A stretch of 64,000 bases of DNA from Methylobacterium terrae (lineage in GTDB: Bacteria; Pseudomonadota; Alphaproteobacteria; Rhizobiales; Beijerinckiaceae), in NCBI RefSeq assembly GCF_003173755.1, contig NZ_CP029553.1, positions 1,876,501 to 1,940,500 on the forward strand, in the 5' to 3' direction. A program made the translations under genes and the position numbers. Under the pieces are notes generated by a model. The model searched no databases and was not told the origin of the DNA. It saw only the letters and a list, made by a program, of their open reading frames with translations. Numbering within the stretch: the stretch's first letter is position 1; every line of letters starts with the position of its first letter. Positions 1 to 64,000 of this stretch are shown here, piece by piece.

Positions 1-652
1 CGAGGAGCGCGGGGGCGTCGCCGTCGAGATAGGCGAGAACCGCCGGCAGGTCGGCCGTGCCCGCCCCGAGGCAGCCGGCGACGACCGCGCCGACCTCCGC
101 GGCGGTGCGGGCCGCCGCCATCCCGGCGCCGAGGTCGCGCAAGCAGCGCAGCCGCCGCTCGCCGATCACCCGCTCGGTCTCCTCCGAGACGACGCACAGC
201 ATGCCGGTGACGGTGCCGGAATCGTCGGCGAGCGGGCTGTACGAGAAGGTGTGGTAGCTCTCCTCGGTGAAGCCGCGCCGCTCGAGGAACAGCAGCAGCG
301 CCTCGTCCCAGGTCGCCTGGCCCGTGCCGAGCACCTGGGCGATGCGCGGGCCGATGTCGGGCCAGATCTCGGCCCAGACCACGTCGGAGCGCGCCCCGAG
401 CGCCCAGGCCTCCTTGACCCCGAGGGTGGGCTTGTAGGCGTCGTTGCAGAAGAAGGTGAGCTCGGGCCCCCATGCCATCCACATGGCGAAGCGCGAGCCG
501 AGCATGATCCGCACCGCCGCGGTCAGCGATTGCGGCCAGCCCTCGACCGGTCCGAGCGCCGTCGCCGCCCAGTCGTGGGCGCGCAGGCGCGCGCCCATCT
601 CGCCGCCGCCTGGGAAAAGAGTCTCGCGCATCGCGGGCGGGTTACCGGGCAT
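1..652 (-). CDS. PAS/GAF sensor protein, N-terminal part (truncated by window edge)
   Basis: The minus strand is open from an ATG at 652 to the window edge, giving about 217 residues. It begins MPGNPPAMRETLFPGG; a second in-frame ATG lies at 631 and neither start has a clear ribosome binding site. A PAS-like fold is suggested by a stretch reading MWMAWGPELTFFCNDAYKP, followed by the typical PAS end GMLCVVSEETERVIGERR and then a GAF-like segment. Proteins with this N-terminus in rhizobia and methylobacteria are usually large PAS-GAF hybrid histidine kinases, so a kinase and perhaps a receiver domain should lie beyond the edge. That is inference; only the sensory part is visible. Confidence 0.7.
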   Translation of the reverse strand, partial: MPGNPPAMRETLFPGGGEMGARLRAHDWAATALGPVEGWPQSLTAAVRIMLGSRFAMWMAWGPELTFFCNDAYKPTLGVKEAWALGARSDVVWAEIWPDIGPRIAQVLGTGQATWDEALLLFLERRGFTEESYHTFSYSPLADDSGTVTGMLCVVSEETERVIGERRLRCLRDLGAGMAAARTAAEVGAVVAGCLGAGTADLPAVLAYLDGDAPALL

Positions 653-745
653 GGGAGGTGTCCAGCATGCCTCCGCGATGGCACGGGCGCCGCGAACTGT
701 CAAAAACCAGGCCTAACACGAATCGGTTCGGCCCCGCCCGGGGGC

Positions 746-1282
746 TTAGGGCGCCCGCCCGGTCAGCGTCTCGACGATCTCGGCGACGATCGCCTGCGGC
801 GTGCCGCCGACCGAGACCACGAGCGGGTTCTCGTCGGGCGTGGGCTCCTGCAGGGTGCGGAACTGGCTGTCGAGCAGGCTCGTCGGCATGAAGTGGCCGT
901 GGCGAGCGGCCATGCGCCGGCCGATCAGCTCGCGGTCGCCCTTGAGGTAGACGAGGCGCACGTCCGGCCGGTCGCCGGCCAGGATGTCGCGGTAGGCGCG
1001 CTTGAGCCCCGAGCAGGTCACGACCCCGTGCCGCCCCTCCGCCCGGAGCGTGTCGATCCAGGCCGCGATCGCGGCGAGCCAGGGCCAGCGGTCCTCGTCG
1101 GTCAGCGGCGTTCCGGCCTGCATCTTCTCGACGTTGGCGGCGGGATGGAAATCGTCGCCGTCCTCGAACTCCCAGCCGAGCCGGCCGGCGAGGAGGCTCG
1201 CCACCGTGCTCTTGCCGGAACCGGAGACGCCCATCACCACGATGACCGCGGGGGGAGCCGGGTTGCCTGACGCGTCGTCCAT
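746..1282 (-). CDS. gntK: Gluconokinase
   Basis: This 178-residue protein phosphorylates D-gluconate to 6-phosphogluconate with ATP in the cytoplasm. It has the P-loop GVSGSGKST at residues 18-26 and the family signature around DGDDFHPAANVEKMQAGTPL, then a CSGLKRAYRD segment typical of the GntK/IdnK family. Length matches the family (160-190 residues). It stands alone, with no gluconate transporter or regulator next to it, and the upstream gap carries repeat elements rather than a recognisable operator. Confidence 0.95.
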   Translation of the reverse strand: MDDASGNPAPPAVIVVMGVSGSGKSTVASLLAGRLGWEFEDGDDFHPAANVEKMQAGTPLTDEDRWPWLAAIAAWIDTLRAEGRHGVVTCSGLKRAYRDILAGDRPDVRLVYLKGDRELIGRRMAARHGHFMPTSLLDSQFRTLQEPTPDENPLVVSVGGTPQAIVAEIVETLTGRAP

Positions 1283-1397
1283 CGTGGCGTGTCCTCCGGT
1301 TTTCTTTGGTATTCTGGAACAGACGATATCGCGTTGAGCGCGTCACCCTCCCCTTCTGCCGCACCGCTGTCCGGGGAAAACCCCTTCGAAATCAAGG

Positions 1398-1577
1398 CGC
1401 GGGATCCCCTCTCCCGAGTGGGAGAGGGGTAGGGGCGATCGAAGATCGCGCGAGGGTGGCTCGGGTTCCGCAATGATCCAGAACTGTCGAGCTGCGCAGC
1501 TCGACGCCCAGCGAATTATCCTTAAGCCGAGCCACCCTCACCCCCGGCCCCTCTCCCACACGGGAGAGGGGAGGCGC
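1398..1577. repeat. Palindromic intergenic repeat, family A copy 1
   Basis: Two short hairpins built on CCCTCTCCC(N)GGGAGAGGG sit at about 1403-1428 and 1548-1572. They enclose roughly 100 bp that contain GAACTGTCGAGCTGC and a GAGCCACCCTCACCCC block. The same blocks recur, partly in the other orientation, at 3940-4103. This element fills most of the 349-bp gap between gluconokinase and lpd; I see no gene in that gap. Confidence 0.75.
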
Positions 1578-1631
1578 GCCATTTTTTTTCCGGACAGCCC
1601 TGCGCAGGGGGGAGGGTTACGGCCGTCGCGC

Positions 1632-3035
1632 TCACATGTGCAGCGCGCGCTTCTCCACCGCGAGAGCGGCTTCCTTCACCGCCTCGGTCAGGGTCGGGTG
1701 GGCGTGGCAGGTGCGGGCGATGTCCTCGGATGAGGCGCCGAACTCCATCGCCACCGCAACCTCCATGATGAGGTTGCCGGCGTCGGGCCCGACGATGTGG
1801 ACGCCGAGCACCCGGTCGGTCCCGGCATCGGCCAGCACCTTCACGAAGCCGTCGGTGGTGTGGTTCACCTTGGCGCGGCCGTTCGCGGTGAACGGGAACT
1901 TGCCGATGTTGTAGGTGATCCCGTCCTTCTTCAGTTCCTCCTCGGACTTGCCGACCGAGGCGACCTCCGGCGTGGTGTAGACCACGTTCGGGATCACGCC
2001 GTAATTCACGTGGCCGGCCTTGCCGGCCAGGATCTCCGCCACCGCGACGCCCTCGTCCTCGGCCTTGTGGGCGAGCATCGGGCCGGCGATCACGTCGCCG
2101 ATGGCGTAGATGCCGGTGACGTTGGTGGCGTAGCGGTCGTCGGTCTGGATCCGGCCCTTGTTGTCGACCTGCACGCCGACGGTCTCGAGGCCGAGGCCGC
2201 CGGTATAGGGCACGCGGCCGATGGCGACGAGCACCACGTCGGCCTCCAGCGTCTCCGCCGCACCGCCCGCGGCCGGCTCGACCGTGACCTTGGCGCCCGA
2301 GCCCGTGCGCTCGACGCCCGTGACCTTCTGCGACAGGCGGAACTGGATGCCCTGCTTGGCGAGGATGCGCTGGAACTGCTTGCCGACCTCGCCGTCCATG
2401 CCCGGCAGGATCCGGTCGAGATACTCGACGACCGTCACCTCGGCGCCCAGCCGCCGCCAGACCGAGCCGAGCTCGAGGCCGATCACGCCGGCACCGATGA
2501 CGACGAGCTTGCCCGGGACCTTGGTCAGGTCGAGGGCGCCGGTGGAGGAGACCACCACCTCCTCGTCGATGGCGACGCCCGGCAGGTTGGCGACGTCCGA
2601 ACCCGTCGCGATCACGACGTTCTTGGCCTCGAGGATCTGGTTAGCCCCGTCCTCCGACGTCACCTCGACCCGGCCGGCGCCGGCGAGACGCCCGGTGCCC
2701 TGGAAGGCGTCGATGCCGTTCTTCTTGAGCAGGAACGCGACGCCCTTGGTGTTGCCGTCGACGCCGTCCTGCTTGAACGCCATCATCTTGGCCAGGTCGA
2801 GCTTCGGCTCGCCGACGGTGATGCCGAGCACGGGGAAGTGCTTGGTCGCCTCCTCGAACGCCTCGGAGGCGTGCAGCAGGGCCTTCGAGGGGATGCAGCC
2901 GACGTTGAGGCAGGTGCCGCCATGGGCCGGGCGCTTCTCGACCACGGCGGTCTTCAGGCCGAGCTGGGCGGCGCGCAGCGCGCAGACGTAGCCGCCGGGA
3001 CCAGTGCCGATGACGACGAGATCGTAGGAGGACAT
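1632..3035 (-). CDS. lpdA: Dihydrolipoyl dehydrogenase (E3 of 2-oxoglutarate dehydrogenase)
   Basis: This 467-residue FAD enzyme reoxidises the dihydrolipoyl arm of the E2 subunit and reduces NAD+. The N-terminal FAD site reads [17 protein letters not shown], and the redox-active disulfide motif [13 protein letters not shown] has its cysteines at residues 42 and 47. A second dinucleotide site, [16 protein letters not shown], binds NAD. The C-terminal HAHPTLTEA carries the catalytic His-Glu pair. It is the last gene of the TCA block that starts with mdh at 12183. An SDR gene and a repeat element separate it from sucB. Confidence 0.97.
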
Positions 3036-3110
3036 GCAGGACTCGCGAGGTTGGGAGCGGCGGGCCCGGCTGGGCGCCGCCGCTGCGATGAGTGATGGAG
3101 TGAGGGGCGG

Positions 3111-3857
3111 CTAGCGGCCGCCCGAGATCGTCAGGGTCGCGCCGGTGGCGTAGGAGGCGTCGTCCGACAGGAGCCAGACCACCGCGGCCGCGACCTCGTC
3201 GGCGGTGCCGGCGCGCTTCATCGGCACGAGCGGGCTCAGCCGCGCCAGCCGGTCCGGCTGGCCGCCGCTGGCGTGGATGTCGGTCTCGATCAGGCCGGGG
3301 GCGACGCCGTTGACCCGGATGCCCTCGGCGGCCACCTCGCCGGCGAGCCCCGTGGTGAAGGTATCGATGGCGCCCTTCGACGCCGCGTAATCGACGTACT
3401 GGTTCGGCGCGCCGAGGCGGGCCGCCACCGACGACAGGTTGACGATGACGCCGCCCGACCCGCCGTGGCGGGTCGACATCCGCCGCACCGCCTCGCCGGC
3501 GCACAGGAACGAGCCGATGATGTTGGTGGTCATCATCCGGTTGAGACGCGAGAACGTCATCTCGTCGACCCGCGCGGCGTAATCGACGACGCCCGCATTG
3601 TTGACGAGGCCGCCGAGCGTGCCGAGGCCGTCCGCCGCCTTGAACAAGGCCGGGATGTCGGCCTCGACGGCGACGTCGCTTCTCACCGCGAGCGCCCGGC
3701 CGCCGAGATCCTCGATCTCCCGCACCAGGGACTCGGCGGCGTCCTTGGCCGCGACGTAGGAGAAGCAGACCCGCCAGCCGGCCCGCGCCGCCCGCAAGGC
3801 GACGGCCCGGCCGATGCCGCGGCTGCCGCCGGTGATGACCAGGACCTTGTCCGTCAT
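3111..3857 (-). CDS. SDR family oxidoreductase (glucose/3-oxoacyl reductase-like)
   Basis: This classical short-chain dehydrogenase has 248 residues. It shows the cofactor motif TGGSRGIG near residues 9-16, the NNAG motif, a serine in NLSSVAA and the catalytic YAASK pair. The C-terminus ATLTISGGR is the usual FabG-like end. The substrate cannot be read from sequence. It lies between sucB and lpd on the same strand; related alphaproteobacteria often keep an SDR at this place in the TCA block. The stop is about 75 bp before the lpd start, so co-transcription with lpd is likely. Confidence 0.9.
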   Translation of the reverse strand: MTDKVLVITGGSRGIGRAVALRAARAGWRVCFSYVAAKDAAESLVREIEDLGGRALAVRSDVAVEADIPALFKAADGLGTLGGLVNNAGVVDYAARVDEMTFSRLNRMMTTNIIGSFLCAGEAVRRMSTRHGGSGGVIVNLSSVAARLGAPNQYVDYAASKGAIDTFTTGLAGEVAAEGIRVNGVAPGLIETDIHASGGQPDRLARLSPLVPMKRAGTADEVAAAVVWLLSDDASYATGATLTISGGR

Positions 3858-3939
3858 TGCCGTGCTCCCCGATGTCGAGAGACGTCCGCCCTTGGACGGG
3901 CAGGCTATCCATGGAACGTCACGGGGAAGAAAAAAACGC

Positions 3940-4103
3940 AGGATCCCCTCTCCCGTGTGGGAGAGGGGTAGGGGTGAGGGTGGCGCGCTTCAGTGTGAAG
4001 CTGAAAGCGTCGTGCTGGCAGCTCGACAGTTCCGGGTCATTGCGGAAGCCGAGCCACCCTCACCCCTACCCCTCTCCCAAACGGGAGAGGGGATCCCGCG
4101 CCC
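3940..4103. repeat. Palindromic intergenic repeat, family A copy 2
   Basis: The element has two outer hairpins of the form CCCTCTCCC(N)GGGAGAGGG at about 3945-3969 and 4071-4092, each bordered by GGATCC. Inside are inverted GGTGAGGGTGGC / GCCACCCTCACC blocks and the segment AGCTCGACAGTTC. It shares these blocks with 1398-1577. It occupies the gap between the SDR gene and sucB. Confidence 0.75.
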
Positions 4104-4120
4104 TGATCTTATCCCAGAAG

Positions 4121-4143
4121 AGCCTCTCCCAGGGGGAGAGGCT
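4121..4143 (-). terminator. Hairpin downstream of sucB
   Basis: A perfect 10-bp stem (AGCCTCTCCC paired with GGGAGAGGCT, 3-nt loop) begins 12 bases beyond the sucB stop. On the minus strand it is followed by CTTCT, only weakly U-rich. It probably ends or processes the suc transcript before the SDR-lpd part. Confidence 0.55.
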
Positions 4144-4154
4144 GTTTGTTGATC

Positions 4155-5441
4155 CTAGAGGTCGAGCACGAGGCGCGCCGGGTCCTCCAGGGCTTCCTTG
4201 ACCCGCACCAGGAAGGTCACGGCCTCCTTCCCGTCGACGATGCGGTGATCGTAGGACAGGGCGAGGTACATCATCGGCCGCGCCTCGATCTTGCCGCCTC
4301 GCACGACCGGACGCTCCTCGATGCGGTGCATGCCGAGGATGCCCGATTGCGGCGCGTTGAGGATCGGGGTCGACATCAGCGAGCCGTAGATGCCGCCGTT
4401 GGTGATCGTGAACGTGCCGCCCTGCATGTCCTCGATCGACAGCTTGCCGTCGCGGGCCTTGCGGCCGAAGCCGGTGATGGCCTTCTCGATCCCGGAGATC
4501 GACAGCTGGTCGGCATCGCGCACCACCGGCACGACCAAGCCCTTGTCGGTGCCCACCGCGATGCCGACGTGGTAGTAGTTCTTGTAGACGATGTCCTGGC
4601 CGTCGATCTCGGCGTTCACCGCCGGCACGTCCTTCAGGGCGCCGATCACCGCCTTGGTGAAGAAGCCCATGAAGCCGAGCTTGGCGCCGTGCTTCTTCTC
4701 GAACACGTCCTTGTACTGCTGGCGCAGGGCCATCACCGCGCCCATGTCGACGTCGTTGAACGTCGTCAGCATCGCGGCGGTGTTCTGCGCGTCCTTGAGG
4801 CGCCGGGCGATGGTCTGGCGCAGCTTGGTCATGCGCACCCGCTCCTCGCGGGAGGCATCGTCCGGCGCCGACGGGGCGCGGGCGACCTGCGGGGCCGGGG
4901 CCGGGGCCGGAGCGGAGGCGCCCGACGAGATCGCCGAGAGCATGTCGCCCTTGGTGACGCGGCCGTCCTTGCCGCTGCCCTTCACGGACGACGGATCGAC
5001 GCCGGATTCCTGGGCCAGGCGCGCGACGGCCGGGCCGTTGTCGCCGGCCGAGTGGCCCCCAGTACCTTGATTCTTGGGCGCGGCGTCGCCGTGGCTGCCG
5101 TAGGAAGCGGAGGACGACTTGGCGGGCGCCTCGGCGGCGGCCTTCGGGGCCTCCTTGGGGGCCTCCGCCTTCGGGGCGGCCGCGCCGTTGCCGGCGGAGG
5201 CGCCGCCCTCGACGATGGAGCCGAGGAGCGCGCCGGGCTCGACCGTCTCGCCGTCCTTGGCGACGATCTCGCCGAGCTGGCCCGAGGCCGGGGCGTTGAC
5301 CTCGAGGGTGACCTTGTCGGTCTCGAGCTCGACCAGCGGCTCGTCGGCCTTCACGGTGTCGCCGGGCTTCTTGAACCAGCGGCCGATCGTGGCCTCGCTC
5401 ACGGACTCGCCGAGCGTCGGGACGCGGATTTCGGTGGCCAT
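4155..5441 (-). CDS. sucB: Dihydrolipoyllysine-residue succinyltransferase, E2 of 2-oxoglutarate dehydrogenase
   Basis: This 428-residue E2 core transfers the succinyl group from lipoamide to CoA. Domain order is a lipoyl domain (residues 2-75, lipoylated lysine in ETDKVTLEV), an Ala/Pro/Lys-rich linker, and an E3-binding domain around residues 128-165 ([20 protein letters not shown]). The C-terminal catalytic domain carries the SYDHRIVDG motif with the catalytic His and Asp. Length fits the family. It lies 80 bp downstream of sucA on the same strand. Confidence 0.97.
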
Positions 5442-5521
5442 GTCTTCCGTCAGGGTTGGGGCGGTGGGGTGCCCGGAAAAAGGTCAGGCGGCGCCCCGGA
5501 AGGGGCGCCGGTGAAGGGAGA

Positions 5522-8476
5522 TCAGACCGCCAGGGCCTCGTTGAGGAAGGCCTGGAGCTGGTCGAGGTGCTTCGACATCAGGCCGACGGCGGTCGAGGCC
5601 GAGGCCGGGCGGCCGACGTAGCGCGGACGCTTGGAGGCGGAGCCGGCCTGGTTCAGGACCCACTCCAGGTAGGGCTCGACGAAGGCCCACGAGCCCATGT
5701 TCTTGGGCTCCTCCTGGCACCACACCACCTCGGCGTTGCGGAACCGCGAGATCTCGGTGGCGAGCGACTTCAGCGGGAACGGGTAGAGCTGCTCGACGCG
5801 CATCAGGTACACGTCGGAGATGCCGCGCTTCTCGCGCTCCTCGTAGAGGTCGTAATAGACCTTGCCCGAGCAGAGCACGACGCGACGGACCTTGTCGTCC
5901 TTCGACAGCTTCACGCCGTCCTGCGCCTTCTCGGCGTCGTCCCACAGCACCCGGTGGAAGGTCGAGCCCTCGGCGATGTCCGACAAAGCCGAGACCGCCC
6001 GCTTGTGGCGCAGGAGCGACTTCGGGGTCATCAGCACCAGCGGCTTGCGGAAGTCCCGCTTCAGCTGGCGGCGCAGGATGTGGAAGTAGTTCGAGGGCGT
6101 CGTGCAGTTGGCGACCTGCATGTTGTCCTCGGCGCACATCTGCAGGTAGCGCTCCAGGCGAGCGGAGGAATGCTCCGGACCCTGGCCCTCGTAGCCGTGC
6201 GGCAGGAGCATCACCAGGCCCGACATGCGCAGCCACTTGCGCTCGCCGCTACTGATGAACTGGTCGACCACGACCTGCGCGCCGTTGGCGAAGTCGCCGA
6301 ACTGCGCCTCCCACAGCACCAGGGAGTTCGGCTCGGCGAGCGAGTAGCCGTACTCGAAGCCGAGCACCGCCTCCTCCGAGAGCATCGAGTTGATGACCTC
6401 GTAGCGGCTCTGGCCGTCCTTGATGTGGTTGAGGGGCGTGTAGCGCTCCTCGTTCTCCTGGTCGATCACAACCGAGTGGCGCTGCGAGAAGGTGCCGCGC
6501 TCGACGTCCTGGCCCGACAGGCGGACCCGGTGCCCTTCCGTGAGGAGCGAGCCGAAGGCCAGGGCCTCGGCGGTCGCCCAGTCCAGGCCCTCGCCGGTCT
6601 CGATCGCCTTGGCGCGGTTGTCGAGGAAGCGCCGGATGGTGCGGTGCAGGTGGAAGTCCTGCGGCACCGTGGTGATTCGGTTGCCGATCTCCCGCAGGGT
6701 GTCGGCCGGCACGCCGGTGCGGCCGCGGCGCGGGTCGTCCTCGTCCTCGCGCACCGCCTTCAGGCCCGACCAGCGGCCGTCGAGCCAGTCGGCCTTGTTG
6801 GCCTTGTAGGCGGTGGCGATGTCGAACTCGCTGTCGAGGGTCGCCCGGAACTCGGCCTTGCGGTCGTCGAGCTCCTTCTGGCTCACCACGCCGGTCTCGG
6901 TCAGCCGCTTGCCGTAGGTCTCGAGCGTCGAGGGGTGCTTGCGGATGATCTGGTACATCTTCGGCTGGGTGAACGCGGGCTCGTCGCCCTCGTTGTGGCC
7001 GAAGCGGCGGTAGCAGAGCATGTCGATCACGACAGGCTTGTGGAACTTCTGCCGGTACTCGGTGGCGATCTTGGCCGCGAAGGTGACGGCCTCGGGGTCG
7101 TCGCCGTTGCAGTGGAAGATCGGCGCCTCGACCATCTTCGCCACGTCGGACGGGTAGGGCGAGGAGCGCGAGAAGCGCGGATCGGTGGTGAAGCCGATCT
7201 GGTTGTTGATGATGAAGTGGATCGAGCCGCCGGTGCGGTGGCCCTTCAGGCCCGAGAGGCCGAAGCACTCCGCCACCACGCCCTGGCCCGCGAAGGCCGC
7301 GTCGCCGTGGATGAGGAGCGGCAGCACGGTGGTGCGCTGCTCGTCGCCGGTCTGGTCCTGCTTCGCCCGCACCTTGCCGAGCACCACCGGATCGACGATC
7401 TCGAGGTGCGAGGGGTTGGCGGTCAGCGACAGGTGGACGGTGTTGCCGTCGAAGGCCCGGTCGCTCGAGGCGCCGAGGTGGTACTTCACGTCACCCGAGC
7501 CCTCGACCTCGGCCGGGGACGACGAGCCGCCCTTGAACTCGTGGAAGATCGCCCGGAAGGGCTTCGACATCACGTTGGCGAGCACGTTGAGCCGGCCGCG
7601 ATGGGCCATGCCGAGCACGATGTCGGTGACGCCGAGCGCGCCGCCGCGCTTGATGATCTGCTCCAGCGCCGGGACCATCGCCTCGGAGCCGTCGAGGCCG
7701 AAGCGCTTGGTGCCGGTGTACTTGAGGTCGAGGAACTTCTCGAAGCCCTCGGCCTCGATCATCTTGTTGAGGATCGCCCGCCTTCCCTGCTCGGTGAACG
7801 AGATCTCCTTGTCCTTGCCCTCGATGCGCTCCTGGATCCAGGCCTTCTCCTCCGGATCGGAGATGTGCATGAACTCGACGCCGAGGGTCTGGCAGTAGGT
7901 CCGCTCCAGGATCGCGACGATCTCCCGGATGGTGCCGAATTCGAGGCCGAGCACGTTGTCGAGGAAGATCGGGCGGTCCCAGTCGGACTCGGCGAAGCCG
8001 TAATGCTGCGGGTGCAGCTCCTCGTGGTCGCCGCGCGGCTGCAGGCCCAGCGGATCGAGCTTGGCATGCAGGTGGCCGCGCATGCGGTAGGCGCGGATCA
8101 GCATGATCGCGCGCACGGAATCCTTGGTGGCCTGCTGCACGTCGGCCGGAGCGACCGCTTGGCCCTTGGCCTCCTGCTTGGCCTTGATCTTCTCGCCGAC
8201 CGCCTTCTCGATCTGCGCCCAGTTGCCGTCCAGCGCCGAGACGATGTCGCCGTTGGCGACGACCGGCCAGTTCGGCTTCGTCCAGGACGCGCCTTCCGCG
8301 TTCTTGACGACGATCGCGCTCTCCTCCTTCAGGCCGGAGAAGAAGCTGCGCCACTCGGGATCGACCGCGTTGGGATCCCGGGTGTAGGTCGCGTAGAGCT
8401 CCTCGATGTAGTCGGCGTTGCCTCCGTAGAGGAACGAGGTTCCGAGGAGGGCGTCGTTCGCGTCCTGGCGTGCCAT
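5522..8476 (-). CDS. sucA: 2-oxoglutarate dehydrogenase E1 component
   Basis: This 984-residue thiamin diphosphate enzyme decarboxylates 2-oxoglutarate and passes the succinyl group to the lipoyl arm of SucB. The N-terminus has the short E1 motif LLGTSFLYGGNADYIEELY. The TPP/Mg region shows GMAHRGRLNVLANV and LLIHGDAAFAGQG, and the transketolase-like second half reads LPHGYEGQGPEHSSARLERYLQ. Length matches alphaproteobacterial SucA (about 980-1000). The gap to upstream sucD holds two hairpins, so sucAB may be partly uncoupled from sucCD transcription. Confidence 0.98.
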   Translation of the reverse strand: MARQDANDALLGTSFLYGGNADYIEELYATYTRDPNAVDPEWRSFFSGLKEESAIVVKNAEGASWTKPNWPVVANGDIVSALDGNWAQIEKAVGEKIKAKQEAKGQAVAPADVQQATKDSVRAIMLIRAYRMRGHLHAKLDPLGLQPRGDHEELHPQHYGFAESDWDRPIFLDNVLGLEFGTIREIVAILERTYCQTLGVEFMHISDPEEKAWIQERIEGKDKEISFTEQGRRAILNKMIEAEGFEKFLDLKYTGTKRFGLDGSEAMVPALEQIIKRGGALGVTDIVLGMAHRGRLNVLANVMSKPFRAIFHEFKGGSSSPAEVEGSGDVKYHLGASSDRAFDGNTVHLSLTANPSHLEIVDPVVLGKVRAKQDQTGDEQRTTVLPLLIHGDAAFAGQGVVAECFGLSGLKGHRTGGSIHFIINNQIGFTTDPRFSRSSPYPSDVAKMVEAPIFHCNGDDPEAVTFAAKIATEYRQKFHKPVVIDMLCYRRFGHNEGDEPAFTQPKMYQIIRKHPSTLETYGKRLTETGVVSQKELDDRKAEFRATLDSEFDIATAYKANKADWLDGRWSGLKAVREDEDDPRRGRTGVPADTLREIGNRITTVPQDFHLHRTIRRFLDNRAKAIETGEGLDWATAEALAFGSLLTEGHRVRLSGQDVERGTFSQRHSVVIDQENEERYTPLNHIKDGQSRYEVINSMLSEEAVLGFEYGYSLAEPNSLVLWEAQFGDFANGAQVVVDQFISSGERKWLRMSGLVMLLPHGYEGQGPEHSSARLERYLQMCAEDNMQVANCTTPSNYFHILRRQLKRDFRKPLVLMTPKSLLRHKRAVSALSDIAEGSTFHRVLWDDAEKAQDGVKLSKDDKVRRVVLCSGKVYYDLYEEREKRGISDVYLMRVEQLYPFPLKSLATEISRFRNAEVVWCQEEPKNMGSWAFVEPYLEWVLNQAGSASKRPRYVGRPASASTAVGLMSKHLDQLQAFLNEALAV

Positions 8477-8564
8477 GGCGATCTGTCTATCCGCGCTGGT
8501 CGATCGATGCGCCGGCTTCTCAAGCCCGGTTGCGGCGGGAGAATGGCATCTTGTCGACGGTGGG

Positions 8565-8586
8565 GGCGCCCGGATATCCGGGCGCC
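8565..8586. other. Perfect 22-bp palindrome between sucD and sucA
   Basis: GGCGCC-CGGATATCCG-GGCGCC is fully self-complementary, so it is either an operator-like site or a hairpin with a minimal loop. It lies about 90 bases upstream of the sucA start in the 210-bp sucD-sucA gap. No U-tract follows on the minus strand. Confidence 0.55.
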
Positions 8587-8633
8587 AGGGTGTCTTACGA
8601 ACTCAAGAGAGTTGACGTTTGCTTGCGATGTGG

Positions 8634-8655
8634 GTGCGGAACCGAAATTCCGCAC
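8634..8655 (-). terminator. Small hairpin in the sucD-sucA gap
   Basis: GTGCGGAA pairs with TTCCGCAC across a 6-nt loop, about 30 bases after the sucD stop on the minus strand. No clear U-tract follows, so attenuation or RNA processing is as likely as full termination. Confidence 0.4.
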
Positions 8656-8686
8656 GCCACGCCTGCCATGCGCGAGGCGAAGGGCT

Positions 8687-9571
8687 TCAACCCTTCAGGA
8701 CCTCGACCAGGGTCTTGCCGAGGCGGGCCGGCGACGGCGAGACGCGGATGCCCGCCTCCTCCATCGCGGCGATCTTGTCCTCGGCGCCGCCCTTGCCGCC
8801 CGAGATGATCGCGCCGGCGTGCCCCATGCGGCGGCCGGGAGGCGCCGTGCGGCCGGCGATGAAGCCGACCATCGGCTTCTTGCGGCCGCGCTTGGCCTCG
8901 TCACGAATGAACTGCGCCGCCTCTTCCTCGGCCGAGCCGCCGATCTCGCCGATCATCACGATCGACTCGGTCTTGTCGTCCTTGAGGAACATCTCCAGCA
9001 TGTCGATGAACTCGGTGCCCTTGACCGGGTCGCCGCCGATGCCGACCGCGGTGGTCTGGCCGAGGCCCTCGTTGGTGGTCTGGAACACCGCCTCGTAGGT
9101 CAGCGTGCCGGAGCGCGACACGATGCCGACCGAGCCCGGACGGAAGATGTTGGCCGGCATGATGCCGATCTTCGACTCGCCGGCGGTGACGATGCCGGGG
9201 CAGTTCGGGCCGATGAGGCGCGACTTCGAGCCCTCGAGCGAGCGCTTGACGCGCACCATGTCGAGGACCGGGATGCCTTCCGTGATGCAGACGATCAGCG
9301 GGATCTCGGCGTCGATCGCCTCGCAGATCGCGTCGGCGGCGCCCGGCGGCGGCACGTAGACCACCGAGGCGTCGGCGCCGGTGGCGTGACGGGCCTCCTT
9401 CACGGTGTCGAACACCGGCAGGCCGAGATGGGTCGCGCCGCCCTTCCCCGGCGAGGTGCCGCCGACCATCTTGGTGCCGTAGGCGATCGCCTGCTCGGAG
9501 TGGAAGGTCCCGTTCTTGCCGGTGAAGCCCTGGCAGATGACCTTGGTGTTCTTGTCGATGAGGATGGACAT
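8687..9571 (-). CDS. sucD: Succinyl-CoA synthetase alpha subunit
   Basis: This 294-residue subunit binds CoA and carries the phosphohistidine of the enzyme that converts succinyl-CoA to succinate with nucleotide triphosphate formation. The CoA-binding Rossmann start reads [17 protein letters not shown], followed by [16 protein letters not shown] and the active-site segment [11 protein letters not shown] with the phosphorylated histidine. Length is normal. Unusually, its partner sucC is separated from it by a 120-residue membrane protein gene, whose stop lies only 4 nt before this start. Confidence 0.97.
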
Positions 9572-9575
9572 GCTG

Positions 9576-9938
9576 TCAGAGACTCCGTGGGATTAGCGGG
9601 CGCTTTGCGATTCGGGGCCACAGCTTCATCAGGACAACACTGAGAGCGGCAACGACCGGCGCGACCACGATCAAAACTAGAAGGACGAACAAGCCGCCTG
9701 GACCACAATCCCGGTCGTAAATTGGGTAATTCTCATTTTCCCAACCGACGATTTGAGGATTTGAACAGTAGATCAAATCCGAGACTGCAATCACCGCGAC
9801 TGCGGAAATCAGGACGAGGATTGCGCACCCAAGATAGAAGCCGAACCGCGCGGACAGTCGGATCCCGATCAGCAGCGGGATTCCAGCCAGTACCAGCACG
9901 AGTGTCAGCATGCATGTCAGGAGCGCAATCCAGATCAA
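9576..9938 (-). CDS. Small three-helix membrane protein between sucC and sucD
   Basis: This 120-residue protein of unknown function has three predicted membrane segments at about residues 2-26, 33-55 and 82-106. The polar loop between helices 2 and 3 contains two cysteines (one in YCSN, one in DRDCGPGG). The gene starts 3 nt after the sucC stop and ends 4 nt before the sucD start, so it is translated as part of the operon. Its base composition is clearly less GC-rich than the flanking suc genes, and codon use differs. sucC and sucD are normally adjacent and often overlap, so this looks like a later insertion. I recognise no family. Confidence 0.7.
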
Positions 9939-9941
9939 AGG

Positions 9942-11141
<1,200 letters not shown>

Positions 11142-11220
11142 GGGGCGACAAGCTTTCTGATGACAGGCGGGGCGCGGGAAGGCGGCGCGGGGAGATCCCT
11201 GCGCCGCTCGTGTCAGGCGT

Positions 11221-12336
<1,116 letters not shown>

Positions 12337-12432
12337 TCACGGCGCGTCACACGATCGAAATCGGCCTTGAATTTCAATATATTGCGGTGGCGCTCAAGCG
12401 AACGTTACAATTTCGACAGTTTGTAAGCGCCA

Positions 12433-13119
12433 CTACAGGGTTCCGATGCGCAGGATCCGCAGCATCGCCCGGATGACCGCGCCGAGGCGGGCCTCGATCA
12501 GGTCGCGGGGCACCTCGGCGTCGAGCTGGATCGAGACCGGGTGCAGGAAACGGTGGCTGGTATCGAAGATGAAGGCGAGCCCGCGCTCGCGGTCGCGCAG
12601 GGAGAAGGTGCCGGCATTCATCCCCTCCTCGATCACCCGCTCGACGAGCTGGCGCAGGCGGCCGCGGTGGCGCCGGGCGATCGGCCGGGACTCGACGGTG
12701 GCGTCGCGGTGGACGGCGAAGAGGTGGGGATCGCGCGCCAGCACCTCGCGCTGCATCGAGGCGAGGGCGAGCAGCAGGCGCTCGAGCTTGTCGTCGGCGG
12801 GGTCCGGCGCGTCCGCGATGGAGCCGAGCTCGGCCTCGACCTCCCGCAGCCAGCGGCCCGCGACGGCGTCGACGAGGGCGGTCTTCGACGGGAAGTAGCG
12901 GTAGACGTTGGCGTGGGTCATGCCCGCCTCGGCCGCGACCCCGACCACGGTGACCTGCCGGTGGCCGAGCCGGCGCAGGTGGTCGGCGGCGATGGCGAGA
13001 AGCCGCGCGTCGGCGGAGGGCGGCGCCGGCCGGGCGCGGGGCCCCGGCCCGGTCGGAGGAAGCCCGTCGGCCGGGTTCAGCTCGTCGCGGGACTGGGCGC
13101 CGGGGCGGCTGCGGGGCAT
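12433..13119 (-). CDS. TetR/AcrR family transcriptional regulator
   Basis: This is a 228-residue protein if started at ATG 13119 (MPRSRPGAQSRDE); the frame stays open far upstream, but that part has no domain character. The helix-turn-helix lies at about residues 50-90 (VVGVAAEAGMTHANVYRYFPSK). The ligand domain includes VERVIEEGMNAGTF, typical of TetR proteins near transporters or lipid genes. No partner gene is adjacent: mdh and a DUF533 gene flank it on the same strand, so the target is unknown. Confidence 0.85.
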   Translation of the reverse strand: MPRSRPGAQSRDELNPADGLPPTGPGPRARPAPPSADARLLAIAADHLRRLGHRQVTVVGVAAEAGMTHANVYRYFPSKTALVDAVAGRWLREVEAELGSIADAPDPADDKLERLLLALASMQREVLARDPHLFAVHRDATVESRPIARRHRGRLRQLVERVIEEGMNAGTFSLRDRERGLAFIFDTSHRFLHPVSIQLDAEVPRDLIEARLGAVIRAMLRILRIGTL

Positions 13120-13223
13120 GGAACTCGAGAAGGATCGGGATCGACGGCGCGACGATCCCGCCAGGGTAACGGCCAGCCAGCGGCAAGAGAAGCCCCGCGC
13201 GGACGGGGCGGAGGACGTAAGTC

Positions 13224-13784
13224 TCAGACCCGGTAGCGCCGGTGCAGGCTCGAGACCACGTCCTCGGCCAGGCCCAGACGCTCGGCCAGATACGCGAGGT
13301 AGAGCTGGTTGACCCTGCGGCGCTGGTCGACGGCGAGCAACGAGGCGACGTAGGCGTAGGCGCCGAGGTCGGCGTCCAGGATCGCGTCGAGGAGGTCGCC
13401 GAGCGCGAGCGGCGCGGCGAGCGCCTTGTCGAGGCGCTGGCGCTCGGCCTCGGCGGCGCTGATCCGGGCGAGGGCGTCGCGCACCGGGGCCGGATCCTGG
13501 CGGCGCCCCTGCGCCAGGAAGGCCGCCGCCATCGCCTGGATCACGAGGTCGCGCTGGGCTGGCTCCAGCACCCGCAGGTTCAGGGTGAGCGGCACCAGGG
13601 TCTGGTGGCGGTTCTGCAGGAAGGCGTGCAGCACCTTCTGGCCCAGCGCCTCGGTCACCACCGCGTCGGCGCGGCCCGCCCGCCGGTCGCGGCGCGAGGC
13701 CCGGGCCGGGACGGCCTCCGGCTCCTCGATCTCCTCGACCGGGTCGCCGTGCCCGAAGGCGCGGGTGAGGAAGGCGAAGCTCAT
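13224..13784 (-). CDS. DUF533 / TerB-like protein
   Basis: This 186-residue protein has a C-terminal helical region (about residues 110-186, RLDKALAAPLALGDLLDAI through LHRRYRV) that matches the DUF533 (YebE) type of the TerB superfamily, often inner-membrane or metal-related. Here no clear membrane segment is visible; the middle is rich in Ala, Arg and Gln. The N-terminus contains an acidic EEIEEPEAVP stretch and a basic RRDRRAGR stretch. Function is not established. The start has no strong Shine-Dalgarno sequence. Confidence 0.7.
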   Translation of the reverse strand: MSFAFLTRAFGHGDPVEEIEEPEAVPARASRRDRRAGRADAVVTEALGQKVLHAFLQNRHQTLVPLTLNLRVLEPAQRDLVIQAMAAAFLAQGRRQDPAPVRDALARISAAEAERQRLDKALAAPLALGDLLDAILDADLGAYAYVASLLAVDQRRRVNQLYLAYLAERLGLAEDVVSSLHRRYRV

Positions 13785-14324
13785 GCGGGGGGTCTCTGGC
13801 GGAGTCTCGGGCCGGGTCTCGGGTCCTGCGGTCGGGCACCAACGTGCGACCGCCCGACGGGCTCCGCCGGATCGGACACAGGACCGTCACGTCGACGCTG
13901 AACCGGTCGAGGTCGACCGCGACATCCCCGCCCCGAGATGCCGGGTGCGGTCCCGGGTCGTGACGACGTGCCGGAGCGTCGGCAGAGATTCGGCGAAGGA
14001 GAGTTCGGCCCCGCTCGCGATCCATGGGGCTTGGCGACCGCCTCCCGACGATCACCGGCGGGGGCGGATGCGATGGTTCTTGAGCCGCGCCGGATCGCGC
14101 CGCAACCGGGCGCGGCCCCAATTCTTTGATTGTGCCGCATTTTCTGCGACGATCCGGTATCCACCTCGTTGGAAGATGCTCCGGCGGATGAGAGGTCGGG
14201 AGTGGGAATGCGGCGGTTCCGCGTGCCTGTTGCACGCCGGCAGCGACGCTGTTTACGCGCTGACGCTGATGCCTCATGATCCTGGTGCCATCGCACTCGT
14301 TGAGCGGGCATCCTGGAGCTGCAG
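13785..14324. other. 540-bp gap without a recognised gene
   Basis: No convincing coding frame was found on either strand; the open frames here have composition-driven arginine/proline-rich translations. Base composition falls towards the right end, before the low-GC methyltransferase, suggesting the boundary of an acquired segment. I see no tRNA or direct repeat marking an insertion site. Confidence 0.5.
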
Positions 14325-15020
14325 GTGACAAACGATCTCCACCGTCTTTTTCAAAATGTACACGCTCGCTCCCGCCGTGTTCATAAGTGGCACCATTACT
14401 TTGATATTTATGAGAAATATTTCTCGGAATATCGAGATAGGGAGATCGTATTCTTGGAAATTGGCGTTTTCGAGGGCGGCTCACTGGAGTTGTGGAGAAA
14501 ATATTTCGGCAACAAGGCGCGGATCATCGGCGTCGACATCAATCCGGCATGCCTCCAGTTTCAGGAACCGGACATCGAAATCGTCATTGGCGATCAGTCA
14601 GACCCAGAATTCCTGAAAGATCTGGTCAACCGCGTGGGTCCGATCGATATCGTTCTCGACGATGGAGGACATACGGCCAATCAGCAAATCACGACATTCG
14701 AATATCTCTACCATAATGTGAAGGTTCCTGGGATCTATCTTGTCGAGGACACCCACACCGCCTTCTGGGGTGGGGGATATTCCGATCGCCAGGACCAGAA
14801 ATCCTTCATGGATTTCGCGTTCGAGCGCTGCCGTTCACTCCACGAATGGACGATGCGGCAATCCGCATTCTGGCACCTCGGAACACCGCCGACGCTCAGG
14901 GAGCCAGGGAAAATCCCGGTCTCGGACTTCTGTCGCCTGACGAACTCCATCTCGTTCTACGACAGCGTGGTGGTGTTCGAGCGGGCCTTGAGAGAGGAAC
15001 CGTGGCACGAGATTCGGTAG
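14325..15020 (+). CDS. Class I SAM-dependent methyltransferase, MycE/TylF-like
   Basis: This 231-residue protein starts at GTG 14325, with GGAG about 8 nt upstream. The SAM-binding motif is FLEIGVFEGGSLELW (about residues 43-57), followed by IIGVDIN and the DDGGHT motif (about 111-116) that in this family helps bind metal or substrate. It resembles macrolide sugar O-methyltransferases of the mycinamicin type and related surface polysaccharide methyltransferases. Base composition is far lower in GC than its neighbours and codon use is atypical, which suggests transfer. It is a single gene followed at once by a long hairpin. The substrate is unknown; a glycan or glycosylated metabolite is the usual type. 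Confidence 0.75.
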   Translation: MTNDLHRLFQNVHARSRRVHKWHHYFDIYEKYFSEYRDREIVFLEIGVFEGGSLELWRKYFGNKARIIGVDINPACLQFQEPDIEIVIGDQSDPEFLKDLVNRVGPIDIVLDDGGHTANQQITTFEYLYHNVKVPGIYLVEDTHTAFWGGGYSDRQDQKSFMDFAFERCRSLHEWTMRQSAFWHLGTPPTLREPGKIPVSDFCRLTNSISFYDSVVVFERALREEPWHEIR

Positions 15021-15034
15021 GCCATCGCCACCCC

Positions 15035-15074
15035 TGATACCGGCTCCGGACGAGGCCGTCCGGAGCCGGTATCA
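15035..15074. terminator. Long perfect hairpin after the methyltransferase
   Basis: Two perfect 17-nt arms (TGATACCGGCTCCGGAC and its complement) surround a 6-nt loop. The hairpin starts 15 bases after the methyltransferase stop. There is no U-tract, but the stability is high, so it may act as terminator or transcript end stabiliser. Confidence 0.65.
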
Positions 15075-15478
15075 CGAGCCCGCGCGGTGGAGCCGATGGC
15101 TGCCCACGCTTGCGCGGAGCCGAAATCCGCACGGCGAAGCAACCAGGCGGATGTCGTGTGACCGGCACCGGCTTCCCGGCTCTCGTTCCAGCCCCTGTCG
15201 AGACCGCATTCCGCGTCCAGGCATCGGGTGAGCGACGCATGTCGCGGCCGGTGGGGGAGCGTCCCGTCGGACCCTCGCACCGGCCAGCCAGCCCGGCACG
15301 ATCGGCGGCCGATCGGCGCCGCTCGGCGAACTCTCGAGCGATCCCGCCCTGGGCGCCGCCGCGCTCCACCCAATCTAAGGAGGCCCTGCACCCCGCATCA
15401 GGATCACCGCCCCGGCATGACACGCCCTCAACCGTCCGTCCGGAGCCTTAGCCGGAGCCTTTGCCGGAGCCCCCGCGC
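15075..15478. other. Gap of about 400 bp before the SLC13 permease
   Basis: I find no gene here. The short frames present are antisense or low-complexity translations. The last bases before 15479 hold two GGAGCC repeats that may serve as ribosome binding site for the permease. Confidence 0.4.
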
Positions 15479-17245
15479 ATGACCCTCGACCAGGGCCTCG
15501 CCTTCGGCCTCATCGGGGTCACCGTTCTGCTCTTCATCTGGGGCCGGCTGCCCTACGATCTCGTGGCCCTTCTCTCCCTCGTCGCCGCCGTGGCGCTCGG
15601 GCTGGTGCCGGCGTCGAAGGCGTTCGACGGCTTCGCCGACGACGTGGTGATCATCGTGGCGAGCGCGCTGGTGATTTCCGCGGCCGTGTCCCGCTCCGGC
15701 GTCGTCGAGAGCGCGATGCGCCCGCTCCTGCCCTATCTGCGAAAACCCCGGCAGCAGGTGCCGGCGCTGGCCGGCGCGGTGATGGGTCTGTCGATCGTCA
15801 CCAAGAACATCGGCGCCCTCGCGATCTTCATGCCGGTGGCGTTGCAGCTCGGGCGCAAGACCGGCACCTCGGCCTCGCTGCTCCTGATGCCGATGTCCTT
15901 CGCCTCGCTGATCGGCGGCCTCGTCACGCTGGTCGGCTCGTCGAACAACATCATCGTCGCGAAGGTGCGGGCCGACGTCGTCGGCGAGCCGTTCGGGATG
16001 TTCGACTTCACCCCCGTCGGCCTCGGCCTCGCGGTCGCGGGCCTCGCCTTCCTGTCGGTCGGCTACCGGCTGCTGCCCAGGGACCGGCGCCCGGGAGGCT
16101 CGCTCGCCGCCTCGTTCCGGATCGAGGCCTACACCACCGAGGCCTGCCTGCCGGCGGAGTCGCCCCTCGTCGGCGCCACCGTGGGCGAGCTGGAGGCGCT
16201 CGGCGACGGCGACGTGACGGTGGCGACCGTGATCCGCGAGCGCTTCCGCCGCTTCGTGCCGGGGCCGGACTGGCGGCTTTCCGCCGGCGACGTCCTGCTC
16301 CTCGACGGCGAGCCGGAGGATCTCGAGCGCCTGGTGGCGCGGGCCAAGCTCGTCCTCGTCGGCGCGCAGGCCGCCGGGGAGGAGGTCGCGGTGATCGAGG
16401 CGGTGATCCCGGACGGCTCGGCGCTCGTCGGCACCACCGCCGCGGGCGCCGACCTCGCGGCCCGCCACGGCACCGCGCTCCTCGCGGTGAGCCGTTCGGG
16501 CGCGGCGATCACTCGGCGCATCGGCAGCGTGCGCCTGCGCGCCGGCGACGTGGTGGTCCTGCGCGCCCCGCCCGAGCGCCTGGCCGACATGCTCTCCGAG
16601 TTCGGCCTCCTGCCCCTCGCCGAGCGCAAGCTGGCGCTCGGCCACAGCCGCCGCAGCTACATCCCGATCGTGGTTCTGGCCGGCGCGATGGCGCTGGTCG
16701 CCCTCCACCTCGTGCCGGTGGCGATGGCGTTCTTCGGCGCCGCGGTGCTGCTCCTGTGCCTGCGCGTGATGACCATGCACGAGGCCTACGAGACCATCGA
16801 GTGGCCGGTGATCGTGCTGCTCGGCGCCCTGATCCCGGTGAGCGACGCGGTGCGGGCCACCGGCGGCACCGACCTGATCGCCGGCGCGCTCTCGAACGCG
16901 ATGCACTCGGTGCCGCCGATGCTGTCGATCGGGCTCCTGCTGATCGCCGCCATGGCGGTGACGCCGTTCCTCAACAACGCCGCGACGGTGCTGGTGATGG
17001 GGCCGATCGGCGCGAGCCTCGCCCAGAAGCTCGGGCTCAACCCCGACCCGTTCCTGATGGCGGTGTCGGTCGGCGCGGCCTGCGACTTCCTCACCCCGAT
17101 CGGCCACCAGTGCAACACCCTGGTGATGGGCCCGGGCGGCTACCGCTTCGGCGACTACGCCCGCCTCGGCCTGCCGCTCTCCATCATGGTGATCGTCGTC
17201 GGCACGCTGCTCATCAGCCTGTTCTGGCCGGTGGCGCCGCGCTGA
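15479..17245 (+). CDS. SLC13/DASS-family permease with two TrkA-C domains
   Basis: This 588-residue inner-membrane transporter starts at ATG 15479 (MTLDQGLAFGL); a TTG 18 nt upstream is in frame but less likely. Membrane helices fill residues 1-200 and 390-588. Between them lie two RCK_C/TrkA-C-like cytosolic domains at about 205-285 and 290-375, recognised by SPLVGATVGELEAL and SALVGTTAAGADL. The second half shows NNAATVLVMGPIG and DFLTPIGHQCNTLVMGPGGY, which match the sodium/carboxylate or sulfate motifs of the family. The transported anion (sulfate, dicarboxylate or other) cannot be assigned. A hairpin follows the stop. Confidence 0.88.
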   Translation: MTLDQGLAFGLIGVTVLLFIWGRLPYDLVALLSLVAAVALGLVPASKAFDGFADDVVIIVASALVISAAVSRSGVVESAMRPLLPYLRKPRQQVPALAGAVMGLSIVTKNIGALAIFMPVALQLGRKTGTSASLLLMPMSFASLIGGLVTLVGSSNNIIVAKVRADVVGEPFGMFDFTPVGLGLAVAGLAFLSVGYRLLPRDRRPGGSLAASFRIEAYTTEACLPAESPLVGATVGELEALGDGDVTVATVIRERFRRFVPGPDWRLSAGDVLLLDGEPEDLERLVARAKLVLVGAQAAGEEVAVIEAVIPDGSALVGTTAAGADLAARHGTALLAVSRSGAAITRRIGSVRLRAGDVVVLRAPPERLADMLSEFGLLPLAERKLALGHSRRSYIPIVVLAGAMALVALHLVPVAMAFFGAAVLLLCLRVMTMHEAYETIEWPVIVLLGALIPVSDAVRATGGTDLIAGALSNAMHSVPPMLSIGLLLIAAMAVTPFLNNAATVLVMGPIGASLAQKLGLNPDPFLMAVSVGAACDFLTPIGHQCNTLVMGPGGYRFGDYARLGLPLSIMVIVVGTLLISLFWPVAPR

Positions 17246-17251
17246 GGGCGG

Positions 17252-17275
17252 GGGCGATCCCTTCGGGGATTGCCC
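17252..17275 (+). terminator. Hairpin after the SLC13 permease
   Basis: GGGCGATCCC and GGGATTGCCC pair over a TTCG tetraloop (one G-T pair), 6 bases after the permease stop. No U-tract is present. It separates the permease from the ccm cluster. Confidence 0.6.
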
Positions 17276-17341
17276 GTACGTGACACCGTGTCGCCACGGC
17301 CGAGAATCGTGTCTCCCGGGGCCGGGGGATACAGAAGTGGC

Positions 17342-18490
17342 ATGACGGCGATCTGGTTCATCTTCGCGCTCATGACCGGCCTGGCGGTGCTCGCCCTGCT
17401 CTGGCCGATGTCGCGCCGCCCCGCCTTCGCGGCCCTGCCGGAGGGCGAGGCGCGGATCGCCACCGAGACCGGCTTCTACCGCGACCAGTTGCGCGAGATC
17501 GACCGCGACGCCGCCCGCGGGCTGCTGGCGGCACCCGAGGCGGAGGCCGCCCGGGCCGAGGCCGCGCGCCGCCTCTTGCGGGCGAGCCGCGATCCCGGCC
17601 GGAGCCCGGGCGCGGTCGGCGAGCCGGCCCTGCGCCGGCGCCGCGCGGCCTCGGCCTTCGCCCTCTCGACGGTGCCGCTCGTCGCGCTCCTCGTCTACGG
17701 CCTGTACGGCTCGCCCGACCTGCCCGCCCAGCCCCAGGCCGAGCGCCTGGCCCATGCCAGGTCGGCCGGCAACGACCTCGCGGCGGCGGTGGCGCAGATC
17801 GAGGCCCACCTCGCCAAGGCGCCGGAGGACGGCCGCGGCTGGGCGGTGCTGGCCCCGGTCTATCTCCGCGTCGGGCGCGTCGAGGACGCGATCAAGGCCT
17901 ACGAGAATTCGCTCCGGATCCTCGGCGACGACGCGAGCCGGCTCGCCGATTACGGCGAGGCCCTGGTGGCGGCGGGCGACGGCGTCGTCTCCTCGAAGGC
18001 CCGCGACGCCTTCGAGCGGGCGCTCCGCCAGGATCCCAAGGCGGTCAAGCCGCAATTCTACCTCGCCCGCGCCGCCGAGCAGGACGGCGACCGGGCCCGG
18101 GCCCGCAGCCGCTACGCGGCGATGGAAGCGGGCGCGCCGCCCGAGGCGCCCTGGCTGCCGCTGGTGCGCGAGAGCCTCGCCCGCCTCGACGGCACCGCCC
18201 CGGCGGCCGCCGGGTCGGCGCCTGCCGCGAATCCCGGCATGAGCGAGGAGCAGCGCGGGATGATCCGCGGCATGGTCGAGGGGCTGGCCCAGCGACTAGC
18301 CGAGAAGGGCGGCTCGCCGGAGGAATGGGCCCGGCTGGTGCGCTCCTACGGGGTGCTGGGCGACCGGCCGAAGGCGGAAGCGACCCTGGCCCAGGCGCGC
18401 GCGGCGCTCGGGACCGATCCGGGCAAGCTCGCCCCGGTGGAGGAGACGGCGCGGGAGATGGGATTGGGCACCGGGAAGGCGGCGCCGTGA
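17342..18490 (+). CDS. ccmI: Cytochrome c maturation protein CcmI (CycH)
   Basis: This 382-residue inner-membrane chaperone holds apocytochrome c for heme attachment. The start at 17342 gives MTAIWFIFALMTGLAVLALL, the first membrane helix. A cytosolic segment with ETGFYRDQLREIDRD follows, typical of CcmI N-termini. The second helix is near residues 100-120 (ALSTVPLVALLVYGLYG), and the periplasmic part contains TPR repeats (RGWAVLAPVYLRVGRVEDAIKAYE and following). It opens the ccmI-ccmE-ccmF-ccmH set, equivalent to cycHJKL of rhizobia. Confidence 0.93.
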   Translation: MTAIWFIFALMTGLAVLALLWPMSRRPAFAALPEGEARIATETGFYRDQLREIDRDAARGLLAAPEAEAARAEAARRLLRASRDPGRSPGAVGEPALRRRRAASAFALSTVPLVALLVYGLYGSPDLPAQPQAERLAHARSAGNDLAAAVAQIEAHLAKAPEDGRGWAVLAPVYLRVGRVEDAIKAYENSLRILGDDASRLADYGEALVAAGDGVVSSKARDAFERALRQDPKAVKPQFYLARAAEQDGDRARARSRYAAMEAGAPPEAPWLPLVRESLARLDGTAPAAAGSAPAANPGMSEEQRGMIRGMVEGLAQRLAEKGGSPEEWARLVRSYGVLGDRPKAEATLAQARAALGTDPGKLAPVEETAREMGLGTGKAAP

Positions 18491-18513
18491 TCGGCGCGAC
18501 GGCAGGGCGCTTG

Positions 18514-18545
18514 AACCCTCCCTCCCCCGCAGAAGGGGGAGGGTT
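18514..18545. repeat. Inverted repeat between ccmI and ccmE
   Basis: AACCCTCC...CCCCC pairs with GGGGGAGGGTT in a hairpin with a small bulge. It lies in a 252-bp non-coding gap that otherwise shows nothing recognisable. A similar ACCCTCCC/GGGAGGGT hairpin occurs at 63418-63442. Confidence 0.5.
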
Positions 18546-18742
18546 CAGGCGCGAGCCCTTCGAGGACGCGCGTCCGACAATCATCCCGCCGGCGGACCCC
18601 GCCTTTTTCCCGCCTCGCCACGCGAGCCCGGCCGGTGCACAACACACCGACAGAGCCGGCCGCCCCACGCCGGCCCCCCGGGAGACGCCCCGCATGACCC
18701 TCGCCGCCCCCCTCCCCCTCCGCCGGCGTTGAGGCCCCGACC

Positions 18743-19231
18743 ATGACGCGCCGGCGCCGCCGTTCCGTCCTCATCCTCGTCTGCGGCGCCGTGCTGGCGG
18801 CGGCCCTCGGCCTCGTCCTCACGGCGATGCGCGACACCATCGTGTTCTTCCGCTCCCCCACCGAGGTGGCGAGCCAGAAGGTCGCGCCCGGCACCCGCTT
18901 CCGCCTCGGCGGGCTGGTCGAGGCCGGCTCGCTCAAGCGCGAGGCCGACGGGCACGTGGAGTTCGCCGTCACCGATACTGGCTCGACGGTGGCGGTGCGC
19001 TACCGCGGCCTGCTGCCCGACCTGTTCCGCGAGGGCCAGGGCGTGGTGACCGAGGGCGTGCTGCAGGCCGACGGGTCCTTCCGGGCCGACACCGTGCTCG
19101 CCAAGCACGACGAGACCTACATGCCGCGCGAGGTCGCCGACGCCCTCAAGGCGCAGGGGCGCTGGCAGGAGGGCGGCGCCGCGGCGGCGAAGGGGCAATC
19201 CGGCCCGGTCTCGCGCACCGCCACCCAGTAA
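18743..19231 (+). CDS. ccmE: Heme chaperone CcmE (CycJ)
   Basis: This 162-residue membrane-anchored periplasmic protein binds heme covalently and hands it to CcmF/CcmH. The N-terminus is a basic stretch followed by a single signal anchor (residues 8-28). The beta-barrel domain follows, with the heme-binding histidine in [10 protein letters not shown] near residue 128. The C-terminal tail is flexible. Length is normal. It is followed by a tandem repeat and a roughly 200-bp gap before ccmF, where the genes usually lie closer. Confidence 0.95.
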
Positions 19232-19242
19232 GACCGCCGCAT

Positions 19243-19312
19243 GCGGCGGCAGGTCTGCGGCACGACGTCCGCGGCGGAAGGTCTGCGGCGGAAGGTCTGC
19301 GGCGGAAGGTCT
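19243..19312. repeat. Five-unit 14-bp tandem repeat in the ccmE-ccmF gap
   Basis: Three identical units GCGGCGGAAGGTCT occupy 19271-19312. Two degenerate units (GCGGCGGCAGGTCT and GCGGCACGACGTCC) precede them in register, giving exactly 70 bp. The array starts 11 bases after the ccmE stop and lies within the probable ccm operon. Confidence 0.85.
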
Positions 19313-19440
19313 TGGCGGCTCGACGCCGGAAGCGGACTAAGGTGACGCCCGCGCTCCGCCATGGCAGGACGCCGGACCGGGAGAGCCGTCGACCGATCTC
19401 CCGTCCCGATGGATAAAACGCTTACCGAAAGGTCGCCCCG

Positions 19441-21438
19441 GTGCTGATCGAGGTTGGTCACTACGCCCTCGCCCTGGCGCTCGCCCTGTCGCTGACGCAG
19501 ATGGTGATGCCGGTCTGGGCGAGCCGCACGGGCGACCCGGTCCTGCGCAGCGTGAGCGTGCCGGCGGCGCTCGCCACCTTCGCGTGCATCGCCTTCGCGT
19601 TCGCGGCCCTGACCTACGCCCACGTGACCTCGGACTTCTCGGTCCAGAACGTCGTCGAGAACTCGCACTCGATGAAGCCGCTGATCTACAAGATCTCCGG
19701 CGTCTGGGGGAACCACGAGGGCTCGATGCTGCTCTGGGTGCTGATCCTGGCGCTGTTCGGCGCCGTGGTGGCGCTCGCCCGCAACGCGGTGCCGCCGACC
19801 CTGCGGGCCAACACGCTGGGCGTCCAGGCCGCGATCACCGCGGTGTTCCTGCTCTTCATCCTCGTCACCTCGAACCCGTTCGCCCGGCTCAACCCGGCCC
19901 CGGTCGAGGGCCGCGACCTCAACCCGCTGCTCCAGGATCCCGGCCTCGCGATCCATCCGCCGCTGCTCTATCTCGGCTATGTCGGGTTCTCGATCACCTT
20001 CGCCTTCGCCATCGCGGCCCTGATCGAGGGCCGGATCGACGCCGCCTGGGCCCGCGCCGTGCGGCCCTGGACGCTCGCGGCCTGGTGCTTCCTCACCGTC
20101 GGCATCGCCATGGGGTCGTACTGGGCGTACTACGAGCTCGGCTGGGGCGGCTGGTGGTTCTGGGACCCGGTCGAGAACGCCTCGCTGATGCCCTGGCTCG
20201 CCGGCACGGCGCTCGTCCACTCCACCGTCGTGATGGAGAAGCGCGATGCGCTCAAGGTCTGGACGGTGCTGCTCGCCATCCTGACCTTCTCGCTGTCGCT
20301 GCTCGGCACCTTCCTGGTGCGCTCGGGCGTCCTCACCTCGGTCCATACCTTCGCCACCGATCCCACCCGCGGCACCTTCATCCTCGGGATCCTGGTCGTC
20401 TTCATCGGCGGCTCGCTGGCGCTCTACGCCTGGCGCGCGCCGACCTTGCGCCAGGGCGGCCTGTTCGCGCCGATCTCGCGCGAGGGCGCGCTCGTGATGA
20501 ACAACCTGTTCCTGTCGGCGGCCTGCGCCACGGTGCTGGTCGGCACGCTCTATCCCCTGGCGCTGGAATCGCTGACGGGCGAGAAGATCTCGGTCGGGGC
20601 GCCGTTCTTCAACCTGACCTTCGTGCCGCTCGCGGTGCCGCTGCTCCTCGTGGTGCCGTTCGGCCAGACGCTCGCGTGGAAGCGCGGCGACCTCGCGGCC
20701 GCGAGCCAGCGGCTGTTCGTCGGCTTCGGGCTCGCGCTCGCCGTCACGCTCGCGGCGATCGCCGTCACCTGGGGCGGCCCGGTGGGGGCGCCGCTCGGCA
20801 TCGGGCTCGGCGCCTACCTGATCGTCGGCGCCGCCCTCGAGATCGTCACCCGGGCGCGGGGCAAGACGGTCGGCCTGTCGCTGCGCCGGGCCGCCGGCCT
20901 GCCGCGCTCGGCCTGGGGCACGGCGCTGGCCCATGCCGGCGTCGGCGTCACGGTGATCGGGATCGCGGCCCAGGCCTGGAGCGTCGAATCGCTCGCCACC
21001 GTGCAGCGCGGGGGCGAGCTGCGCGCCGGCCCCTACGTCGCGGTGCTCGAGGGCGTGCTGCCCCGGACCGGGCCGAACTACACCGAGACCGTCGCCCACC
21101 TGACCATCCGCGAGGGCGGCGCGCCGGTCGGCGTGCTGGAGCCCGGCAAGCGCTTCTACGCCTCGCGCAACATGTCGGTGAGCGAGGCGGGCCTCCTCAC
21201 CGTCGGCGTGAGCCAGGTCTATGCCAGCGTCGGCGAGACCGGGGCCGACGGCCGCGTCGGCATCCGCCTGTACTACAAGCCGCTGGTGCTGATGATCTGG
21301 CTCGGCGCCGTGGTGATGGCGCTCGGCGGCGGCCTCTCCCTCACCGACCGGCGCTTCCGCGTCGGCGCCCCGGCGCTGAAGCCGGCCGTCCGCGACGCCG
21401 CCGGCCCGGTGCCGCCCCACTCGGTTCCGGCCGAGTAG
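19441..21438 (+). CDS. ccmF: Heme lyase CcmF (CycK)
   Basis: This 665-residue polytopic protein, with about 15 helices, joins heme from CcmE to the apocytochrome CXXCH motif. The tryptophan-rich WWD heme-handling motif reads [19 protein letters not shown] at about residues 236-254. Histidines flanking it include VHSTV and VHTF. The start is GTG at 19441, followed by [14 protein letters not shown]. Length fits the family. ccmH follows after 17 nt. Confidence 0.96.
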
Positions 21439-21455
21439 GAGAATCAGGAGCCCCG

Positions 21456-21935
21456 ATGCGCGCCGTCCGCCTCCCCCTGCGCTCCGCCCTTCTCGCCCTG
21501 GCGCTGCTCCTGCCGGTCGCCGCCGGCGCGGTGCAGCCCGAGGAGGTGATGAAGGATCCGGGCCTGGAATCGCGGGCCCGGTCGATCTCGTCCGGCCTGC
21601 GCTGCCTCGTCTGCCAGAACCAGTCGATCGACGATTCCGACGCGCCGCTCGCCCGCGACCTGCGGCTGATCGTGCGCGAGCGCCTGCGCCAGGGCGACAG
21701 CGACGGCGCGGTGGTCGATTACGTGGTGCAGCGCTACGGCGAGTTCGTGCTGCTGCGCCCGGTGCTCGCCTGGCACACCGCCCTGCTCTGGCTGACGCCG
21801 GTGATGGTGGTCGGCCTCGGCGGCCTCGCCCTCTGGGGCGCCGCCCGCCGCCGCAAGCCGACCCCGCCCCGGGCGCTCTCGGCGGCCGAGGAAGCCGCGG
21901 TCGCCGACCTGGTGCGCCGGGCCGAGCCGCGGTGA
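21456..21935 (+). CDS. ccmH: Cytochrome c maturation protein CcmH (CycL)
   Basis: This 159-residue protein keeps apocytochrome cysteines reduced before heme ligation. A cleavable signal is expected at residues 1-25. The thioredox-like motif [16 protein letters not shown] has its CXXC at about residues 50-53. A membrane helix near residues 105-128 ([21 protein letters not shown]) anchors it with a short cytosolic tail. The start at 21456 has AGGAG upstream. Its stop overlaps the GTG of the next gene by 4 nt. Confidence 0.95.
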
Positions 21936-22927
21936 GCGGCAGCCTCACGGACATCGCGGGCATCCGCGTCGGCCACGCCGCGGATGCCCGCGCGCTCTCC
22001 GGCGTCACCGCGATCGTCTTCGATTCCCCCACGGTCGCCGCGGTCGACATCCGCGGCGGCGGGCCGGGCACCCGGGAGACCGACCTCCTCGACCCCGAGC
22101 GCACGGTGGCGGGCGTCGATGCCCTGGTGCTCTCCGGCGGCTCGGTCTTCGGGCTGGATGCCGCCTCCGGCGTCGTCGCCTGGCTCGCCGAGACCGGCCG
22201 CGGCTTCGCGGTCGGCCCGGCGCGGGTGCCGATCGTGCCGGCGGCGATCCTGTTCGACCTCCTCAACGGCGGCGACAAGGCATGGGGCCGCTTCTCCCCC
22301 TACCGCGACCTCGGCTACGCCGCGGCCGCCGCCGCCGCCGCCGATCCGGTGGCGATGGGCTCGGTCGGGGCCGGGCTCGGGGCGCGGACCGCCAACCTCA
22401 AGGGCGGGCTGGGCAGCGCCTCCGCGGCGGTCGAGGGCACCGGCGCCCGCGTCGCCGCGCTCGTGGCGGTGAACGCGCTCGGGCGGGTCACGGTCGGGGA
22501 CGGACCGCATTTCTGGGCCGGCCCGTTCGAGGAGGGCGCCGAGTTCGGGGGCCTCGGCCCCGCGCCGACGATCCCGCCCGACGCCTTCGCCTGGCCGCGA
22601 AAGCCGATGCCGGGCGCCAACACCACGATCGCCGTGGTCGCGACGGATGCCCGGCTGACCAAGGCCGAGGCCCGCCGCCTCGCCGTGACCGCGCAGGACG
22701 GCCTCGCCCGGGCGATCGTGCCGGCCCACACGCCCCTCGACGGCGACCTCGTCTTCGCCGCCGCCACCGGCGCCGTGCCCCTCGCCGACCCGGTCGGGGA
22801 TCTGGCACGGCTGGGTGATGCCGCGGCGCGGGTTCTGGCGCGGGCGGTCGCCCTCGGGGTGTACCACGCGAGCGCCCTGCCGGTGGCGGGAGCGCAAGGC
22901 GCGTGGCGGGAGCGGTTCGGAGGTTGA
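21932..22927 (+). CDS. P1 family peptidase (DmpA/L-aminopeptidase-D-esterase type)
   Basis: This 331-residue N-terminal nucleophile hydrolase starts at a GTG overlapping the ccmH stop. The family N-terminus reads [12 protein letters not shown], followed by [21 protein letters not shown]. The proposed autocleavage site lies in [14 protein letters not shown] (about residues 228-241), where a Thr or Ser would become the nucleophile. Such enzymes release N-terminal amino acids or act on beta-peptides and amides. Translational coupling to ccmH is notable, but no role in cytochrome maturation is known to me. Confidence 0.9.
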
Positions 22928-23125
22928 GACGAAGGGCCGCCGGCCGCGCGGCCGGGATGGGACGGCCACTCGACGATGCAGGGAGTGCCGCACCCCTGAC
23001 GGAGCGCGATGTGCCTGCACCGGATGGATCCCGGTGCGGCGCGCGGGCCACGGTTGCACGCGGCGTCGTCGTCCCGCCCGACGGCGCGTGCCAGAAGCCG
23101 CGGGGGTGAACGGAGACGGCGTACG

Positions 23126-23497
23126 GTGAGCTATCTGGTGGTCTTCCTCGGGGCCGGCCTCGGCGGGGCGCTGCGCCACGGCGTCAACCTGTGGGCGGCG
23201 CGGGCCGGCAGCAGCTTCCCGTTCGGCACGATGCTGATCAACATCGCGGGCTCGGTGATGATGGGGGTGCTCACCGGCTGGTTCGCGGCGCGGGGCGGGG
23301 GCCCGCAGGCCCTGCGGCTGTTCCTGACCACCGGGATCCTCGGCGGCTTCACCACCTTCTCGACCTTCTCGCTCGAGGCCTTCCTGCTGTGGGAGCGCGG
23401 CGCCCACGGGGCGGCGCTCGCCTACGTCGCGGTGTCGGTCCTGGCCGGCATCGCTGGCGTCGCCGTGAGCCTCGCCGTGCTGCGCCAGCTCGCGTGA
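23126..23497 (+). CDS. crcB: Fluoride ion channel CrcB/FluC
   Basis: This 123-residue, four-helix membrane protein exports fluoride as a dual-topology dimer. The signatures are GGALRHGVN near the N-terminus, GTMLINIAGS with the conserved Asn, and GGFTTFSTFSLEAF with the phenylalanine-lined pore segment. The start is GTG at 23126, with GGAGAC upstream. I looked for a fluoride riboswitch upstream and did not find a convincing one. Confidence 0.95.
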   Translation: MSYLVVFLGAGLGGALRHGVNLWAARAGSSFPFGTMLINIAGSVMMGVLTGWFAARGGGPQALRLFLTTGILGGFTTFSTFSLEAFLLWERGAHGAALAYVAVSVLAGIAGVAVSLAVLRQLA

Positions 23498-23572
23498 GCA
23501 CGGGCGGAGACCGGGCTTCCTGGAGCCAATACGGTTGACAAGCGGGGGGATCGGAGGCGGAGTCCGTTCACG

Positions 23573-23878
23573 ATGAGCGACACCGCCCCCCGTCCGGACG
23601 CCGAGAAACCCCGCATCGCGATCACCTACTGCACCCAGTGCAACTGGCTGCTGCGGGCCGGCTGGATGGCGCAGGAGCTGCTCTCGACCTTCCGCGACGC
23701 TCTCGGCGAGGTGGCGCTGATCCCCGGGACCGGCGGCGCCTTCGCGATCACCTGCGACGGAGCCCTGGTCTGGGAGCGCAAGCGCGACGGCGGATTTCCC
23801 GACATCAAGACCCTCAAGCAGCGGGTGCGCGACCGGATCGAGCCCGGCCGCGACCTCGGCCACCTCGACAGGGCCTGA
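23573..23878 (+). CDS. SelT/SelW/SelH (Rdx) family protein
   Basis: This 101-residue thioredoxin-like protein has the redox motif TYCTQCNW at about residues 19-26. Here both positions are cysteine, unlike the Cys-Sec form of animal selenoproteins. The rest (FRDALGEVALIPGTGGAF and VWERKRDGGFPD) is typical of bacterial Rdx proteins. Function in bacteria is uncertain; a thiol-based redox role is inferred. It stands alone between crcB and the histidine kinase. Confidence 0.88.
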   Translation: MSDTAPRPDAEKPRIAITYCTQCNWLLRAGWMAQELLSTFRDALGEVALIPGTGGAFAITCDGALVWERKRDGGFPDIKTLKQRVRDRIEPGRDLGHLDRA

Positions 23879-23914
23879 CGCCTTGACCCGACCGCGCGCC
23901 CCGCGCGCCGCAGG

Positions 23915-26482
23915 ATGCAAGCCATGATCCGCCGCCGGCTCAACGCCCTGCGGCGGGACGGGCTCTCGACGCAGGTCTACCTCGTCGCCCTGGCGATCGC
24001 GCTGATCGGGCCGGGCCTGCTGTTCACCGCCGTGCTGCTGGGCCGCTACGCCGCCCTGGAGCGGATCCGCTTCGAGCAGGACGCTCGCGAGAGCGTGCGC
24101 GGCATCGCGCTCAGCATCGACCGCGACATGGCCGGCCTGGTCTCGGTGCTGCAGACCCTCGCGACCTCGCCGCGGCTGCGCCAGGCGGGGCTCGGGCCGG
24201 GCAATCTCGGCGGGTTCGACGTCCAGGCCCGGGCCGTGCGGGAGACGACGGGCCTTGAGCTCTCGCTGCGCCGCCCGGACGGGACGCAGCTCGTCAACAC
24301 CGCCCTGCCCCCCGGCGCGCCGCTGCCGCAGGACCCGCATCCCGAGGATGCCGCGGTGCTGGCGACCCGGCGCCCGGTGATCGGCGGCGCCCGGGCGGGC
24401 ACCCCCGGCCGGCCGCCGACCTACGACGTGGCGGTGCCGGTGATGGTCGACGGAGCGCCGGCCTACGTGCTCAGCGTCACGGTGCCGGTGGAGCGGCTGC
24501 ACCAGATCCTGATCCACGACCTCGCGCCGGGCTGGACCACCGGGATCGTCGACCGCGACGGCATCCTGCTCGCCCGCTCGGAGGACCACGCGACGCTCGC
24601 CGGCCAGCCGATGCAGGCGTCCTTGCGCGGCACCGCGACCGCCGCGGCCGACATCTGGGAGGGCGTCGACCGGCGCCGGCGCCCGGTGCTCTACGTCGAG
24701 ACCGCCGCGAAGGCGGCGGGCTGGACCGTGGGCGCCAGCATCCCCAAGCAGCGGGTCGAGGCGCCCTTGCGCCACTGGATCCTGGCCTTCGGGGGGTTCG
24801 GGCTCCTGGCGCTCGCGGTGTCGTCGGTCCTGGCGGTGCGGCTCTGGGCGCGGGTGGCCGAGCCCCTGCGCCAGCTCGCGGCGGCAGGGGGGGCGCTCGC
24901 CGTCGGCCAGCCGGTGCCGCGGGTCTCGACGCCGATCCGCGAGATCCGCCAGCTCGCCGACGCGCTGGCCGACGCCTCCCAGAGCCTGCGGCGGCGCATC
25001 GCCGAACGCGACCGGGCGCTCGACGAGCAGAGCCGGGGCCTCGTCGCCCTGCGCGAGAGCGAGGCGCGCTTTCGCCACATGGCCGATTCCGCCCCGGCCC
25101 TGATCTGGATGACCGATGCCGAGGGCGAGATCGCCTTCGTCAACCTGCATTACGGGTACCTGTTCGGCCGCTCGACCGAGACGCTGCGGGAGGGCCGCTG
25201 GCGCGAGCTTCTCCATCCCGACGACCTCGCCGGCTTCGAGGCCGCCTTCGCGAGCGCCTTCGCGGCGCGCGAGCCGTTCCGCTGCACCACCCGGGTCATC
25301 GACAAGCACGGGGCGACGCGCTGGATCCTGTGCGAGGGCGTCGCCCGCCTCGACGATCGCGGCCGCTTCCTCGGCTATACCGGCTGCAACGTCGACATCA
25401 CCGAGGCCAAGGTCGCCGAGGCGGCGCTCCGCGAGGGCGAGGAGCGCCTGCGGCTGGCGCTGGCCGCCGGCCGGCTCGGCACCTGGGAGATCGACCTCGC
25501 CACCGGGCAGCACCGCCTCTCGGCCCGCTCGGCCGAGATCTTCGGGCAGGCGCCGCTCTCGCACGAGGCCTGGACCCGCACCGTGCACCCGGAGGACCGG
25601 GCGCGGATCGAGGCGGCGCTCGTCGCGCTGCTCGCGGGCGAGGCCGAGTACCGCGCCGAGTTCCGGATCCGGCCGGACGAGAACCATCTGCGCTGGGTCA
25701 GCGCCCAGGCGATCGTCCAGCGCGAGCCCGGCGGCCGGGCGCGCCGGGTGATCGGCATCCACCAGGAGGTGACCGAGCGCAAGCGGGCCGAGGAGCACCT
25801 GCGGCTGCTGGTGCACGAGCTGAACCACCGGGTGAAGAACACGCTCGCCACCGTGCAGTCGATCGCGATGCAGAGCCTGCGCGGCCTCGACGGCCCGGCG
25901 GTCGGCGCCGCCACGATCGACGCCGCGAAGGCGGCCTTCGAGGCGCGGCTGATCGCGCTCGCCCGCGTCCACGACGTGCTGACCCGCGAGAGCTGGGAGG
26001 GGGCGGAACTCGCCGATGTGGTGAAGGACGCCCTCGCTCCCCTCGACGGTCCGGGACCGCAGCCGCGCTTCGCCGTCGGCGGTCCCGCCGTGCGGCTGCC
26101 GCCCCGCATCGCCCTGTCGATCGCGATGGCGCTGCACGAGCTCGCCACCAACGCGGTCAAGTACGGCGCCCTCTCGGTACCGGCCGGACAGGTCGCGCTG
26201 TCGTGGACGGTCGCCGAGGGGCGGCTCAGCCTGCGCTGGCAGGAGCGCGGCGGCCCGCCGGTCGTGCCCCCGACCCGCACCGGCTTCGGCTCCCGCCTGA
26301 TCGAGCGCAGCCTCGCCCGCGAGCTCGACGGCACGGTGAGCCTGAGCTTCCCGCGCGAGGGCGTGGTCTGCACCATCGTGGCGCCCTTGGGCGAGCCGGG
26401 CGCGGCACGGCCGGAGGAGCGGCGAGAGGACGGGCAGGAGGGCGACGCGCCGGCCCGGCGCCGGGCAGCGGGGCAGGCGTGA
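23915..26482 (+). CDS. Membrane PAS sensor histidine kinase, HWE family
   Basis: This protein has 855 residues; ATG codons at 23915 and 23924 are both possible. A membrane helix at about 20-42 and a second at about 285-308 enclose a periplasmic sensor of Cache type. The cytosolic part has a HAMP-like segment, then two PAS domains (about 390-505 and 515-625). The HWE/HisKA_2-type dimerisation motif HELNHRVKNTLATVQSIA follows near 635, and the ATPase box is HELATNAVKYGAL. The C-terminal 30 residues are basic and Arg/Ala-rich. No response regulator lies next to it. The presumed autophosphorylation site is the first histidine of HELNHRVKN. Confidence 0.9.
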   Translation: MQAMIRRRLNALRRDGLSTQVYLVALAIALIGPGLLFTAVLLGRYAALERIRFEQDARESVRGIALSIDRDMAGLVSVLQTLATSPRLRQAGLGPGNLGGFDVQARAVRETTGLELSLRRPDGTQLVNTALPPGAPLPQDPHPEDAAVLATRRPVIGGARAGTPGRPPTYDVAVPVMVDGAPAYVLSVTVPVERLHQILIHDLAPGWTTGIVDRDGILLARSEDHATLAGQPMQASLRGTATAAADIWEGVDRRRRPVLYVETAAKAAGWTVGASIPKQRVEAPLRHWILAFGGFGLLALAVSSVLAVRLWARVAEPLRQLAAAGGALAVGQPVPRVSTPIREIRQLADALADASQSLRRRIAERDRALDEQSRGLVALRESEARFRHMADSAPALIWMTDAEGEIAFVNLHYGYLFGRSTETLREGRWRELLHPDDLAGFEAAFASAFAAREPFRCTTRVIDKHGATRWILCEGVARLDDRGRFLGYTGCNVDITEAKVAEAALREGEERLRLALAAGRLGTWEIDLATGQHRLSARSAEIFGQAPLSHEAWTRTVHPEDRARIEAALVALLAGEAEYRAEFRIRPDENHLRWVSAQAIVQREPGGRARRVIGIHQEVTERKRAEEHLRLLVHELNHRVKNTLATVQSIAMQSLRGLDGPAVGAATIDAAKAAFEARLIALARVHDVLTRESWEGAELADVVKDALAPLDGPGPQPRFAVGGPAVRLPPRIALSIAMALHELATNAVKYGALSVPAGQVALSWTVAEGRLSLRWQERGGPPVVPPTRTGFGSRLIERSLARELDGTVSLSFPREGVVCTIVAPLGEPGAARPEERREDGQEGDAPARRRAAGQA

Positions 26483-26487
26483 GGCGT

Positions 26488-26512
26488 GGGATCGTCCCCT
26501 CCGGGGGATCCC
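26488..26512 (+). terminator. Imperfect hairpin after the histidine kinase
   Basis: GGGAT and CCCC pair with GGGG and ATCCC around a short loop, with a 3-nt bulge. It starts 6 bases after the kinase stop. There is no U-tract. Confidence 0.45.
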
Positions 26513-26661
26513 GCGGCTCGGTCTCGAACCGGAACTCGTCGGAGCGGCACCGACGTCAGGGGAAGTAGGCCGGCCGGTCGATTGCGGGCGGCGGGACGCG
26601 TCCCATATCGCCGGAAGCCGAGGGCCCGTCCCGCGCCCGGCGCCGGACGATTCGACCGCCG

Positions 26662-28050
26662 ATGACGCCAGACCCGACGCACAGTCCCCCGGCCCGCCGG
26701 GCGCTCGGCCGCCAACTCGGGCGCGTCCGCAGCCGGGCGGGGCTCACCTCCGTCGGGGCGGCCCTGCTGCTGCTGGTGGGATCCGCCAACGGCCTGCTGC
26801 TCGCCTGGCAGAGCAGCGTGCAGCACCGCATCACCCACACGCTCTCGATCGACCGGATCCTGATGCAGGTGCTGGCCGACCTCCTCGACAGCGAGACCGG
26901 GCAGCGCGGCTACCTGCTGACCGGCGATCCGGCCTTCCTGGTGCCCTACACCGAAGGCCAGGCGCGCATCGCCGCCGAGCTGCCGCAGCTGGAGGCGGAG
27001 CTGCGCTCCTCCTCGACCCAGGAGGCCCGGATCGCCGCCCTGCGCCCCGCCATCGCCCGCAAGTTCGCCGAGCTCGACCGGACCATCGCCCTCGACAAGG
27101 CCGGCGACCGCGATCGCGCGCTCGCCCTGGTGCGGGCCGGCGAGGGCAAGGCGGAGATGGACGAGATCCGCCGGATCATCGAGGCGATGCGCGCCCGGGA
27201 GGACGCGCTGCTGCTGGGCTACCAGCAGCACGCCCACCGGATCGAGACGATGGTGGGGATCGGCAGCGTCGTGTCGGTCGGCGTCATGGCGCTGCTGGCG
27301 ATCCTGGCCCTGCGCGAGGCCGGGCGGCGGGCGGCCCTGTCGCGCTTCCTGCCGGCGGAGCTGGCGCCGCTGCTCGAGCGCGGCGGCAGCATGGAGCAGG
27401 GCGGCGGCCTGCGGCTCGGGGAGCGGCGCCACGCGGGGATCGCCTTCGTCGACATGCGCGGCTCGACGACGATCGCCGAGCGGGCCGATCCCGAGACGGT
27501 GGCGATCCTGGTGACGGGCTTTCGCCGCTGCGTCGCCCAGGCCGCCCGGGAGACCGGCGGCGTGATCGACAAGTTCATGGGCGACGGGGCCCTGGTGGTG
27601 TTCGGCGTGCCGGAGGCGCGGGCGGATGCCGCCGCCCAGGCGCTGGCCTTCTCGGGGCGGCTCGAGGCCCTGGTGGCGGAGTGGAATGCCGGATCGGGCG
27701 AGGCCCGGGTCCAGGATCGAGACCCCGTGCGGATCGGCATCGGGGTGCATTGCGGCGAGGTGTTCGTCGGCGTGGTCGGCGACGACGACCGGCTCGAATT
27801 CACGGTGCTGGGCGACGCGGTCAACGTCGCGGCGCGGCTGGAGCAAGCGACGAAGACCTTCGGGGTCACGACGCTGGCGTCGCAGGCCGCCCTCGACGCG
27901 GCGCAGGTCCCGGACGCGGAATGGCACGAGGTCAGCCGCTCGGCCCTGCGGGGCCGGCAGGAGGCGTTTCCGATCTACGGGCGCGCGGCCCGAGGCCCGA
28001 TGGACGACCGAATGGTCGAACGGGCCGAAGAACGGTCCGGGACGGGGTAG
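26662..28050 (+). CDS. CHASE3-domain adenylate/guanylate cyclase
   Basis: This 462-residue membrane cyclase has a first helix at about residues 30-50 and a CHASE3 sensor with the signature LLDSETGQRGYLLTGDP near 73-88. A second helix lies at about 197-217 (VGIGSVVSVGVMALLAILAL). The class III catalytic domain includes the metal-binding segment FVDMRGST (about 267), DKFMGDGALVVFG, and LGDAVNVAARLEQ. These residues support an active nucleotide cyclase producing cAMP or cGMP in response to an extracytoplasmic signal. The gene converges with the GcrA-like gene. Confidence 0.92.
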   Translation: MTPDPTHSPPARRALGRQLGRVRSRAGLTSVGAALLLLVGSANGLLLAWQSSVQHRITHTLSIDRILMQVLADLLDSETGQRGYLLTGDPAFLVPYTEGQARIAAELPQLEAELRSSSTQEARIAALRPAIARKFAELDRTIALDKAGDRDRALALVRAGEGKAEMDEIRRIIEAMRAREDALLLGYQQHAHRIETMVGIGSVVSVGVMALLAILALREAGRRAALSRFLPAELAPLLERGGSMEQGGGLRLGERRHAGIAFVDMRGSTTIAERADPETVAILVTGFRRCVAQAARETGGVIDKFMGDGALVVFGVPEARADAAAQALAFSGRLEALVAEWNAGSGEARVQDRDPVRIGIGVHCGEVFVGVVGDDDRLEFTVLGDAVNVAARLEQATKTFGVTTLASQAALDAAQVPDAEWHEVSRSALRGRQEAFPIYGRAARGPMDDRMVERAEERSGTG

Positions 28051-28069
28051 CGGTCCCGGCCGACCTCTG

Positions 28070-28405
28070 CTATCGCAGCCGCCCCGGCCGGGTCGGTTCG
28101 AACACGATCCGGCGGTGGAAGGCGCACCAGCTCTTTCCATCCTGCACCGGCGCGCCGCAGCAGACCGCACGGTCGTTCGGCTCGCCGATGATGAACTTGC
28201 ACACGAAGGCGCCCGATTGGGCGAAAGGAACCCGGAGACTCGGGGAGGGCTCCTCGACGGCGTCTGCGGTCACGATATGCGACATGCGCACGAGCTGGTT
28301 CATCGGGTACTGACTCGCTGGCCATCCGCCACCCTCGACCAGAAGGGCGCCGGGCCGGTTCGTTGCGGGCGGATCCGTCGCCGGATACGTCGTCAAGGGA
28401 TCCAC
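28070..28405 (-). CDS. GcrA C-terminal-like small protein
   Basis: This protein has up to 111 residues; internal ATG codons at 28306 and 28285 are alternative starts and none has a clear ribosome binding site. The last 45 residues (VCKFIIGEPNDRAVCCGAP, then SWCAFHRRIVFEP) match the C-terminal part of the cell cycle regulator GcrA: C-x(5)-GEP, CCGAP, then WCAFH and a VFEP end. The GcrA N-terminal helix-turn-helix (W-T/S-D-E) is missing, so it cannot be a full GcrA. It could be a degraded paralog or a protein that competes for the partner of that domain. No phenotype can be read from sequence. Confidence 0.6.
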   Translation of the reverse strand: MDPLTTYPATDPPATNRPGALLVEGGGWPASQYPMNQLVRMSHIVTADAVEEPSPSLRVPFAQSGAFVCKFIIGEPNDRAVCCGAPVQDGKSWCAFHRRIVFEPTRPGRLR

Positions 28406-28613
28406 GCCCCGGCGGCGCGCACGCGCGTCGCTAGGGCAGCGGTGATCGTGTGAATTTGGGGTTGCGTCACGCAGAACGCAAGCCCCTTAAGCATTTACAC
28501 CGGGTTTTCGAGTGCCGGCGGGCTCCCCGCGGCCTCCCGCCGAATCCGGCGCCGTCATCGACTTGCCATCCGGCCGCCCTATCCTTGCGGGGCGCCGCTA
28601 CAGCGAGTTCCCG

Positions 28614-30254
28614 ATGACCGATGCCGCTCTCGCTCCCGACCGCCCCGGCGCGGCGCATGGTCACGGCCGCCCCCGGCTCGACCACGCCCTCCACCCCGCG
28701 GCGACGATGGGGTTCGTGGCGGTGCTGGCCGCCGGCCTCGCCTATGGCGGCTACAACCTCGTCGCCGACATGCACCGGGCCGGCCAGCCGCCGCTCGCCA
28801 TTGGCGCCTTCGCGCTGCTCGGCCTCGCCCTGGTGATCGCGCTGGCCTTCGAGTTCGTGAACGGCTTCCACGACACCGCCAACGCGGTCGCGACCGTGAT
28901 CTACACCCACTCGATGCCGCCCCTCGTCGCGGTGATCTGGTCGGGTGCCTTCAACTTCCTCGGCGTCATGGCCTCGACCGGGGCGGTGGCCTACAGCGTC
29001 GTGACGCTGCTGCCGGTCGAGCTGATCCTCCAGGTCGGCTCGGGGGCCGGCTACGCGATGATCTTCGCCCTCCTGCTCGCCGCCATCGTGTGGAACCTCG
29101 GCACCTGGGCGCTCGGCCTGCCGAACTCCTCGTCGCACGCGCTGATCGGCTCGGTGATCGGCGTCGGGCTCGCCAACCAGCTCATGGCGCCCCACCACGC
29201 CGCCTCGGGCGTCGCCTGGGGCCAAGCCCTGAGCGTGCTCGAATCGCTGCTGTTCAGCCCCCTCGTCGGCTTCGTCTGCGCCGCGGGCCTGCTCCTCGTG
29301 CTCAAGCGCCTGGTGCGCCGGCCCGAACTCTACCGCGCGCCGGAGGGCGAGGCGCCGCCCCCGCCCTGGATCCGCGGCCTCCTGATCCTGACCTGCACCG
29401 GCGTGTCCTTCGCGCATGGCGGCAACGACGGCCAGAAGGGCATGGGGCTGATCATGCTGATCCTGATCGGCGCCGCCCCGACCGCCTACGCGCTCAACCG
29501 CACCATGCCGGATTCGAGCACGCCCGCCTTCGTGCAGGGCTCGCAAGGCGCGAGCCGGGTGTTTCGCGACCATGCCGGATCGGCGCCGGTGCCGGAGGCC
29601 GCGGGCGCCCGCGCCAAGGTCGGCGAGGCCCTGAAGGCGGAGTCGCCCGCGAAGGCCCTCGCGACGCCCGAGGCCTACGCCGCGCTCGCCGGGCTCTCCG
29701 ACGACATCGCCGCGCAGGTGCAGAGCTACGGCGCCATCCGGCACGTGCCGGCGGAGGCGACGCCGAACCTGCGCGCCGACATGTATCTCGCGGGCGACGC
29801 GGTGCGCCTGCTCACCGGCGACAATTCGCCCTTCGGCGACGCCGAGAAGAAGACCCTCGGCGACTACCGGCACACCCTCGACGACGGCACGCGCTACATC
29901 CCGACCTGGGTCAAGGTCGTGGTCGCCCTGGCGCTCGGCCTCGGCACCATGGTCGGCTGGAAGCGGATCGTCGTCACGGTCGGCGAGCGCATCGGCAAGC
30001 AGCACCTGACCTACGCGCAAGGCGCGTCCGCCGAGGCGGTCGCCGCCGGCACGATCGGGCTCGCCGAGGCCTACGGCCTGCCGGTCTCGACCACCCACAT
30101 CCTGTCGAGCGGCGTCGCCGGCACGATGTGGGCCAACGGCACCGGCCTGCAGATGGCGACGGTGCGCAACCTGGCGCTCGCCTGGATCCTGACCCTGCCG
30201 GCGGCGATCACGCTCGCGGGGGTCCTGTACTGGGGCCTGCGGCAGGTGTTCTGA
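28614..30254 (+). CDS. pit: Low-affinity inorganic phosphate transporter, PiT family
   Basis: This 546-residue transporter starts at ATG 28614 (MTDAALAPDRPG). The two PiT signatures are present: FEFVNGFHDTANAVATVIYT with GLPNSSSHALIGS in the first half, and SFAHGGNDGQKGMG with GLPVSTTHILSSGVAGTM in the second. A hydrophilic stretch of about 120 residues (roughly 295-430) separates the halves, as in other alphaproteobacterial members. It should move phosphate, or metal phosphate, with protons. It converges on the Abi-like gene 15 nt downstream. Confidence 0.94.
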   Translation: MTDAALAPDRPGAAHGHGRPRLDHALHPAATMGFVAVLAAGLAYGGYNLVADMHRAGQPPLAIGAFALLGLALVIALAFEFVNGFHDTANAVATVIYTHSMPPLVAVIWSGAFNFLGVMASTGAVAYSVVTLLPVELILQVGSGAGYAMIFALLLAAIVWNLGTWALGLPNSSSHALIGSVIGVGLANQLMAPHHAASGVAWGQALSVLESLLFSPLVGFVCAAGLLLVLKRLVRRPELYRAPEGEAPPPPWIRGLLILTCTGVSFAHGGNDGQKGMGLIMLILIGAAPTAYALNRTMPDSSTPAFVQGSQGASRVFRDHAGSAPVPEAAGARAKVGEALKAESPAKALATPEAYAALAGLSDDIAAQVQSYGAIRHVPAEATPNLRADMYLAGDAVRLLTGDNSPFGDAEKKTLGDYRHTLDDGTRYIPTWVKVVVALALGLGTMVGWKRIVVTVGERIGKQHLTYAQGASAEAVAAGTIGLAEAYGLPVSTTHILSSGVAGTMWANGTGLQMATVRNLALAWILTLPAAITLAGVLYWGLRQVF

Positions 30255-30269
30255 GGGTGCCGCGGGTCC

Positions 30270-30938
30270 TCACGGGCCTGCCTGCCACACCGGTCCGAAA
30301 CCGCTATGCGCCTCGGCGAACGCGCGGGTGCCCGGACACAGGGCGGCGACGATACGCTGAAGATCGTCGTAACCTTTGTCGAGCGGGAGATGGAAGATCG
30401 GCTCGTGATGAGCGATTCGATTGCGTAAAGTCAGCATCTCGTTGCAGATCGACCAAGCTGTCGGCCGGTCGAGGCTGGGCTCGTGCGGCAGGATCTTCGG
30501 CATGTTTTTACGCCAGACATGTGCGATCTCATAGCTTTTCGAGAGCTGCGAAACCCAAAAGCCGGCTGAGAGATCGGAGACGATGGCCGGCAGAGGAGCC
30601 GGGACCACGCGGCGTTTTCTCTCCTGTCGCTCCCTCGCTTGCGACAGGCGGTCCTCGTCGGTCCTGGTCAGCTGCCGCCTCAGGCCGCCGACATCGTAGG
30701 GCCAGGCCCGACCGTACCGGCAGATCAGGAATTCACTCAGCCGATTCCGCAGGCAGATTTCCCAAGCTTGCAGATAGATATATAACTCTTTTGAAAGCCG
30801 AGAATTCCAACTATAAAGTTTCAGCGCCCCAAACTCATCCCCGCCTGATTCTATCAAGTAACGGTTGAAGCGCGGCTGGCTCAAGGACGCCGCGAATTGG
30901 CGCTGCAGCCGACCATCTCTCCACAGGTCGTCTTGCAT
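30270..30938 (-). CDS. Abi-like HEPN protein
   Basis: This 222-residue protein starts at ATG 30938 (MQDDLWRDG), with AAGG about 13 nt upstream; the frame stays open further upstream but without domain character. The sequence follows the Abi/Abi_2-like type: LYSWNSRLSKELYIYLQAWEICLRNRLSEFL in the first half and the HEPN ribonuclease motif LRNRIAHHEPI (R-x4-H) near residue 170. Members include phage abortive infection proteins. Base composition is less GC-rich than its neighbours. No antitoxin or second defence gene is adjacent, so if it is toxic its control is not visible. Confidence 0.8.
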   Translation of the reverse strand: MQDDLWRDGRLQRQFAASLSQPRFNRYLIESGGDEFGALKLYSWNSRLSKELYIYLQAWEICLRNRLSEFLICRYGRAWPYDVGGLRRQLTRTDEDRLSQARERQERKRRVVPAPLPAIVSDLSAGFWVSQLSKSYEIAHVWRKNMPKILPHEPSLDRPTAWSICNEMLTLRNRIAHHEPIFHLPLDKGYDDLQRIVAALCPGTRAFAEAHSGFGPVWQAGP

Positions 30939-31218
30939 GCGGCCCAACCTTGAACTAGATAGAAAACGTGCGCCTGGGGAAACGGTCACTGTGCGATCGG
31001 CACACACCCCCCCGGGACGGGACATGACGTTTCGAACGGCGGGGGCGGGTTCGCGAGAATCCGCCCCTTGCTGCTCGAAAACCCGTGTCGCACGCCTCCT
31101 GACGCAGCGGCAAGACCCAGCTTCCATCGGGTCCCGCGTCTCGGAGGCTGGCAACCCGCCCCCCGCCGGTGTAACCGCCCCGGGCGGGCGCTTTCCCGGC
31201 CCGCGCCAGGGACCCGCC

Positions 31219-32232
31219 ATGCGCTTCCTCGTGACAGGCACGGCCGGCTTCATCGGCTTCCACCTCGCACACCGGCTGCTCCGGGCCGGCCACGAGGTCG
31301 TGGGGATCGACGGGCTGACCGACTACTACGACGTCGCCCTCAAGCGGGCGCGGCTGGCGCGGCTCGCGGCCCTGCCGGGCTTCTCGTCGCACGAATTCCT
31401 GCTGGAGGAGCCCGGGGCCTTCACGGCCGTGATGGCCGAGGCCCGGCCCGACGTGGTGGTGCACCTCGCCGCCCAGGCCGGGGTGCGCTACAGCCTGGAG
31501 CACCCGGAGGCCTACGTCTCGGGCAACGTGGTGGGGACCTTCCAGGTGCTGGAGGGCTGCCGGGCCCATCCGGTGCGCCACCTCGTCTTCGCCTCGACCT
31601 CCTCGGCCTATGGCGGCAACCGGAGCGTACCGTTCCGCGAGACCGACCGGGCGGTGTGGCCGCTCACCATCTACGCCGCCTCGAAGATCGCCGGCGAGGC
31701 GATGGCGCATTCCTACGCCCATCTCTGGAAGATCCCCACGACGGCGTTCCGGTTCTTCACCGTCTACGGGCCGTGGGGCCGGCCCGACATGGCGCTGTTC
31801 CTGTTCACCCGGAAGATCCTGGCCGGCGAGCCGATCGACGTCTACGACCACGGCCGGGCCGTGCGGGACTTCACCTACATCGACGACCTCGTCGAGAGCA
31901 TCGCCCGGCTGATCGACGCCCCCCCTCCCCCGGCCGGCGCCGAGCCGGTCTCGGCGGCCGACACCCTGAGCCCGGTCGCGCCCTACCGGATGGTCAATAT
32001 CGGCGGCGGGCGGCCGGTGAGCGTCGCGGCGATGCTCGACGCCCTGGAGGCGTCCCTCGGCCGGAAGGCGGTGCGCCACTTGCGCGACCTGCCGCCCGGC
32101 GACGTCGAGCGCACGGAAGCGAGCACCAACCTCCTGCGCGACCTCGTCGGCTACGTGCCGGCGACGCCGATCGAGGCCGGCATCCCGGCCTTCGTCGCCT
32201 GGTACCGGGAGCATTACGGCGTCGAGCCGTGA
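31219..32232 (+). CDS. NAD-dependent epimerase, UDP-glucuronate 4-epimerase type
   Basis: This extended SDR has 337 residues. The start at 31219 places the cofactor motif TGTAGFIG at residues 6-13. Catalytic residues are the Ser in FASTSSAYGGN and the YAASK pair. The segment HLAAQAGVRYSLEHPEAYV is characteristic of UDP-glucuronate or dTDP-sugar 4-epimerases of the CapI/LspL type. It should act in the cytoplasm in polysaccharide precursor supply, but no glycosyltransferase or export gene is near. The function assignment within the family is moderate. Confidence 0.88.
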   Translation: MRFLVTGTAGFIGFHLAHRLLRAGHEVVGIDGLTDYYDVALKRARLARLAALPGFSSHEFLLEEPGAFTAVMAEARPDVVVHLAAQAGVRYSLEHPEAYVSGNVVGTFQVLEGCRAHPVRHLVFASTSSAYGGNRSVPFRETDRAVWPLTIYAASKIAGEAMAHSYAHLWKIPTTAFRFFTVYGPWGRPDMALFLFTRKILAGEPIDVYDHGRAVRDFTYIDDLVESIARLIDAPPPPAGAEPVSAADTLSPVAPYRMVNIGGGRPVSVAAMLDALEASLGRKAVRHLRDLPPGDVERTEASTNLLRDLVGYVPATPIEAGIPAFVAWYREHYGVEP

Positions 32233-32289
32233 CACCGCCTCGTCGCGATCCTCCTTGTCAGGGGGCCCGCGACAGTGCTCAATCCCCCC

Positions 32290-33540
32290 ATGCCCCGCAG
32301 CCTCGATCCCGAGACCGTGCCCGCCCCCGAGGCGGCGCCGCGCCAGACCCGGCGCTACGCCCAGAAGCGCGACGCGATCCTCCACGCCGCCGCCGCCCTG
32401 ATCAACGAGGCCGGGGTGAAGGGCACGACGCTCGCCGACGTCGCCCGCAGCGTCGGGCTGATGACGAACAGCGTGACCTACTATTACCGCCGCAAGGAGG
32501 ACCTGGCGGCGGCCTGCTTCCTGCACACGATCGGGGTGCTCGACGGGCTGGTGGCCCGGGCCGAGGCGGCGCCCGACGGACCGGCGCGGCTCGCCCGCCT
32601 CCTCGACCTCGTGGTCGCCCACCGGGCCGCGACGGCGGCGGGCGAGGAGCCGGACATCGCCGTGCTCAACGACGTGCGGGCGCTGCCCGCGCCCCAGGCC
32701 GAGAGCGTGTTCTCCGCCTACAACGCCCTGTTCCGCCGCCTGCGCGGGTGGTTCGACGACGGCCTCGACCGGGCGGACCGGAACGCCCGCACCCACCTGC
32801 TGCTCTCGGTGATGCACTCGACGCGGCTGTGGATCCACCGCTACGAGCCGCGGGACTACGCGAGGGCCGGCGCCCGGATGGCCGATCTCCTCACCCGCGG
32901 CCTCGCGGGCCCGGGCTCGGAGTGGCGACCGGCCCTCCTACCCGAACAGGCGCCGCCGGAGGAGAGCGAGGTCTCGCCCGAGGCGTTCCTGCGCGCCGCC
33001 ACGATCCTCATCAACCAGCAGGGCTATCGCGGCGCCTCGGTGGAGAAGATCTCGGGGCTCCTCAAGGTCACCAAGGGCTCGTTCTACCACCACAACGACA
33101 ACAAGGACGACCTCGTCGCCAACTGCTTCTCGCGCAGCTTCGCCCAGATCCGGGCGGTGCAGGACGCGGCCGACGCGGGCGGCGGCAGCGGCTGGGACCG
33201 GATCTGCACCGCCTCGGCCACCCTGGTGCGCAGCCAGCTCGGCCCCGGCGGTCCGCTCCTGCGCGTCACCGCCTTCAGCGCGCTGCCGGAGGCCCTGCGC
33301 ACCGAGACGCGCCGCACCATGAACCGCCTGACCGAGCGCTTCGGCTTCTGCCTCGTCGACGGCATGGCCGACGGCTCGGTGCGCCCGCTCGATGCCGGCA
33401 TCGCCGCGCAGCTCGTCTCGAGCATGGTCAACGCCGCCGCCGAGCTGCCGGCCTGGGTGCCGGGGGTGACCCCGGAGACGGCGGCCGACCTCTACGCGCG
33501 GCCGCTCTTCCTCGGGCTGTTCGCGCCGCCGGCGCGGTGA
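32290..33540 (+). CDS. Double-domain TetR/AcrR regulator
   Basis: This protein has 416 residues from ATG 32290 (MPRSLDPETV); a GTG at 32275 would add 5. It contains two complete TetR units. The first helix-turn-helix is at about residues 38-72 (TTLADVARSVGLMTNSVTYYYRRKEDL). The second is at about 240-280 (ASVEKISGLLKVTKGSFYHHNDNKDDL). Each is followed by its own ligand-binding helical region, and the two halves are joined by an acidic-proline linker (LLPEQAPPEESEV). One chain could thus act as a pseudo-dimer or bind two sites. The upstream neighbour is an epimerase; the target is unknown. Confidence 0.85.
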   Translation: MPRSLDPETVPAPEAAPRQTRRYAQKRDAILHAAAALINEAGVKGTTLADVARSVGLMTNSVTYYYRRKEDLAAACFLHTIGVLDGLVARAEAAPDGPARLARLLDLVVAHRAATAAGEEPDIAVLNDVRALPAPQAESVFSAYNALFRRLRGWFDDGLDRADRNARTHLLLSVMHSTRLWIHRYEPRDYARAGARMADLLTRGLAGPGSEWRPALLPEQAPPEESEVSPEAFLRAATILINQQGYRGASVEKISGLLKVTKGSFYHHNDNKDDLVANCFSRSFAQIRAVQDAADAGGGSGWDRICTASATLVRSQLGPGGPLLRVTAFSALPEALRTETRRTMNRLTERFGFCLVDGMADGSVRPLDAGIAAQLVSSMVNAAAELPAWVPGVTPETAADLYARPLFLGLFAPPAR

Positions 33541-33571
33541 GCGACGGCGGCGTCCTCCCGGCCCGGCCGGG

Positions 33572-35275
33572 TCAGGCCGCCCGCACGGTATCGAGGAAGC
33601 GCGCCACCTCCGCCGAGAGGTGCTCGGATTGCCGCGACAGCTCGGAAGCCGAGACGAGTACCTGGGTCGCCGCGGCGCCGGTCTCCTCCGCCGCGCCCGC
33701 CACACCGGCGATGTTGCCGGTCACCTCGCCGGTGCCGGAGGCGGCCTGCGAGACGTTGCGGACGATCTCCTGGGTCGCCGCACCCTGCTCCTCCACCGCC
33801 GCCGCGATCGAGGTCGCCACCCCCGAGATCTCCTCGATCCGCGCGGTGATCGTGCCGATCGCGCCGGCCGCCTGACCCGTCGAGGCCTGGATCGCCGCGA
33901 TCTGGCTCGTGATCTCCTCCGTCGCGCGGGCCGTCTGGCCGGCGAGTTCCTTGACCTCCGCGGCCACCACCGCGAAGCCGCGGCCGGCCGCCCCGGCGCG
34001 CGCCGCCTCGATCGTGGCGTTCAGCGCCAGCAGGTTCGTCTGCGCGGCGATCGAGGAGATCAGCCCGACCACGTCGCCGATGCGGGCGGTCGCCTCGGTC
34101 AGCGCCCGGACCTGATGCGCGGTCTGTCCGGCCTCGGCGACCGCGGCCTGCGCCAGCCGGGCCGAGCCGTCGACCTGGCGGCCGATCTCCTGGACCGAGG
34201 CGCCGAGCTCCTCGGCCGCGGCCGCGACGGTGCCGACGTTGGAGGAAGCCTCCTCGGCGGCCGCCGCGACGGCGGTGGACTGGGCGGCGGTCTGGGTCGC
34301 GGTGGCGGTCATCGCCTGGGCGGTGGCCTGCAGCTCGGTGGCGGAGGCCGAGACCCGGCCGACGATGCCGCCGACGGCGCGCTCGAAGGCGTCCGCCATC
34401 CCGCGCATGCCGGCGCGGCGCTGCTCCTCCGCCGAGGCGCGGGCGAGGACGGTCTCCTCCTCGAGGGCTCGGGCGCGGATCAGGCCGTCCTTGAACACCT
34501 GCACGGCGGCCGCCATCGCGCCGATCTCGTCGCGCCGGCCGGTGCCGGGGATCGCCACCGCGAGGTCGTGTCCGGCGAGCCGGCCCATCGCGGCGGTCAT
34601 GCGGGCGATCGGGCGGGCGATGCCGATGAGGCTGAAGATCACCGCGCCGGTCGCCGCCGCGAGCGCGAGGGCCGTCATGACGGCGGCGGCCAGGATGCCG
34701 CCATCGGCGCTGGCGCTGCTGTGCTCGGCGCTCGCCAGGGCGGACCCGGCATTCATCGCGACGATCGCCTTCAGGGCGCCGGTCGCCTCGGCATTGGTGC
34801 CGGTCATCTCCGGGCCCGTCAGCATGGCGAGCGCCGAGGCCTGGTCGCCGGCCGCCATCGCGCCGGTCACGTTCTTCTGGCCCTCGAGGTAGCGGCTCCA
34901 CTGGGTGACGAAGCGCCCGAACGCCGCCCGCTCCTCCGTGCCGGAGATCAGCGGCTCGTAGCGCGCCTGGAGGTCGACCAGCGCCTTGCGGCTGTCGGTC
35001 AGGGCCTGCTCGTTGCGGTCGTAGGCGGCGTCGTCCGTCGAGGTCACGACGAAGCGGTAGAGGTGGATGCGGTAGCTCTGGGTCTCGGCGTAGATCTGGC
35101 TGATCAGGTTCGAGGCCGGAATCCGGGTTTTGGCAATGTCGACGATGTCGTCCCGCAACGTCAGCAGCCGCATGATCCCGTTGCCGCCCTGCGCCACGCT
35201 GAACAGCATCAACGTCATGATCGTCCCGATCAGGACGTGCTTGATTGACAACTTCATCCTGCGACTGCCCAGCAT
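33572..35275 (-). CDS. Methyl-accepting chemotaxis protein
   Basis: This 567-residue receptor starts at ATG 35275 ([12 protein letters not shown]), with GAGGCGGG about 9 nt upstream. The first membrane helix is at residues 10-30, a helical-bundle periplasmic sensor at about 35-185, and the second helix at about 190-210. A HAMP segment follows ([18 protein letters not shown]), then the signalling domain with the conserved tip [29 protein letters not shown]. There is no CheR/CheB-binding pentapeptide at the C-terminus. No che genes are adjacent, so the ligand is unknown. Confidence 0.93.
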
Positions 35276-35426
35276 CGACGCACCCGCCTCGCCATTCGAG
35301 GCACTAACTCGTGTTAGGGCGCGTTCGTTATGCCTTGATGAACGAAGGCGTTGCTGGCGCAAGAAGCATCGTAACGTCTGAACAATCATCATGGGGGCGA
35401 TCGATCGGGCAAGCGTCTCTTTCCCC

Positions 35427-37814
<2,388 letters not shown>

Positions 37815-38204
37815 GGAGGGCTCCTTCGTGGGACGGCGGGGTCGCCGGCGAAGAAACTTTATACTTGAAATATCGTGGCGCAAGGGGGCAGGCGCCGGAT
37901 CGCCCGGCTGACCGGGGACGACGCGATCATCGATCGGGAACGCTCGGCCGATTGCTGCAGCGCAGCGATCAAAATGTCTTGTTTCTCAGCATTATGCTCG
38001 CTGCAATGCACAAGGATGCGGCAGGACGGAAAATTCATCGGAGGCGGTTGCCAGGAGATATTTCATGCGTAAAGTATTCCGGGCGGAGCGGTGTCGGGAT
38101 CCGACGAAAGAAGCGCCGCCTTCGCCTCCCGCGCCGACTCGACTTCGGCCGCTTCGCGCCGGACAAGTGCCGACGATGCTCTCGACACGAAGGGGACACA
38201 CGGG
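37815..38204 (+). promoter_or_regulatory. Divergent control region of the aromatic-CoA cluster
   Basis: This 390-bp gap lies between the divergent monooxygenase and transporter genes. It is less GC-rich than its surroundings. An imperfect palindrome ATAcTTgAAaTAT at about 37861-37873 is of the size bound by MarR proteins, and its TTGAAATATC half also occurs immediately upstream of the SDR start at 44772. No gene is recognised; the frames present are short. Binding by the cluster's own MarR protein is inferred. Confidence 0.45.
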
Positions 38205-39389
38205 ATGAAGTCGATCCGGAACGCCAGCCGCCTCGCGACCGCGCTGTTGGGCGCCACGCTGCTGGCCGGGCCCGCCGCCGCGCAAGGGCCCGAGAAGGTC
38301 CGGGTCGGACTGATGTTCACCCTGTCGGGCCCCTCCGCCGTACTCGGCGAGCAGGGCCGCGACGGCTTTCTGCTGGCCCTCGACAGCTTGGGCAAGAAGC
38401 TCGGCGGCCTCGACGTCGAAGTGGTGACGGTCGACGACGAGCTGAAGCCCGACGTCGCCACCAACAAGGCGCGCGAACTGGTGAAGCGCGACCGGGTCGA
38501 CTTCGTGGTCGGGCCGACCTTCTCGAACGTCCTGCGCGCGGTGGTGCGCCCGGTGACCGATGGCGGCGCCTTCCTGATCTCGCCCAATGCCGGCACCTCG
38601 AACTATGCCGGGGCGGAGTGCAACCCGAACCTGTTCGTCTCGTCCTACCAGAACGACCAGGTCCACGAGGTGCTGGGCAAGTACGCGCAGAACAAGGGTT
38701 ACAAGCGCCTCGTCCTGCTGGCCCCGAACTACCAGGCGGGCAAGGACTCGCTCGCCGGCTTCAAGCATTCCTACAAGGGCGAGGTGGTGAACGAGATGTT
38801 CACGCCGCTCGGCCAGCTCGACTTCTCGGCCGAGCTCGCCCAGATCTCGGCGGCCCAGCCCGACGCGGTGTTCGCCTTCATGCCCGGCGGCATGGGCGTC
38901 AACCTGGTGCGCCAGTACCGCCAGGCGGGCCTCAGCACGATCCCGTTCCTTTCCGCCTTCACGGTCGACGAGAGCACCCTGCCGGCCCAGAAGGACGCGG
39001 CGGTCGGCTACTACGGCGGCGCCAACTGGGCGCCGAACCTCGACAACCCGCAATCCAAGGCCTTCGTCGCCGCCTACGAGAAGAAGTACGGCAGCGTGCC
39101 GGGCACCTACGCCATGCAAGCCTACGACGCCGCCCTGATGATCGACGCCGCGGTCAAGCGCGCCAAGGGCGACCTGAAGGACAAGGACGCGATCCGCGCC
39201 GGCCTCAAGGCCGCCGAGTTCCAGTCCCTGCGCGGCAACTTCAAGATCGGCAACAACCACTACCCGATCCAGGATTTCTACCTCGTCAAGGCCGCCAAGC
39301 GGCCCGACGGGAAGTACGAAACCCAGATCGCCGAGAAGATCTTTTCGAATTATCAGGACAACTATGCTGCCGAGTGCAAGATGAAGTGA
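38205..39389 (+). CDS. ABC transporter substrate-binding protein, branched-chain amino acid type
   Basis: This 394-residue periplasmic protein starts at ATG 38205, preceded by AAGGGG. The signal peptide (residues 1-25) ends in LAGPAAAQG. The mature part begins EKVRVGLMFTLSGPSAVLGEQ, the usual start of type I (LivJ-like) binding proteins. It most likely binds the aromatic acid degraded by this cluster, since homologs of this type serve benzoate-like substrates; that is inference from context. It opens a five-gene ABC operon. Confidence 0.93.
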   Translation: MKSIRNASRLATALLGATLLAGPAAAQGPEKVRVGLMFTLSGPSAVLGEQGRDGFLLALDSLGKKLGGLDVEVVTVDDELKPDVATNKARELVKRDRVDFVVGPTFSNVLRAVVRPVTDGGAFLISPNAGTSNYAGAECNPNLFVSSYQNDQVHEVLGKYAQNKGYKRLVLLAPNYQAGKDSLAGFKHSYKGEVVNEMFTPLGQLDFSAELAQISAAQPDAVFAFMPGGMGVNLVRQYRQAGLSTIPFLSAFTVDESTLPAQKDAAVGYYGGANWAPNLDNPQSKAFVAAYEKKYGSVPGTYAMQAYDAALMIDAAVKRAKGDLKDKDAIRAGLKAAEFQSLRGNFKIGNNHYPIQDFYLVKAAKRPDGKYETQIAEKIFSNYQDNYAAECKMK

Positions 39390-39415
39390 TCGACGAATAA
39401 AAGGATGCCGGGCTG

Positions 39416-40339
39416 ATGCTCAACCTGTTCCTGATCCAGGCGCTCAACGGCGTCCAGCTCGGCATCCTGCTGTTCCTGGTGGCGGCGGGGCTGACGCTGA
39501 TCTTCGGGGTGATGGACCTCATCAACCTCGCCCACGGCGCGCTCTACATGATCGGCGCCTACCTCGCGGCGACGTTCACCGCCGCCACCGGCAGCTTCGG
39601 CCTCGGGCTGCTCTTGGCCCTGCCGGCGACGCTCGCCTTCGGCCTCGCCCTCGAATTCCTGGTGGTGCGCCACCTCTACGGGCGCGACCACCTCGACCAG
39701 GTGCTCGCCACCTTCGGGCTGATCCTGATCCTCAACGAGGGCGTGCGGATCGTCTGGGGCGCCGCCCCGATGAGCGTGCCGGTGCCGGACGCCCTGTCGG
39801 GCTCCGTCCGGCTCGTCGGCAGCCTGCATTACCCGCTCTACCGGGTCGCGATCATCGCCGCCGGCCTCGCGACGGCGCTGGGCCTCCACCTCCTCGTCAA
39901 CCACACCCGGCTCGGCATGCGGCTGCGGGCAGGCGCCAGCAACGGGCCGATGGTGGCGGCGCTCGGCATCGACATCCGCCGGCTGTTCCTGGTGGTGTTC
40001 GGGCTCGGCGCGATGCTGGCGGGCTTCGCCGGCGCGATGGTGGCGCCGATCCTGTCGGTCGATCCCGGCATGGGCGATTCGGTGCTGATCCTGACCTTCG
40101 TGGTCATCGTGATCGGCGGCGTCGGCTCGGTGCGGGGCGCCTTCGTGGCGGGCCTCCTCGTCGGCCTCGCCGACCAGCTCGGCCGCACCTTCGGGCCGAT
40201 CCTCTTGCGCAGCGTGATGGATGCGTCGGCCGCCTCGCAGACCGGGCGGACGCTGGCCCCGATGCTGATCTACATCCTGATGGCGGCCGTGCTGTTCTTC
40301 CGGCCCTCCGGCCTGTTCCCGGCGCGGGGGTCCCGATGA
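39416..40339 (+). CDS. ABC transporter permease, LivH type
   Basis: This 307-residue permease has about eight membrane helices. Family marks are NGVQLGILLFLVAAGLTLIFGVMDLINLAHG at the N-terminus and the cytosolic coupling segment LRAGASNGPMVAALGI. The stop overlaps the next start by 4 nt (ATGA), so the two permeases are translated together. It forms the channel with the LivM-type protein. Confidence 0.93.
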   Translation: MLNLFLIQALNGVQLGILLFLVAAGLTLIFGVMDLINLAHGALYMIGAYLAATFTAATGSFGLGLLLALPATLAFGLALEFLVVRHLYGRDHLDQVLATFGLILILNEGVRIVWGAAPMSVPVPDALSGSVRLVGSLHYPLYRVAIIAAGLATALGLHLLVNHTRLGMRLRAGASNGPMVAALGIDIRRLFLVVFGLGAMLAGFAGAMVAPILSVDPGMGDSVLILTFVVIVIGGVGSVRGAFVAGLLVGLADQLGRTFGPILLRSVMDASAASQTGRTLAPMLIYILMAAVLFFRPSGLFPARGSR

Positions 40340-41325
40340 CGACGCTCGTCGCCCGCGCCGCCGCCGAACCGCCCCGGCGCCGGGCCGCACTCCCCGCTAC
40401 GGCCGTTGCCGGCCTGCTTCTCGCCGCGCTCGCCGCCCTGCCGGTCGCCGCGGAGGCCGCGGGCCTGCCCTTCCTGGTCGTCACCGCGACCCGGATGATG
40501 ATCTTCGGCCTCGCCGCCCTCTCCCTCGACCTCGTGCTCGGCTACGGCGCGATGGTGTCGTTCGGCCACGCCGCCTTCATCGGGCTCGGGGCCTACGCGG
40601 TCGGCATCCTCGACGCCCACGGCATCCGCGACCTCGCGGTGCAGGCGCCGGTGGCGGCTCTCGTCTGCGCGCTCTTCGCCCTCGTCACCGGGGCGATCAG
40701 CCTTCGCACCCGCGGCGTCTACTTCATCATGATCACGCTGGCCTTCGGGCAGATGGCGTATTTCTTCATGGTCTCGCTCGCCGCTTACGGCGGCGACGAC
40801 GGTTTGCCGCTGTCGGGCCGCTCGACCCTGTTCGGGATGCGGCTGATTGAGGGCGATCCGGCGCTGTTCTACTGCGTGCTGGCGGTGCTGGCGATCGCGC
40901 TCCTCGGCTTGCGCCGCGTCGTCGCCTCGCGCTTCGGCCGGGTCCTGCGCGGCAGCCGCGACAACGCGGTGCGGATGCAGGCGATCGGCTTCTCGCCCCT
41001 GCCCTACCGGCTCACCGCCTACGTGATCGCCGGCGCCATCGCGGGTCTCGCCGGGGTGCTGCTGGCCAACCAAGCCGAGTTCGCCTCCCCGGCCTACATG
41101 AGCTGGCAGCGCTCGGGCGAATTGATCGTCATGGTGGTGCTCGGCGGCATGGGCACGCTGATCGGGCCGGTCGTCGGGGCCGCCGCGCTCATCGCGCTGG
41201 AAGAGGTGCTGGCGCATTACTCCGACCATTGGCGCCTCGGCCTCGGGCTGATGCTGGTCGCGGTCGTGCTCCTCTCCCGCGGCGGCCTCGCGGGGCTCGC
41301 GGCGAAGCTCGGGAGGCGCGCGTGA
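40336..41325 (+). CDS. ABC transporter permease, LivM type
   Basis: This 329-residue permease has an N-terminal extension before the first helix. Typical segments are LSLDLVLGYGAMVSFGHAAFIGLGAYA and the coupling loop LRGSRDNAVRMQAIGF. It ends in an overlap with the GTG of the ATPase gene (GTGA), so the transporter genes are tightly coupled. Confidence 0.93.
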   Translation: MTTLVARAAAEPPRRRAALPATAVAGLLLAALAALPVAAEAAGLPFLVVTATRMMIFGLAALSLDLVLGYGAMVSFGHAAFIGLGAYAVGILDAHGIRDLAVQAPVAALVCALFALVTGAISLRTRGVYFIMITLAFGQMAYFFMVSLAAYGGDDGLPLSGRSTLFGMRLIEGDPALFYCVLAVLAIALLGLRRVVASRFGRVLRGSRDNAVRMQAIGFSPLPYRLTAYVIAGAIAGLAGVLLANQAEFASPAYMSWQRSGELIVMVVLGGMGTLIGPVVGAAALIALEEVLAHYSDHWRLGLGLMLVAVVLLSRGGLAGLAAKLGRRA

Positions 41326-42088
41326 CCCCGCTCCTCCGGGATCCCCTTCTCTCCGTTCGGTCCTTGCGCAAGTCCTACGGGGCGCTCAAGGTCACCGACG
41401 ACGTCAGCCTCGACGTGGCTTCGGGCGAATTGCACGCGATCATCGGCCCGAACGGCGCCGGCAAGACCACGCTGATCCACCAGCTCTCCGGCAGCCTGGC
41501 GAGCGATTCCGGCACGGTGCACCTCGCCGGCGAGGACGTGACGGCGCTGCCGATGGTGGCGCGGGTGCGACGGGGGCTCGCCCGCTCGTTCCAGATCACC
41601 TCGATCCTCGACGGGTTCTCGGTGCTGGAGAACGTCGCGCTCGCGGTCCAGGCCCGCTCCGGCTCGAGCTTCCGGTTCTTCCGCCCCGCGGCGAGCGAGA
41701 CGGCGCTCAACGCCGAGGCGATGACCGCGCTCTCGCGCGTCGGCCTCGCCGACCGGGCCGGGCGGCGGGCCGGCAGCCTGTCGCACGGCGAGAAGCGCCA
41801 GCTCGAACTGGCGGTGGCGCTCGCAACGGACGCCCGCCTGCTCCTCCTCGACGAGCCGCTGGCCGGCACCGGCCCGGAGGAATCGGCGATCCTGGTCGGG
41901 CTGATGCGCGAGCTGAAGGCCACCCACACGATCGTGCTGATCGAGCACGACATGGACGCGGTGTTCGCGCTCGCCGACCGGATGAGCGTGCTGGTCTACG
42001 GCCGGGTCATCGCCAGCGGTGCGCCCGAGGTGGTCCGCACCGATCCCGCCGTGCGCGCGGCCTATCTCGGCGAGGAGGAGGCGGCCTG

Positions 42089-42089
<1 letters not shown>
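41322..42089 (+). CDS. ABC transporter ATP-binding protein, LivG type
   Basis: This 255-residue ATPase starts at a GTG that overlaps the permease stop. The Walker A is GPNGAGKTT, the signature is SLSHGEKRQLELA (the LSHGE form common in LivG proteins), and the Walker B is LLLLDEPLAG. The conserved switch histidine is in LIEHDMDAVF. It energises import with the LivF-type partner. Confidence 0.93.
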
Positions 42090-42784
<695 letters not shown>

Positions 42785-42808
42785 AACATCTGTCGAAGGA
42801 GTAACCGC

Positions 42809-43267
42809 ATGACCCCCATGACCGCAGGCATCACCCGCGCCGGTGACGGCATCGAGGGCGTCCGCTGGAACATCCTCGGGCAGATCTACGTGCCCAAGCA
42901 GCACACCGAGAGCTCGCTGTCCTGGCACGCCACCTTCCCGCCGGGCACCTTCGTGCCGCCGCACATCCATCCGACGCAGGACGAGTTCCTGTACATCCTG
43001 CAAGGAAAGCTCACCGCCGTGCTCGACGGGCAGGAGAGCGTGGCCGAGCCCGGCGACACGGTCCGGCTGCCGCGGGGCCAGCCGCACGGGCTGTTCAACC
43101 GGACGGACGCGGACGTGAAGTGCGTCTTCTGGGTCTCGCCGGCGCGCCGCCTCTACGACCTGTTCTGGGCCCTGCACAATCTCGGACCGCAGGCGAACCC
43201 GGCCGACGTGGTGGCGATCTCGGCCAAGCACGAGGTCGACTTCCTGCCGCCCCCGGACGCGGAGTGA
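42809..43267 (+). CDS. Single-domain cupin protein
   Basis: This 152-residue protein has a strong ribosome binding site (GAAGGAG). The cupin motif 1 is PPHIHPTQDEFLYILQG and motif 2 is PGDTVRLPRGQPHGLFN, with the metal ligands two His, one Glu and a second-motif His all present. It could be a small dioxygenase or isomerase or a binding protein. Placed between the transporter and a flavoprotein monooxygenase, it may act on a ring-derived intermediate; no assignment is possible. Confidence 0.85.
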   Translation: MTPMTAGITRAGDGIEGVRWNILGQIYVPKQHTESSLSWHATFPPGTFVPPHIHPTQDEFLYILQGKLTAVLDGQESVAEPGDTVRLPRGQPHGLFNRTDADVKCVFWVSPARRLYDLFWALHNLGPQANPADVVAISAKHEVDFLPPPDAE

Positions 43268-43272
43268 GGCCT

Positions 43273-44529
43273 ATGCGCGTCATCATCGTCGGCGCCGGGA
43301 TCGGCGGGCTCGCCACCGCCCTGATGCTCCACCGGCGCGGCATCCGCGCCACCATCGTCGAGCAGGCCTCCGAGGTGCGCGAGGTCGGGGTCGGCATCAA
43401 CACCCTGCCGCACGCGATCCGCGAGCTCGCCGAGCTCGACCTGCTGCCGGCCCTCGACCGGGTGGCGATCCGGACGAAGGAACTCGCCTACTTCAACCGC
43501 CAGGGCCAGGAGGTCTGGCGCGAGCCGCGCGGGATCGATGCCGGCCACCCGGTGCCGCAATTCTCGATCCATCGCGGGCGCCTCCAGGCCGTGCTCTACG
43601 ACGCGGTGCGCGAGCGCCTCGGGCCGGACGCGGTCAAGACCGGCCTGTCGCTCGCCGGCTTCCTGCAGGACGAGGGCGGGGTCACGGCCCACTTCACCGA
43701 TTCGCTGAGAGGCGATGCCGGCCGCACCATGCGGGGCGACGTGCTCGTCGCCTGCGACGGCATCCACTCGGTGGTGCGGAAAAAATTCTTCCCCGACGAG
43801 GGCCCGCCGCGCTGGGACGGGGTGCTGATGTGGCGCGGCGCCACCGAGTGGGCACCTTGGGGCGACGGCCGCACCATGGCGATCGGCGGCGGCATGGGGG
43901 CGAAATGCGTCCTCTACCCGATCGCCGAGGCCGAGGGCGGGCGCCAGCTCATGAACTGGGTGGTGTTCGTGAAGATGGCGGACGGCGCCGTCTCGCCGCC
44001 GCCGAAGGAAAGCTGGTCGCGCCCCGCCCACCGCTCGCAGGTGCTGCCCTACGCCCGTCGCTTCGCCTTGCCGGATTTCGACCTCGCGGCGCTCGTCGAG
44101 GCGACGCCGCAGATCTTCGAGTACCCGATGTGCGACCGCGATCCGCTGCCGAGCTGGACCCACGGCTGGGTGACGCTGCTGGGTGATGCCGCCCACCCGA
44201 TGTACCCGGTCGGCTCGAACGGCGCCTCGCAGGCGATCCTCGATGCGCGGGCGATCAGTGACGCGCTCGCCCGGGCCGAGCACCCGATGCAGGCGCTCCA
44301 TGCTTATGAGGCCGAGCGCCGGCCGAAGACCGCCGAGATCGTGATGCTCAACCGCAAGGGCGGGCCGGAGCGGGTGATCGACGAGGTCGAGAAGCGGGCC
44401 CCTGCCGGGTTCGCCCGGATCGAGGACGTGCTGAGCCACGCCGAGAGGCAGGCGATCGTCGGGGGTTACGCCGGCAAGGCCGGGTTCGCGGTGGCCGGCA
44501 AGGTGAGTCCGCTCAGGATGGCGGTGTGA
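43273..44529 (+). CDS. FAD-dependent monooxygenase
   Basis: This 418-residue group A flavoprotein starts at ATG 43273, 5 nt after the cupin stop. The FAD motif is VIIVGAGIGGLATALMLHRRG, the DG motif VACDGIHSVVRKKFF, and the second FAD motif LLGDAAHPMYPVGSNGASQA. It resembles salicylate/3-hydroxybenzoate hydroxylase relatives and PhzS-like enzymes. Its substrate could be the free aromatic acid, providing an alternative entry to the CoA route. Compared with related enzymes it is of normal length. Confidence 0.88.
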   Translation: MRVIIVGAGIGGLATALMLHRRGIRATIVEQASEVREVGVGINTLPHAIRELAELDLLPALDRVAIRTKELAYFNRQGQEVWREPRGIDAGHPVPQFSIHRGRLQAVLYDAVRERLGPDAVKTGLSLAGFLQDEGGVTAHFTDSLRGDAGRTMRGDVLVACDGIHSVVRKKFFPDEGPPRWDGVLMWRGATEWAPWGDGRTMAIGGGMGAKCVLYPIAEAEGGRQLMNWVVFVKMADGAVSPPPKESWSRPAHRSQVLPYARRFALPDFDLAALVEATPQIFEYPMCDRDPLPSWTHGWVTLLGDAAHPMYPVGSNGASQAILDARAISDALARAEHPMQALHAYEAERRPKTAEIVMLNRKGGPERVIDEVEKRAPAGFARIEDVLSHAERQAIVGGYAGKAGFAVAGKVSPLRMAV

Positions 44530-44554
44530 GGCACGCCGCGCCGTGAGCACTCTC

Positions 44555-44740
44555 CTCTCCCCGCGGGCGGGGAGAGGGTTTCGCCCCCCTTGTCGGGGGC
44601 GAAGCGAGGCGGAAGCCGAGGGTGAGGGGGACGTGCCGAATGAGGCTCTTGCGGCAAACACCCCCCTCATCCTCGCCCTTCGGGCTCATTGCGACCCCGA
44701 CAAGGGGTACCCCTCTCCCCGCCCGCGGGAGAGGGGTACC
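44555..44740. repeat. Long palindromic intergenic repeat, family B copy 1
   Basis: The ends are inverted CTCTCCCCGCGGGCGGGGAG and CCCCTCTCCCCGCCCGCGGG-type arms; an inner arm pair (CCCTTGTCGGGG... and CCCCGACAAGGGG) and a GAGGGTGAGGGG / CCCCTCATCCTCG pair complete a cruciform-like element. It lies between the flavin monooxygenase and the SDR. Copies 2 and 3 are at 51260-51450 and 60653-60845. Confidence 0.8.
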
Positions 44741-44771
44741 CGCGCCCAAATCCTTTAAGGTTGAAATATCC

Positions 44772-45533
44772 ATGACCAACCCCTCTCCCCGCCACGTCCT
44801 CGTCACCGGCGCCGCCCGCGGCATCGGGCGGGCGATCGCGGCCGGGTTCGTGGCGGCGGGGGAGCGGGTGACCGTGCTCGGCCGCACGCCTTCGAGCGCC
44901 GCGCGGGCGCGCGACGAACTCGGGGCGGCTCACGCCGTCGCGGCCGACGTGACCGACGCGGCGGCCCTGGAGCGCGCCCTGGCGGAGACCGCCGAGCAGG
45001 CCGGCCCGGTCGCGGTGCTGGTCAACAATGCCGGCGGCGCCGAGACCGCGCCGCTCGCCCGCAGCGACGTCGACACCCTGCGGCGGATGATGGCGCTCAA
45101 CCTCGAACCGGTGCTGGTGGCGGCCCGCGCCGTGGTGCCGGGCATGAAGGCGGCGGGGGGCGGACGGATCGTCTCGGTCGCCTCCACCGCCGGGCTGAAA
45201 GGCTACGCTTACGTGGGCGCCTACTGCGCCGCCAAGCACGCCGTCGTCGGCCTCACCCGGGCGCTGGCCCTGGAGCTGGCCGCCACCGGCATCACCGTCA
45301 ACGCGGTCTGCCCCGGCTTCACCGACACCGACCTCGTCGGCAGCGCCATCGACGGGCTGGAGGCGAAGACCGGCCGCGGGCGCGACGACCTCCTGACCGA
45401 GTTCACCCGCCACAACCCGATGGGCCGCCTGATCCGCCCGGAGGAGGTGGCCGACGCCGTGATGTGGCTCGCCGGGAGAGACGCCGGCGCCGTCACCGGC
45501 CAGGCCGTCGCGGTGGCGGGAGGCGAGCTGTGA
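44772..45533 (+). CDS. SDR family oxidoreductase of the aromatic-CoA cluster
   Basis: This 253-residue SDR starts at ATG 44772 ([19 protein letters not shown]). Motifs are [13 protein letters not shown], a serine in VASTAG and the YCAAKHA pair; the end reads [12 protein letters not shown]. In related clusters an SDR oxidises the hydroxyacyl-CoA intermediate formed after ring reduction, which is the likely role here. The MarR gene begins at a GTG overlapping its stop (GTGA), which argues for one transcript. Confidence 0.9.
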
Positions 45534-46213
45534 GCGCAGCCACCGAGATCCCCGCCCATCGCAGCGAGCTGCGGCTGTGGCTGCGGCTGCTCACCACCGC
45601 CAACACCATCGAGGCGGAGATCCGCCGGCGCCTGCGCGACCGCTTCAACACCACGCTCCCTCGCTTCGACCTGATGGCGCAGCTCGAGCGCGCGCCCGAC
45701 GGCATCCAGCTCGGCGAGCTGTCGCGCCGGATGATGGTCTCGAACGGCAACGTCACCGGCCTCGTCGAGCGGCTGGCGCAGGAGGAGCTGATCGACCGCC
45801 AGGTCTCGGAGGTCGACCGCCGGGCGGTACAGGTGCGCCTGACGCGCCAAGGCCGCGCGGTCTTCGCCGAGATGGCGCGGGCCCATGCCGACTGGATCGC
45901 CGAGCTCGTCGGCGCCCTCGACCCCGCCGAGCAGGAAGCGCTCTCGACCCAGCTCTCCGCCCTCAAGGCCTCGGTGCGGCCGGGCGGCAATTCCGAGAAG
46001 CCCAAGCCAAAACGCCAGGGAGGCACAATGAGGCGCCAGAACGCCATCGCGGCCCCGCTCGAGGGCTTCACGCCGCAGCATTTCGGCTTCGCGATCGACG
46101 GCGGCATCGCGACCGTGACGCTCAACCGGCCGGAGAAGAAGAACCCGCTCACCTTCGAGAGCTACGCCGAACTGCGCGACACCTTCCGGCCCTGCGCTTC
46201 GAGGAGAGCGTGA
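45530..46213 (+). CDS. MarR family regulator reading into the enoyl-CoA hydratase frame
   Basis: The MarR part covers about residues 1-160. It starts at GTG 45530 ([18 protein letters not shown]) and carries the winged helix [30 protein letters not shown] and [13 protein letters not shown]. No stop codon follows. The frame continues through a lysine-rich linker and the hydratase start (46028) until a stop at 46213, which arises only because of the frameshift at about 46189. Whether MarR ends naturally elsewhere in other strains is unknown. A MarR of this cluster would be expected to sense an aryl-CoA and control the divergent promoters. Confidence 0.8.
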
Positions 46214-46860
46214 CCGCGGTCGTCATCACGGGCGCCGGCGGCAATTTTTCCAGCGGCGGCGACGTGTTCGAGATCATCGAGCCGCTGACCACCATGGGGG
46301 CGGCCGACCTCCACGCCTTCACGACGATGACCGGCGACCTCGTCAAGGAGATGCGGGCCTGCCCGCAGCCGGTCGTCGCCGCGGTCGAGGGTGTCTGCGC
46401 GGGAGCCGGCGCGATCATCGCCATGGCCTCCGACCTGCGGGTGGCGGGCACCGGCGCCAAGGTGGCGTTCCTGTTCAACCGGGTGGGGCTCGCCGGCTGC
46501 GACATGGGCGCCTGCGCGATCCTGCCCCGGATCGTCGGCCAGGGCCGGGCCTCGGAGCTTCTCTATACCGGCCGCTTCATGAGCGCCGAGGAGGGCGAGC
46601 GCTGGGGCTTCTTCAACCGCCTCGTCCCGACGGGAGAGGCTTTGACCGCGGCCCGCGAGACCGCCCGCGCGCTGGTGCAAGGCCCGGCCTACGCCAACGG
46701 CCTGACCAAGCGGATGCTGCACATGGAATGGGCGATGGGGGTGGATGCCGCCATCGACGCCGAGGCGATGGCCCAGGCGCTCTGCATGAAGACCCAGGAT
46801 TTCCGCCGCGCCTTCGAGGCCTTCGCCGGCAAAACGAAGCCGGTCTTCGAGGGGAATTGA
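46028..46860 (+). pseudogene. Enoyl-CoA hydratase/isomerase, interrupted by a one-base frameshift
   Basis: The gene starts at ATG 46028 with a good ribosome binding site (CAGGGAGG). The first 54 residues ([30 protein letters not shown]) are in one frame. After GACACCTTCCGG (about 46189) homology continues in another frame: [29 protein letters not shown], with the oxyanion segments GGNFSSGGD and [15 protein letters not shown], to the stop at 46860. One missing G in the CGG(G)CCC run explains the shift. Restored length would be about 277 residues, normal for the family. It should hydrate the ring-derived acyl-CoA; a sequencing error is possible. Confidence 0.85.
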
Positions 46861-46898
46861 GCGATGACCCTCGGAAGCCCGCTTCCTCCCACCCTCCA

Positions 46899-47005
46899 CC
46901 TCATCCTGAGGTGCCGCGCAGCGGCCTCGAAGGAGCGCTCCAGCAATCTCCGCGATCCCTGGAGCCCTCCTTCGAGGCTCCCTCCGGTCGCACCTCAGGA
47001 TGAGG
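46899..47005. repeat. Palindromic intergenic repeat, family C
   Basis: The 107-bp element has outer arms CCTCATCCTGAGG and CCTCAGGATGAGG and inner arms CCTCGAAGGA and TCCTTCGAGG. This type is known as an abundant dispersed palindrome in Rhizobiales and relatives. It lies between the hydratase and the acyl-CoA dehydrogenase and may fold into a stable mRNA hairpin. Confidence 0.85.
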
Positions 47006-47042
47006 GTGCGGGCGGGATGAATCGGATGGGGAGCCTCTGACC

Positions 47043-48188
47043 ATGCCCGACCGCAGCTTCCTCGACTGGCCGTTCTTCGAGCCCCGCCACCGCGACCTCG
47101 CTCTCGAGGCCGATTCCTGGGCCGCCCGCACGGTGCCCGCCCTCGTCGACCATCACGACGTCGACGGCTCGTGCCGGCGCCTCGTCGCGGCCCTCGGCGA
47201 GGCCGGCTTCCTGCGCTTCGCCGCCCCCGAGGACGGGCGCTTCGACGTGCGGGCGCTCTGCCTTCTCCGCGAGACCTTCGCCCGCCACGACGGGCTCGCC
47301 GATTTCGCCTTCGCCATGCAGGGCCTCGGCACCGGGGCGCTGACGCTCTCCGGCACGGCGGCGCAGCGGGAGGCGGTGCTCCCCGGGGTCAGGGCCGGGC
47401 GCCGCATCGCCGCCTTCGCGCTGACCGAGCCGGAGGCGGGCTCGGACGTCGCCCAGATCGCGCTCGCGGCGGAGCCGCTGCCCGACGGCACGGTGCGGCT
47501 CACCGGCGAGAAGACCTGGATCTCGAACGGCGGCATCGCCGACACGTACGTCGTCTTCGCCCGCAGCGGCGAGGCGCCGGGCGCGCGCGGCCTCTCGGCC
47601 TACCTCGTGCCGGCGGACACGCCCGGCCTGACGGTGGCGGAGCGCCTCGACACCATCGCGCCGCATCCGCTCGCACGCCTTCGCTTCGACGATTGCCGGG
47701 TGCCGGCGGAGAACCGCATCGGCGAGGGCGGAGCCGGGTTCAAGGTCGCGATGGCGACGCTCGACGTCTTCCGCTCCACCGTCGGCGCCGCGGCGCTCGG
47801 CTTCGCCCGCCGCGCCCTCGACGCCTCCCTGACGCGGGCGCAGACCCGAAAACTGTTCGGGGCGCCGCTCGCCGCGATGCAGCTGACCCAGACCAGCCTC
47901 GCCGAGATGGCGACGGCGATCGATAGTGCGGCGCTCCACGTCTACCGCGCCGCCTGGACCCGCGATTCCGGGGCGCCCCGCATCACCCGCGAGGCCGCGA
48001 TGGCCAAGATGGTGGCGACGGAAGCCGCGCAGGAGGTGATCGACCGGGCGGTGCAGCTCCACGGCGGCGAGGGCGTCCGCTCCGGCTCGGTGCCGGAGAC
48101 GCTCTACCGCGAGATCCGGGCGCTGCGGATCTACGAGGGCGCCACCGAGGTCCAGAAGCTCGTCATCGCCCGCCAGATTCTCGCCTGA
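47043..48188 (+). CDS. Acyl-CoA dehydrogenase
   Basis: This 381-residue FAD enzyme has the family signatures [16 protein letters not shown] (about 122-137), [17 protein letters not shown], and the C-terminal [34 protein letters not shown], which contains the usual catalytic Glu of YEGA. In this cluster it probably dehydrogenates an alicyclic acyl-CoA formed after ring reduction. It is separated from the upstream hydratase by a repeat of family C and followed by the ligase after 15 nt. Confidence 0.92.
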
Positions 48189-48203
48189 GAGGAGGACCGT
48201 CCG

Positions 48204-49934
48204 ATGGAGGCCGCCATGCCGGAGACCCCGATCCCGATGCCGGACATCCCGGCGACCGCTCCCGAGGCCTCCCCCCGCCCCGGCGGCAGCCCGTGGGCGC
48301 GCCTCCCCGACACCTTCGTGCGGGACAACCTGCCCCCGCCGGACCGGATGCCGGACTTCGTCAACCTCGACCGGCTTGGCTACCCCGAGCACCTGAACGC
48401 CACCGTCGAGCTGGTCGACCGCCACGTGGCGGAGGGGCGCGGCGAGCGGGTGGCGCTCGTCGGCCCGGACGTGACCTGGACCTATGCCGAGCTGAAGCGG
48501 CAGATCGACCGGATGGCGAACGTGCTGGTGGACCGGCTCGGCCTCGTGCCGGGCGGTCGCGTCCTGCTGCGCTCGGCCAACAACCCGACCAAGGTCGCGC
48601 TCTACCTCGCCATCATCAAGGCGGGCGGGATCGTGGTGGCGACGATGCCGCTCTTGCGGGCGCGCGAGCTGACCCAGATCCTCGACAAGGCCCGCATCCC
48701 GCTGGCGCTGTGCGATGCCGGGCTGATCGACGAGATGGCGAAGGCCGCCGACGGCCGAACCGATCCGGTGCGGATCGTGACCTGGCGCGGCACCGCCGGC
48801 GGCGAGCTCGGCGACCTTCTCGCAGGTGCGAGCGAGCATTTCGAGGCGCCCCCGACCCGGGCCGACGACCCGTGCCTGCTCGGCTTCACCTCCGGCACCA
48901 CCGGCCTGCCGAAGGCGACGATCCACTACCAGCGCGACCTCCTGGTGATCTGCGACTGTTACGGCCGCGAGGTGCTGCAGGCGACGGAAGACGACGTGTT
49001 CGTCGGCTCGCCGCCGCTCGCCTTCACCTTCGGCCTCGGCGGGCTGGTGCTGTTTCCGTTCCGGGTCGGCGCCCGGGCGGTCTTGCTCGAGAAGGCGGGG
49101 CCGGCCGAACTCGCGGCGGCGATCGAGCGCCACCGCGCGACCGTGCTGTTCACGGCGCCGACCGCCTACCGGGCGATGCTCGGGCTCGTCGGCCGGCACG
49201 ACCTGTCGAGCTTGCGCAAGTGCGTCTCGGCCGGCGAGACCCTGCCGGCGCCGACCTGGCACGCCTGGGCGAAGGCGACCGGCCTCAAGCTGATGGACGG
49301 CATCGGCGCGACCGAGATGCTGCACATCTTCATCGCCTCGCCCGAGGACGAGATCCGCCCCGGCGCCACGGGCCGGCCGGTACCGGGCTACGAGGCGCGG
49401 GTGATCGATCCGGACGGCGCGCCGTGCCCGCCCGGGGTGCCGGGGCGCCTCGCGGTGCGCGGGCCGATCGGCTGCCGCTACCTCGCCGACGAGCGCCAGA
49501 GCTCTTACGTCCGGGACGGCTGGAACGTCACCGGCGACACCTACCTGCAGGATGCCGACGGCTATTTCTGGTTCCAGGCCCGCAACGACGACATGATCGT
49601 CTCGGCCGGCTACAACATCGCCGGGCCGGAGGTGGAGGCGAGCCTGCTCGCCCATCCGGCGGTGGCCGAATGCGGCGTCGTCGCGGCGCCCTGCCCGGAG
49701 CGCGGCCGGATCGTCGCCGCCTACGTGGTGCTGAACGCGGGCTTCACCGGGACCGAGGCGCTGACGAAGGCGCTGCAGGAGCACGTGAAGAACGACCTCG
49801 CGCCCTACAAGTACCCGCGGGCCCTGCACTACGTGGAGAGCCTGCCCAAGACCGAATCCGGCAAGCTGCAACGCTTCGCCCTGCGCCGGCAGGCCGAGGC
49901 GCAAGCCGCCACCGTCCAGGGAGAGACCGCATGA
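48204..49934 (+). CDS. Aryl-CoA ligase, 2-aminobenzoate/benzoate-CoA ligase type
   Basis: This 576-residue adenylate-forming enzyme starts at ATG 48204, with GAGGAGGA upstream. The N-terminal segment DTFVRDNLPPPDRMPDF is typical of 2-aminobenzoate-CoA and benzoate-CoA ligases. The AMP motif is LLGFTSGTTGLPKATIHY, followed by MDGIGATEMLHIF and the hinge YFWFQARNDDMI. The C-terminal lysine lies in LPKTESGKLQRFALR. It activates the acid to its CoA ester, the committed step of the pathway. The acid itself (2-aminobenzoate, salicylate or benzoate) is inferred from neighbours. Confidence 0.9.
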   Translation: MEAAMPETPIPMPDIPATAPEASPRPGGSPWARLPDTFVRDNLPPPDRMPDFVNLDRLGYPEHLNATVELVDRHVAEGRGERVALVGPDVTWTYAELKRQIDRMANVLVDRLGLVPGGRVLLRSANNPTKVALYLAIIKAGGIVVATMPLLRARELTQILDKARIPLALCDAGLIDEMAKAADGRTDPVRIVTWRGTAGGELGDLLAGASEHFEAPPTRADDPCLLGFTSGTTGLPKATIHYQRDLLVICDCYGREVLQATEDDVFVGSPPLAFTFGLGGLVLFPFRVGARAVLLEKAGPAELAAAIERHRATVLFTAPTAYRAMLGLVGRHDLSSLRKCVSAGETLPAPTWHAWAKATGLKLMDGIGATEMLHIFIASPEDEIRPGATGRPVPGYEARVIDPDGAPCPPGVPGRLAVRGPIGCRYLADERQSSYVRDGWNVTGDTYLQDADGYFWFQARNDDMIVSAGYNIAGPEVEASLLAHPAVAECGVVAAPCPERGRIVAAYVVLNAGFTGTEALTKALQEHVKNDLAPYKYPRALHYVESLPKTESGKLQRFALRRQAEAQAATVQGETA

Positions 49935-50368
49935 CCGCCAGCCCGATCCCGCTCCACCCCGAGAGCCCCGCCCTCTCGACCCTCCAGCCCCCGGGCTGGA
50001 AGAAGCCGAAGGGCTACGCCAACGGCATGGCCGGCCGCGGCACCGTGGTGATGACCGGCGGCCTGATCGGCTGGGACGCCGACGAGGTCCTGGCCGAGGG
50101 CTTCCTGCCCCAGGTCGAGCAAACCTTACGCAACATCGTCGCCGTGCTGGCCGAGGCCGGGGCCGGGCCGGAGCACGTCGCCCGCCTGACCTGGTACGTG
50201 CGCAGCGTCGACACCTACCGCGCCGCGCTGCCCGAGCTCGGGCCGGTCTACCGCCGGGTGATGGGCCGCCACTTCCCCGCCATGGCGCTGGTCGGCGTCG
50301 CCGACCTCGTCGAGCCCGGCGCGCTGGTCGAGATCGAGGCGACCGCGATCGTGCCGGACGCCGCGTGA
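49931..50368 (+). CDS. RidA family protein (enamine/imine deaminase type) of the aromatic cluster
   Basis: This 145-residue protein starts at an ATG overlapping the ligase stop (ATGA). The fold shows GTVVMTGGLIGWDADEVL, a central EQTLRNIVAVLAEAGAGPEHVARLTWYV and the C-terminal AMALVGVADLVEPGALVEIEATA, typical of the YjgF/YER057c/UK114 superfamily. RidA proteins hydrolyse reactive enamines or imines. A 2-aminobenzoyl-CoA route gives an amino-cyclohexene intermediate needing such a step, whereas a salicylate route would not, so this gene favours the amino substrate. Confidence 0.9.
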   Translation: MTASPIPLHPESPALSTLQPPGWKKPKGYANGMAGRGTVVMTGGLIGWDADEVLAEGFLPQVEQTLRNIVAVLAEAGAGPEHVARLTWYVRSVDTYRAALPELGPVYRRVMGRHFPAMALVGVADLVEPGALVEIEATAIVPDAA

Positions 50369-51210
50369 TGCGGGCGCCGACCTGGACCACCGGCGGTCCC
50401 CTGCGCGACATCGACCGCGCCTACGACAACGTGGGCGCGATCCCCGACGCCAAGACCTACCCGCCGCGCTGGAGCGAGGCGGCGGCGGCCTTCCGCGACC
50501 GGCTCTCGGCACGGGGCCGCGCCCGCCTCGCCCTGCCCTACGGCGCCGGCCTGCGCCACGCCTACGACCTGTTCCTGCCCGAGGCTGAGCCCACCGGCCT
50601 CGCGGTGTTCGTCCATGGCGGCTACTGGAAGGCGTTCGACCGCTCGGTCTGGTCGCACCTCGCCGCGGGGCCGCTCGCCCACGGCTTCGCCGTCGCGCTG
50701 CCGAGCTACACACTCTGCCCGGAGGCGCGCCTCTCGGCGATCACCGCCGAGATCGCCGCCTTCCTCGACCAGGCGAGCGCCGAGGTGGCGGGGCCGATCC
50801 ACCTCTCGGGCCACTCCGCCGGCGGCCACCTCGTCACCCGGATGCTCTGCACCGACGTCGCCCCCGCCTGCGCCGGGCGGATCGCCAGGACCGTGTCGAT
50901 CAGCGGCGTCCACGACCTGCGCCCGCTCCTCGCGACGCAGATGAACGAGATCCTGCGCCTCGACTCGGACGAGGCCCGCGCCGAGAGCCCGGTCCTCCAC
51001 GCGCCCCGCTCCGGCGCCAGGCTGATCGCCGTCGCGGGGAGCGACGAGCTGCCGGAGTTCCGCCGCCAGAACCTGCTGCTGCCGACGATCTGGCACGGGC
51101 TCGGGGCGGAGACGGAGGCGTTCGAGATCGCCGGTGCCCACCATTTCAGCGTCATCGCGGGGCTGGCCGACCCGGAGAGTGACCTGACGCGGGCGCTGGT
51201 CGGCGGCTGA
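50368..51210 (+). CDS. Alpha/beta hydrolase, arylformamidase-like
   Basis: This 280-residue protein starts at ATG 50368, overlapping the RidA stop. The oxyanion motif HGGYW (residues 83-87) is typical of the kynurenine formamidase type of alpha/beta hydrolase. The nucleophile elbow is GHSAGG (Ser 150) and the probable catalytic histidine is in GAHHFSVI. Such enzymes release formate from N-formylkynurenine or, by analogy, N-formylanthranilate. Its position as the last gene of an aminobenzoyl-CoA-like cluster suggests it supplies anthranilate. A plain carboxylesterase cannot be excluded. Confidence 0.82.
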   Translation: MRAPTWTTGGPLRDIDRAYDNVGAIPDAKTYPPRWSEAAAAFRDRLSARGRARLALPYGAGLRHAYDLFLPEAEPTGLAVFVHGGYWKAFDRSVWSHLAAGPLAHGFAVALPSYTLCPEARLSAITAEIAAFLDQASAEVAGPIHLSGHSAGGHLVTRMLCTDVAPACAGRIARTVSISGVHDLRPLLATQMNEILRLDSDEARAESPVLHAPRSGARLIAVAGSDELPEFRRQNLLLPTIWHGLGAETEAFEIAGAHHFSVIAGLADPESDLTRALVGG

Positions 51211-51259
51211 CGCGAGTTCCGCGTGATGTTCCTGATCAAATAGAGGCGCGAGTATCCTC

Positions 51260-51450
51260 CTCTCCCCGCGGGCGGGGAGAGGGCTGGGTTCCCGTTCAGG
51301 GAACCCAGCAAGCGCAGGCGAAGCCGGAGTGAGGGTGAGGGGGTCTCGACGAGCGAGGCTCTTCCGGAACCGCCCCCTCACCCTCGCCCTGCGGGCTTGC
51401 TGCGCCCCCGACGAGGGGGGCGCAGCCCTCTCCCCGCCCGCGGGGAGAGG
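51260..51450. repeat. Long palindromic intergenic repeat, family B copy 2
   Basis: The element has terminal CTCTCCCCGCGGGCGGGGAG and CTCCCCGCCCGCGGGGAGAG arms. The inner GAGGGTGAGGGGGTCTCG ... CGCCCCCTCACCCTCGCC core is nearly identical to the core of 60653-60845. It fills half of the 402-bp gap between the hydrolase and map; the rest of the gap contains no recognised gene. Confidence 0.8.
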
Positions 51451-51612
51451 GGGAGACCAGCGTCTTTCCCCTCCCCGGGGGTGAAGGACGCCGTGCTTCG
51501 GACTTGTGGGGCCGCTCGGACTCGAAGCCTTCCACCCGGGACTTTGCCCGCCCCCGCCGCGATGGCACAAGCGCACGGGATCTTGCGGTCCGGCCGCGCG
51601 AGGAACGACCAC

Positions 51613-52365
51613 ATGACGGTGTCGAGCGACGACGAGCTGGAGGGATTGCGGCGGATCGGCCGCATCGTCGCCGACGCGCTGGAGATCATGGGCAAATCGA
51701 TCGAACCCGGCATGACCACGGCCGAGCTCGACCGGATCGGGCGCGACGTCCTCGAGCGCGAGGGCGCCCGCCCGGCGCCCGAGATGGTCTACGGGTTCCC
51801 GGGCGCGACCTGCATCAGCGTCAACGAGGAGATCGCCCACGGCATCCCGGGGAACCGCCGGATCCTGGCCGGCGACCTCGTCAACGTCGACGTCTCGGCC
51901 GAGAAGGACGGCTGGTTCTCCGATACCGGCGCCTCCTTCGCGGTGCCGCCGGTGACCCGGGCGGTCGAGCGGCTGTGCCGGGACGGGCGCCGGGCGATGT
52001 GGACCGGCTTGCGCCAGGTCGGGGCCGGCAAGCCGCTGTCGGGCATCGGCCGGGCGGTCGGCGCCTTCGCGAAGAAGAACGGCTACACCCTGGTGCGCAA
52101 CCTCGCGAGCCACGGCGTCGGCGCCTCGCTGCACGAGGAGCCGACCGAGATCGCGACCTGGCCCGACGCCTCCGAGCGCCGGATCATGGCCGAGGGGCTG
52201 GTCTTCACCGTCGAGCCGTTCCTGTCGCTCGGCGCCGACTTCGCCGAGAACGGCGACGATCCCTGGACCCTCTACAGCCGGCCGCAGGCGCTGACGGTGC
52301 AGTACGAGCACACGGTGGTGGCGACCCGCAACGGGCCCCTCGTCCTCACCATGCCGAGCCCGTAG
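51613..52365 (+). CDS. map: Methionine aminopeptidase, type I
   Basis: This 250-residue enzyme removes the initiator methionine. The start at 51613 (MTVSSDDELEGLRRIG) has GAGGAA about 8 nt upstream; the frame stays open further upstream through the repeat. Metal ligands are visible as two Asp in NVDVSAEKDGWFSDTG, His in LASHGVGASLHEEP, Glu in FTVEPF and Glu in VQYEHTVV. It may be a second copy, as type I MAPs are often duplicated, but this cannot be told from the window. Confidence 0.94.
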   Translation: MTVSSDDELEGLRRIGRIVADALEIMGKSIEPGMTTAELDRIGRDVLEREGARPAPEMVYGFPGATCISVNEEIAHGIPGNRRILAGDLVNVDVSAEKDGWFSDTGASFAVPPVTRAVERLCRDGRRAMWTGLRQVGAGKPLSGIGRAVGAFAKKNGYTLVRNLASHGVGASLHEEPTEIATWPDASERRIMAEGLVFTVEPFLSLGADFAENGDDPWTLYSRPQALTVQYEHTVVATRNGPLVLTMPSP

Positions 52366-52377
52366 CGCGCGTCGGTG

Positions 52378-52420
52378 CAGGCGGCTGCGCTCAGCGCAGG
52401 CGGCTGCGCTCAGCGCAGCC
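52378..52420. repeat. Two 19-bp direct repeats with a palindromic core at convergent gene ends
   Basis: CAGGCGGCTGCGCTCAGCG occurs twice in tandem (52378-52396, 52397-52415). GGCTGCGCT-C-AGCGCAGCC at 52402-52420 forms a 9-bp hairpin. The second copy covers the stop codon of the bestrophin gene. It may serve as a bidirectional terminator between map and the bestrophin gene. Confidence 0.65.
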
Positions 52421-53324
52421 AGTAGCGCTCCGGCGCCAGCGGCGGCGGCACCGGCTCGCCGAGGGCGTCCTGCACCACGCCGTCGACGGTGCGCAGGAGC
52501 GCGTCGAGGGGCAGGTCGTTGGCGGCCGCGCCGAACGGCTCCTCGAGCTCGTCGCCGAGCGCGTCGAGGCCGAAGAACGTGTAGGCGACGAGCGCCGTCG
52601 CCACCGGCGTGCCCCAGCCCAGGGACGCAGCCAGCCCGAACGGCAGGAGCAGGCAGTAGAGCCAGGCGGTGCGGTAGAGGAGCAGCGTGTAGGCGAAGGG
52701 CAGGGGCGTGCCCTGGATGCGCTCGCAGGCCGCCTGCACGCCCGACAGCCCGGCGAGCTTCCCCTCGATCAGGCCGAACGACACGTCGCTCAAGGCGCCC
52801 TCCCGCACGGCCCCGCCGAGATCGATCGCGAGGCCGGTCAGCGCCGCGTCGGCGGGGCTCGCGCAGGCGGCCAGGCGCCCGCGCTCGGCCTCCGGCAGGA
52901 ACGGGGCCGCCTCGGCCGCGGCGTCCCTGCCCCGCAGGCGGGCATGGAGCGCGTGGGTGAAGCCGGCGAGCCGGTTCAGGCAGCGCCGCCGGCGAGCCTC
53001 GTCCTCCGGCAGAAGCGCGCCGAGCAGGCGGGCAAGGCCCCGCGCCTCGACGATCAGGGCGCCCCAGACCTTCCGGGCCTCCCACCAGCGATCGTAGCAG
53101 GCGTTGTTGCGGAAGCTGAGGAAGATCGACAGGGCGAGGCCGATCAGCGTGAACGGCCCGATGCCGGCATGGAGCGGGATCGCGCGGGCCCAGCCCTGCT
53201 CCGTCGCCACCACCAGGCAGGCCACCGCCGTGATCCCGATCACCTGCGGGGCGATCTGCGGCAGGATCGACCCGCGCAGCGCGAACAGGATCGCGAGGGC
53301 GCCGGGGCGGGAACGGACGATCAT
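52410..53324 (-). CDS. Bestrophin-like membrane protein (YneE/UPF0187)
   Basis: This 304-residue protein starts at ATG 53324 (MIVRSRPGALAILFALRGS). The bestrophin signature SIFLSFRNNACYDRWWEARKVWG appears near residues 67-90, and pairs of membrane helices flank it (about 20-60 and 205-250). Bacterial members form pentameric channels, some conducting cations. The C-terminus ends in PERYWLR. The gene is convergent with map, sharing a repeat at the junction. Confidence 0.9.
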   Translation of the reverse strand: MIVRSRPGALAILFALRGSILPQIAPQVIGITAVACLVVATEQGWARAIPLHAGIGPFTLIGLALSIFLSFRNNACYDRWWEARKVWGALIVEARGLARLLGALLPEDEARRRRCLNRLAGFTHALHARLRGRDAAAEAAPFLPEAERGRLAACASPADAALTGLAIDLGGAVREGALSDVSFGLIEGKLAGLSGVQAACERIQGTPLPFAYTLLLYRTAWLYCLLLPFGLAASLGWGTPVATALVAYTFFGLDALGDELEEPFGAAANDLPLDALLRTVDGVVQDALGEPVPPPLAPERYWLR

Positions 53325-53432
53325 CGGAGGAGGACCTGCATCGGGACGGGACCTGCATCGGGGAAGCGCCCGCATCCGGACCGGGGCCGGCCGGGTGCGG
53401 GGGCGCGGTCATCCGCCCCCGCGCCCCCGCGG

Positions 53433-53858
53433 TCAAGCGCCGGCCGCCCGGCCGCCGGCGGGAATGCGCGCGATCGCCTTGATCTCGAAGTCGAAGCCCG
53501 CGAGCCAGGTCACCCCGACGGCGGTCCAGTTCGGGTAGGGCGGCTCGCCGATCACCCGATCGCGCACCCGCATCACCGCGTCGAACTGCGCCTCCGGGTC
53601 GGTGTGGAAGGTCGTCACGTCGACGACGTCGTCGAAGGTGCAGCCCGCCGCCGCCAGCACCGCCGCGAGCCGGGCGAAGGCCTGCGCGACCTGGGCCTCG
53701 AACTTGGGCTCGGGCGACCCGTCCTCGCGGCTGCCGACCTGGCCGGAGACGAACAGGAGGTCGCCGGAGCGGATCGCCGCCGAGTAGCGGTGCTTGTCGT
53801 AGAGGGCCTGCCGGCCGGGCGGGAAGACGGCGTCGCGGGTGGGTCGGGCTTGCGCCAT
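53433..53858 (-). CDS. RidA family protein divergent from TetR regulator
   Basis: This 141-residue protein has ribosome binding site GGAGG upstream of ATG 53858. Typical segments are YSAAIRSGDLLFVSGQVG and FARLAAVLAAAGCTFDDVVDVTTFHTD, with an end GFDFEIKAIARIPAGG. It belongs to the YjgF superfamily of enamine/imine deaminases or related hydrolases, of which the substrate is often unclear. It is transcribed away from the TetR gene, whose operators lie between the two starts, so it is the likely regulated target. Confidence 0.9.
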   Translation of the reverse strand: MAQARPTRDAVFPPGRQALYDKHRYSAAIRSGDLLFVSGQVGSREDGSPEPKFEAQVAQAFARLAAVLAAAGCTFDDVVDVTTFHTDPEAQFDAVMRVRDRVIGEPPYPNWTAVGVTWLAGFDFEIKAIARIPAGGRAAGA

Positions 53859-53886
53859 GGGTTGCTCCTCCGGGCCGCGCGTTGAT

Positions 53887-53949
53887 ATACGGTCCGTATG
53901 TGAAGGAGCATGGATACGCGCCGTATGTCAATTCACATACGGCGCGTAT
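53887..53949. promoter_or_regulatory. Three 13-bp operator copies between RidA and TetR genes
   Basis: ATACGGTCCGTAT (53887-53899) is a perfect palindrome about a central T. ATACGCGCCGTAT (53914-53926) and its exact reverse complement ATACGGCGCGTAT (53937-53949) form a larger inverted repeat with 15-nt arms and a 6-nt spacer. Spacings are 27 and 23 bp between starts. These lie between the divergent promoters, as expected for an autoregulating TetR protein. Confidence 0.8.
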
Positions 53950-53965
53950 GTCACGAGGGAGCGGA

Positions 53966-54556
53966 ATGGCCGGACGACGCGCGCGGATGATGGAGGAGAC
54001 GAAGGGGAAGCTCCTCCGGGCCGCCCGGGACGCCTTCGCGACGAAGGGCTACGCGGCCGCCTCGATGGACGACCTGACCGCCGAGGCCGGGCTGACGCGC
54101 GGCGCGCTCTACCACCATTTCGGCGACAAGAAGGGGCTGCTCCAGGCGGTCATCGATCGCATCGACGCCGAGATGGCGGCGCGGCTGCGGGTCGTCGGCG
54201 AGGGCGCGCCGACGCCGTGGCACGGGCTCCTCGACGAGTACCGGGCCTATATCGAGATGGCGCTGGAGCCCGAGATCCAGCGCATCGTGCTCCTCGACGG
54301 CCCGGCGGTGCTCGGCGATCCGTCCCGCTGGCCGAGCCAGAACGCCTGCCTCGCCGAGACGACCCGGCGCATCGGGGCCCTCGTCGCGGACGGGGCGATC
54401 CCGGCGATCGACCCGGAGGCGGCGGCGCGCCTCCTCAACGGCGCCTCGCTCCACGCGGCTTTGTGGGTCGCGGCCTCGGACGCGCCCGAGGCGGTGCTGG
54501 GAAAGGCCCTCGACGCGTTCCGGCGGCTCGCCGAGGGGTTGGGGCGCCCAGCTTGA
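53966..54556 (+). CDS. TetR family regulator
   Basis: This is a 196-residue protein if started at ATG 53966 (MAGRRARMMEETKGKLL), with GGGAG about 6 nt upstream. A TTG at 53882 and an ATG at 53948 are in frame but would lie in the operators. The helix-turn-helix is ASMDDLTAEAGLTRGALYHHFGDKKGL at about 32-58. The C-terminal domain has YIEMALEPEIQRIVLLDGPAVLG, typical of TetR_C_33-like members. It probably represses itself and the divergent RidA gene through the three operator copies. Confidence 0.9.
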   Translation: MAGRRARMMEETKGKLLRAARDAFATKGYAAASMDDLTAEAGLTRGALYHHFGDKKGLLQAVIDRIDAEMAARLRVVGEGAPTPWHGLLDEYRAYIEMALEPEIQRIVLLDGPAVLGDPSRWPSQNACLAETTRRIGALVADGAIPAIDPEAAARLLNGASLHAALWVAASDAPEAVLGKALDAFRRLAEGLGRPA

Positions 54557-54581
54557 CACCCGCGCCCACGCCCCCCACTCT

Positions 54582-54698
54582 CCCCCGCTCCCAGGGGAGC
54601 CTCGCGAGGAGGCTGAGATTCCGCCGGTCCGGACCCGTCCGGGCGCCGCGGTGACCCTATGAACCTGATCCGGGTCATGCCGGCGTAGGGATGCGGGA
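54582..54698 (+). ncRNA. TPP riboswitch (THI element)
   Basis: The conserved core is present in order: GGCTGAGATT at 54611-54620, ACCCTATGAACCTGATC at 54654-54670 and TGCCGGCGTAGGGA at 54678-54691. The closing stem pairs CCCGC plus TCCC (54584-54592) with GGGA plus GCGGG (54688-54697). The internal G/C-rich arm lies at about 54621-54653. The element is on the same strand as, and about 100 nt upstream of, the LuxE-like gene. TPP binding is expected to switch the following operon off. Confidence 0.95.
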
Positions 54699-54703
54699 CC
54701 GGC

Positions 54704-54734
54704 ACGGGCTCCAGGGCCGACCGAGCCGTCTTTT
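54704..54734 (+). terminator. Riboswitch expression-platform terminator
   Basis: ACGGGCTC (54704-54711) pairs with GAGCCGT (54723-54729) with one bulged base, followed by CTTTT. It lies directly after the TPP aptamer and before the first gene, so it is probably the intrinsic terminator used when TPP is bound. Confidence 0.65.
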
Positions 54735-54795
54735 CGCGCATGATCTCTCCGCTCGCGCATGGCCGTCGCCCGGGAACGGGCGCGAGGTGGCCGTC

Positions 54796-55872
54796 ATGTC
54801 GCAAGCCGAGATCGTCGAGGCGCTGCTCGCCTTCATCGCGCGGGACGACGCGACCGACGACGCGTTCGAGGCGCTGGCCCTGCGGCTGTTCGCCCACCAG
54901 TTCACGCACAACGCGCCCTACCGCCGCTTCGCCCAGGCGCGCGGGCGCACGCCGCTCACGGTGCGGCGCTGGCACGACATCCCGGCGGTGCCGATCAAGG
55001 CGTTCAAGGACCTGACCCTGAGCTGCTGCCCGCCGGAGGCGGCCGAGCGGGTGTTCATGACGAGCGGCACGACCGGAAGCGGGCGCGGCCGCAGCTACCA
55101 TCCGACGCTCGCGGTCTACGACGCCTCGATGCTGGCGGGCTTCTCCGCCCGGATCATGCGCGGGCGAAAGACGATCCGGATGGGCATCCTGTTCCCGGAC
55201 GAGGCGGCGCTGCCGAATTCCTCGCTCGCCCACTACCTGGCGCTGGCGAAGGAGCGGTTCGGCACGCCGGACAGCGCGGTCTTCGTCCGTCAAGGCGGGC
55301 TCGACCTCGACGCGCTCCTGCGCGCGCTCGGTGAGGCCGAGGCCTCGGGCGCGCCCATCGCGCTGCTCGGCGCCACCTACGCCTTCGTGCCGGTGATGGA
55401 CGCGCTTCGCGATCGGGGTCGCCGCTTCGCCCTGCCGCCGGGGAGTTTCCTGTTCGACACCGGCGGCTTCAAGGGCCAGTCGCGGGAGATCGAGCCGGAC
55501 GCGTTCTACGACGGGCTGTCGCAGGCGTTCGGGGTGCCGCGGGCGGCCTGCTTCAACATGTACGGCATGACCGAGCTGAGCACACAGTTCTACGACGACG
55601 GCAACGCGGCCTGCCCGCCGGTGAAGTCCGGTCCGCACTGGATCCGCAGCCGCGTCGTCGATCCGCTGACCGGCCAGGATCTCCCGGAGGGCGAGACCGG
55701 CGTGCTGGTCCACCACGACCTCGCGCATTTCAATTCGGTCTCGGCGATCCTGACCGAGGATGCCGGGGTGGTCGTGCCCGGGGGCTTCCGGCTGCTCGGG
55801 CGGGTCGAGGGCTCGGCCTCCCGCGGCTGCTCGGTCGCGGTGGCCGAGTTCCTGGCCGCCGCACAGGGATGA
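54796..55872 (+). CDS. LuxE-like acyl-protein synthetase
   Basis: This 358-residue adenylating enzyme starts at ATG 54796, with GAGGTGG 6-12 nt upstream; the frame is open to 54691, inside the riboswitch, so that start is unlikely. The nucleotide-binding loop is TSGTTGSGRGRSYH (residues 89-102). Further family marks are FNMYGMTELSTQFYDD and the C-terminal RGCSVAVAEFL, whose Cys 345 sits where LuxE carries its acyl-accepting cysteine. LuxE activates a carboxylic acid as acyl-AMP and passes the acyl group to LuxC. No luciferase is present. The context with ThiZXY-type genes suggests a thiamin-related carboxylate as substrate. Confidence 0.9.
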   Translation: MSQAEIVEALLAFIARDDATDDAFEALALRLFAHQFTHNAPYRRFAQARGRTPLTVRRWHDIPAVPIKAFKDLTLSCCPPEAAERVFMTSGTTGSGRGRSYHPTLAVYDASMLAGFSARIMRGRKTIRMGILFPDEAALPNSSLAHYLALAKERFGTPDSAVFVRQGGLDLDALLRALGEAEASGAPIALLGATYAFVPVMDALRDRGRRFALPPGSFLFDTGGFKGQSREIEPDAFYDGLSQAFGVPRAACFNMYGMTELSTQFYDDGNAACPPVKSGPHWIRSRVVDPLTGQDLPEGETGVLVHHDLAHFNSVSAILTEDAGVVVPGGFRLLGRVEGSASRGCSVAVAEFLAAAQG

Positions 55873-57323
55873 GCGCGGTCGAGCAGGCCGGCCACCTGCC
55901 GGATATCTTCCCCGAGCCGGTCGGCCGGCGCGTCGCCGCGCACACGGCCTGGGGCGAGACCGTCGCGGTCGCGCTGCCGTCCTTGAGCGAGGGCCAGGCC
56001 GGGGCCCTGTGCGCCCATATCCGACGCCAAGCCCGCGAGCGCTTGCGGCGGATGGAGACCGCCCGCATCGTCGCCGCCATCGACCGGGCGAGCGCCTGCC
56101 TGCTCGACCGCGCCCACCCCCTGCGCCGCAAGGCCGAGGCGCTGCTCCCGGTCGTCACCGGCTACGACCGCGAGACCGTGCGGCTCGGCCTGACGAGCAC
56201 CCTCAAGACCTTCCGGCGGCCGCAGCTTCTGCGCTTCCTGGCCGAGGACTTTTCCGATCCCGGGATGCTCGACGGCTTCCGGCCGGCGGTGAAGGGCGGG
56301 TTCGTGCGGGCGAAGGCGCCCGACCTGCTGCTCCACGTCTGGGCCGGCAACGTCCCGGCCCTGCCGCTGTGGAGCCTCGTCGCGGGCCTGCTCGTCAAGG
56401 CCGGCACGATCGGCAAGCTCGCCTCGGCCGAGCCGCTGACCGCGGGCTGGTTCGCGGGGCTCGTCGCGGAGGCCGATCCCGAGCTCGGGGAGTGCCTCGC
56501 GATCACCTGGTGGAAGGGCGGCGAGGACGCGATCGAAGGAGCGTTCCTGGGAGAGGCCGATTGCGTCATGGCCTATGGCGGCAACGCGACGCTCGCGGCG
56601 TTGCGCGCCAAGCTGCCGATCACGGCCCGGTTCCTGCCGCACGGCCACCGCATCGGCTTCGCGATGGTCGCCCGCGAGGCGCTCGACAGCCGCCGCGCCG
56701 GCCCGCTCGCGCGGCTCGCCGCCCACGACGTCGTGCGCTACGAGCAGCAGGGCTGCTACGCGCCGCAGATGCTGTTCGTCGAGCGCGGCGGCGCGGTGGC
56801 GCCGGACGCGTTCGCCCGCCACCTCGCCCACGAGCTCGCCGCGATGGCGAGCCGCCACCCGCGCCGGCGGCTCGACGCGGGCGAGGCCGCCGCGATCGCC
56901 GGGTGGCGCAGCGCCCACGAGATGCGCGCCCTGGATGGTGGCGCGGCGCTCCTCGGCGACCCGGCCGATCCGTGGAGCGTCGCCCTCCTCGACGAGGCCG
57001 CCGCCTTGAGCCCGTCGGGCCTCAACCGCACCGTCGCGGTGGTGGCGCTCGACGATCTCGCCGAGGTGCCGGCCCTGGTCGCCCCCCATCGCGCCTACCT
57101 CCAGACCGCCGGGATCGCCGCCGCCCCCGCGCGGCTGCTGACGCTCGCCGACGACCTCGCGGCGGTCGGCGTCACCCGGATCTCGGCCATCGGCCGCATG
57201 ACCGCGCCGGAGGCCGGCTGGCACCATGACGGGCGCTTCAGCCTCCTCGACCTCGTCACCGTGACGGAGATCGAGGCGAGCGCCGAGGCGGCGGCGGAAG
57301 GCTTCGCGCCCTATGCCGACTGA
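55869..57323 (+). CDS. LuxC-like acyl-CoA/acyl-protein reductase
   Basis: This 484-residue protein has an ATG overlapping the LuxE stop (ATGA). The catalytic motif is EQQGCYAPQ with Cys 296, matching the thioester-forming cysteine of LuxC. Nearby are LLHVWAGNVPALPLWSL, YGGNATLAALRAKLP and FLPHGHRIGFAMV, all typical of the LuxC-type aldehyde dehydrogenase fold that uses NADPH. It should reduce the acyl group delivered by the LuxE-like partner to an aldehyde. Length agrees with LuxC (about 475-490). The C-terminus overlaps the ATPase gene by 11 nt. Confidence 0.9.
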   Translation: MSAVEQAGHLPDIFPEPVGRRVAAHTAWGETVAVALPSLSEGQAGALCAHIRRQARERLRRMETARIVAAIDRASACLLDRAHPLRRKAEALLPVVTGYDRETVRLGLTSTLKTFRRPQLLRFLAEDFSDPGMLDGFRPAVKGGFVRAKAPDLLLHVWAGNVPALPLWSLVAGLLVKAGTIGKLASAEPLTAGWFAGLVAEADPELGECLAITWWKGGEDAIEGAFLGEADCVMAYGGNATLAALRAKLPITARFLPHGHRIGFAMVAREALDSRRAGPLARLAAHDVVRYEQQGCYAPQMLFVERGGAVAPDAFARHLAHELAAMASRHPRRRLDAGEAAAIAGWRSAHEMRALDGGAALLGDPADPWSVALLDEAAALSPSGLNRTVAVVALDDLAEVPALVAPHRAYLQTAGIAAAPARLLTLADDLAAVGVTRISAIGRMTAPEAGWHHDGRFSLLDLVTVTEIEASAEAAAEGFAPYAD

Positions 57324-58086
57324 CGCCTTCCTCGCCCTCGACGGCGTGCGCTACCGCTTCCCCGGCGACCCGGCCGAGACCGTGGCGGGCGTCGACTGGG
57401 CGATCCCCCGCGGGGCGATCCACTGCCTGCTCGGCCGCAGCGGCTGCGGCAAGACGACGTTGCTCAAGCTCGCCGCCGGCCTGCTGGCGCCGGATCACGG
57501 CACGGTCCGGCTCGGCGGCGAAGCCTTGCGCGGCCCCTCCCCCCGCGTCGGCTTCGTGTTCCAGGCCCCGACCCTCCTCGACTGGCTCTGCGCCCTCGAC
57601 AACGTGCTCTTGCCGGTCTCGCTCAAGCGCCGGCCCCGTCCCGCCGACCGGGACGCCGCCCGCGACCTGCTCGCGGCGATGGGCCTCGGCGACCTCGCCG
57701 GCCGCCGGCCCGCCGCCCTCTCGGGCGGGCAGCGGAGCCGGGTCGCGATGGCGAGGGCGCTCATCGGCGGCCCGGACCTCCTGCTCCTCGACGAGCCCTT
57801 CGCCGCCCTCGACGCGCTGACCCGCGAGGAGTTGCAGGACGACCTCCTGGGCCTCTGCGCCTCGCGCGGGACCGCGGCGCTCTTCGTCACCCACGACATC
57901 GCCGAGGCGGTCACCCTCGGCGACCGGGTCGGGGTGATGGCGGCCGGGCGCCTGATCCACGAGGGCGCGGTCCCGCTGCCCCGGCCGCGGCCTCCCGGCA
58001 TCCGCTACGAGCCCGCCTTCGGGGCGGCGTGCCGCCATCTGCGCGCGATCATGGACGCCTCCCCGGCTCTCGGGCGGGCGGCGTGA
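57313..58086 (+). CDS. ABC transporter ATP-binding protein, ThiZ/SsuB type
   Basis: This 257-residue ATPase has Walker A GRSGCGKTT (residues 41-49), the Q-loop GFVFQAPTLLDW, signature ALSGGQRSRVAMARAL and Walker B LLLLDEPFAALD, then the switch histidine in FVTHDIAEAV. The FQ-PTLL-W form is shared by nitrate, sulfonate, taurine and ThiZ-type ATPases. A TPP riboswitch upstream makes thiamin precursor import the best reading. Confidence 0.9.
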   Translation: MPTDAFLALDGVRYRFPGDPAETVAGVDWAIPRGAIHCLLGRSGCGKTTLLKLAAGLLAPDHGTVRLGGEALRGPSPRVGFVFQAPTLLDWLCALDNVLLPVSLKRRPRPADRDAARDLLAAMGLGDLAGRRPAALSGGQRSRVAMARALIGGPDLLLLDEPFAALDALTREELQDDLLGLCASRGTAALFVTHDIAEAVTLGDRVGVMAAGRLIHEGAVPLPRPRPPGIRYEPAFGAACRHLRAIMDASPALGRAA

Positions 58087-58832
58087 GGGCGCGCCTCGCC
58101 TCGGCCCTGCTGCTGGCGGGCCTTCTGATCGCCTGGGAGGCGTGGTGCCGCTCGGGCGCCGTCTCGCCCCTCGTCCTGCCGGCGCCGTCGGCCGTCGCCG
58201 AGACCCTGTGGGGGGAGATCGCCTCCGGCCGGCTCTGGCCGCACCTGCGGGTCACCGTCACCGAGATGGCGCTCGGGCTGCTTGCCGGCGCGGGCCTCGG
58301 GCTCGGTGCCGGCATCCTGCTCTCGGAATGGCCGGCGCTCCACCGGGTGCTGCGCCCCTACGTGCTGGCGAGCCAGCTGGTGCCGAAGCTGGCGCTCGGC
58401 CCCCTGCTGATCCTCTGGTTCGGCTTCGGGCTGACGCCGACCGTGGTGATCACCGCGCTGATCTGCTTCTTCCCGCTGTTCGAGAACACCCTGACGGGCC
58501 TCGCCCAGGTCGATCCGGGCCAGCGCGAGCTCTTTCGCATGCTCGGGGCGGGCCGGGCCCGGACGCTCTTGCGCCTGAAGCTCCCTTCGGCGCTGCCGGT
58601 GGTCCTGGCGGGTTTTCGCGTCGCGATCGTGCTCGCCCTCGTGGGCGCGGTGGTGGGCGAGTTCGTCGGCGGCCGCCAGGGCCTCGGCGCCTCGATCATC
58701 GCCGCCCAGAGCGTGATGGATTCGAGCCTGATCGTGGCGCTCTTCGTGGTGATCACCGCCCTCGGCATGGCCGTCTACGAGGCCGCGCGGGGGCTCGAGG
58801 CCCTGATCCTGCGCCGTTACGCGAGAGGTTGA
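58083..58832 (+). CDS. ABC transporter permease, ThiX/SsuC type
   Basis: This 249-residue permease starts at a GTG that overlaps the ATPase stop (GTGA). It has about six helices. The coupling loop is FRMLGAGRARTLLRLKLPSALPVVLAGFRVAI, and the end ALFVVITALGMAVYEAARGLE is typical of the sulfonate/thiamin-precursor group. It shares its binding protein and ATPase with the neighbouring genes. Confidence 0.9.
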   Translation: MRARLASALLLAGLLIAWEAWCRSGAVSPLVLPAPSAVAETLWGEIASGRLWPHLRVTVTEMALGLLAGAGLGLGAGILLSEWPALHRVLRPYVLASQLVPKLALGPLLILWFGFGLTPTVVITALICFFPLFENTLTGLAQVDPGQRELFRMLGAGRARTLLRLKLPSALPVVLAGFRVAIVLALVGAVVGEFVGGRQGLGASIIAAQSVMDSSLIVALFVVITALGMAVYEAARGLEALILRRYARG

Positions 58833-58840
58833 CCCTGACG

Positions 58841-59830
58841 ATGCCCTCCTTCCGTCTCCTCGTCGTCCTCGCGCTGACCTGGCTCGGCGGCCCGGCCCTC
58901 GCGCAGACCCCTGAAAAATTCACCGTCGGCGGCTGGAGCCAGCCGATCAGCGAGATCACCAACCTGCTCGCCGAGCCCGACCACGGCTTGTTCAAGGCCC
59001 GCGGCATCGCCCTCGACTACGTGCCGGGCAATGGCGGCGGCGCGGCGATCCAGGCGCTGCTCTCGGGGCAGGCGGACGTCGCCTTCACCGACCCGGCCTC
59101 GTTCTACCTCGCCCTCGACAAGGGCGCGGACCTGGTGGCGATCTACAACATCTACCCGCAGAACGTGTTCAACGTCGTGGCGCTTAAAGAGCGCGGCATC
59201 CGCTCGGCGGCCGACCTCAAGGGCAGGCGCGTCGGCGTCTACAGCCTGGCGAGCGGCACCCGCCAGCACCTGCTGCTGCTGCTCGCCAGCGCCGGCCTGA
59301 AGGAGAGCGACGTGACGGTCGAGGTCACGGGTCTCCTCAACTTCGCGCCCCTGATCCAGGGCCAGGTCGACGCCACGGCGGCCACCGATACCGGGCTCCT
59401 CGTCGGCCGCGCCAAGGGCCTCGGCGAGGTCGACGTGATCGCGGTGCGCGACCACCTCAACCTGCCGAGCGACATCTTCGTGGTGACGCGCAAGGACTAC
59501 GAGGCGAGGAAGCCGCTGCTCAAGCGCTTCCTCGCCGCCTACCGCGACTCCGCCGCCTGGATGATCGCCAGGCCCGACGAGGCGGCGCGGCTGGCCGTCA
59601 CCCGGGCGATCAACGGCCGCGACGAGGCGATCAACCGCGAGGTGATCGCCTTGCGCAATCGGTCGAGCGTGTCGCCCACCACCGAGCGCGAGGGCCTCGG
59701 CCATTTCGACTTGCCCGTCCTGCAAGAGGGTGCCGACACCTTCCGCCGGCTCGGCCTGATCGCCCGCGCCCTCGACATGGGCCAGGCGGTGAAGAGCGAC
59801 CTGCTGCCGGGCAAGGAGGGCACGAAGTGA
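58841..59830 (+). CDS. ABC transporter substrate-binding protein, NMT1/ThiY-like
   Basis: This 329-residue periplasmic protein has a signal peptide (about residues 1-22, ending GGPALAQ). The mature start EKFTVGGWSQPISEITN and LDYVPGNGGGAAIQALLSGQADVAF are characteristic of the NMT1/THI5-like, ThiY or SsuA type. Binding of a pyrimidine or thiazole related to thiamin is inferred from the riboswitch and neighbours, not from residues I can verify. Its stop overlaps the SDR start. Confidence 0.88.
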   Translation: MPSFRLLVVLALTWLGGPALAQTPEKFTVGGWSQPISEITNLLAEPDHGLFKARGIALDYVPGNGGGAAIQALLSGQADVAFTDPASFYLALDKGADLVAIYNIYPQNVFNVVALKERGIRSAADLKGRRVGVYSLASGTRQHLLLLLASAGLKESDVTVEVTGLLNFAPLIQGQVDATAATDTGLLVGRAKGLGEVDVIAVRDHLNLPSDIFVVTRKDYEARKPLLKRFLAAYRDSAAWMIARPDEAARLAVTRAINGRDEAINREVIALRNRSSVSPTTEREGLGHFDLPVLQEGADTFRRLGLIARALDMGQAVKSDLLPGKEGTK

Positions 59831-60594
59831 GGTTTACCGACCGCGCCGTCCTGGTCACGGGGGCCAGCCGCGGCATCGGCGCGGCGATCGCCGCGGCCTT
59901 CGCCCGTGAGGGCGGCCTCGTCGTCGTCAATTACCGCCAGAACCACGACGCCGCGCACGCCGTGGCGGAGCGCTGCCGGGCGCTCGGCGGCCAGGCGCTC
60001 GCGGTCGCGGCCGACGTGACCGATGCCGGCGCGGTGGCGGCCCTGGCGGAGCGGATCGCCGAGGAGGTCGGCCGCCTCGACGCGGTCGTCAACAACGCCT
60101 TCGCGCCCTACCGCTTCGATCCCGACCGCCGCGCACGCTTCCCCGACGTGCCGTGGGAGGCCTACCAGCGCCAGTTCGACGGCGCGGTGCGGGCGGCCCA
60201 CACGGTCGTCCGGGCGATGCTGCCGCTGCTCGCCCGGCGCAGCGGGGGCGCCATCGTCAACCTGACGAGCGACCTCGTCGCGCGCCCGAGCATCCCCTAC
60301 CACGACTACACCACCGCCAAGGCGGCGCTCGTCGGCTTCAGCCGCAACCTCGCGGCCGAGCTCGGGCCGATCGGCGTGCGGGTCAACTGCGTGGCGCCGG
60401 GGCTGGTCACCGGGACCGATGCGAGCCGGGACACGCCCGAGGAGGTGCGCGAGGCGCTGATCGCCCAGACCCCCTTGCGCCGCCTCGCGACGCCGGAGGA
60501 CGTGGCCGGGCCGGTGCTGTTCCTGGCCAGCGCGGAGAGCCGGTTCGTGACCGGGCAGGTGCTGACCGTGGATGGGGGATTGGTGATGGGGTGA
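59827..60594 (+). CDS. SDR family oxidoreductase of the TPP-regulated operon
   Basis: This 255-residue SDR starts at GTG 59827, overlapping the binding-protein stop. The cofactor motif is TGASRGIG, the N-site NNAFAP (in place of NNAG), the serine lies in NLTSDLV and the catalytic pair is YTTAK. The end reads TGQVLTVDGGLVMG, the FabG-like type. In this operon it could reduce an aldehyde made by the LuxC-like enzyme to an alcohol. That link is inference from gene order. It is the last gene before a repeat element and a convergent LysR gene. Confidence 0.85.
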   Translation: MRFTDRAVLVTGASRGIGAAIAAAFAREGGLVVVNYRQNHDAAHAVAERCRALGGQALAVAADVTDAGAVAALAERIAEEVGRLDAVVNNAFAPYRFDPDRRARFPDVPWEAYQRQFDGAVRAAHTVVRAMLPLLARRSGGAIVNLTSDLVARPSIPYHDYTTAKAALVGFSRNLAAELGPIGVRVNCVAPGLVTGTDASRDTPEEVREALIAQTPLRRLATPEDVAGPVLFLASAESRFVTGQVLTVDGGLVMG

Positions 60595-60652
60595 GTCAGC
60601 CCGGGGGCTTGCGCCACCTTGCGCGCTGTTCCGGCATGGGCGCGGGTCTTCC

Positions 60653-60845
60653 CCTCTCCCCGCGGGCGGGGAGAGGCCTTCACCCCCCTCGTCGGGGGTG
60701 AGGGGAGCGAAGGCGACAGCCGGAGCGAGGGTGAGGGGGTCTCGACGAGCGAGGCTCCTCCGGAACCGCCCCCTCACCGTCGGCTGCCGCCTCGCTGTGC
60801 TCCCTGAACGGGAGCACAGCCCTCTCCCCGCCCGCGGGGAGAGGG
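60653..60845. repeat. Long palindromic intergenic repeat, family B copy 3
   Basis: Terminal CTCTCCCCGCGGGCGGGGAG and CTCCCCGCCCGCGGGGAGAG arms enclose a GAGGGTGAGGGGGTCTCG / CGCCCCCTCACCGTCGG core, with a CCCCTCGTCGGGGGTGAGGG arm pair. It lies in the 315-bp gap between the convergent SDR and LysR genes, where I see no other feature, and could terminate both transcripts. Confidence 0.8.
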
Positions 60846-60909
60846 GATACGCGCACCACATGGGATTGCCGCTCAGTAGTCAGACTTCAGCAGACGCCAC
60901 CACCGATCC

Positions 60910-61818
60910 TCACACCCCGAACCGCAACCCCTCCCGCTCGTAATCCTCCCGCACGCATTGCAGGATCAACCCGATCTCCGGCGAGGGGTCGTTCCTGCGG
61001 TAGCTCATGATAACCGGGATCAGCGCCCGCTCCTCGTCGAGGGGCCGGTAGGCGACGCCGTCGCGGCGCAGGCGCTCGATCGAGGCAGGCACCACGCAGA
61101 CTCCCGCTTCCGCCGCGACGAGGCCGAGCGCGGTCTGGAGCTCGCGCACCTCGTGGATCACCGGCGGGCGCACCCCGTGCTCGCGAAACAGTGCCAGGAT
61201 GCGGTCGGCGTTGTTGGGCCGGGCGCTCTTCGGGTAGAGGATCAGGGCCGTGTCGGCGAGGTCGCGGAGCTTCAGGGGGCCCGGCGGGCGCTCGGCGTCC
61301 CAGGCCATCGGCACGGCGACGATCAATTTCTCGTTGCGCAGGAGGACGCGCTCGATCGCCGGATCCTCGATCTCGACCCGGCCGAAGCCGACATCGATGC
61401 GGCCCTCCTTCAGCGCCGCGATCTGCTCGAGGGTCAGCAATTCGAGCAGCGTCATGTCGACGTCGGGGCGTTTCGTCCGGTAGCCACGCAGGATCTCCGG
61501 GAGCCGTCCGTAGAGCGTCGAGGCGACGAAGCCGATGCGAAAACTGTTGCGCTCGGCGACGCGCAGGCGCCGGCCGGTCTCGCGCAGGTCGTCGACCCGC
61601 TCCAGGATCTGCAGGGCCTGCTCGTAGATCACCCGGCCCGGCTCGGTCAGCCGTACCGGCCGCGAGCCGCGCTCGATCAGTTCCAGGCCGAACTCCTCCT
61701 CGAAGTGCTGCACCTGCTTGCTCAGCGCCGGCTGGGCGACGTGCATCGCCTCCGCCGCGCGGGTGAAGCTCTGCGCGCGGGCGACGGCCACGAAGTAGCG
61801 CAGGTGGCGCAGCTCCAA
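60910..61818 (-). CDS. LysR family regulator, BenM/CatM-like
   Basis: This 302-residue regulator uses a TTG start at 61818; GGGGAGG lies 5 nt upstream. The helix-turn-helix is SFTRAAEAMHVAQPALSKQVQHFEEEFG at about 17-44, and the effector domain includes FRIGFVASTLYGRLPEIL and the GLVAAEAGVCVVPASIERL segment. It is divergent from benA, so it most likely activates the ben genes with benzoate or cis,cis-muconate as effector; BenM/CatM are the known models. Effector identity is inferred. Confidence 0.88.
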   Translation of the reverse strand: MELRHLRYFVAVARAQSFTRAAEAMHVAQPALSKQVQHFEEEFGLELIERGSRPVRLTEPGRVIYEQALQILERVDDLRETGRRLRVAERNSFRIGFVASTLYGRLPEILRGYRTKRPDVDMTLLELLTLEQIAALKEGRIDVGFGRVEIEDPAIERVLLRNEKLIVAVPMAWDAERPPGPLKLRDLADTALILYPKSARPNNADRILALFREHGVRPPVIHEVRELQTALGLVAAEAGVCVVPASIERLRRDGVAYRPLDEERALIPVIMSYRRNDPSPEIGLILQCVREDYEREGLRFGV

Positions 61819-61850
61819 TCATTCCTCCCCGATCATTCCTGCCAGGAATG
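61818..61850. promoter_or_regulatory. LysR-benA intergenic palindrome and direct repeats
   Basis: CATTCCTGCCAGGAATG (61834-61850) is a perfect 17-bp palindrome about a central C. The sequence ATCATTCCT is repeated at 61818-61826 and 61832-61840 (14 bp apart). The first copy lies next to the LysR TTG start. These are candidate LysR binding sites that would also give autoregulation. Confidence 0.6.
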
Positions 61851-62073
61851 GTTTTGTTCCCAATCGGTCTTGGACCTCCTTATGCCGCTTCCTTAGAACT
61901 GAAAAAAGAGGAAACGCTCAGGGAGCGAGCGGGGCTCGGGACGAGACAGTCCAGGACGAGCACCCTGCCACCCTGCGCACAGACGAGCGACAGATCCGAG
62001 CCGGCCGCGCATCCCGTGGACCGGCAACGACCTCCCTCGTCTCAAGAACAGCCGGCGCGGCAGGGAGAGCATC

Positions 62074-63402
62074 ATGCTGGACGAACTGCATCAGGTGGTC
62101 GAGGGCGCGGTCGAGGAGAACGCCGAGACCGGCGTGTACCGCTGCCGCCGGGACATCTTCACCGATCCCAGCATCTTCGAATTGGAGATGCAGCACATCT
62201 TCGAGGGCAACTGGATCTACCTGGCCCACGAGAGCCAGATCCCGAACCCGAACGACTACTTCACGACGTTCATGGGCCGCCAGCCTGTCGTCATCACCCG
62301 CAGCCGCAAGGGCGAGTTGCAGGCCTTCGTCAACGCCTGCAGCCACCGCGGCGCGATGGTGTGCCGGCACAAGCGCGGCAACAAGGCGACCTTCACCTGC
62401 CCGTTCCACGGCTGGACCTTCAGCAACGGCGGCAAGCTCCTGAAGGTCAAGGATCCGGAGAATGCCGGCTATCCCGAGAGCTTCAACCGCGACGGCTCGC
62501 ACGACCTGACCAAGGTGGCGCGCTTCGAGAACTACCGCGGCTTCCTGTTCGGCAGCCTCAACCCCGACGTGAAGCCGCTGACCGAGCATCTCGGCCAGGC
62601 GACGCGGATCATCGACATGATCGTCGACCAGTCGCCGGACGGGCTCGAGGTCCTGCGCGGCGCCTCGACCTACGTCTTCGACGGCAACTGGAAGCTCCAG
62701 ACCGAGAACGGCGCCGACGGCTACCACGTCAGCGCGACGCACTGGAACTACGCCGCCACCACCAGCCGGCGCAAGGAATCGCACGTCGTCGACAAGACCC
62801 GCGCCATGGATGCGGGCGGGTGGGCGAAGCAGGGCGGCGGCTTCTACTCGTTCGAGCACGGCCACCTCCTGCTCTGGACCACCTGGGCGAACCCGGAGGA
62901 CCGGCCGAACTGGGACCGCCGCGGCGAACTGGCGGACCAGCACGGGCAGGCGATGGCGGACTGGATGATCAACCGCTCGCGCAACCTCTGCCTCTACCCG
63001 AACGTCTACCTGATGGACCAGTTCTCGTCGCAGATCCGCACCTACCGGCCGATCGCCGTCGATAAGACCGAGGTGACGATCTACTGCATCGCGCCGCGGG
63101 GCGAGGCGCCCGACGCCCGGACCCGGCGCATCCGCCAGTACGAGGACTTCTTCAACGCCAGCGGCATGGCGACCCCGGACGACCTGGAGGAGTTCCGCGC
63201 CTGCCAGATCGGCTATCGCGGCCGCGCGGCGCAGTGGAACGACCTCTGCCGCGGCGCCACCCACTGGATCGAGGGCGCGGACGAGGGGGCGCGGGCGATC
63301 GGGCTGGAGCCGCTGCTCAGCGGCGCCAAGACCGAGGACGAGGGCTTGTTCGCGATCCAGCACCGCTACTGGATGGACACGATGCGGCGGCACCTGCCGT
63401 AG
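62074..63402 (+). CDS. benA: Benzoate 1,2-dioxygenase large subunit (Rieske)
   Basis: This 442-residue oxygenase subunit starts at ATG 62074 with GGGAGA 8 nt upstream. The Rieske ligands are CSHRG (Cys89, His91) and CPFHGW (Cys109, His112). The mononuclear iron region has Asp215, His218 and His223 in [16 protein letters not shown]. It hydroxylates benzoate to the cis-diol, later catechol. Anthranilate dioxygenase large subunit (AntA) is a close relative and cannot be excluded, which matters because an aminobenzoate cluster lies in the same window. benB follows after 133 nt. Confidence 0.9.
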
Positions 63403-63417
63403 GCGCGCCGGCCCTGG

Positions 63418-63442
63418 ACCCTCCCCCCTCCGCCGGGAGGGT
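63418..63442. repeat. Inverted repeat in the benA-benB gap
   Basis: ACCCTCCC and GGGAGGGT form an 8-bp stem about 15 bases after the benA stop. There is no U-tract. It may balance benA and benB expression by stabilising or attenuating the transcript. Confidence 0.45.
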
Positions 63443-63535
63443 TCTCGGGAGCCTGACTCACGACAAGCGAAACACCGACGGCGCCGGCCCCACCGGGGCG
63501 CCGAACGCCCCCGCACGCCTACACGGAGCCCTCCG

Positions 63536-64000
63536 ATGCCTCTCACCCTGGAGCAGGTGCAGCAGTTCCTCTATCGCGAGGCCCGCTTCCTCGACGACCG
63601 CGACTTCGACGCCTGGCTGGCGCTCTACGCGCCCGACGTCGAGTTCTGGATGCCGTCCTGGGACGACGACGACCAGCTCGTCACCGATCCGCAGACCGAC
63701 GTCTCGCTGATCTACTACGACAGCCGCAGCGGCCTGGAGGACCGGGTCTTCCGCATCCGCACCGAGCGCTCCAGCGCCACCAGCCTGCCGGAGCCGCGCA
63801 CCTCGCACAACATCGCGAACGTCGAGATCCTGGAGCAGGACGGCGCCACCTGCCGCTTACGCTTCAACTGGCTCACCTTCAACTACCGCTACAAGACGGT
63901 GGACACGCATTTCGGCACGTCGTTCTACACCCTCGACACCAGCGGAGAGACCCCGCTGATCAAGAACAAGAAGGTGATCCTCAAGAACGACTACATCCAC
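63536..64000 (+). CDS. benB: Benzoate 1,2-dioxygenase small subunit, truncated by window edge
   Basis: The first 155 residues are visible from ATG 63536. The segment MPLTLEQVQQFLYREARFLDDRDFDAWLALYAPDVEFWMPSW is typical of ring-hydroxylating dioxygenase beta subunits, a small fold that supports the alpha trimer without metal. The DTHFGTSFYTLDT segment agrees. About 10 residues should remain beyond the window, where benC and benD would be expected. Confidence 0.92.
   Translation, partial: MPLTLEQVQQFLYREARFLDDRDFDAWLALYAPDVEFWMPSWDDDDQLVTDPQTDVSLIYYDSRSGLEDRVFRIRTERSSATSLPEPRTSHNIANVEILEQDGATCRLRFNWLTFNYRYKTVDTHFGTSFYTLDTSGETPLIKNKKVILKNDYIH

Follow-up and report, generated by a model that had tools for sequence, protein, structure and literature searches.

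A TPP riboswitch-coupled luxE-luxC-SDR operon in Methylobacterium terrae and its probable role in salvage of the thiamin pyrimidine

Results

Organization of the locus

We analysed a stretch of 64,000 nucleotides of Methylobacterium terrae (contig NZ_CP029553.1), which will be referred to as the window. It carries a TPP riboswitch aptamer, a leader and six genes (window positions):

54593-54691, plus strand: TPP riboswitch aptamer RF00059 (cmscan, 60.4 bits; gathering threshold 54.3)
54692-54795, plus strand: leader from the aptamer to the luxE start (alignment of nine leaders, folding, terminator scan)
54796-55872, plus strand: LuxE-like carboxylate-activating enzyme, 358 aa, with Cys345 (PF04443, 65.5 bits)
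55869-57323, plus strand: LuxC-like acyl reductase (thioester to aldehyde), 484 aa, with Cys296 (PF05893, 281.5 bits)
57313-58086, plus strand: ABC transporter ATPase (PF00005, ABC_tran, 102.9 bits)
58083-58832, plus strand: ABC transporter permease (PF00528, BPD_transp_1, 101.1 bits)
58841-59830, plus strand: periplasmic binding protein, NMT1/THI5-like (Pfam NMT1, 146.7 bits)
59827-60594, plus strand: SDR oxidoreductase, proposed for the aldehyde-to-alcohol step (PF13561, adh_short_C2, 201 bits)

The six closely packed genes had already been recognized in the initial annotation, and all six are backed by Pfam. Four junctions are overlaps (4, 11, 4 and 4 nt) and the permease and binding-protein genes are separated by a gap of 8 nt, in agreement with the earlier description of starts that overlap or lie within 10 nt; for luxE, the permease and the binding protein, the start was chosen inside a longer open frame. 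Neither a luciferase nor LuxD was detected by Pfam search among the six operon genes, the luciferase having been correctly reported as missing, and the same search found neither tenA nor ylmB among them.

Riboswitch and leader

The TPP aptamer that had been read from the sequence was confirmed as a member of RF00059 (E 2.3e-9) and is the sole Rfam match of the window at gathering threshold. The two other TPP riboswitches detected in the host precede thiC and thiO, with thiG located behind thiO. We infer that TPP represses the operon.

The terminator-like hairpin with CTTTT that had been proposed next to the aptamer was not upheld. A terminator scan of the window leader returned no terminator, the candidate folded no better than shuffled sequences (z +0.86), and its T run is interrupted in four of eight aligned Methylobacterium relatives (L019, L020, L022 and L039). 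In the alignment of nine leaders, the Methylobacterium relatives largely retain a hairpin adjoining the Shine-Dalgarno stretch (about 54763-54790); it did not fold better than shuffles in the three leaders folded (window, L017 and L020). This ribosome-site hairpin is a candidate expression platform of the window leader. A Priestia relative possesses a clear intrinsic terminator ahead of luxE.

Association of the riboswitch with luxE-luxC in other genomes

The initial annotation had made its proposal depend on the recurrence of the riboswitch-luxEC pairing in other genomes, and this check turned out strongly in its favour. Among 80 named loci with close luxC from alpha-, beta- and gammaproteobacteria, a TPP aptamer was detected upstream of luxE in 76, was absent from three (L087, L094 and L096), and one locus was cut off. 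The association exceeds chance: when the 80 loci were searched with a string for the core of the aptamer, 63 gave a match, in every case upstream of luxE, with no match on the minus strand and none in 4.6 Mb of Markov-shuffled sequence. Twelve further loci from one alphaproteobacterial order contained the aptamer in nine cases, with two lacking it and one cut off (string match only). The riboswitch is missing from L136 and L137, and no TPP aptamer was found at four distant LuxC loci outside the clade.

The pairing was also detected on plasmids, those of Lactiplantibacillus, Niallia and Priestia belonging to Bacillota. TPP aptamers accompany the cluster on a Pseudomonas plasmid (63.8 bits) and on a Lactiplantibacillus plasmid (67.6 bits), two aptamers in tandem are present at a Niallia plasmid cluster, and the aptamer of a Priestia plasmid cluster scores 49.0 bits, below gathering. 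The gene set is thus coupled to the TPP riboswitch in two phyla and is widespread rather than a single occurrence. Relatives of the cluster on viral contigs were not found in our scan.

As to gene content, the SDR gene lies within the cluster at 79 of the 80 named loci, the remaining locus ending at a contig end. ABC genes were found in the cluster at 66 of the 80, not found at 13 and cut off at one; where ABC genes are missing from the cluster, no importer is apparent. An NCS2 nucleobase permease replaces the ABC genes in the Niallia and Lactiplantibacillus plasmid clusters, the core of luxE, luxC and SDR gene remaining constant while the type of importer differs. The Niallia operon additionally includes the thiazole importer ThiW, and at one locus (L093) the cluster is immediately preceded by thiC. 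A survey of flanking open reading frames, which was noisy owing to GC-rich flanks, gave no convincing recurrent neighbour that would name the substrate.

LuxE, LuxC and binding protein

The cysteine motifs reported as intact are invariant, Cys345 in 21 of 21 aligned LuxE sequences and Cys296 in 20 of 20 aligned LuxC sequences, and Cys296 aligns with a cysteine of the LuxC chain in 7xc6. The SGTT and MYG.TE stretches of LuxE are likewise invariant or nearly so in the 21 sequences. The best sequence match of LuxE is the solved LuxE of 7xc6 (57 bits). Among the best 50 structure matches listed for the LuxE model, 7xc6 is missing and the nearest are aryl acid ligases of the PaaK type.

For the binding protein, a structure search with the model gave ThiY and the thiamin-binding 4nmy tied as best matches, followed by Thi5, all above SsuA; the modelled fold thus places the protein in the ThiY fold group. 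In a profile search, 3qsl and 4nmy came top, and both THI5 and ThiY outranked SsuA 2x26. Single-sequence search ranked SsuA 3e4r first (43 bits, compared to 28.5 for 3ix1), and the protein reached 103 bits with the SsuA subfamily model, which is below the cut-off of that model.

Thiamin genes of the carriers

Gaps in thiC and thiM, which the initial annotation had suggested as a check of the carriers, were found. ThiC was present in 69 of 91 cluster genomes tested and not found in 22. ThiM scored over cut-off in 16 of 42 cluster genomes and was not found in 26; in the host, the best PF02110 match of 21.5 bits is below the cut-off of 27. Of the 22 carriers without ThiC, 12 have ThiG at over 300 bits, and the other ten also lack a full ThiG, eight of them belonging to the order of genome G140. 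Ten of the 22, all of the named ones, are MAGs, so that some of the ThiC absences, in these or in the other 12, may be assembly gaps. The chromosome-level MAG G140 itself has no ThiC; one TPP element of 51.2 bits, under the gathering threshold, precedes its thiO-thiG-thiE, and another of 69.6 bits precedes its luxE-luxC-SDR. Within its order, the cluster is present in nine of 11 genomes with ThiG and without ThiC, compared to eight of 15 with neither; the cluster was not found to be statistically linked with ThiG there, because eight cluster carriers of this order lack both ThiC and a full ThiG.

Discussion

We consider it probable that the operon serves the TPP-repressed salvage of the thiamin pyrimidine in an oxidised state, as a carboxylic acid. 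At low TPP the riboswitch would permit expression, and the ABC importer, or the NCS2 permease in some Bacillota, would take up the pyrimidine acid, for which 4-amino-2-methylpyrimidine-5-carboxylate or a close relative is the simplest candidate. LuxE would adenylate this acid and keep the acyl group as a thioester on Cys345, reduction of this group by LuxC (Cys296) would yield the aldehyde, and the SDR would convert the aldehyde to 4-amino-5-hydroxymethyl-2-methylpyrimidine (HMP), which could then be used by ThiD and ThiE. In this scheme, the substrate, the sequence of steps, the cofactors and the occurrence of ThiD are predictions.

Import and reduction of an oxidised thiamin fragment, as put forward in the initial annotation, is supported as a prediction by the exchange of the transporter, the set of thiamin genes in the carriers and the fold modelled for the binding protein; the enzyme activities given here are accordingly predicted ones. 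Of the two acids named there, the pyrimidine carboxylate is favoured because 12 cluster genomes have ThiG while ThiC was not found, and the thiazole acid is disfavoured because no ThiM exceeds the cut-off in the host, nor in 26 of 42 cluster genomes. Regarded more broadly, chances are slightly better than even that the cluster represents a new, horizontally spread route of vitamin B1 salvage in at least two phyla, in which a LuxE-LuxC carboxylate reductase and an SDR under TPP riboswitches convert a pyrimidine acid to HMP and thereby supply the pyrimidine in bacteria that retain ThiG after loss of ThiC.

The same acid-to-alcohol logic would hold for the thiazole half, with 4-methylthiazole-5-acetic acid being imported and reduced to 5-(2-hydroxyethyl)-4-methylthiazole. 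ThiW inside the Niallia operon, ThiM in 16 cluster genomes and the cluster MAG G114, which has ThiC and ThiM and no full ThiG, would fit such a substrate. However, the thiazole alcohol requires ThiM, which most of the 42 genomes and the host appear to lack, and neither the 12 genomes with ThiG and without detected ThiC nor the resemblance of the binding-protein model to ThiY and a thiamin binder is in line with it, so that we regard the thiazole acid as very unlikely. The tie of the thiamin-bound binding protein with ThiY would also suit the import of thiamin acetic acid and its reduction to whole thiamin, and this would explain the ten carriers without ThiC and full ThiG. Nevertheless, thiamin pyrophosphokinase was found in none of 37 cluster genomes (the search covered this kinase, not ThiK), and the retention of ThiO-ThiG-ThiE after loss of ThiC would go unexplained; we judge whole thiamin as the product to be unlikely.

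A fatty or other ordinary acid might be reduced as in bioluminescence, with the riboswitch linked only indirectly, for example through a TPP-dependent enzyme downstream. Both enzymes belong to the Pfam families that supply aldehyde to luciferase, by sequence LuxE matches its solved counterpart best, and record annotations name the two long-chain fatty acid-CoA ligase and acyl-CoA reductase. The scores of 62 and 70.3 bits are, however, far under the curated NCBIfam cut-offs for the fatty-acid enzymes (550 and 750 bits, respectively), the LuxE model is nearest to aryl acid ligases among the 50 best matches listed, and TPP coupling in two phyla, an NMT1/ThiY-like binding protein and nucleobase permeases do not fit, making this reading quite unlikely. 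Finally, LuxE, LuxC and SDR might belong to a de novo synthesis of the pyrimidine that does without ThiC, instead of salvage, for which the 22 carriers without detected ThiC and the 13 loci without ABC genes in the cluster could be quoted. Considering that an importer is included at 66 of 80 loci, that 69 of 91 carriers possess ThiC and that the noisy flanking survey gave no further recurring synthesis gene, we regard a de novo role as highly improbable.

No description of an acid-reducing salvage of the thiamin pyrimidine was found in a limited literature search. In a study of RNA-motif regulons, 564 TPP sites from 249 genomes were annotated, and its main text does not mention luxE, luxC, a reductase, an acyl-protein or NMT1 (PMC3766115). 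We therefore call the pathway undescribed only tentatively. If salvage of the pyrimidine acid holds true, enzymes of bioluminescence have a second, vitamin-related task in many bacteria, where they currently bear the annotations 'acyl-CoA reductase' and 'long-chain fatty acid ligase'. The acid would then join the pool of thiamin precursors exchanged by microbes, and damaged B1 would commonly be available as pyrimidine acids in soil, in water and on plants. Predictions of auxotrophy would change as well, as ThiC-less carriers of the cluster could use the pyrimidine acid and not only HMP or thiamin.

The LuxC-LuxE fatty acid reductase of luminescence (7xc6) is a two-protein carboxylate reductase with acyl-cysteine intermediates. 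The enzymes studied here share its Pfam families and retain both cysteines but score far below the curated cut-offs; no luciferase is among the six genes, and importer, SDR and thiamin control are added. Carboxylic acid reductases are known enzymes that adenylate and then reduce, and 3l2k and 3hgv represent the phenazine enzyme EhpF, which prepares an aromatic acid for reduction. The likeness to EhpF-like adenylating enzymes and carboxylic acid reductases lies in a ring carboxylate being adenylated before its reduction to the aldehyde, whereas those systems use other reductase families and function in the synthesis of antibiotics or in acid reduction generally instead of in salvage of a vitamin. 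Formylaminopyrimidine salvage by ThiXYZ-YlmB-TenA likewise combines TPP-controlled import of a breakdown product of the thiamin pyrimidine by an NMT1/ThiY-type binding protein with conversion to HMP. In the operon described here, which has no tenA or ylmB among its six genes, a predicted ATP-dependent acid reduction by LuxE, LuxC and SDR takes the place of the deformylation and hydrolysis steps. CytX, ThiW and other TPP-controlled importers also mediate precursor uptake under a riboswitch; they bring in ready alcohols, whereas the compound imported here would need to be reduced.

The luxE-luxC operon and its riboswitch

The host genome consists of a single contig of 6.16 Mb. Scanning the 64 kb window yielded one Rfam RNA at or above the gathering threshold, a TPP aptamer of 60.4 bits, behind which six genes on the same strand encode LuxE, LuxC, an ABC ATPase, a permease, an NMT1-type binding protein and an SDR. 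Their junctions comprise overlaps of 4, 11, 4 and 4 nt and a single gap of 8 nt, bearing out the initial annotation of an aptamer followed by close-packed genes. The luxE start was set by conservation; an alternative longer frame from 54691 would run into the aptamer. Features of the region are as follows.

52413-54553, upstream of the operon: bestrophin and RidA/YjgF-family protein (both minus strand), TetR regulator (plus strand)
54593-54691: TPP aptamer
54796: start of luxE
60640-60860: GC-rich intergenic DNA containing a 'ccctctccccg' type repeat in inverted orientations, spotted by eye
60910-63402, operon neighbours: benA (858 bits), for the large subunit of benzoate 1,2-dioxygenase, and a BenM-like LysR regulator (minus strand, below the BenM cut-off)

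The terminator also proposed behind the aptamer was not supported. The terminator scan of the window leader found none, the candidate hairpin stretch folds worse than the shuffle mean, and the T run is interrupted in four of eight relatives.

Conservation of the operon

Out of 7997 candidates scored in a protein search, 1784 LuxC relatives were obtained at E ≤ 0.001, and the best 120 all contain the LuxC domain. A scan of 84,980 species genomes gave 378 loci, the best 80 of which (L017-L096) were retained, deriving from Methylobacterium, Enterovirga, Bosea, Azorhizobium, Pseudochelatococcus, Azospirillum, Pantoea, Erwinia, Enterobacter, Polaromonas, Rhodoferax and several MAGs. By tree, the five nearest relatives of the window LuxC are all Methylobacterium, placing the host in this genus or close to it. 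Using the six window proteins in tblastn, the order luxE-luxC-ABC-permease-binding protein-SDR was detected in 66 of these 80 loci, and luxE-luxC-SDR with no ABC-gene relatives in 13 (L049, L054, L057, L060, L062-L065, L067, L071, L078, L081, L095); in L082 the contig ends after the ATPase.

The association of riboswitch and luxEC in other genomes, on which the initial annotation had staked its reading, held, with TPP upstream of luxE in 76/80 loci. A strict search string for the TPP aptamer core matched in 63 loci, assigned by this string rather than by Infernal locus by locus, every time upstream of luxE, with no match on the minus strand or in 4.6 Mb of shuffled sequence. An extra match in L093 represents the riboswitch of thiC, which is located there directly upstream of TPP-luxE. 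Among the 17 loci without a string match, Infernal recovered TPP at the same position in 13: above the gathering score in L073, L075, L079, L080, L083, L084, L088 and L092, at 47.2-53.5 bits in L072, L076, L077 and L086, and at 34.6 bits, interrupted by the contig end, in L082. By string and Infernal, TPP was absent from L087, L094 and L096 (3/80), and L023 was not assessable as it begins ~140 nt before luxE. In L096, luxE directly follows an ORF resembling by eye a protein-L-isoaspartate methyltransferase, and the DNA upstream of luxE in L087 looks similar. Genome-wide, TPP elements were found in all 42 carriers searched.

As controls, four LuxC loci from beyond the clade (Sphingobium, Streptomyces, Chloroflexota, Novosphingobium) were searched over ~13 kb each, and no TPP was detected at E ≤ 0.1. 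A quick tree gathers the 87 cluster LuxC into a single group (SH-aLRT 96) separate from these four, whose own placement is unsure because of long branches.

The cluster is also found on plasmids, some of them from hosts that are not Proteobacteria. A Priestia megaterium plasmid carries the complete six-gene order with an aptamer of 49.0 bits, under the gathering score, and a strong terminator (an 11-pair stem followed by a T run; fold z -2.8) between aptamer and luxE. On the Niallia taxi megaplasmid (L101 5564-11156), two TPP aptamers of 85.0 and 72.9 bits lie in tandem before ThiW (175.4 bits versus a cut-off of 84.35), NCS2 permease, luxE, luxC and SDR. A Lactiplantibacillus plantarum plasmid shows TPP (67.6 bits), NCS2 permease, luxE, luxC and SDR; a Levilactobacillus brevis plasmid record, compared by LuxC alone, encodes a 99.8% identical LuxC. 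A Pseudomonas silvicola plasmid likewise has a TPP, of 63.8 bits.

Thiamin genes of the carriers

The host possesses at least three TPP riboswitches (150 of 324 first-look candidates scored), located before thiC (5156016), thiO and the luxE operon. thiO scored 341 bits and is accompanied by thiG at 5011007. The best ThiM match in the host reached 21.5 bits versus a cut-off of 27. ThiM exceeded the cut-off in 16 of 42 cluster genomes and not in the other 26; thiamin pyrophosphokinase was found in none of 37.

ThiC was present in 69 of 91 cluster genomes, including G172, scored as present on ThiC fragments alone, and not found in 22 (5/43, host included; 5/36; and 12/12 further cluster genomes in the order of G140). 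Twelve of these 22 have ThiG above 300 bits (G135, G137, G140, G142, G158, G182, G184, G185, G186, G188, G190, G191); in the remaining ten, ThiG is absent or weakly matched. The ten ThiC-less carriers among the 80 loci are all MAGs (L028, L064, L066, L078, L081, L085, L090, L091, L094, L095), and in the Bosea MAG G142 a simple assembly gap may explain the missing ThiC.

The clearest ThiC-less carrier is the 4.15 Mb MAG G140 (OX638326.1), assembled to chromosome level, in which no ThiC was found. One of its two TPP matches (69.6 bits) precedes luxE-luxC-SDR (L095), the other (51.2 bits, under the gathering score) directly precedes thiO-thiG-thiE. A further, distant LuxC-like stretch of 124 bits occurs at G140:C1:310-1230. 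Within the order of G140, 18 of 27 genomes contain the cluster and G178 has a fragment of it; ThiC is missing from 26 and full ThiG present in 12. Nine of 11 ThiG-bearing, ThiC-less genomes carry the cluster versus eight of 15 with neither gene; thus, the order shows ThiC loss with the cluster present and no statistical tie to ThiG. Among 12 loci retrieved from this order, nine (L127-L135) matched a somewhat looser TPP string, used alone, ~150-170 nt before the luxE match, L136 and L137 lacked TPP by string and Infernal, and L138 is cut off.

Proposed function

By the known roles of their families, LuxE activates an acid, LuxC reduces the thioester to the aldehyde, and an SDR converts aldehyde to alcohol; together they would constitute a full acid-to-alcohol sequence, the product of which, given TPP control, should feed thiamin synthesis. 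Alcohol-type thiamin precursors are 4-amino-5-hydroxymethyl-2-methylpyrimidine (HMP) and hydroxyethylthiazole, use of the latter requiring ThiM. As ThiM is lacking in the host and most tested carriers, and HMP is needed by the ThiC-less, ThiG-bearing ones, we infer from TPP control and ThiM, ThiC and ThiG content that the substrate is an oxidised pyrimidine acid. Oxidised pyrimidine and thiazole acids arise as thiamin breakdown products. Carriers lacking both ThiC and ThiG, importer-less clusters and riboswitch-free loci are not explained by a pyrimidine acid.

We know of no acid-reducing LuxE/LuxC chemistry in riboswitch-controlled precursor salvage. A literature search of limited reach revealed no paper linking LuxE/LuxC to thiamin control, and the main text of an RNA-regulon paper (PMC3766115) contains no such gene; a prior description may exist, above all in supplements or databases. 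Riboswitch-controlled precursor salvage is a known logic, to which the chemistry and enzymes described here are, to our knowledge, apparently new.
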